A stretch of DNA of 33,898 nucleotides from Methanosarcinaceae archaeon (lineage in GTDB: Archaea > Halobacteriota > Methanosarcinia > Methanosarcinales > Methanosarcinaceae): positions 1-33,898 of the forward strand of contig JAFGOO010000103.1 of NCBI GenBank assembly GCA_016926455.1. The letters run 5' to 3'. The position numbers were made by a program, and so were the translations under genes. The notes beneath the pieces are model-generated. The model did no database searches. It saw only the letters and a program-made list of their open reading frames with translations, and was not told the DNA's origin. This document shows positions 1 through 33,898 of this stretch, one piece after another (within the stretch, counting starts at the first letter, position 1; each line of letters opens with the position of its first letter).

Positions 1-223
1 ATAGAGAACATACTAATGTTGTGTTGGGATATTAAGCCTCTCATCCCCCATCTTACGAAAGGGGACTTCTCGGCTTAAAAGTTAAATTTTATTACCTATA
101 GGTAATTATTGCCTATTCAGTTACCTCAGTGTACGAAATAAAAATAGGAGACGTAATTAATCCACCTTCTGAAAACGGTGATCTTCTTATTACAACGATG
201 ATAAACCTTTTTTAGACTATAAA

Positions 224-601
224 TCAGTGCATGCCATTTACACGGACACGGTTGTTGACTTCAAATTTCCGTTCAAATTCCGGGTATAGTTCTGAGTTAT
301 CTTTCAACTCACAAAATACTTCATGTCTCGGACTGATAATGACTATATGCGCAGGAGGGTGAATCTTTTTTAACCTATTGATTGCCGCACCTGCATGATT
401 CTCCAGTTCCACCAATGCTGCAGAATTACATCTGGCTTTTAGAGGTACCCCCATGACATTAACAAGAAGCCTGTCAGCATAAGTAGGTTCAATACGTTTA
501 GGATTGGACGAAAATCGCATTCTTCCATAATGCTCTAAATCATGCAATGCTATTTTTATCTTGTCCGAATCGTCTGCCCGGACTATTGCAAATGAGTTCA
601 T
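224..601 (-). CDS. Small conserved methanogen protein, probably DUF356-like
   Basis: Intact 125-aa ORF; overall sequence resembles the methanogen DUF356 family from memory, not searched. Confidence 0.5.
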   Translation of the reverse strand: MNSFAIVRADDSDKIKIALHDLEHYGRMRFSSNPKRIEPTYADRLLVNVMGVPLKARCNSAALVELENHAGAAINRLKKIHPPAHIVIISPRHEVFCELKDNSELYPEFERKFEVNNRVRVNGMH

Positions 602-771
602 TTTTTTACACCACCATCAAATCCACTATTAAATGAATATTTCCCCAGTTGAAATAGGACTTCACACTATAAAAATCATTGCATGTAAAATATTTAATAT
701 ATTTATTTTTTATCATTGATCAGACTTATTTCCATCAAAATTGGAGATATCAGATTTCCAATCAATTCTTA

Positions 772-1902
772 CTATTCATGCACGACTGTTTTTAGATCCT
801 GTAAAAATTCATTTATATTTTCATTTGTAAGATGTGGCATCAGAACGAGTCTCAGGGCGCGAGGTTTTCGTATTATGGATACCTCCCACTTATATTCCTC
901 GCGAAGTTTCTTTCGAACATTATCTGCATCTGGCACGTCAAGAGCCACAACGTTCATTATAGGCTCGATCAAAGTTCCAATTCCAATTTCTGCGGCTCCG
1001 TTTACAAGTTCTTCTGTAAAGGTCATACATTGTTTTATTATACGCCTGTAACCCTCTTTCCCAAGATGTTTCATTACCGCATATGCTGCAGCAACAGCTG
1101 CGCCACTTCTTGTACCTGTGAGGGAATACTGAGTATCGATGGTGAGGTATGGTGTGTGGGTCTGAAGCTGGTGCATCAGGTCGATATCCCGGAAAAGAAG
1201 CCCACCTGAAGGTATTGTACCGAGTCCCATTTTGTGAGGATCAAGTGCCATGGTGCTGACTCCTTCTAGTGAAAAATCAAATGGATATTTTTTTTCTAAG
1301 AAAGGAATCACAAAACCGCCAAAAGCGGCATCTACATGTAAAAAAAGGTCTTTTTCAACCGCAAGTTCTGATATCTCATCTATCGGATCGATCTGTCCAA
1401 ATTCGGTTGAACCTGCTATGGATACAAGTCCTATGGTGTTCACGTCAACCAGTTTTCTCATAGAATCCATATCCACTTTGAATTCATTATCTAATGCAGC
1501 CTTTTTAATCTCGATTCCCAGAATGTTTGTGATCTTGTCAAAGGAGAAATGGGCTGACTCGGGTACGACCACGTTTGGTTTTGATATTCTGGACGCATTT
1601 CTAATGGCACGAAGCGCCTGGATATTGGACTCAGTTCCACCAGTTGTTATGTATCCATGAACTGATGAGGCATGAAGTAAATTGCCCATCATGGATATAA
1701 CTTCATTTTCAAGATCATATGTTCCAGGGAACAGCCCGAAATCCCCCAGATTAGATTCGATAAACTGCATGTGGGCAGTGACTGCAATTTCATGTGGATG
1801 TGTACACATGGAACTGAATACACGCTTATATGTGGTGTCGCGCTTCCGTGCCTTATTCAAAAAAGTGAATATCTCTTGTTCTGTTAATCCTTTTTCATTC
1901 AT
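772..1902 (-). CDS. mfnA: L-tyrosine decarboxylase (PLP-dependent; methanofuran biosynthesis)
   Basis: 376-aa ORF with group II decarboxylase features: HVDAAFGG and the PLP-lysine motif ALDPHKMG. Confidence 0.9.
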
Positions 1903-2096
1903 ATCTAACCAAGATACGAAAACCTGTTTAAATTGATTGTGTTTTAAATATGTATTGAATATCTACTTTGCAAGGATGCCTGAATTATCGGGATAATTAT
2001 TTTACAATCGAGAAGCTCATAAGAATAAATTAATATTAGATACATGTCTTTGTTACGAATATTACTCCATATTCCATTTAATCCGAGGAACTTTCG

Positions 2097-2378
2097 ATGA
2101 TCACAAAAGAAGATGTAGAACATATTGGATGGCTTGCACGCATCGAAATTGATGTGCTTGAAGCCGATACATATGCTGCACAGTTAAACTCTGTGCTGGA
2201 CTATTTCGCCCAACTGGACGAAATCGATACAGACGATGTTTCTCCAACCTATCATGTAGTGGATGTGGCAAATGTATTCAGAGAAGATGTTGTGGTTGAA
2301 TCGCTTTCACAGGAAAAGGTACTTGAAAACACTGAACATAAGCAGGAAGGCTATTTTAAGGGGCCGAGGATCTCATGA
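2097..2378 (+). CDS. gatC: Asp-tRNA(Asn)/Glu-tRNA(Gln) amidotransferase subunit C
   Basis: 93 aa, typical GatC (VEHIGWLARIEI...), directly upstream of gatA. Confidence 0.92.
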   Translation: MITKEDVEHIGWLARIEIDVLEADTYAAQLNSVLDYFAQLDEIDTDDVSPTYHVVDVANVFREDVVVESLSQEKVLENTEHKQEGYFKGPRIS

Positions 2379-2387
2379 GGTAATTGT

Positions 2388-3815
2388 ATGGCAGAATGGA
2401 TGAGCATCCTAGAAGTTAAAGAAAAAATAGAAAGCACATCTTCTCAAGAGGTCACTGCATCCTACCTTGAGACAATAGGCAAAAGCAAAATAAACGGATT
2501 CGTGACGCTCTGGGATGGTGCAATATCCCATGCGAGGGACATTGATACAAAAAATCACAACGGTGTGCTTGCCGGAGTACCCATTGCAATCAAGGATAAT
2601 ATCTCTACAAAGGGGATACAGACCACATGCAGTTCAAAAATCCTTGAAGGTTATGTGCCACCATACAATGCGCATGTGATTGAACGCCTGATCAAATCAG
2701 GTGCTGTGATCATCGGCAAAACCAATATGGATGAGTTTGCCATGGGCACATCTACTGAGTCCAGCTACGCAGGTCCGACCCTAAATCCTTGGGATATGGA
2801 TCGAGTGCCTGGAGGTTCATCCGGTGGTAGCGCTGCAGTGGTTGCGGCAGGTGAGGCTCCAATATCACTGGGTTCGGATACTGGTGGTTCGGTCCGGTGC
2901 CCTGCTGCATTTTGTGGGGTGGTAGGATTAAAGCCAACATATGGTTCAATTTCAAGGTACGGGCTAATATCCTATGCTAACTCGCTGGAACAGATTGGTC
3001 CACTGGCAACAAATGTCAGTGATATCGCAATTCTCATGGATGTGGTGGGTGGATACGATCCTCGAGACAGTACCTCCATCAAGAATGAAACAGTACATCA
3101 AGATTCTCTTGTTGATGATGTGTCGAGACTTAAGGTTGGTGTACCTGATGAATATTTCTCAGAGGGTATCGATTCATCTGTTGAAAAATCGATCTGGAAT
3201 GCTATTCATAAGTTCGAAGACATGGGCGCCACATGGGAACGGGTTTCCATGCCTCATACAAGATACGCACTTGCAGCATACTATATAATTGCCATGAGTG
3301 AAGCTTCGTCCAACCTTGCACGTTTTGATGGGACACGTTATGGGTTTAATGAAGAGGGAGACAACTGGCACGTGATGGCATCAAAGACCCGAGCATCCGG
3401 TTTTGGTGATGAGGTGAAACGCAGGATTCTGCTTGGTACCTACGCACTCTCAGCAGGTTATCATGACAAATACTACTTAAAAGCCCTTAAAGTCCGTACA
3501 CTCGTCAAGCAGGACTTTGAGAAAGCAATGGCCAGAACTGATGTGCTTATAGCTCCGACAATGCCCACCCCGGCATTTAAGATCGGAGAGAAGATAGAAG
3601 ATCCGCTGTCCCTTTACCTTACAGATGTCAACACGGTTCCGATCAACCTTGCAGGTGTACCATCCATTTCCGTACCCTGTGGATTTGCAGATGGTCTGCC
3701 GGTAGGACTTCAGATAATTGGGAGCCATTATGATGAATCTACCATCATAAGGGCTGCATATTCTTTTGAACAGAACACTGATTACCATACCAGAAGACCA
3801 AAGGGGGTAGAATAA
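2388..3815 (+). CDS. gatA: Asp-tRNA(Asn)/Glu-tRNA(Gln) amidotransferase subunit A
   Basis: 475 aa amidase signature GGSSGGSAAVVAAGEAPISLGSDTGGSVRCPAAFCG. Confidence 0.97.
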   Translation: MAEWMSILEVKEKIESTSSQEVTASYLETIGKSKINGFVTLWDGAISHARDIDTKNHNGVLAGVPIAIKDNISTKGIQTTCSSKILEGYVPPYNAHVIERLIKSGAVIIGKTNMDEFAMGTSTESSYAGPTLNPWDMDRVPGGSSGGSAAVVAAGEAPISLGSDTGGSVRCPAAFCGVVGLKPTYGSISRYGLISYANSLEQIGPLATNVSDIAILMDVVGGYDPRDSTSIKNETVHQDSLVDDVSRLKVGVPDEYFSEGIDSSVEKSIWNAIHKFEDMGATWERVSMPHTRYALAAYYIIAMSEASSNLARFDGTRYGFNEEGDNWHVMASKTRASGFGDEVKRRILLGTYALSAGYHDKYYLKALKVRTLVKQDFEKAMARTDVLIAPTMPTPAFKIGEKIEDPLSLYLTDVNTVPINLAGVPSISVPCGFADGLPVGLQIIGSHYDESTIIRAAYSFEQNTDYHTRRPKGVE

Positions 3816-5236
3816 TGGCATACAAGAACCCTGAAGGAATTATGATCGGTCTGGAAATACATGTCCAGCTAAATAAACTGAATAGCAAGATGTTCTGTGG
3901 ATGTTCGACAAAATACCATGAAGTAGAGCCTAATACCCATGTATGTCCGGTCTGTCTCGGACTGCCGGGTTCTATGCCAGTCATCAATGAACAAGCTGTT
4001 GAGTCTGCCATGAAGGTAGGGCTGGCTCTGAACTGTGAGATTGTACAACAGACTCAGTTCCACAGGAAAAACTACTACTACCCCGACCTTCCAAAAGGAT
4101 TTCAGATTACCCAGTACGATTATCCGATTGCAAGCAAAGGTAGAATTGTTATAGAGGGCGAAGACGGCGAGCTTGTGGTAAGGATCACGCGAGCACATAT
4201 GGAGGAAGACCCTGGACGGTTGGTGCATATCGGCACCATTGACAAATCTAGAGGAACCCTTATAGATTACAACCGTTCCGGAATGGCGCTTCTTGAGATC
4301 GTCACAGAGCCGGACCTAAGGAGTCCTAAGGAAGCACGGCGTTTTCTTGACAAACTGCGGAATATCCTAGAATATCTTGATGTGTTTGACAGCACACTTG
4401 AAGGTGCTATGAGGGTGGACGCAAATATATCCCTTGCAGGTGGATCGCGCGCAGAGGTCAAGAACATATCTTCACACAAAGGTGCAGAAAGGGCGCTATT
4501 GTATGAGATCATGCGCCAGAAAAACCTGCTTCGGAGAGGTGGGAAGGTTATACAGGAAACACGCCACTTTGATGAGTCACGTGGGGTCACGATCTCACTC
4601 CGGACAAAAGAAGAAGAGCATGACTACCGTTATTTCCCTGAGCCTGACCTTGTACCAATGCGTGTAGCAGACCGTACATCAGGGATATTGGCAATGCTGC
4701 CGGAACTTCCGGATGCAAAACGAGAACGTTTCATATCACAGTATGGCATCACAGATATGCATGCAAAGGCGCTGACTTCTGAGATACGGATCGCAGATTT
4801 CTATGAACAGGTTGCTGCAAAGGTTGAGTATAAAGACGGTGCGGCATGGGTTGCCGATGTACTCAAAGGTGAATTAAACTACCGTGACCTTACAGTTGAA
4901 TCATTCACTGTGGATAATATGGTTGAGATTATCAAGATGGTCACACATAACAGCATTACCGAAAAAAGCGCGGTCGATGTGATCCGGACAATACTGGATC
5001 ACGGTGGCACACCTCTTGATATTGTAAAGGAGAAAGGTCTTCTTAAGGTCGAGGACGATGTTGTTAGTAAAGCTGTGTTTGAAGTGATCAATGAAAACGG
5101 TAAAGCTGTTCAAGACTATCTTGACGGCAAGGAACAGTCTCTTAATTTCCTAGTAGGGCAGGTAATGAAGAAAACCCGTGGACGTGCTGATGCCAGGGAT
5201 GTACGTGAGATAATGCTTGAGAGAATAAAAACTTGA
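3815..5236 (+). CDS. gatB: Asp-tRNA(Asn)/Glu-tRNA(Gln) amidotransferase subunit B
   Basis: 473 aa GatB (IGLEIHVQLN, YYYPDLPKGFQITQYDYPI, HDYRYFPEPDLVP). Confidence 0.97.
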   Translation: MAYKNPEGIMIGLEIHVQLNKLNSKMFCGCSTKYHEVEPNTHVCPVCLGLPGSMPVINEQAVESAMKVGLALNCEIVQQTQFHRKNYYYPDLPKGFQITQYDYPIASKGRIVIEGEDGELVVRITRAHMEEDPGRLVHIGTIDKSRGTLIDYNRSGMALLEIVTEPDLRSPKEARRFLDKLRNILEYLDVFDSTLEGAMRVDANISLAGGSRAEVKNISSHKGAERALLYEIMRQKNLLRRGGKVIQETRHFDESRGVTISLRTKEEEHDYRYFPEPDLVPMRVADRTSGILAMLPELPDAKRERFISQYGITDMHAKALTSEIRIADFYEQVAAKVEYKDGAAWVADVLKGELNYRDLTVESFTVDNMVEIIKMVTHNSITEKSAVDVIRTILDHGGTPLDIVKEKGLLKVEDDVVSKAVFEVINENGKAVQDYLDGKEQSLNFLVGQVMKKTRGRADARDVREIMLERIKT

Positions 5237-5257
5237 TCTGGTTTTTCGGACTAATGG

Positions 5258-5295
5258 TAACAAATATCTAATAGAAATGGTTATCAGATTTGTTA
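5258..5295 (+). terminator. Hairpin after gatB
   Basis: Arms TAACAAATATCT (5258-5269) and AGATTTGTTA (5286-5295), ~10 bp with one bulge, 22 nt after the gatB stop. Confidence 0.4.
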
Positions 5296-5365
5296 TCATG
5301 TTTTGTATCAAAAAGAATTAATAAAAGCGATCACATAATATGAATTGATCATATCAAAATTCTCA

Positions 5366-5491
5366 ATGAGGATAGAAATATGGTCTGGCGGTGAAATACC
5401 AGTTGCAAAATTAAACTGCAATAGGTGTAAGAACCCAAAACCCAGAAAGGTTTTGGCAGTTAAATGCAGCATGGTAAGTAAGCTGATATAG
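5366..5491 (+). CDS. Possible 41-aa small zinc-ribbon-like protein or remnant
   Basis: Not in ORF track: MRIEIWSGGEIPVAKLNCNRCKNPKPRKVLAVKCSMVSKLI; CxxC plus one further Cys. Confidence 0.3.
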   Translation: MRIEIWSGGEIPVAKLNCNRCKNPKPRKVLAVKCSMVSKLI

Positions 5492-5680
5492 TTCAAAGGA
5501 AAGAGAGAAATAGGGGAAACGAAGGGGATGGACTATAATCAGGGAACCTGTTAAACAGGTTCTATCCACCGCCAAAATATTCTGATTTTATTCTGATTTT
5601 TGATTTTCACCCCAAAACAATTATATGCATTAAAATGTATGTAGCCTGCCAGATAGGCATTCAATTAGAAAGGTGAAAAA

Positions 5681-5830
5681 ATGGCAAGATTTCCAGAAGC
5701 AGAAAACAGGATACTCAACAAGAAAATCTGCATGAACTGCAATGCCCGAAATGCTGTCAGAGCAACACGATGCAGAAAATGCGGTTACAAGAATTTACGT
5801 TCAAAATCCAAGGAAGTAAAGGGCGGCTGA
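5681..5830 (+). CDS. rpl40e: Ribosomal protein L40e
   Basis: Not in ORF track (short): [50 protein letters not shown]-x2-C...C-x2-C L40e pattern. Confidence 0.95.
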
Positions 5831-5838
5831 TCTAAGTT

Positions 5839-6582
5839 ATGCGAGTGGAGAAGTACCTCAACGATATCATAGAACGCGATGGTACAGCCCACTTAACACT
5901 TATCGATCCAGCATCACAATCTCCTGATGAGTCTGCAAGTATTGCATTTGCGGCGGTGGAAGGGGGCACGGATGCGCTCATGATCGGTGGTTCAACTGGA
6001 GCCGGAGGCATACTGCTTGACCAAACACTTTTTAAGATCAAAGAACAGGTAGAAATACCTACAATTCTTTTTCCTGCAAGTATAGCCGGTATAAGTAGTC
6101 ATGCTGATGCTATATTTTTTATGAGTTTGCTGAACTCTCGAGATATTAGTTATATAACTACAAATCAGGCAATGGGTGCCCCGCTTGTTTACAAATATGG
6201 AATTGAACCAATTTCAATGGCATATCTGGTTGTGGAACCTGGAGGAACGGTTGGGTGGATTGGCGATGCAAAACTAATCCCAAGAAATAAACCAGAGATA
6301 GCTGTTGCCTATGCACTTGCAGGTAAGTATCTGGGAATGCATTATACATACATAGAAGCAGGTTCAGGTGCGAATAAGCCCATATCCCCTCAAATGATCG
6401 GTGCTTTAAAAAAGATTCTCGGTGAAAACAAACTAATCGTCGGAGGTGGTATCCGAAACGGCAGTACTGCAAAGATATGTGCCGATTCAGGCGCCGACAT
6501 GATCGTGACCGGAACAATCGTCGAAGAGACCACAAATGTGACCGAAAAGATCAGAGAACTGGTATACGCAATCAAAAGATAA
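5839..6582 (+). CDS. Geranylgeranylglyceryl phosphate synthase family protein
   Basis: 247 aa TIM-barrel with TLIDPA, YIEAGSGA, GGGIRNG and IVTGTIVE motifs of the GGGP synthase/PcrB family. Confidence 0.92.
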   Translation: MRVEKYLNDIIERDGTAHLTLIDPASQSPDESASIAFAAVEGGTDALMIGGSTGAGGILLDQTLFKIKEQVEIPTILFPASIAGISSHADAIFFMSLLNSRDISYITTNQAMGAPLVYKYGIEPISMAYLVVEPGGTVGWIGDAKLIPRNKPEIAVAYALAGKYLGMHYTYIEAGSGANKPISPQMIGALKKILGENKLIVGGGIRNGSTAKICADSGADMIVTGTIVEETTNVTEKIRELVYAIKR

Positions 6583-6736
6583 TGGTTTAGCATTTGTCTG
6601 TCCAACCTATATTTTTGCTGAGGAGCTTATGTATTCAAAAAGTAGAACACATGAATTATATAGGTTAATTACCATCAAAAGATGGAAATCTATCAATAAT
6701 ATTATTTAAAAATCCCACAAATCCAGGGGAGGTACT

Positions 6737-8458
6737 TTGATGCTTAAAGTTAATGATATCGTGAAAGACTATGAAGTCAATTCTGAAAAAATTAGAGTTC
6801 TGGATCACATTAATTTCAATGCAGTAGATGGGGAGATCATTGGAATTACCGGAAAAAGCGGCAGTGGGAAATCCACTCTTCTGAGAATTCTTCGCGGTGT
6901 GGAGCCTTTCGGAGAAGGAACAATCGAACTCGATGGTAATTTGATAACACCGGAATCGGGGATTGATGGTATAAAGTTCCTTGGTAAGAACACTGCAATC
7001 CATCTGCAGCGTAACTTTGGACTCTGGACTGGACCGGCATATGAAAACATCGTTCGGAAACTAAGTTACCTGTCCGTGGGGCATGAATCGTTGCCATCAA
7101 AAGACGCCCCGTATTTTAATGATATGTATGAAGAGTCTCTGAAGTACCTAAAACTTGTTGGACTGGAACATAAAGCTCAGCATTCCTCAAACCTCCTGAG
7201 TGGCGGTGAAAAACAGAGGCTTATACTTGCCCGCCAGCTTGCTGCTAGGCCACGCTTGCTACTTCTGGACGAGCCTGTTACGATGACAGGACCGGACACT
7301 AAACAGGAAGTCATGGATGTAATTAAAGACTTGAAGAATACTCTGAATATCCCAATCATTGTTGTCTCACACCTGCCCGAAATCCATATTTATCTTGCAG
7401 ACCGCCTTATTTACCTTGAGGATGGGAGAATTGTCGAGGATGGAGAACCCAAAGTTGTACTAAAACATTTCCTTAAAGACCTCAAGCCGAAGGTAGAACT
7501 TGCACCGGTTAAAAAGAAAGAAGTCTGCATAAAGGTGGAGAAACTATCAAAACGTCTTGCTCTTTTCCGTATGGGTGAACTACTGAAGTTCGACGACCTT
7601 TCACTTGATATCAATAAAGGGGAGATACTTTCCTTCATAGGTCCGTCAGGTGCAGGAAAGACTACGCTTCTTAAGATGATAGAAGGACTGGTGGAACCAA
7701 AGGCTGGAGAGGTACGCTACCTTCATGAAGGCGAATGGCTGGATATAACGCGTTATAGTCGGAAACGTATGGAACTGCGTCGTAAAATCAGCATTATGCA
7801 TCAGGAATTTTCACTTTCATTGCATTCTACTATTAGGCAGCAGATTGCATTCAAGCTCAGCATGAAAAAGGAAGGTGCAATTGACTATGCACGGACAAAG
7901 GCTGAAGAACTTGGTCTCACAGATGAGATGCTAGATACCGTATATCAGCTACCGGATATGAAAAGCGAGGAAAGAGAACAGGCACTTAAGGATATGGGAC
8001 TTCCGGATGATATATTTTCAAAGTTGTTCCCCCAAGTTCCAAATACGGATGTGGAAAAATACTCAATACCTATCTTTGACGCATTGAACCTTCCTCTGGA
8101 GATACTTGATAAGATACCGTACCAGATAAGCGGGGGCGAGCATGTAAGGGCTTTCATTGCACTGGCACTGGCAACATCCCCAGATATCCTGATGCTGGAT
8201 GAGCCGTTCGGTGACCTTGACCCTGTGACGCTTAGAGATGTGACCAATTCACTGAAGACTGTCAACAAAATTTTAGGCACTACTATCGTTCTTGTTAGCC
8301 ATCATATGGACTTTGTGAAGGAGGTTGCCCATAGGACTTTGCTGATAGACAATGCCGCCATAATCATGGATGGAAAACCCGACGAAGTATGCCAGTATCT
8401 GATCGATAGAAGTAATGCCGCATACCTTGAGCACACGATAGAAGAATTAGCAGAATAG
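6737..8458 (+). CDS. atwA: Methyl-coenzyme M reductase activation component A2, twin-ABC ATPase
   Basis: 573 aa with two ABC domains (GKSGSGKST / LLSGGEKQRL; GPSGAGKTT / ISGGEHVRA) in the AtwA arrangement. Confidence 0.85.
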   Translation: MMLKVNDIVKDYEVNSEKIRVLDHINFNAVDGEIIGITGKSGSGKSTLLRILRGVEPFGEGTIELDGNLITPESGIDGIKFLGKNTAIHLQRNFGLWTGPAYENIVRKLSYLSVGHESLPSKDAPYFNDMYEESLKYLKLVGLEHKAQHSSNLLSGGEKQRLILARQLAARPRLLLLDEPVTMTGPDTKQEVMDVIKDLKNTLNIPIIVVSHLPEIHIYLADRLIYLEDGRIVEDGEPKVVLKHFLKDLKPKVELAPVKKKEVCIKVEKLSKRLALFRMGELLKFDDLSLDINKGEILSFIGPSGAGKTTLLKMIEGLVEPKAGEVRYLHEGEWLDITRYSRKRMELRRKISIMHQEFSLSLHSTIRQQIAFKLSMKKEGAIDYARTKAEELGLTDEMLDTVYQLPDMKSEEREQALKDMGLPDDIFSKLFPQVPNTDVEKYSIPIFDALNLPLEILDKIPYQISGGEHVRAFIALALATSPDILMLDEPFGDLDPVTLRDVTNSLKTVNKILGTTIVLVSHHMDFVKEVAHRTLLIDNAAIIMDGKPDEVCQYLIDRSNAAYLEHTIEELAE

Positions 8459-8668
8459 GCATCCTTTGCCTGTTCTCTAAACAATTACTCCATTTTTATA
8501 AATCTGAGTATTATATATTAATGCTTATCAATATTCTTTAATTTTTATGTATCGATGATTGTTCGTTATCGGCATGTGTTTTGAAAGTGCTTATAGGGGC
8601 AGTAATTTTTTAAAAGAAGAATATTTTTATGATTCTCAAAAAGAGCGGAATCTGACGAAACAGAGTTA

Positions 8669-9090
8669 TTAGAGTCTTATAAAAGACATATGTTTATGGA
8701 CAAAAACGCCTGTAACAATCAAAGCCATTAAAAACCAGATTGTTTGCATTATTCCAGCTTGTAGATCGGTACCAATTAACCATGCATGAATAAAAACCAA
8801 TAAAAAACCAAGATAATTCAAATAATGCACTTTCTTCCAGTATCGAGGTATTTTTTTTCTGATGATGCTCACTAAAATAGCTGCCAAGAAAAGATAAATT
8901 GCAAATCTTCCTGCAAATATCATGAATTGTTTTAGGGGAAAGAAGATAGGTATAAACACATATGGACTGTTTATTTTAAATGCGAACGCAATGGGATGAA
9001 TAAACATAAACATAACCCCTACTCTTGCAAGAAGGTGATGTATTTCGATGAAACTTTTCCCAAAATCTGTTTTCATCTGTGCCATATATT
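8669..9090 (-). pseudogene. 3' portion of a split ferric-reductase-like / cytochrome-b-type membrane protein gene
   Basis: Native sequence resumes at YMAQMKTDFGKSFIEIHHLLARVGVMFMFIHPIAF...; several TM helices with His; the N-terminus is at 24771-24950 across the integrated element. Confidence 0.85.
9082..9090 (+). repeat. attL core CCATATATT
   Basis: Identical to 24782-24790; same reading phase in both halves of the split gene. Confidence 0.85.
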
Positions 9091-9106
9091 TATATCTAAT
9101 ATTGTA

Positions 9107-9117
9107 GGTAAGTACAT
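9107..9117 (+). repeat. Integrase arm-type site candidate GGTAAGTACAT
   Basis: Perfect inverted copy at 24753-24763; 16 nt from the attL core. Confidence 0.65.
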
Positions 9118-9129
9118 TAAGGTGTAAAT

Positions 9130-10296
9130 ATGGCATTTGGAAATATTGACAACTGGATAGAGAGACACAAAGATGATATAGACGGCAATGGAAAAAAGAT
9201 TTACACGTGCATCCTTGATATGATGGAAATTGACGGCCTGTCCTACCATACTAAAACTTCTAATCTTGAGAATATAAAAAGGATAGGGGTATTGTGTCCT
9301 GAAATCAACTATTTCAAACTCACCGATGATGATATCCAAAAGATACAAGTTTCGATTGTTAAAAAGCATAAAAATAAGAAAACTGTTCGAAATTTAAAAA
9401 ACACTTTAAGAAAGTGGTTGCAGTGTTCGAATCAATCTGAACTTTTAAATTTGGTTAAGGCTGTAAACACCAAAAGCGCCGACAAATTACCCGATGATAT
9501 GCTGACACCGCAAGAGATTGAACTTATGTTGGATCATTGCACCACCACAAGAGACCAGGCGATAATCGCCTTGCTTTATGACAGTGGGTGTAGGGTTGGA
9601 GAGCTGTTATCTATGAGAGTTAGAGACGTGGAATTTGACGATAATGGCGCAATAGTCACCTATCCAGAGGGGAAAACTGGATGGCGTAAGAATCGTGTAG
9701 TATACGCAACAGCCTATTTGCGTCAATGGTTGGCGAACCATGAATACAAAAACAATCCAGAAGCACCTTTATTTTATTCTTTGCGAGGAGAGATCATAGA
9801 CAAGAATAAGGATGCATCACCAGAGAATAAAAGATTAAAGGGATTGACTGGTGAAGCTGTAAGGCGGCAGCTGCATATAATAGCTACAAATTCAGGTATC
9901 AAAAGGCGTGTACACCCTCATTTATTCAGGCATACCAGGGCGAGTGAGTTGGCAAACCACATGACCGAACAACAATTAAAGAAGCACTTCGGCTGGGGTG
10001 CAGGCAGTAACATGGCCGCTCTATACGTTCACCTTTCAGATCGTGATGTAGAAAAAGCTTTTTTGAAGGCAAGCGGAATAAAGGTCACAGAGGACGAAGA
10101 TAATAGACCGCAACCAATTAAATGTCCACGATGCAGAGAATTTAACCCACCGCAGGCCGCATATTGTTTCAGGTGTGGTTTAATGTTGTCACAGAAATTG
10201 GACAAAGAAGTAAATGAAGTTATGGAAGCCCTTAAAAAGAGAATAATGGATGATCCTAGTTTTTTGGTTGCCGCACTTAACAACCAAAAACCCTGA
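9130..10296 (+). CDS. Tyrosine recombinase (integrase) with C-terminal zinc ribbon
   Basis: 388 aa; catalytic motifs GCRVGELLSMRV, HPHLFRHTRASEL and ALYVHLS; C-terminal CPRC...CFRCG. Confidence 0.95.
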   Translation: MAFGNIDNWIERHKDDIDGNGKKIYTCILDMMEIDGLSYHTKTSNLENIKRIGVLCPEINYFKLTDDDIQKIQVSIVKKHKNKKTVRNLKNTLRKWLQCSNQSELLNLVKAVNTKSADKLPDDMLTPQEIELMLDHCTTTRDQAIIALLYDSGCRVGELLSMRVRDVEFDDNGAIVTYPEGKTGWRKNRVVYATAYLRQWLANHEYKNNPEAPLFYSLRGEIIDKNKDASPENKRLKGLTGEAVRRQLHIIATNSGIKRRVHPHLFRHTRASELANHMTEQQLKKHFGWGAGSNMAALYVHLSDRDVEKAFLKASGIKVTEDEDNRPQPIKCPRCREFNPPQAAYCFRCGLMLSQKLDKEVNEVMEALKKRIMDDPSFLVAALNNQKP

Positions 10297-10506
10297 TTTT
10301 TGCGGCATTTTTTACTTTTTTTATGGTTTTTGTGGTTTTGTTTATAGTTTACATTTCTATGTGAAATGAAACTTAATCAATTCTTACGCATGTTGTTGAT
10401 TTTGACTGGACTGTATTATTTATCTGTCATTTGTATACCACATATTGTTTACATTTCTTATTGAATTGTCAACAATATCGATAGCAGAAGGCACTAAAAA
10501 TAAGGA

Positions 10507-10520
10507 AAGATATATATCTT
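10507..10520. promoter_or_regulatory. Perfect palindrome AAGATATATATCTT in AbrB-gene promoter region
   Basis: 14-bp perfect palindrome including a TATA-like core, ~40 nt upstream of the 10560 start. Confidence 0.45.
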
Positions 10521-10559
10521 ACATTTGATGATATTACTATATTGTAGCAAGGTGGTTAA

Positions 10560-10790
10560 ATGTTTGATGAAACAATCGTTAGAAAAGTGCAAGAAACACA
10601 ATATGCAAAAACGATCTCTCTGCCATCTCAAATCTGTGAAAAGTTAAGGATAAAGAAAGGATCGTTCATGTGTATCGAATTGATTGATGACAAGATTGTT
10701 ATGACACCAGCCACGCTGATCCGCCAAGATGCTGTCGTGGCTGGTGCGGTGAACAAAACCCACGCAAAGGTAGGAGTTGCTCATGGCTAA
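10560..10790 (+). CDS. AbrB/SpoVT-like DNA-binding protein
   Basis: 76 aa with TISLPSQICEKLRIKKGSFMCIELIDDKIVMTPA swapped-hairpin AbrB pattern. Confidence 0.75.
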   Translation: MFDETIVRKVQETQYAKTISLPSQICEKLRIKKGSFMCIELIDDKIVMTPATLIRQDAVVAGAVNKTHAKVGVAHG

Positions 10791-10941
10791 TTCTATTGAT
10801 TCGGTTATAAATATTTCGGGTTCTGATTGGGCGAAGGACTTGACAGCTAGGTATCCAGATGCTGTGAAATATGTTTTGAAACATGGTTCCCCGATTGAAA
10901 AAGCACTAGTTGAACACGTTGTTAGGGTTTCAAGGGGGTGA
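10783..10941 (+). CDS. 52-aa hypothetical protein
   Basis: Not in ORF track: MANSIDSVINISGSDWAKDLTARYPDAVKYVLKHGSPIEKALVEHVVRVSRG; start overlaps the upstream stop by 8 nt, suggesting coupling. Confidence 0.65.
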   Translation: MANSIDSVINISGSDWAKDLTARYPDAVKYVLKHGSPIEKALVEHVVRVSRG

Positions 10942-10945
10942 TGCT

Positions 10946-11239
10946 ATGAAAAAAGTAGATGCTGGCACCCCGCTAGAAGTGCCGACAGCAAACAAAACAA
11001 GAGTAAAAGGTCAAAAATACCATAGGTGTTCTTCCAATATAAAAGTTGTGGCTGTTACTGATTATGCACCAGACGAACTATTTTTACCACTCGAAGAAGC
11101 AGCCCATCGTTGTGGAAGGCATCCATCGAAACTGCGGGAACTCATCAACAAGGGTAAACTACCAGTCGTTGAAAACTCCATTGGATTGAGACGAATTCCA
11201 GAATGTGAACTATACCGCCTTCGAATACGGAGGTACTGA
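10946..11239 (+). CDS. Excisionase/MerR-type helix-turn-helix protein
   Basis: ATG at 10946 preferred over 10910; FLPLEEAAHRCGRHPSKLRELINKGKLPVVENSIGLRRIPECEL resembles HTH_17/excisionase. Confidence 0.65.
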   Translation: MKKVDAGTPLEVPTANKTRVKGQKYHRCSSNIKVVAVTDYAPDELFLPLEEAAHRCGRHPSKLRELINKGKLPVVENSIGLRRIPECELYRLRIRRY

Positions 11240-11242
11240 GTT

Positions 11243-14227
11243 ATGTCTGATATCAGAGACAAAGTAAAAGACAGACTCAGCATAATCGATATTGTTGGGG
11301 ATTACATAACGCTGACAAGGGAAGGTGCCGTTTACAAAGGCTCAAAACCGCCAGTACAAAACACTGGAAAAAGTTTAATCGTGTATCCTAATACGGATTC
11401 TTTCTACGACTGGAAAAATAAATACGGCGGTGACGTTCTAAACGCAATCGCTCATTTTGAGGATTTGGACATTAATGAACATTTTACAGAAATATTGCGG
11501 ATTGCTGCAAGGAAAGCAGGCATAGAATATCAAAAACAAGATCTTGACGTTGATAAACTCAGAGAGAAACAAAACATCCAAACCCTGTATTCAAACGTTG
11601 CCGAGTTTTACCACTCCAACCTGACCAACGAATTATACGAGCTGATTTTTAAAAAGTGGGGAATCACAAAAGAAACCGTTGATTCATATAAAATCGGATT
11701 CGCACCAGTCAATAATAAAAGAAATTCAATATTGGAAAAAACAGAAGGTGTTGACAGAAAGACACTGATCAAATCTGGACTTGTTTTTAATTTCGACGGT
11801 CGGCTTGTTGACTTTTACAATGGTAGAATCGTCTTCCCATACTGGAAAAATGGGAAAGTAGTATATTTCATAGCCAGGAAGGTTGAAGTACTCACACCAG
11901 AAAACGAATATGAGAAAGCTAAATACAAAAAACTCCTGACTCCAAAAAACCGATCTTATATAAGTGAAGTTGCAGGAAACGATTATCTTTATGGTGAGGA
12001 CTCGCTCAAAGGTTCTGACTACTGCATCATTACTGAGGGGGTAACCGACTGTATAACATTGCTGCAAAATGGTTACACGTCTATAAGTCCAGTGACCGTA
12101 GGATTTAGGGAAACCGATTACCCAAAACTGTTATCAGTGGCCAGAAAATTAGAGACTGTATATGTCTGCAATGATGACGAAATAGGGAAAGCGGGCATTA
12201 AAGGTGCTCTTAAAACAGCTAGATTCCTGAATGAAAATAATGTTTATGTCAAGATCGTCACTTTGGGAAGAGACGAAGGGCAGGAAAAGATAGACGTTGC
12301 AGAATTTTTGAGGGATAAGGGAAAGGACAAGCTAGATGAAAGAATCGAAGAAAGTCTGGAATTGTGGGAATTTGTATTAAATGAAATAAATATTTCGTCG
12401 TTAAAACCTGTAGATAAACTGAGGACTGCTAAAAAATATTGCATTGATGAACTTTCAGATATGGATCAATCAGAAAGAAAGACAATCATAGATTACAACG
12501 TCAAAGACGCATTTGGATTCAAGTCCACTGATATGGCGTCATTGATAAAGGACGTAGAGCAGGCAATAAAAAAGAACAATGATTCTAAAAAAGAAGTTGT
12601 CGAAACATCATCAACTCCGGATATAGACGAAGCAAAGGAAGCAATCAGAAAAAAAGCAATTGACATAATGGAACATGGCGAACCAGTGAAGTTTATTTTA
12701 GACACATTTAGCACTATTCATGTAGGAGACGAAGAAACCGCAAAAACGTTACTGGTGTCAATTGGTTGCCAGTCAGTTAAGAATAGTGAAGGCATACAGC
12801 CAAAAGTATCCGGTGGGTCGGGGAAAGGGAAAACACATTGCTGCAAAGCTATGTTATGGTTAATTCCACCTAAATACGCAATTTCAACCACATTAAGCGA
12901 TAAAGTAATCTATTACATGGATATTCCAGAAGGTTCTATAATTTTCTCAGATGATGTGAATTTAAATGAAACTATGGAAGGTGTGATAAAAAGGTCAACT
13001 ACAAATTATCAAGTAGGAGATACCCATACCACACTAGACGGTAACCGAAACGTTCAAAGTTTAACTATTCCTCCTCGTGTTTCATGGTGGTTAACATCTG
13101 TAAACGATGAACAAAGCATACAGTACTTAAATAGAACTTTTGGGGGAGATGTTAACGAAACAGAAAAGCAAGATAAAGACGTTATGAACTTCCAGTTAAA
13201 ACTAGCTGCAAATGGGTTAGATGCATATCCACTAAATGAAGATATTCTGATCTGCAGAGAGATAATAGAAGAAGTAAAAAACCACCTATTCAATGTAAAG
13301 ATACCATATGCTGAAGTAATTAAATGGGTTGACCCATCAAACAGACGAAATTTGAACATTTTTCTTGATATGATCAAAGCGTTTGCGGTGTTCAGGTTCA
13401 AGCAGCGGGTTATAGAAGACAACTTCCTTCATGCTATAATAGACGATTTTGATGATGCAAGTGTTTTGTACTCATGTAGAGCAGAGAATCAAGGACTCAA
13501 AATAAACAACAACGAAAGAAAACTGGTTAAATTCCTACAAGAAAGAAGAGCCGCAGACACAAAAGAAATACAAAAAGCGTTAAAGATTTCACAGGGAACG
13601 GTTCACAACTTGCTACATGGCAGGAAGGAAACTGATGATAGCGGGCTTTTGGGTAAAACGAATATGATTACTTGTGAGGATGTTACGGTTGACAATGGGA
13701 ACGGATTAAGGACTAAAAAATATATTTACAGATATATTGGTGAGGATGTTTTTAAAACATTCGAAAATAAAGTAGTATACATAGAAAACGATGACAGGAA
13801 CAACTATTACAACTATTACACGACTATTACACGACTATCAAATAATGAAAACAATATCAATAGAACCATTATTACAGATATTACAGATATAAAGAGTATT
13901 AATGAAAATAATAATAATGGGAACGATGATAGTCCTATATTTTCAAGTGCTTATAATACGTGTAATAGCTGTAATAGTGGTAATAATGAGGCTACCGCAA
14001 CTATTACATCAAAAAATAATGATGTAATAGTCGTAACCGATAGTGAAAACATTTTATTTATGGATATAAAAACGTTTGTTGGAGGCAGAAGTGACCAGAG
14101 AAAACTTAGAGCAAATAGAGAATATCAAAAAATGGCTTTTGCTTTCTGTGAAGCACATCGGGGCGTATACACGCTAGCAGTCGTTAAACCAATGATAGAA
14201 AAGATGGCGGAGTGTGGGGAAATATGA
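11243..14227 (+). CDS. DnaG-like primase fused to P-loop helicase/ATPase
   Basis: 994 aa: degenerate CHC2-like N-terminus, Toprim-like DYCIITEGVTDCITLLQNGY / VYVCNDDEIGKAG, Walker A GGSGKGKT, Walker B SIIFSDDVN, C-terminal HTH. Confidence 0.85.
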   Translation: MSDIRDKVKDRLSIIDIVGDYITLTREGAVYKGSKPPVQNTGKSLIVYPNTDSFYDWKNKYGGDVLNAIAHFEDLDINEHFTEILRIAARKAGIEYQKQDLDVDKLREKQNIQTLYSNVAEFYHSNLTNELYELIFKKWGITKETVDSYKIGFAPVNNKRNSILEKTEGVDRKTLIKSGLVFNFDGRLVDFYNGRIVFPYWKNGKVVYFIARKVEVLTPENEYEKAKYKKLLTPKNRSYISEVAGNDYLYGEDSLKGSDYCIITEGVTDCITLLQNGYTSISPVTVGFRETDYPKLLSVARKLETVYVCNDDEIGKAGIKGALKTARFLNENNVYVKIVTLGRDEGQEKIDVAEFLRDKGKDKLDERIEESLELWEFVLNEINISSLKPVDKLRTAKKYCIDELSDMDQSERKTIIDYNVKDAFGFKSTDMASLIKDVEQAIKKNNDSKKEVVETSSTPDIDEAKEAIRKKAIDIMEHGEPVKFILDTFSTIHVGDEETAKTLLVSIGCQSVKNSEGIQPKVSGGSGKGKTHCCKAMLWLIPPKYAISTTLSDKVIYYMDIPEGSIIFSDDVNLNETMEGVIKRSTTNYQVGDTHTTLDGNRNVQSLTIPPRVSWWLTSVNDEQSIQYLNRTFGGDVNETEKQDKDVMNFQLKLAANGLDAYPLNEDILICREIIEEVKNHLFNVKIPYAEVIKWVDPSNRRNLNIFLDMIKAFAVFRFKQRVIEDNFLHAIIDDFDDASVLYSCRAENQGLKINNNERKLVKFLQERRAADTKEIQKALKISQGTVHNLLHGRKETDDSGLLGKTNMITCEDVTVDNGNGLRTKKYIYRYIGEDVFKTFENKVVYIENDDRNNYYNYYTTITRLSNNENNINRTIITDITDIKSINENNNNGNDDSPIFSSAYNTCNSCNSGNNEATATITSKNNDVIVVTDSENILFMDIKTFVGGRSDQRKLRANREYQKMAFAFCEAHRGVYTLAVVKPMIEKMAECGEI

Positions 14228-14838
14228 CACCCCATGGAAGAGATCAACCCACAACCAGCGACATCGTGTTGAAGATGTTTGATAACTGGTCAGATTTGCC
14301 AAAGCTATATGACGCTGCAAAGGTGCGATATGCAAAGACGCAGGATATCAAAATGAATCGTATAGGGGATTCATACGCTGTTATTCTGGTCGCTGGGATG
14401 CTGTTGGAATCGGTTTTTGATGATTTTGGAATTGAGACTGTTAATCCTCATGAAGTAGTGGATTACTTTTATGAGAAAAGTTCGAATGATTCCAGGACCG
14501 AGAACTACTCGGTAAGAGCATTGCGTATAGTGATGGATTGGACAATTAGTAAAAACATGTGTTTCAGAGATCATAACGCAGAAAGCACCAAAAAATCGTA
14601 TGATTTCTACGGATGGTTGAACGTTGATAATGCATATCATGACTTCATTACATCGGAGTTAAGGAAGATGCTTATCGTTTCTGGGTTCGAACCAACGAGA
14701 CTAATTAATGATTGGTATGAGGACGGTTTGATAATAGCTGATAATGGAAGAAAAGACAAGAAAGTTTCGAAGGATGGTAAAATAATAAGGGTTGTTAGAT
14801 TTGCAAGGAGTAAGATAGACGATGTTCTTAGTCAGTAA
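14224..14838 (+). CDS. Hypothetical element protein
   Basis: Listed from 14212; ATG at 14224 gives an ATGA overlap with the primase stop; no family recognised. Confidence 0.7.
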   Translation: MTPHGRDQPTTSDIVLKMFDNWSDLPKLYDAAKVRYAKTQDIKMNRIGDSYAVILVAGMLLESVFDDFGIETVNPHEVVDYFYEKSSNDSRTENYSVRALRIVMDWTISKNMCFRDHNAESTKKSYDFYGWLNVDNAYHDFITSELRKMLIVSGFEPTRLINDWYEDGLIIADNGRKDKKVSKDGKIIRVVRFARSKIDDVLSQ

Positions 14839-14839
14839 T

Positions 14840-15050
14840 GGTACAGTTGGTACATACGATGGTACAGTTTTATGTAAATTTATTAGAAAAGTATATAATA
14901 AAATCAATAACAGTATACATGATAATAATAGGATATATAATAACTGTACCAACTGTACCAAATGTACCATCATATTTTACAACTTAGTATTTTCTCTATT
15001 ATTCTCTATAATATGCATGAAAGTGTTGGTACAGTTGGTACATTTGGTAC
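14840..15050. repeat. Iteron-like cluster of 9-bp GGTACANTT units
   Basis: Three groups: + strand 14840-14869, inverted 14942-14968, + strand 15028-15050; AT-rich spacers. Confidence 0.75.
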
Positions 15051-15128
15051 GAATGCTATCAAGAGGCTTAATTTTTGATAAAAAAGGATGGTCCATTGAT
15101 GGTCCATTGGACCAAGTGGTGATATAAA

Positions 15129-15608
15129 ATGTCAGAATTTATTAAAAATTACCTAAAAACCCTCAATGAATTAAACCATCCAGAGCAATATAAAAAAGAA
15201 GTCATGGATGTGAAACCTCCGGAAGAAAACAAAACACATGATAAAAAGAAATCATCTAAACATGAAGTGTGTAATGTTTGTGGGCAAGATGCACGTAACA
15301 AATCGGAGATAATCGATTATAGCACAGGAAGAAAAGAATTAATGTTGCTACATTGGTGTGATTTTTGTTATCGTGAATATACCAAGACCGGAGTATATCA
15401 CCTAAAAAAGAACACTCCTCCACAGGAAGAAACAGTTAAGAAAATAAAAACATTCGTCACATGCAATAAGGACCAAGAATCTAAACGGATTAGCCGAAAA
15501 TATCAAGATATTGCTTTTGACTTTTGCAAAGCACATAAAGGAGTATATGACAAACCATCAGAAATTAAAGAACTGATTGAAAAGATGGCGGAGTGTGGTG
15601 AAATATGA
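15129..15608 (+). CDS. Zinc-finger-like protein sharing its C-terminal domain with the primase-helicase
   Basis: 159 aa: CNVCGQ...HWCDFC, then KTFVTCNKDQESKRISRKYQDIAFDFCKAHKGVYDKPSEIKELIEKMAECGEI. Confidence 0.7.
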   Translation: MSEFIKNYLKTLNELNHPEQYKKEVMDVKPPEENKTHDKKKSSKHEVCNVCGQDARNKSEIIDYSTGRKELMLLHWCDFCYREYTKTGVYHLKKNTPPQEETVKKIKTFVTCNKDQESKRISRKYQDIAFDFCKAHKGVYDKPSEIKELIEKMAECGEI

Positions 15609-15874
15609 AACGTGAACGAGAAGAGCCACTAACAACAGATGACGTTACAACTCTTTATCCAGATATTGAAAATATGATATGTGATGCAGTAAAATCACTA
15701 TCTGAAAGGGGCTACGTCACCACTTCCAACAATATATTTCATGAATTGCATTTAGCGAAGGTCACCAGGCGACATATCTACAATATTGTTAAAAGGATGA
15801 ATCGAGAAGGAAAACTCATATCAAAATTGCGACAATCGAGTGTTAGAAAACTTGTTTTTTTCATTCCAGTCTAG
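15605..15874 (+). CDS. Winged-helix-like DNA-binding protein
   Basis: 89 aa; TSNNIFHELHLAKVTRRHIYNIVKRMNREGKLISKL fits a wHTH; ATGA overlap with upstream gene. Confidence 0.55.
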   Translation: MKREREEPLTTDDVTTLYPDIENMICDAVKSLSERGYVTTSNNIFHELHLAKVTRRHIYNIVKRMNREGKLISKLRQSSVRKLVFFIPV

Positions 15875-15975
15875 TCTATTTTTATTTTTCCTTTTCTATA
15901 TATTTCCTTCTCTTCTTATTGTTTTTTGGCATAATCTATATATACTCTCAAAACATAATATATATTACTGTTGAG

Positions 15976-16006
15976 ATATAAATATAATGTTATAAATATA
16001 TATAAA
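15976..16006 (+). promoter_or_regulatory. Likely promoter of the spike/membrane-protein operon
   Basis: TATA-rich ATATAAATATAATGTTATAAATATATATAA just upstream of the first gene of a long operon. Confidence 0.5.
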
Positions 16007-16028
16007 GTGATAAAGGGAAGCGGTGAAC

Positions 16029-19000
16029 ATGAAAGCAATTAATTTGATACTGGTCGCAATGCTTTTGATAACCATTGCAGGTACAGCAAGTGCGGAAGAA
16101 AAGAAGTTCAATTCAGTTTCAAGTACTGACTGGAATTTGAACGGCAAGATTTCAGTAGACAAAAATGCCGACCAGACAACATTAAAGTATAACGAAAAAG
16201 CCAAATCAATATCAATTAAATCAAGTGTCCATGAAACTAAGACAGTCAAAATAAAAGGTTCTGATCTTAAGAACCTGTTAGGCACGCAGGGCGGAGTATT
16301 GGGGATAACTCACATTTCGGACGATGGCAAGATTTCGAACTATCTTAAGCTTTATTCGGTGGATGTGGATGGATATGTTTATCTTGATTTAGAGTTCTCC
16401 GAGAATATCATTTCAGGATTCACAGGACACACTGTTTACACCGCTAATAATGTAACAGGCGACACCACTATTAATTTTAGTGAATCTATGGACGTATCAA
16501 GCCTGAATTGCTCGATTACACCCTTCGCAAATTGGCAGAAGTATTTTATTGTTAACATAACGTGTGCGAGTGATTACAACGGCGTGTATGCACTGACCAA
16601 CAGCGAATACACAATGACAGCAGACGAATTTAGTTCTATTGATGTTGATGGCGGCGGTCAGCCAATAATTAATGTCACCTATTCCAATGGCACATCAATA
16701 CCCTTCTATGCGTCAGTTTGGGCAGCAAGGGATAACTATACTTTGTTATTGAATGGTACTTTGCCAAGTGGTACGAACTTATACACGATAAAATATAACA
16801 CCACATCATACGCCACAAGTGCAGGAAACGAGAATAATATCTACAGTAGTACGGTTATATCCCAAAACAAAAGCGTTACAGCAAGTACAGCAGTAGCAGG
16901 ATATGAAGCTGTAAAGGCCAACGATGGGGATACAGCTACAGGATACAAAACTTCAGTTGATCATGCATATTGGGATGTTAACCTTTCAAGTAATTATGTG
17001 GTCGAGGACGTAAACATCTATAAGTTAGATGATGGCACAGGCGTACAATCTTCATTTAGATACGACATAGAATATTGGAACGGCTCTGCTTATGTGGATA
17101 CCTCCGCCGCAGATATGCTTTATGCTGACGGTGGCACAAGTCCGGATATATGGTATAACTATTCTATTACTCCGGTCACTACAAGTATAATTAGGTGGCA
17201 AATGAACTCTGCAACATCTAATTATGCAATGTTCCGAGAGTTGCAGGTTTACGGTTATCCAGTGGACGACTTCACGCCTGTTCTTAACAGTATGGATTCA
17301 TACAATTCTACAGATTCGTTTTATGTCAATGTTTCGGTTACAGGCGACCACAACAACAGCATTTATTCAAGTGGGGAAAACAAGGTTTTCGATTTAATAC
17401 CCACATCCGCAATAGATCATGTAGATATTGACACCAATTCAACCGATATGAGCTATAGCCTTACGTTGTATTGGACAGGCGACACCGTGCTTTATTCTGA
17501 AAGTGTAGATAATGGATATGCTAATATTACGGTTCTGTACACTCCGGCAGAAACCATAACGTCAGGTATCTTCAATGCCACCTATTCATTAATTGACTTT
17601 TCCGAACATGATTATATAGGTAGTTTATCATGCACGGTTGATGGGGCAGATAAAACCGCTTTCGCATCAAGAACTAATGAGGACGTGAACGTTTCAGTTT
17701 CAAACCTTGATACTTCTACACATTACATAAATTTCAGTATACCATTTAACCCGATCCCAGGCTTAAGCAGTCCGGCAGATTCCGCAAGCCTGAACTACAC
17801 ATATCCACCGTTAACCCATGATGTAGTATTGAATTGGACGGCGACCACTGGCATCTATTCGATTAGGGTTTACGAAGGTGCGAGTATTGTCTACCAATCG
17901 TCACCTACTACGAACACCGCCACCGCCACCCTTCCGGCAGGTTCGTATACCTGGAATGTAAGGGGATATGATGATGTGTTTGGGGAGTATTCGAGCTATG
18001 AAACAAGAAGTTTCAGTATTATAGATGAATATAATTACACTGATAACGAGACAGGAGTTCATGGCGTTGTTTATGAATCCCTTGCAGGAGTTGACACAGC
18101 AGTTAATGGGGCTTTGGTTACATGTTACAATGATACCTGGTCAGACGAATTGCTTACAGACGATAATGGTCACTATGAATTTTATAACATCAGCAACGGT
18201 ACATACTATTTGACCGTCACAAAAGACCGTTATAACACACCGCAAACACAAATCGTAACAGTTGTTAGTAGTGAAATGTATTTAAAAAATATATACATTG
18301 AACGTAACACTGGTGAATATTATTCTCGTCATGATGTACAGTTCGTTGTAAGATCATTCACAGGAACTACGTATCCGAATGTTGAAGTTAATGCTTACAT
18401 TGACTCTTCGAATGCATTGATGTATACCGACAGTACCGATAGCAGCGGTTCGGTTGTGTTTGCAGCAATGGATACAGATGTAAAATACAGGCTTACGTTC
18501 ATAAATGAGTCTCAAAATATAGATGAAGAGCAGACACTTTATCCTGTTGACACTTATTATGATATTTTTGTATTTGGTGCATCATTGATTCCAGAGGATA
18601 GAGAAACAGAAGATATTTTGTTTGGTGCCTATGGAAGCACAATAAACCTGACAAGTGGATATATAAATGTTACATATAATGATACATCAGAATCAACAAC
18701 ATTAGCCGAAGTATGGGTTAATTATTCCAGCAATGGTACAAATGTTCAATCTGCAAATTCAACTAATGATACTGATAGCTGGTCATGGGTTGTAGCTGGT
18801 GGGAATGAATCATACATAGTTCATTTCAGGATAAACACCACAGAACTAGATGATCCACTGGATGTAACAAGGACAATATCATTTCATGATGTTGTAACAG
18901 TGGGATTGGGTTATGATTCAGCCTGGAAATATCAATTTACAGCATGTTTTATACTTGTTGCCTTAGCACTATTGGCCAGTAGACAGAATGCAGAGAAGAT

Positions 19001-19157
19001 GGCTGTCATACTCGTGTTGGCAGGTTGGGGATTGGTATCAATCGGCTGGCTTACTGTAGGACTATCAGCAGGCGAGAAACTCACGTTAGGATTAATGATG
19101 TTGTTGGGTACAGTAATCGCCTTCGGTGCCTCGATAAAAGCAGGAGAGGATAGGTAA
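16029..19157 (+). CDS. Large secreted, C-terminally membrane-anchored spike/adhesin-like protein
   Basis: ~1042 aa from ATG 16029; signal peptide (INLILVAMLLITIAGTASA), many N-x-S/T sites, F5/8-like segment (YVVEDVNIYKLDDGTG), carboxypeptidase-regulatory-like segment, three C-terminal TM helices. Confidence 0.8.
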   Translation: MKAINLILVAMLLITIAGTASAEEKKFNSVSSTDWNLNGKISVDKNADQTTLKYNEKAKSISIKSSVHETKTVKIKGSDLKNLLGTQGGVLGITHISDDGKISNYLKLYSVDVDGYVYLDLEFSENIISGFTGHTVYTANNVTGDTTINFSESMDVSSLNCSITPFANWQKYFIVNITCASDYNGVYALTNSEYTMTADEFSSIDVDGGGQPIINVTYSNGTSIPFYASVWAARDNYTLLLNGTLPSGTNLYTIKYNTTSYATSAGNENNIYSSTVISQNKSVTASTAVAGYEAVKANDGDTATGYKTSVDHAYWDVNLSSNYVVEDVNIYKLDDGTGVQSSFRYDIEYWNGSAYVDTSAADMLYADGGTSPDIWYNYSITPVTTSIIRWQMNSATSNYAMFRELQVYGYPVDDFTPVLNSMDSYNSTDSFYVNVSVTGDHNNSIYSSGENKVFDLIPTSAIDHVDIDTNSTDMSYSLTLYWTGDTVLYSESVDNGYANITVLYTPAETITSGIFNATYSLIDFSEHDYIGSLSCTVDGADKTAFASRTNEDVNVSVSNLDTSTHYINFSIPFNPIPGLSSPADSASLNYTYPPLTHDVVLNWTATTGIYSIRVYEGASIVYQSSPTTNTATATLPAGSYTWNVRGYDDVFGEYSSYETRSFSIIDEYNYTDNETGVHGVVYESLAGVDTAVNGALVTCYNDTWSDELLTDDNGHYEFYNISNGTYYLTVTKDRYNTPQTQIVTVVSSEMYLKNIYIERNTGEYYSRHDVQFVVRSFTGTTYPNVEVNAYIDSSNALMYTDSTDSSGSVVFAAMDTDVKYRLTFINESQNIDEEQTLYPVDTYYDIFVFGASLIPEDRETEDILFGAYGSTINLTSGYINVTYNDTSESTTLAEVWVNYSSNGTNVQSANSTNDTDSWSWVVAGGNESYIVHFRINTTELDDPLDVTRTISFHDVVTVGLGYDSAWKYQFTACFILVALALLASRQNAEKMAVILVLAGWGLVSIGWLTVGLSAGEKLTLGLMMLLGTVIAFGASIKAGEDR

Positions 19158-19158
19158 T

Positions 19159-19566
19159 ATGCGAATATACCACATAGCTTTATTTTTCGCATTGATCGGT
19201 GTTCTTACTGGAATGGTAGACTACATCATGATAGATGCAGGTGGGGAAAACTGGTTTGAACAGGAACCTCCTGATATGGAATTGGTAAGTCTAACGTCTG
19301 ATGACATTGACAGCATCCAGTTTGATGAAATGGGTGCAAAAGTAGACGACTCGATGAGCCTGATAAAATATACTAACATATTCTTGAAAGTATTGCAGGG
19401 TGTATTCTTGATCGTCACGATGCTAGATGATTTTCTAGTATACGATGTTGGTGGAGTCAACCTGTTCGCACCAGTGTTGGTTATGTTCCAGGGAGTAATC
19501 TATTTCATTTACATAACAGGTGCAGGACAGTTTATCCTTAACAGGAACATGAAGGGGATGGAGTAA
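19159..19566 (+). CDS. Membrane protein of virion-like operon
   Basis: 135 aa with N-terminal and C-terminal hydrophobic segments; stop/start overlap with next gene. Confidence 0.75.
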   Translation: MRIYHIALFFALIGVLTGMVDYIMIDAGGENWFEQEPPDMELVSLTSDDIDSIQFDEMGAKVDDSMSLIKYTNIFLKVLQGVFLIVTMLDDFLVYDVGGVNLFAPVLVMFQGVIYFIYITGAGQFILNRNMKGME

Positions 19567-19856
19567 TGACTGTATTAGACGACCTGTTCAATGTAACATC
19601 ACCGTTTGACATAGTGACAAATTACTACGATCTTGCGGAGTCAGTCACCAACGGACTATTCACAATGACAGCAATACCGCTAATTTTCTTTGCTAGCTGG
19701 TTACTGACAGGGAAAGTGGTTTTACCAGCCACACTATTCAGTATAATTGGTGGTTTTCTGCTAGCAGTAGCACCATTCGAACTAAAAAAAGTAGCTCTGT
19801 TAATGTTCGTGTTTGGTGTTGGCGGTCTTATATACACATGGTTTAAAGATAGGTGA
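19566..19856 (+). CDS. Small multi-TM protein
   Basis: 96 aa with about three hydrophobic helices. Confidence 0.75.
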   Translation: MTVLDDLFNVTSPFDIVTNYYDLAESVTNGLFTMTAIPLIFFASWLLTGKVVLPATLFSIIGGFLLAVAPFELKKVALLMFVFGVGGLIYTWFKDR

Positions 19857-19860
19857 AATT

Positions 19861-20181
19861 ATGTCAATGAAAATGTTAAAAGATATACATGGTAATGTGG
19901 AGATGATACATCAAACCCTTATAATAGGCATCACTTTAGCAACTTTGTGGATCATAACTCTTGTAGTACCGCCAATATTCCAATTAATTCCAGCACTAGC
20001 AGCAACAATGGATACGGAAGGGCTTTATTATTTCGATGTTGTAGCAAAGTTCAATACTGCAATAAAGGCGTGGTATTTCTTTTTGATATTGTCTACTGCT
20101 GTAAGTTTCGTTCATCTAGGACTACTGGCAATCAAAAAACAGAGATACACAGGGGGCAATGAATATGAGTCTGATTTCTGA
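19861..20181 (+). CDS. Small two-TM protein
   Basis: ATG at 19861 preferred over the listed 19813 (MSMKMLKDIHGN...); two hydrophobic helices. Confidence 0.7.
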   Translation: MSMKMLKDIHGNVEMIHQTLIIGITLATLWIITLVVPPIFQLIPALAATMDTEGLYYFDVVAKFNTAIKAWYFFLILSTAVSFVHLGLLAIKKQRYTGGNEYESDF

Positions 20182-20452
20182 TGAAAGAGCAGGGCTATTT
20201 GGTCTGTTCCTGTTCTTTGTTCTTATGATATTCGCACTTACAGTGTATGCAGTCGAAAAACCTGTCATTGATGAACTTGATGCAGCATTCGATGACGATT
20301 ATCGTGATGCATACCTGACAACCGAAGGAAAAGAAACCGCAGACATGTTGAAATATATCCTTGAATCGGTTTTCGTGATTGGCGTGTTAATTGCAGGGGT
20401 AATTATGGTTATAAACAGATCAATATACAAAGGACGTGACAGTAATGGCTAA
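20159..20452 (+). CDS. Small two-TM protein with acidic loop
   Basis: 97 aa; helices flank DELDAAFDDDYRDAYLTTEGKE; overlaps neighbours. Confidence 0.7.
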   Translation: MNMSLISDERAGLFGLFLFFVLMIFALTVYAVEKPVIDELDAAFDDDYRDAYLTTEGKETADMLKYILESVFVIGVLIAGVIMVINRSIYKGRDSNG

Positions 20453-23057
20453 AAGAGGGGGTGTCGATTACGGACACAATCTAAAAGCCGCACTCCACGC
20501 AGGAGAGAGCGGCAGTTCGAGCAGTTCAAGCGGTTCTAGTTCATCCAACAACAAGGCTCACATGGTTGAGATGACAGAAGCGGAACGTGTTGCAAACCAG
20601 AAGATACTCACAACATCAGAAAGGGAAGCAATACAGGCACAGAAAGACAAAGTAAAAGCGGCAGCAATAGCGGCAGATGCGGAAGCAAACGCAAGATTAC
20701 AATCTGCTGTAGAGTCTGGTCAAGTGGAGAGTGCGAAAGAAGCACTTAGAACAGTGGCAAGAGCCAACGCCAACGCTGCATCGATTGAAAGAGCATATGA
20801 AGCAGGTGCAATGGCAGAACCCACAAACACTTCTATAATACCAGAAAAGGATATGCACTGGACAGAAGCCCAAACATCATCACCGCAACCATCTAATGAG
20901 CCATACACTCCTGAGTTACCTCGTCTCAATGTTCCACCAGGCACAACGAGGGCTAGTTTGGTTCCATCTGTCAATACACAAACCAACTTACCCAAGCCTG
21001 ACATGGGTAAAAAGGCACAACTTGAAGCACAACAGGCACAGACAAGGGCTACTTTGGAATTGCTACGCAGGGAGATCGAATCTGGTAGAACAACTCTTGA
21101 TTCATATCCAATAGAGGACAATCAATTCCAGGGAACCGAAGCGGAATATGCAAGGTACGTTGACGTTCACGCAGAATATGAGAAGGACATAGCAGAATAT
21201 AACAGACTGGTTGACCAGAACAACATACTCAAAAATGATATCAGACGTTCTTCTTATTTCGGTCTTGCTGGAATGCTGGAAGATTCAAACAAGTTCTACG
21301 CTGACAGGTTACCAGATTATGAAACTTTGGTTAAAAAAGCACACTTAGAAACCAATTCAAACAACCGTGTTCTCAATGACCTTAACGCATTTGCAAAAGG
21401 GGCTTATGAACAGGTTGCAGAACACCCCATAGAGACGGTGGGAACTGTTGGATTAGGTCTTGTAACTGCTGGTTCTTTCGCATTAGGCGGTAAAGTGGCC
21501 AGTGGTGTAGTTGGCTCGTCACTAAGTGCAGGAACCAAAAAAACAGCTAGTAATCTCATTGGTTTGGGGTTGGGTTCTCTTTATGTAGGCACTGAATACA
21601 AGGCGATAGCCGCACCAGTTGAAACCGAAGAAGGAGTGAGAGCACCTACAGAAACAGAGATGTTTGAACGTGCTGGCGGTGCAGGAGTTCGAGCAGGTGC
21701 TTTAGTTACTGGATTCAAACTTTACACTAAAACAGGTGGAGAATTACCTTTCAGTATTGCAAGATCGAACAAAGACCAGACACTTCTATTTAAAAAATCA
21801 GATGTGTATATGTCAGAACCTAAACCTGATTTTCTTGAAACACTCCCTTCGACCAGGCTTAGAAACCAAAACACTCCTAGGGTGTTCACTACTGGTGAAG
21901 GGGCATACAAGGATGTGTATCTTGAAATCCCAAAAGGAAAGGAAACGAAGTTTTTGAGAGAATATCCAACAGGCGAGTTCAAGAACATCAGATCGGGAAA
22001 AGAGAGTTTTCTTTCTTTTGAACCTATGGAATCAACTGGAAAACAGAACACTCTTGCTAGCATATCTAAAAAGATTCCGACCAGAGCATACCCTAAACTT
22101 ATGGCTACCAATGGTCGCAAAATGCCTTCAATACCTTCCATTGCTGGCTACAGAGCAGAGAAAAAAATACCCCTTAGAGAAGTATACCTTTCGATGCAAC
22201 GTCTCAAAGACGTGCCTAAAATACCCGAATTTGCGGCATCAAGAACGATAAATACGAAGTCTGAATGGTTGGGATATGAACCACAGAAAACGACTGTTTC
22301 AGAGACGTTTAAACAAAGGAGTTTCGAAGCACGTACAGACATGAGAAGGATGATGCGAGATACAGCCGCAAAGATGGATTATTCTGGATTGGGGCAAGCT
22401 GGAACGCAGCCAAAAACCAAATTGAAGGATAAAACAACAATAAAAACCTTCAATGAGCGGATATATCCGAAAATGGACATTGAACCAATCGGGAATACTC
22501 GTGTTGCTGGTAGAAGGGGAAGTAAGCGATCCGTAGATGATATAATGAAATCTGGATACAAGGATGTGGCCAAGGAAATGCGGATAACTGCAACGCCTAA
22601 GAACATTGGGAAACCGTTGAAGAAACCAGGCAGTAAAGGCAGTATGTTTGGTGCATCATCTTTGTTTGGCAGGTCACCATTCACTGGTAAAATGCCAATG
22701 GCAATGAACGCTATCGGTAAAGCACCATTTAAAGCACCTGGTCAGGAAATATACACTCCAATAATGCCAAAACTTAATCCGTTGGGTTCCAGTAAGAGTT
22801 TACCGTCCACAAAGGCAATGGAATCTACCGCAACGCTGGCAAAGTCATCTACTAAAAATATTAGAGTAGCAGGTATGAAAAGTGGTGTACGTGTACCAAC
22901 ATTACCACCGCTAATATCGTTGAATAGCAACGGTGGCAAAGTAAAACGAAGGAACATACGCACAAAGAAGTATGATTGGTATATTGAAAACCCAATAGCT
23001 TCACCGTTTGCAAGTATAAAAACACCAAAGAAAACTAAAAGGAGTAAAAAGAAATGA
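20445..23057 (+). CDS. Large structural-type protein: Ser-rich N-terminus, coiled coil, Gly-rich hydrophobic centre, very basic C-terminus
   Basis: ~870 aa from ATG 20445; GTVGLGLVTAGSFALGGKVASGVVGSSL; ends KTPKKTKRSKKK. Confidence 0.7.
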   Translation: MAKRGGVDYGHNLKAALHAGESGSSSSSSGSSSSNNKAHMVEMTEAERVANQKILTTSEREAIQAQKDKVKAAAIAADAEANARLQSAVESGQVESAKEALRTVARANANAASIERAYEAGAMAEPTNTSIIPEKDMHWTEAQTSSPQPSNEPYTPELPRLNVPPGTTRASLVPSVNTQTNLPKPDMGKKAQLEAQQAQTRATLELLRREIESGRTTLDSYPIEDNQFQGTEAEYARYVDVHAEYEKDIAEYNRLVDQNNILKNDIRRSSYFGLAGMLEDSNKFYADRLPDYETLVKKAHLETNSNNRVLNDLNAFAKGAYEQVAEHPIETVGTVGLGLVTAGSFALGGKVASGVVGSSLSAGTKKTASNLIGLGLGSLYVGTEYKAIAAPVETEEGVRAPTETEMFERAGGAGVRAGALVTGFKLYTKTGGELPFSIARSNKDQTLLFKKSDVYMSEPKPDFLETLPSTRLRNQNTPRVFTTGEGAYKDVYLEIPKGKETKFLREYPTGEFKNIRSGKESFLSFEPMESTGKQNTLASISKKIPTRAYPKLMATNGRKMPSIPSIAGYRAEKKIPLREVYLSMQRLKDVPKIPEFAASRTINTKSEWLGYEPQKTTVSETFKQRSFEARTDMRRMMRDTAAKMDYSGLGQAGTQPKTKLKDKTTIKTFNERIYPKMDIEPIGNTRVAGRRGSKRSVDDIMKSGYKDVAKEMRITATPKNIGKPLKKPGSKGSMFGASSLFGRSPFTGKMPMAMNAIGKAPFKAPGQEIYTPIMPKLNPLGSSKSLPSTKAMESTATLAKSSTKNIRVAGMKSGVRVPTLPPLISLNSNGGKVKRRNIRTKKYDWYIENPIASPFASIKTPKKTKRSKKK

Positions 23058-23179
23058 ACGGATATGATGTTTTTTTCTTTTTAATTGGGGTTGCATTGTA
23101 TTATATTGGTTCATGGATTGGGAAAAAGTTTGAGAACCGTAAAAAGAACAAGAAACAAGCACAGGAGATGAAACAATGA
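23054..23179 (+). CDS. 41-aa single-TM basic protein
   Basis: Not in ORF track: MNGYDVFFFLIGVALYYIGSWIGKKFENRKKNKKQAQEMKQ; ATGA overlap with upstream stop. Confidence 0.65.
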   Translation: MNGYDVFFFLIGVALYYIGSWIGKKFENRKKNKKQAQEMKQ

Positions 23180-23310
23180 CAGTTGTATTACTACCAAACG
23201 ATATTTCATTTCATCTTGAATCAATGGTCATGATAATAGAATTTGTTATAATGTTTGTAGCAACATTGGTCATCGTTGACAAAAAGTCGAAAGCTAAAAA
23301 AAGTTTATAG
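23176..23310 (+). CDS. 44-aa single-TM protein
   Basis: Not in ORF track: MTVVLLPNDISFHLESMVMIIEFVIMFVATLVIVDKKSKAKKSL; ATGA overlap with upstream stop. Confidence 0.65.
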   Translation: MTVVLLPNDISFHLESMVMIIEFVIMFVATLVIVDKKSKAKKSL

Positions 23311-23321
23311 TTTGATAGTAG

Positions 23322-23364
23322 CTTTCCTTTTTGTGTCATTTTACTTTTTTTATTTTCCTTTTTA
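23322..23364 (+). terminator. T-rich archaeal-type terminator after the membrane-protein operon
   Basis: Repeated T runs (CCTTTTT...TTACTTTTTTTATTTTCCTTTTT) just after the final stop. Confidence 0.5.
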
Positions 23365-23466
23365 GACAATATACGAAAAGATATAAGTACAATACGGTAA
23401 ATAGTATATTGTTTAGTAAGTATACTGGTGTACTGCTTGTACTATGATTGACTGTTAGGTGATGAA

Positions 23467-24123
23467 ATGGCATATTATAATGAGGCAAAGGTCGAATATC
23501 TTTTAGCCGACAAGTTGCTGGCTAACTTCGGACAGACGGTGAACAGTGTGAGCTTAAGCATACTAACCAATAGAACAATTAACAATACTCGGCACTTTTT
23601 AAACAAAATGTCGCCAACATACTTCATTCCATACGTTGATACAAACAAAACACATGGGTGTCTTTATAAATATCGGGCAAGCACACCGAAGGCAGAACGA
23701 ATTAGAAACGAATTGTGTAAAAGATTATTGACAGGCTCACATTTGAATTTGAAACACGATCCATTTGAAACAAGTTACAGCAACTACAGTAACATGAAAA
23801 TTTTAAAAGGGTTGGATGATTATTTTATTTGGACTATGTTTGATCTTAGAAGTCATATTGAAAAACGTGGTTCCGAATTACAAGAATACTTAGACCAACG
23901 TCATGGAGATACCGATTTTTTCAAATATCTTTTAGATGATGAAAACGCACGCCCATTTGAATTTATAATATTTAACAACAATTGGTACCCACCAGAAAAT
24001 ACAGAATATATCATCGAAGGAATAGAAGCCAGATTAAAAGGCGGATACTACCCTCAGAAGATGCAACTTAAAGCCGCAGCCAAATTGAAAGTTCTAAAAA
24101 TGAAACATGAACAAGAAAATTAA
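23467..24123 (+). CDS. Hypothetical element protein
   Basis: 218-aa intact ORF; separate upstream region; no family recognised. Confidence 0.65.
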   Translation: MAYYNEAKVEYLLADKLLANFGQTVNSVSLSILTNRTINNTRHFLNKMSPTYFIPYVDTNKTHGCLYKYRASTPKAERIRNELCKRLLTGSHLNLKHDPFETSYSNYSNMKILKGLDDYFIWTMFDLRSHIEKRGSELQEYLDQRHGDTDFFKYLLDDENARPFEFIIFNNNWYPPENTEYIIEGIEARLKGGYYPQKMQLKAAAKLKVLKMKHEQEN

Positions 24124-24218
24124 ATATAATAGAAACTTATTTATCTTATTATGACATTTATTGATGTGTTATCAGAAAATATTAAGACCTACCTCCTGGC
24201 ATAATAAAATCCACCATA

Positions 24219-24257
24219 GGCGTGAAGGTTTTTTGCTCATTCTCTTTCCTTCACGCC
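24219..24257. terminator. GC-rich hairpin, possibly a bidirectional terminator or ncRNA
   Basis: Perfect 10-bp arms GGCGTGAAGG (24219-24228) / CCTTCACGCC (24248-24257), 19-nt T-rich loop. Confidence 0.5.
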
Positions 24258-24417
24258 ACTCCCTATATCGTTTTTAGTGTCACTGCATAGCGGAAATTAA
24301 AATAAAGCGTTTTAAGGCTTTAGACTGTTTACCTATATATTTGTATTAACTCGTGTGTGTTCGTGCCACCACGTGGCTCTGCGTGGCTCTGTGTATCTAG
24401 CAGGTGATTTATGGAAG

Positions 24418-24507
24418 TCAGCTAAAAGCAGGCGTGCATTTAAGCATTATAATCACACAAATGCAAAAAACGACAAATAAAATACCACAAAACTCTTCGT
24501 AGCTCAT
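24418..24507 (-). CDS. 29-aa small membrane peptide
   Basis: Not in ORF track: MSYEEFCGILFVVFCICVIIMLKCTPAFS; directly downstream of the AbrB-like gene. Confidence 0.4.
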   Translation of the reverse strand: MSYEEFCGILFVVFCICVIIMLKCTPAFS

Positions 24508-24514
24508 ATTATCA

Positions 24515-24664
24515 TCACATCCTATTCTCTATTAGGCAAACATTTCCAGCATATTCTTTGTATTCCAAAGTTGTTCCTTTTTTCCATCCTTTCAGATCAG
24601 CTATACTTTTAGGTAGGGTAATGTGCAACCTTCCCTTAGATTCCTGGACTATAATTTTACTCAT
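24515..24664 (-). CDS. 49-aa AbrB/SpoVT-like DNA-binding protein
   Basis: Not in ORF track: MSKIIVQESKGRLHITLPKSIADLKGWKKGTTLEYKEYAGNVCLIENRM; AbrB pattern. Confidence 0.75.
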   Translation of the reverse strand: MSKIIVQESKGRLHITLPKSIADLKGWKKGTTLEYKEYAGNVCLIENRM

Positions 24665-24752
24665 GATATTACCTTATACTTAGAATATATGTACACCACA
24701 TACTAAGCATTAATAAAATAAAAGAATGATGGGTGACCTTAAAGTTACAATT

Positions 24753-24763
24753 ATGTACTTACC
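24753..24763 (-). repeat. Integrase arm-type site candidate (inverted copy of 9107-9117)
   Basis: ATGTACTTACC, reverse complement of GGTAAGTACAT; 18 nt from the attR core. Confidence 0.65.
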
Positions 24764-24770
24764 AACAACA

Positions 24771-24950
24771 CTAAATAGAAACCATATATTCATATGATAA
24801 TATTGCCAGAAAAATGAAATAATAGGCAAAAAGCCCTGTTATCCGTTCTATCATTCTTAGAAGTTCTTCTCTTCCTAGAAAAAGAGTGAACAATATTATC
24901 AAAGTAGTGATAATCAATGGAATGATGATGTACAAGCGAGTATTTTTCAT
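24771..24950 (-). pseudogene. 5' portion of the split ferric-reductase-like membrane protein gene
   Basis: Not in ORF track: MKNTRLYIIIPLIITTLIILFTLFLGREELLRMIERITGLFAYYFIFLAILSYEYM then VSI and stop from element DNA. Confidence 0.85.
24782..24790 (+). repeat. attR core CCATATATT
   Basis: Identical to 9082-9090. Confidence 0.85.
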
Positions 24951-25004
24951 AGGACATAAACCCCCTTTAATAATTAGCCTTTATTGATAATAAAGTAAAG
25001 GTAC

Positions 25005-25166
25005 TTGAATTTAATACGTGGAGATTTTGATTTCTTTAATATTGTGGAAGAAGACCGCGAAATTACCGTATCAAGAGCCGTTTTTGAACTAGCATCACGA
25101 GGTAGTATCAGGACACAAACCTTTACTGCAATACCAATTGACAAGTTCATCGAATCACTCGAATAA
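25005..25166 (+). pseudogene. 5'-truncated coding remnant or TTG-start small ORF
   Basis: LNLIRGDFDFFNIVEEDREITVSRAVFELASRGSIRTQTFTAIPIDKFIESLE with no ATG start; protein-like composition. Confidence 0.35.
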
Positions 25167-25250
25167 GAGAATCTAATTATAGGGAATGGATTTACTAGCA
25201 CAGTTCAATTAATTTGAAAAATCAGAAAAAAACAGTTTTCTAGATCCTTC

Positions 25251-25925
25251 TCATTTTCCTGAAAAATCCAAATCAAGCAAATATTTTATCAGGATTTCAT
25301 GATTATTAATGATCAGGTCTGCAGATTTGAGTTTTGATTTATCGATATAGACCGGAACAGCAACACAGTACAATCCAGCCCTTTTTGCAGATTCAACACC
25401 CATCACTGCATTTTCAATAACGATACATTCGCTTTTATCTATATCTAGCATCTCGAGGGCTTTAAGAAAGGGGTCCGGAGCAGGTTTTCCTTTAGTTATA
25501 TCCTCACCTGTAATGACCACATCAAAAGTATGGGGGAACATCTTACCAATTATATTATGCACAATGTTCCTGTCAGAGCCGGAAACTACGGCAAGTAGGA
25601 ACCTCTTCTTTAGTATAGCAAGGCATTCAGGCATTTCCTCAAAAGTCTTTAGTTCAGAAATCCTATTAAATTCCTCCCTGTACATAAGCACAATTTCCTC
25701 AGGGTCAAAAGTTTTGGAGGTGGGCTGGCCTTTTTCTAGAAGGTATCGAACTATCTCTATGGTCTGAGAACCTTCCAAATCATAGATATCCTGTTTATCC
25801 ATCTTAACTCCGATGGAATCAAAAACATTCTTTATGGAGGTGGCATGATAGGGCATAGAATCCACAAGCACACCATCCATATCGAAGATCAATGCCTTCA
25901 ATGGCATTTCAGTTCCCCTCTTCAA
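25251..25925 (-). CDS. HAD-superfamily hydrolase, beta-phosphoglucomutase-like
   Basis: 224 aa; ALIFDMDGVLVDSMPYH, VVSGSDR, GKPAPDPFLKAL, VIENAVMGVESAKRAG. Confidence 0.92.
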   Translation of the reverse strand: MKRGTEMPLKALIFDMDGVLVDSMPYHATSIKNVFDSIGVKMDKQDIYDLEGSQTIEIVRYLLEKGQPTSKTFDPEEIVLMYREEFNRISELKTFEEMPECLAILKKRFLLAVVSGSDRNIVHNIIGKMFPHTFDVVITGEDITKGKPAPDPFLKALEMLDIDKSECIVIENAVMGVESAKRAGLYCVAVPVYIDKSKLKSADLIINNHEILIKYLLDLDFSGK

Positions 25926-26100
25926 ACCTTGGCCTCTTGAAATATGATTTCTTTTATATCTTCAGTCATAAAAAACACATTGCCTCTATAAAACAATCTA
26001 TCGGTTTACTTAATTAATCTGTCCCTAATGTTTGTTCAGATACTCCCACAGTTTAGACTCAACAGGCAGTATCCCAAAATTGCTTTTATAAAAACTTCAA

Positions 26101-26140
26101 AAATACATTAAATAACATTAAAATACATTGAAAACATTTA
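26101..26140 (+). promoter_or_regulatory. Four ~10-bp tandem repeats upstream of the HTH-acyl-CoA synthetase gene
   Basis: AAATACATTA / AATAACATTA / AAATACATTG / AAAACATTTA; TATA-like TTTTATAAAA just upstream. Confidence 0.6.
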
Positions 26141-26149
26141 GCAAGAAAT

Positions 26150-28012
26150 ATGACAGCACAAAAAGAACATTATATGACACCACACGAAGTGGCTAAGAGA
26201 CTTAATGTGGAAACAAGGACTATCCATAAATGGCTTCGCGATGGAACAATGGATGGATTAAAGGTTGGGAGGCTCTGGAGAATCCCCAAATCCCAGCTTG
26301 AAAGTATAGAAAAAGAAAACAACTACCAAAAAATTCATCCCCCTTTAAACGGGAATGAACTTTCCAGAAATATGAGCAATTACGATAAAACCAGGAAAAT
26401 CTGGACAAACGAGGTACCTGAATATTTCAATTTTGGATATGATGTAATTGATGCCTGGGCAAAGGAAGATCGCAACAAACTTGCAATGATCTGGGTCAAT
26501 CAACATGGTGAAGAAAAGAAGTACACCTTCAGGGACCTGATGAAATACTCCAACCAAGCAGCAAATATTCTTCTCAAATACGGAATTAACAAAGGAGATA
26601 GAGTAATCATAATGCTTAACCGGGTGCCTGAATGGTGGGTCTTTGTAATTGCATTGATCAAACTTGGTGCTGTTGTGTGCCCATGTCCAACGCTTCTCAC
26701 CCCAAGTGATCTTCAGTACAGGGTCAATCAAGGTAAGTTCAAGATGATAATAACTGACATAGAAAATACCTACAAGGTTGAAGAGGTATGTGCATATTGT
26801 TCTTCACTTACATCACGGATGGTCGTTGATGGTGAACTGGATGGATGGGCAAGCTACCCATACGAACTTCTGTATCCTGCTCCAGTGTCTCATCATTCGG
26901 TTTCCATGCCTGCATTAACCCGTTCAACTGATCCAATGCTTATTTACTTTACTTCAGGAACAACAGGCAAAGCTAAAATGGCACTTCATGACAACAGTTA
27001 TCCGTTGGGCCATAAAGTAACTGCACAACTCTGGCAGGATATAACAGAAAACGACCTTCATTTTACTTTTTCTGATACCGGATGGGCAAAATGTGCATGG
27101 GGTAAAATATTCGGTCAATGGATTGCAGGTTCATGCCTTCTGATATACGATACACGTGGAAAGTTCAAGGCAACAGAAATACTTCCACTTATTGAAAAAT
27201 ATGAAGTAACAACATTCTGTTGTCCTCCGACCGTCTACAGGATGCTTATTCTTGCAGATTTGAGCAAGTTCGACTTAACACAGCTCAGACATTGCTGTAG
27301 TGCAGGCGAACCATTAAACCCAGAAGTAATAAAAGTATGGAGAGAAGGTACAAATCTTACAATCTATGAAGGATACGGGCAGACAGAAACATGTTGTGCA
27401 ATTGCATCATTTGCATGTATGGAAAACAAACCGGGTTCAATGGGGAAGCCATCTCCAGGATGGAACATTGAACTTCACGATGATAATGGAAAACCTGTAA
27501 AAACGTTAGAAGAGGGCAGGATTGCAATTTCACTTAATCCACGACCAGTTGGACTTCTTGTAGGGTATCTCAATGATGACGAAGAAAATGCGAAATCGTT
27601 CCAGAACGGTTTCTATTACACTGGAGACAAGGCATACATGGACGAAGATGGATACTTCTGGTTTGTTGGCCGTAATGATGATGTCATCAAAAGTTCAGGA
27701 TACCGTATCGGACCTTTTGAAGTGGAAAGTGCGCTCCTTGAACACCCTGCTGTGCAGGAATCCGCTGTAATTGGATCACCGGATAATATCCGAGGTATGA
27801 TTGTCAAGGCATTTGTGGTATTGAATGAAGGTTGTGAAGCTTCGGATTCATTAGTAAAAGAGCTTCAAAATCATGTGAAGAACACAACAGCACCATATAA
27901 ATATCCACGTTCTATTGAGTTTGTAGAAGAACTACCCAAGACAATTGGAGGCAAGATTAAACGCAAAGATCTTCGCGACATGGAAATTGATAAATTAAAA
28001 AAAGGTGCTTGA
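26150..28012 (+). CDS. Excisionase-family HTH domain fused to acyl-CoA/acetyl-CoA synthetase (AMP-forming)
   Basis: 620-aa ORF: MTPHEVAKRLNVETRTIHKWLRDGTMDGLKVGRLWRIPKSQLE followed by a full AMP-binding enzyme (YFTSGTTGKAKM, YEGYGQTET, TGDKAYMDEDGYFWFVGRNDDVIKSSGYRIGPFEVE, GGKIKR). Confidence 0.92.
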   Translation: MTAQKEHYMTPHEVAKRLNVETRTIHKWLRDGTMDGLKVGRLWRIPKSQLESIEKENNYQKIHPPLNGNELSRNMSNYDKTRKIWTNEVPEYFNFGYDVIDAWAKEDRNKLAMIWVNQHGEEKKYTFRDLMKYSNQAANILLKYGINKGDRVIIMLNRVPEWWVFVIALIKLGAVVCPCPTLLTPSDLQYRVNQGKFKMIITDIENTYKVEEVCAYCSSLTSRMVVDGELDGWASYPYELLYPAPVSHHSVSMPALTRSTDPMLIYFTSGTTGKAKMALHDNSYPLGHKVTAQLWQDITENDLHFTFSDTGWAKCAWGKIFGQWIAGSCLLIYDTRGKFKATEILPLIEKYEVTTFCCPPTVYRMLILADLSKFDLTQLRHCCSAGEPLNPEVIKVWREGTNLTIYEGYGQTETCCAIASFACMENKPGSMGKPSPGWNIELHDDNGKPVKTLEEGRIAISLNPRPVGLLVGYLNDDEENAKSFQNGFYYTGDKAYMDEDGYFWFVGRNDDVIKSSGYRIGPFEVESALLEHPAVQESAVIGSPDNIRGMIVKAFVVLNEGCEASDSLVKELQNHVKNTTAPYKYPRSIEFVEELPKTIGGKIKRKDLRDMEIDKLKKGA

Positions 28013-28272
28013 TCAATATATTTTTTAGGAGCGGGTAAAGGCTAATCCCCGCTTTTTCAAAGGTTGGATACAGCCCTTTAATATCCTCAAAACCATTAAT
28101 ATCCGTATATATTTAATATATATTCTGAGATTGGGGCTAAAATCTCTTCGTAAAATTGATAGAACCCTATCACTTGAGTGATGGGAGTAATTACAATGGT
28201 GGGTTAAAGGGGCTAAAAACCCACTCTATTTATTTCTTGGATAAATTGAAAGATTTAAATAACACAACTCTT

Positions 28273-28291
28273 CTCCTTTCAGTCAAAGGAG
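28273..28291 (+). promoter_or_regulatory. Hairpin overlapping the sufC Shine-Dalgarno
   Basis: CTCCTTT (28273-28279) / AAAGGAG (28285-28291), 5-nt loop; GGAGG 28288-28292; ATG 28299. Confidence 0.6.
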
Positions 28292-28298
28292 GAAGTTT

Positions 28299-29045
28299 AT
28301 GCTGGAGATAAACAATCTGTCAGTTGAGGTTGGGGGCAAGAGGATACTAACCAACATTAACCTGCGTGTAGAAATGGGTTACACTCATGTGCTGTTTGGA
28401 CCAAACGGGGCAGGCAAATCCGCACTTCTGATGACGATAATGGGATTTTCTGGTTACAATGCTGTAGAAGGGGAAATAATCTTCAAGGGAGAAGATATCA
28501 CCCATATGCCTGTGAATGAAAGGGCAAAGTTAGGAATTGGCGTCATGACACAGAGACCGCCGAATATGACGGGCATAAAGCTTGGTGAATTTGTAAAGCT
28601 GGTGTCCAAAAAAAATATTAATCCTGAGGAACTTGCCAAACCCCTTGACATGATCCGTTTCCTTGACAGGGATATAAATGTTGGTTTTTCCGGGGGTGAG
28701 ATAAAGAGGTCCGAACTTCTGCAGTTAGCCGCCCAGAAACCAGATCTCTACCTTCTTGATGAGCCGGAGTCCGGCGTGGACCTTGTGAGCATCGAGCAGA
28801 TAGGGTCCACTATAAAAAAACTGCTCTTCGGAGATGCAACATGTGCCGGGGAACGCCGCAAAAAAGGGAAATCTGCCTTGATAATTACGCACACTGGACA
28901 GATACTTGACTATGTGGAGGCAGATAAGGGCTATGTGCTTTCCAATGGTATGATGTTGTGTACCGGCAACCCGCGCGAACTTCTGAATCAGATAAAATCA
29001 AAGGGTTATAAGGGATGTATCAGATGCAATCGAGAAATGAGTTAA
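28299..29045 (+). CDS. sufC: Fe-S cluster assembly ATPase SufC
   Basis: 248 aa ABC ATPase: GPNGAGKSAL, FSGGEIKRSELLQLAAQKPDLYLLDEPESGVD. Confidence 0.9.
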   Translation: MLEINNLSVEVGGKRILTNINLRVEMGYTHVLFGPNGAGKSALLMTIMGFSGYNAVEGEIIFKGEDITHMPVNERAKLGIGVMTQRPPNMTGIKLGEFVKLVSKKNINPEELAKPLDMIRFLDRDINVGFSGGEIKRSELLQLAAQKPDLYLLDEPESGVDLVSIEQIGSTIKKLLFGDATCAGERRKKGKSALIITHTGQILDYVEADKGYVLSNGMMLCTGNPRELLNQIKSKGYKGCIRCNREMS

Positions 29046-30247
29046 AGAAGAGAGCAGAAAGTGCAATCAAAAAAAGTGCTGCTTATGGTGAGGATTTCGA
29101 TCTTGATACGCTTGGAATCGCTTCAACTGAGATAGCGACCAGTGAGAACCTTCAAGACCTAGATACAGAAACCAAGAAAAAACTTCTGAATGTTGGTGTG
29201 GTTCCGAGCGGAGAGGGAAGGGTGGGGAGCTTTTTGATGCTGGATAATGCGATATCGCATAAATCGCTCTATGACAGTAGTTTAGAACTGATGTCAACTC
29301 ACGAAGCAATGGAAAAGTACTATTGGCTCAAGGACTACTCATGGAAACTAGTGGCTGTGGACACTGATAAATATACGGCAACAAGTTATCTCGAAAATGC
29401 CAATGGTTATTTTATCCGTGCACCTGCCGGTCAAAAAGCAAAATTGCCGGTCCAGACCTGCTTGCTTCTCGGAAGCAGGAATGTTTCCCAGACCGTTCAT
29501 AATATTATAATCGTTGAAGAGGGAGCAGAACTTGACGTCATCACAGGCTGTGCCACAAAAAACGGAATAGAAAAAGCAATGCATCTTGGAATATCTGAAA
29601 TGTACGTAAAAAAAGGTGCAACCCTTAACTTTACCATGATACATAACTGGGCAGAGCAAGTGGGAGTACGACCTCGGACTGTGGTGCATCTTGAAGAGGG
29701 TGCTACTTTCATCAGCAATTACATCAGCCTTAAGCCAGTAAGGTCGATCCAGAGCTATCCCACGGTTAAGCTGGAAGGCAGGGGAGCGGTCACAAGACTC
29801 AGTACCATCGCTGTTGCACACCCCGGATCGGAACTTGATCTTGGCAGCAGAGCAGTATTCAATGCACCTGACACAAGGGCAGAGCTAATTTCAAGGACTA
29901 TCACCACCGGCGGGAAGATAATAGCCAGAGGGGAAATGATAGGTAATGCAATTAATGCGAAGGGGCACCTTGAATGCAGAGGTCTTGTTTTGAGTAACGA
30001 AGGGATGCAGCGTGCAATCCCAATTCTGGAAGCAAATGTTGAGGACATCGAACTGACCCATGAGGCTGCAGTTGGGAAAATAGCACGTGATCAAGTGGAG
30101 TACCTAATGGCAAGGGGTCTTAGCGAGGACGAAGCTGTTGGAATGATAGTACGTGGGTTCCTCGACTTTGGTATGCGTGGCATCCCTGAAGAGCTAAAAG
30201 ATGATATCGATAAGACGATTTCACAGATCGGTATGAAGGCAATGTAG
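29024..30247 (+). CDS. sufB: Fe-S cluster assembly scaffold SufB/SufD family
   Basis: ORF listed from 29015; downstream of and overlapping sufC; C-terminal SufBD motif RGLSEDEAVGMIVRGFLDF. Confidence 0.85.
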   Translation: MQSRNELKKRAESAIKKSAAYGEDFDLDTLGIASTEIATSENLQDLDTETKKKLLNVGVVPSGEGRVGSFLMLDNAISHKSLYDSSLELMSTHEAMEKYYWLKDYSWKLVAVDTDKYTATSYLENANGYFIRAPAGQKAKLPVQTCLLLGSRNVSQTVHNIIIVEEGAELDVITGCATKNGIEKAMHLGISEMYVKKGATLNFTMIHNWAEQVGVRPRTVVHLEEGATFISNYISLKPVRSIQSYPTVKLEGRGAVTRLSTIAVAHPGSELDLGSRAVFNAPDTRAELISRTITTGGKIIARGEMIGNAINAKGHLECRGLVLSNEGMQRAIPILEANVEDIELTHEAAVGKIARDQVEYLMARGLSEDEAVGMIVRGFLDFGMRGIPEELKDDIDKTISQIGMKAM

Positions 30248-30361
30248 AAGACTTTTGTGATGGATTGTATTAGCATCAAACAACTGTTATATATGAGAAT
30301 ATTAATATGCAATATAAACAAAGATATTAATTTTAATAACAATATATATTGGTGTGAATAA

Positions 30362-31216
30362 ATGAACCATAAAACAATTGCCATTTTTCTGGCAGTTATG
30401 ATGTTGATGTCAATTTTGCCAATTTTCTTTAGCGGCTCTTCGAAATATTCAAACGAGGATGAATCTTCTGTTCCACTCAGTGCACCGGGATTTGATACAA
30501 TTGCTGGAAGTCATGTGAGCCATGAATTAAATTCAATTGCAGATGGTTTGTCCATTGCTCCGCAGGGTGTTTCCTCTGCACATTATCTCGATGTTTCAAG
30601 AATCAACGGCACTCCCCTTGAATCTCTTCTTGCCAATTTGATACCCCCGTATGAGATGTATAATGCCAAGGTAAGTAAAACATTTTATGCGGATTACACT
30701 AACGAACAGTCCTGGTTTCAACTGCATACGATCTCTCCAGAGATAATTGCCTTTGACTACTGGGTATCCCCAACACCTTACAATGGATACCAGTTTTTGG
30801 TTCGTATTACTAACGATTACAGGATAGGTAATGTAGTTGGAACTCCCATGATGTATGGTCCACAGAAAAATGTAGAGAGCGTAATTGATGTCTTATCAGG
30901 AAATGTTAAAAAATCCAGTGACTTTGATCATATACTAAGCTATGTGGAGATGGGAGCTGAATTTCAGCGTGTAGATTCAATTACAGACGGTTTTGCAGAC
31001 CAGTTTTACGTGGATTTGAAGAAACTCGCAGATGGACGATATTCCAGAACGGTGGTCTATCTGAATCCAAGTAACAGTACACTCGAAAACATTACAAAGC
31101 TTCAGGCAAACAGCACAGAGCGAGGAATCATATACGATGTAACCACTGATGGCGATATAACAAAAGTGGAAATAACATCTGATGTAATGAGTGTTATCTC
31201 TGAATCATGGGTTTGA
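30362..31216 (+). CDS. Hypothetical exported/membrane-anchored protein
   Basis: 284 aa with N-terminal hydrophobic signal/anchor (IAIFLAVMMLMSILPIFF). Confidence 0.7.
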   Translation: MNHKTIAIFLAVMMLMSILPIFFSGSSKYSNEDESSVPLSAPGFDTIAGSHVSHELNSIADGLSIAPQGVSSAHYLDVSRINGTPLESLLANLIPPYEMYNAKVSKTFYADYTNEQSWFQLHTISPEIIAFDYWVSPTPYNGYQFLVRITNDYRIGNVVGTPMMYGPQKNVESVIDVLSGNVKKSSDFDHILSYVEMGAEFQRVDSITDGFADQFYVDLKKLADGRYSRTVVYLNPSNSTLENITKLQANSTERGIIYDVTTDGDITKVEITSDVMSVISESWV

Positions 31217-31278
31217 GATCTGTAAATCTCAAGTCATGGTTTCTTCAAATATAGTAAAATAAACCAGGATGGATTATA

Positions 31279-32067
31279 ATGACAGGTGGACTTAACGATG
31301 AACAGAGACGTCGCTATGCCAGACACATTGTTCTGCCTGATATTGGCGAGGATGGACAAATAAAGTTGTTGGGTTCTAGTGTTCTCTGTATAGGTGCGGG
31401 AGGATTGGGGTCACCTGTAATCCAGTATCTTGCAGCAGCTGGCGTTGGGACGCTAGGAATCGCAGATGATGATATTGTGGACTTTAGCAATCTCCAGAGG
31501 CAGGTGATACATGCTGGTAATCTGGATTTGCTAAAAGTAGAGTCTGCAGCAGAGTTTGTGAGAAAACTGAATACTGATGTTACTGTTAAGACTTATGAAG
31601 ACCGGATAACCCCTGATAATATAATGGATATAATCACGGATTATGACATGGTGGTGGATGCATCCGATAATTTCGCAACCCGTTATCTTATGAACGATGC
31701 TTGCGTACTTGCAGGCAAGCCGCTTGCGCATGGCAGTATATTTCAGTTCGAAGGGCAGGTAATGACAATTCTTCCCCATGAAGGCCCATGCTACAGGTGC
31801 CTTTTCGAAAAGGCGCCACCTCCAGAAATGACTAGAACATGCCAGGAAGCAGGTGTGATTGGAGTACTTCCCGGGGTCATTGGTGTGATCCAGGCAACAG
31901 AGGTAATCAAATATCTCATTGGAATTGGTGAATTACTCGCAGGGCGCATGATATACTATGATGCACTGAAGATGACGTTCGATGAGATAAGTATTAAGAA
32001 GAACCCAAATTGCCCGCTATGCGGCGAGGATCCAAGAATTACATTCATTGAATCCAATAAATATTAA
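31279..32067 (+). CDS. ThiF/MoeB/HesA family adenylyltransferase
   Basis: 262 aa; GAGGLGSPVIQYLAAAGVGTLGIADDDIVDFSNLQRQ; zinc Cys pairs CYRC and CPLC. Confidence 0.92.
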   Translation: MTGGLNDEQRRRYARHIVLPDIGEDGQIKLLGSSVLCIGAGGLGSPVIQYLAAAGVGTLGIADDDIVDFSNLQRQVIHAGNLDLLKVESAAEFVRKLNTDVTVKTYEDRITPDNIMDIITDYDMVVDASDNFATRYLMNDACVLAGKPLAHGSIFQFEGQVMTILPHEGPCYRCLFEKAPPPEMTRTCQEAGVIGVLPGVIGVIQATEVIKYLIGIGELLAGRMIYYDALKMTFDEISIKKNPNCPLCGEDPRITFIESNKY

Positions 32068-32174
32068 ATTTAAATTGTGATGTCGGATCTGGATGACAGC
32101 ATAAATGGCAATCAACCCAAAGGTTTATCAATTATCGTGCAATATGGATGTTGCACTTAATTGGAAGGTTAGGA

Positions 32175-32248
32175 GGGCCCGTGGTCTAGCTGGTTATGAC
32201 GTCGCCTTGACATGGCGGAGGTCCTGAGTTCGAATCTCAGCGGGCCCA
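32175..32248 (+). tRNA. tRNA-Val (GAC)
   Basis: GGGCCCG/CGGGCCC acceptor, TTGACAT anticodon loop, TTCGAAT T-loop; CCA not encoded. Confidence 0.93.
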
Positions 32249-32322
32249 TTTTCAAAAAATGAACAGTATTCGATACATTTAAATCAAGATACTACAATTT
32301 AGGTGCAAAACGTGCTCTTCGT

Positions 32323-32398
32323 GCCCAGGTAGCTCAGTTGGGAGAGCGCTGCCCTGAAGAGGCAGTTGTCCCCGGTTCAAGTCCGGGTCTGGGCACCA
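32323..32398 (+). tRNA. tRNA-Phe (GAA), CCA encoded
   Basis: GCCCAGG/TCTGGGC acceptor, CTGAAGA anticodon loop, TTCAAGT T-loop, ACCA 3' end. Confidence 0.93.
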
Positions 32399-32411
32399 AA
32401 ATAAAAGAAGC

Positions 32412-32483
32412 ACACCAGTAGTGTAGCGGTTATCACCGGGCGTTGCCAACGCTCGAACCCGGGTTCGAATCCCGGCTGGTGTA
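32412..32483 (+). tRNA. tRNA-Gly (GCC)
   Basis: ACACCAG/CTGGTGT acceptor, TTGCCAA anticodon loop, TTCGAAT T-loop. Confidence 0.88.
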
Positions 32484-32635
32484 TAGACAGATTATGGATA
32501 CACCCATTTAAACACTTCAATAAAATAGGAAAAATATAACGTATAAACCACTATTATTTTTTGATTCGTTGTTACTGTTTTATTTGACTGTTAATTATTT
32601 AGCAAAGTATTTTCAATTCCTAGTTTTGAAAAAAA

Positions 32636-32877
32636 TTATTCATCAATGTGATTAATAACTATAGGCTGTTCGTTTTTGGATGACGAAAGAGATTCTCTTA
32701 AATCAGCAGCCTTCTCTTTCTGTTCTCTGTTGTATTTGCCTATAAATTCAGCCAATGCTATGTTTACGAGATTCGACATGCTGCTGAAATCTTTGGCTAC
32801 AACTAGCTCTTCTGCTTTCCTTTTCAAATAAGGAGTTACAGTTGCATGAATTGATTCTTTTTTTGCTTGATTACCAT
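32636..32877 (-). pseudogene. RHH-like DNA-binding protein with a frameshift in a 7-A run
   Basis: Listed 63-aa ORF extends upstream as KKESIHATVTPYLKRKAEEL but lacks an in-frame start; ATG at 32877 is out of frame by 1 nt across A7 (32858-32864). Confidence 0.55.
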
Positions 32878-32929
32878 TACATTATCATAACATCTCTATA
32901 ACATATAAAAGAAACTAGAAATATTATAA

Positions 32930-32986
32930 CATAATTATGACATAATTATTATATTTATATAAGTTTAAGTTTACGTCATAATTATG
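32930..32986. promoter_or_regulatory. Palindromic operator-like repeats CATAATTATG
   Basis: Perfect palindromes at 32930-32939 and 32977-32986, near-copy CATAATTATT at 32941-32950. Confidence 0.55.
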
Positions 32987-33317
32987 TCATCATGCTGCTT
33001 AATATGCGTTGGCATACCCTCTGATATATAGAGGCAGATAAAGCAATAGTCGATTCTTTCACTACCTGTTCGCATTGGTCAAGCAAATGCTGTATCGCCA
33101 TTGCCATCCATGCCGGCATCTTACCAACAATCAAAACAGATACTGGAATTTCTGTATATTCTTCAGGTATTTTGTCAAGAATCCATGCAATGATCTCTTC
33201 GACATCTTCAATACAGTAAACTCGATTCCTGCCAAATCCTTCGCGTTTGACACCTATATGATCCGGCATTCTGTCCAGATCAATCAATATTTCCATTTCT
33301 TCATTCGTTTCTTTCAT
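32982..33317 (-). CDS. Hypothetical protein; weak resemblance to Csx3-like motif
   Basis: 111-aa ORF; IPVSVLIVGKMPAWMAMAIQHLLDQ. Confidence 0.5.
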   Translation of the reverse strand: MKETNEEMEILIDLDRMPDHIGVKREGFGRNRVYCIEDVEEIIAWILDKIPEEYTEIPVSVLIVGKMPAWMAMAIQHLLDQCEQVVKESTIALSASIYQRVCQRILSSMMT

Positions 33318-33372
33318 ATTATCACATCTTTAGCCACCTATCGGAGTTGAACCGACGAGGAAGCACATGGGA

Positions 33373-33438
33373 CTGCAGGCGGGCTTGTTGGGTTGGTTGA
33401 AGTGGGTGTTGGGGGTTTGAAAAAAGACCCGCTTGCAG
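33373..33438. other. Inverted repeat enclosing a G-rich stretch
   Basis: CTGCAGGCGGG (33373-33383) / CCCGCTTGCAG (33428-33438); loop contains GGG, GGG and GGGGG runs. Confidence 0.5.
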
Positions 33439-33498
33439 TATGGAGGTAGCTGATTTGCGGATTCTTACCACATAGGAATAATGATTCCCGTTCTCATC

Positions 33499-33568
33499 GG
33501 CACGGTGAATGGAGGAAATCCGGCAGGACTGATTTGGTGTGTATCCTGCTGGCAAGGAACCCCGTGTC
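33499..33568. ncRNA. Candidate structured RNA with nested stems
   Basis: Outer GGCACGG/CCGTGTC (6 of 7) and inner CCGGCAGGA/TCCTGCTGG (8 of 9 plus a G-T pair). Confidence 0.35.
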
Positions 33569-33655
33569 AGAGGTTATTGTGGTAAACATGATCGCTTTTT
33601 TCTGTAGTGTACCTGCAAACTACTGTAGTCTTGACAGACCTTACGGTCACGTTCG

Positions 33656-33880
33656 TTATTCATTTTGAATCTCCATGATTTTTAGGGCTGCTTGAATACC
33701 CTCTAAAAGTATTAGATCCCTTTTGTTTTGTGCATAATTCTTAGCATACCATAATACCACATCAGGTGCATTAGCAAATTTCTGGATTAATGGATTCTCT
33801 CTCAATGCATCGACGGTGTACGAGGAATAATTGGCCTTATATTCGGGGTGGGCCTCTAGATTAACAATGAAGAAGGATAT
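33656..33880 (-). pseudogene. Coding remnant without a start codon
   Basis: FFIVNLEAHPEYKANYSSYTVDALRENPLIQKFANAPDVVLWYAKNYAQNKRDLILLEGIQAALKIMEIQNE; blocked upstream by TGA. Confidence 0.4.
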
Positions 33881-33898
33881 TCAGTCACTTCCGCTCAA

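Follow-up and report, generated by a model that had tools for sequence, protein, structure and literature searches.

Does the run of short repeats that follows a primase-helicase gene in a Methanosarcinaceae archaeon mark a replication origin and, if so, which protein would read it? The window, that is, the whole stretch of DNA analysed (33,898 nucleotides), corresponds to contig C155 from an assembly of 1.6 Mb that is 77% complete and that, judging by its genes, looks archaeal and methanogen-like. It carries a putative element that begins near a tyrosine integrase gene (9130–10296, plus strand), the product of which shares 58% identity with the integrase of another element, located on contig C206 of this assembly. 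The putative element also has further genes without family matches. No attachment-site repeats of 12 bp or longer were detected, and excision or att sites were not found. A sequence-only reading had proposed a candidate origin at 14840–15050, consisting of iterated 9-bp units in direct and inverted clusters that flank an unwinding region, just after the primase-helicase gene and a partner gene. As detailed below, this is supported as the best reading of the locus, although replication itself is not shown.

We refer to these repeats as array B. Its GGTAC units start at 14840, 14849 and 14861 in cluster 1 (14840–14869, plus strand; GGTACAGTT GGTACATAC GAT GGTACAGTT), at 14946, 14955 and 14964 in the inverted cluster 2 (14942–14968, minus strand; three units with a 9-bp period), and at 15028, 15037 and 15046 in cluster 3 (15028–15050, plus strand; again three units with a 9-bp period), which gives spacings of 9 and 12, 9 and 9, and 9 and 9 bp, respectively. 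The three clusters and their orientations held base for base, and the claim of very AT-rich spacers held too: spacer 1 (14870–14941, 72 bp, with a AACAGTATACA box) is 86% AT and spacer 2 (14969–15027, 59 bp, with a TTAGTATTTT box) is 78% AT, against 60% for the window overall. Spacer 1 is a possible unwinding region, its melting being inferred. Cluster 3 is followed by a TTTTTGATAAAA box (15071–15082, plus strand) and, directly before the next start codon, by a variant group that the sequence-only reading had missed, GGTCC-11bp-GGTCC / GGACC (15090–15113; two units on the plus strand and one on the minus strand). The stretch 15087–15114 reads GATGGTCCATTGATGGTCCATTGGACCA, an iteron variant with C replacing A that is perhaps an operator.

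The repeats can be all but excluded as a coding by-product or a chance occurrence. An open frame (14822–15127) does cover the array, as such an explanation would have it, but TGGTACA occurs eight times in array B, a count that none of 2000 dinucleotide shuffles of the AT-rich stretch itself reached (maximum 5), and relatives encode no conserved protein at this place. Long open frames over the array occur in two related loci (L070 and L005) without such a protein, and the frame is broken in a third (L071), so the suggestion that this ORF is a by-product appears correct. Across the 33.9-kb window, GGTACANTT is present in seven copies, all within the array B stretch, as compared to 1.18 expected, and 0 of 100 shuffles attained this number. 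No other copy of the double unit, GGTACANTTGGTACA, was found anywhere in the 1.6-Mb assembly.

The first unit of array B starts 2 bp past the stop codon of a stand-alone winged-helix gene (14224–14838, plus strand; 204 aa), the start codon of which overlaps the primase-helicase stop. This is the partner gene of the sequence-only reading, and its placement ahead of the cluster held. Its product matches Pfam HTH_56, "Cch helix turn helix". A PDB search with the single window sequence yielded nothing useful and a profile was required; the profile of this winged helix and its relatives hit SaPIbov1 Rep (8tch, E 6e-18) and SCC Cch (5dgk, E 2e-16). Foldseek with the structural model likewise ranked SaPIbov1 Rep and SCC Cch at the top, followed by TcpK bound to oriT DNA. 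In a phage collection we found no match to the winged helix, and only distant DnaG primases. This homology shows the product of 14224–14838 to be the C-terminal origin-binding domain of a DUF927 helicase of the SaPIbov1 Rep/SCC Cch family, here separated from its helicase, whereas its DNA binding is inferred. In nearly all other genomes this winged helix forms the C-terminal end of a 570–1093 aa frame, with DUF927 present in the frames scanned (including L070, L071, L005 and L078), and the window element is the only one in which a stand-alone copy was seen. Moreover, the sequence-only reading requires correction here, since the natural DUF927 partner helicase is absent from the element and none was found in the 77%-complete assembly. 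A working two-part initiator thus remains unproven, because the partner is not found and the stand-alone form is seen only here.

In relatives, the DUF927-HTH_56 gene ends in a stop codon that is immediately followed by iterons, the words of which differ by element: GGTACA in L070, GGTAAC in L071, GGTTACA in L005, TGTCACA in L072, L074 and L075, TTCACAA in L073, ATAACCA in L077, GGTATG in L080 (six direct copies at 11 bp), GTGGAAA in L085 and GCCGGAC in L078. Significant arrays follow the stop in 19 of the 26 winged-helix loci, against 1/26 and 3/26 control stretches; the remaining seven loci show no clear array there. Blind scans of 20 kb placed the top repeat cluster 0–750 bp after the stop of the winged-helix-helicase gene in 13 of 22 regions (binomial p ~1e-13). 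L073, L074 and L075 display a two-cluster form, with clean inverted triplets around 65–85 bp of AT-rich DNA. The near relatives L070 and L071, the latter despite its different word, keep the three-cluster plan of the window along with three boxes, namely the ACAGTA core of AACAGTATACA, TTAGTATTTT, and TTTTTGA, the part of TTTTTGATAAAA that is invariant in both; TTTTTGATAAA, from the same box, is present in L005 too. Iteron-like units also recur in relatives at the position matching the 15090–15113 variant group.

Conservation of the exact word was rejected. Matches to GGTACANTTGGTACA in other genomes of the order sit in unrelated sequence, several of them inside one conserved gene, and none was noticed behind a winged-helix-helicase gene; the iteron word itself is therefore not conserved. 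The sequence-only reading would have been refuted by repeats not conserved in relatives; position and layout of the array are conserved and the word varies. A changing word on a constant plan is the pattern expected of an initiator with its own binding sites, but the direct test, a correlation of iteron word with winged-helix relatedness, was weak and not significant (Mantel rho 0.22, p 0.06). Together, the homology of the winged helix and the arrays behind the stop of that domain in relatives support the candidate-origin claim.

These comparisons bear on two further explanations. In the first, array B is an operator through which the winged helix, as repressor or activator, controls the promoter of the following gene (15129–15608), without any replication role. 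Its location between two genes and the variant units right before the start codon speak for this possibility. On the other hand, two distant triplet clusters plus an inverted one and AT-rich spacers exceed the needs of an operator, the winged helix belongs by fold to a family of origin-binding helicase domains, and the layout recurs where the following gene differs, all of which make an operator unlikely. In the second, the inverted clusters act as a DNA or RNA hairpin, similarly to the stem-loop origin of the crenarchaeal plasmid pRN1, which depends on a stem-loop of 100 nt located downstream of the gene for replication (PMC4234260). The array B strand does fold better than its shuffles (z −4.7), but foldback is expected anyway because the binding sites are inverted. 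Several relatives (e.g., L080) have directly repeated units without a hairpin, and the sequence yielded neither an Rfam family match nor a predicted terminator. We consider a hairpin very improbable.

Array B is not the sole candidate origin; the sequence-only reading had also missed a second, unrelated array within the primase-helicase gene. This gene (11243–14227, plus strand) encodes a DnaG-type primase, an MCM-fold AAA+ helicase, a winged helix, a linker that holds array A, and a tail. The Pfam scan recognized the DnaG-primase domains, did not match lambda O and, at the threshold used, named no AAA+ helicase domain. The structural model of the helicase region (pLDDT 84) shows an MCM-like AAA+ domain together with a winged helix, and its top Foldseek matches are MCM (E ~1e-6, TM-score to the query ~0.5). 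Relatives join the same helicase core to other primases, AEP-TOTE in L096 and Prim-Pol in L094 and L106. Array A (13804–14029), uncovered by the blind repeat scan described above, comprises nine TATTACA copies in both orientations and three reading-frame/strand registers, past the primase-helicase's own winged helix and ahead of its tail. None of 100 codon-preserving shuffles (synonymous permutation) reached the observed score. As the copies occur in different frames and on both strands, selection acts on the DNA. Array A is shown as a repeat array; its function is inferred, and it stands as an equally strong candidate origin and a complete alternative to array B.

The arrangement extends to the family at large. 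Significant in-gene arrays (0–1 of 100 codon-preserving shuffles), each with its own word, were identified in 13 genes, that is, the window gene and those of L090, L091, L092, L093, L094, L096, L099, L101, L103, L104, L106 and L107. A survey of 397 genomes sampled from the phylum recovered the MCM-fold primase-helicase family in 90 of them. Its arrays are often in-gene, in several frames and on both strands. An array lies just after the winged helix in 23 of the 29 loci assessed, 19 of which are outside the family of the window's host, against 3/29 and 4/29 controls. The array tends to fall within those genes that run on beyond the winged helix, and behind the stop codon of those that end with it. 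These data suggest that the elements contain origins of their own and in many cases translate through them, the origin function being inferred. In L103 (G140:C2), the primase-helicase frame is broken by one TGA and the array persists in the downstream part. L095 (G151:C6) is an 18,044-base contig made of a head-to-tail repeat with a unit of ~9,028 bases (9.0 kb), 8259 of 9016 positions being identical at a fixed offset; here, primase and the same kind of helicase occupy separate frames, and the array lies at the 3' end, meeting the tail gene. Such a near-identical repeat is as expected of a circular or tandem form, which is one possibility.

How array B came to lie behind this gene is hinted at by the tail. 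The gene directly after array B (15129–15608, plus strand) encodes CxxC-type cysteines and a C-terminal tail domain that it shares with the C-terminus of the primase-helicase (57% identity). Genome G147 has both arrangements: L106 carries the tail as a fusion behind its in-gene array, L070 carries it as a separate gene behind its intergenic array, and the two tails are 72% identical over 60 aa. The order of winged helix, iterons and tail is therefore constant, both with and without a stop codon ahead of the iterons. Furthermore, a 1.38-kb segment (14228–15608) containing the winged-helix gene, array B and the tail gene is bounded by 30-bp direct repeats (14198–14227 and 15579–15608, both on the plus strand) that are identical at 29 of 30 positions. 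Each repeat overlaps the start codon of the next gene. If the flanks of the segment were joined, the next gene would regain its overlapping start. The shared tail and the bounding repeats are shown; the insertion history is inferred from what looks like an origin cassette, captured from a DUF927-type element via recombination at the tail.

The main rival builds on these same observations. It holds that array A is the working origin and that array B with its winged helix is a captured, non-initiating segment that controls copy number, excludes rivals (through incompatibility, or by serving as a decoy against those DUF927-type elements that use the word GGTACA) or simply idles. In its favour, array A is intact and the polypeptide encoded across it supplies a winged helix of its own, the helicase that normally bears a B-type domain was not found, and the bounding direct repeats suggest insertion. 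Against it, array B is at least as regular as that of L070 and the winged-helix frame is intact, so that neither resembles decay. We regard this array-A-only view as a serious contender that falls short of an even chance.

The likely explanation, in our judgment, remains that array B is a set of iterons bound by an initiator, as in origins of the SaPI/SCC (PICI) type, and that it arrived as a cassette, with binding, melting, recruitment, firing and insertion history all inferred. In this account, the winged helix encoded by 14224–14838 would bind the GGTACA units. With oppositely oriented clusters occupied in this way, the intervening AT-rich DNA would open, at which point the primase-helicase encoded just upstream (11243–14227) would be recruited and loaded at array B. 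The segment formed by winged helix, array B and tail would derive from a DUF927-helicase element and have been inserted behind an unrelated MCM-fold primase-helicase, which would have kept array A within its coding sequence for use by its own winged helix. A bolder reading, which we put forward only as a possibility, is that a movable origin module of archaeal mobile elements (winged helix, iterons, tail) swaps between unrelated helicases, that one large MCM-fold family is translated through its own origin, and that the window element captured a second module and so has two origins, of which one is recognized by an origin-binding protein that lacks a helicase.

Precedents for both arrays have been described. 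The C-terminal domain of SaPI Rep acts on iterons directly downstream of its own gene (PMC7581432), PICI origins, located immediately 3' of the gene for the initiator, have two iteron sets on either side of AT-rich DNA (PMC6092414), and SaPI/PICI origins, located immediately 3' of rep, drive plasmid replication (PMC6092414, PMC7581432). The window shares with SaPIbov1 Rep, SCCmec Cch and the PICI origins a homologous origin-binding winged helix and iteron clusters flanking AT-rich DNA immediately 3' of it. It differs in being archaeal, in having three main clusters and two AT-rich spacers instead of two clusters, in iteron words that are unrelated from element to element, and in its winged helix, a separate protein that lacks the fusion to a DUF927 (or D5-type) helicase characteristic of PICI/SaPI-SCC initiators. 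Array A resembles the phage lambda origin in gene O, with iterons and AT-rich DNA within the initiator coding sequence (PMC3349717), and meets the definition of a lambda-type intragenic origin as iterons in the initiator gene under DNA-level constraint. Unlike lambda, however, it is archaeal, has units in both orientations, and lies in a gene that does not belong to the lambda O protein family and encodes an MCM-fold primase-helicase, the helicase part of which matches MCM AAA+. To our knowledge, the array A system has no known counterpart of the phage lambda helicase loader. The Sulfolobus minimal replicon of pRN1 ORF904 similarly pairs an archaeal primase-helicase with an essential region directly downstream, although a stem-loop rather than iterons is described there and the helicase is of another class (PMC4234260). 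The primase-helicase-HTH-Zn proteins of archaeal "dark matter" islands (arCOG07809, Mpal_2033) have the same domain order in small integrated elements; no iterons were reported there, and any membership of the window protein in that group would rest only on this likeness in domain order (PMC4158269).

The SaPI/PICI-type layout and its homologous binding domain are now seen in archaeal elements. The in-gene iterons of the family found in 90/397 sampled genomes yield a simple rule, namely to search the DNA immediately 3' of the codons for the winged helix. Applied to archaeal proviruses and plasmids, this rule would point to candidate origins in many of them. Such candidates would be useful for shuttle vectors and for testing the loading of MCM-like helicases without Orc1/Cdc6.

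Two side observations concern the surroundings of the elements. The second element of the assembly (L107, G000:C206) has a CRISPR array at 1–1040, with 14 repeats of 37 nt and spacers of 34–36 nt, ~450 bases past its primase-helicase gene; none of these spacers matched the window. Within the window itself, 16023–23057 encodes a large protein that has a carboxypeptidase-regulatory-like domain. After it come small proteins, apparently of membrane type, and an 873-aa protein without family matches; these might be structural genes of a provirus.
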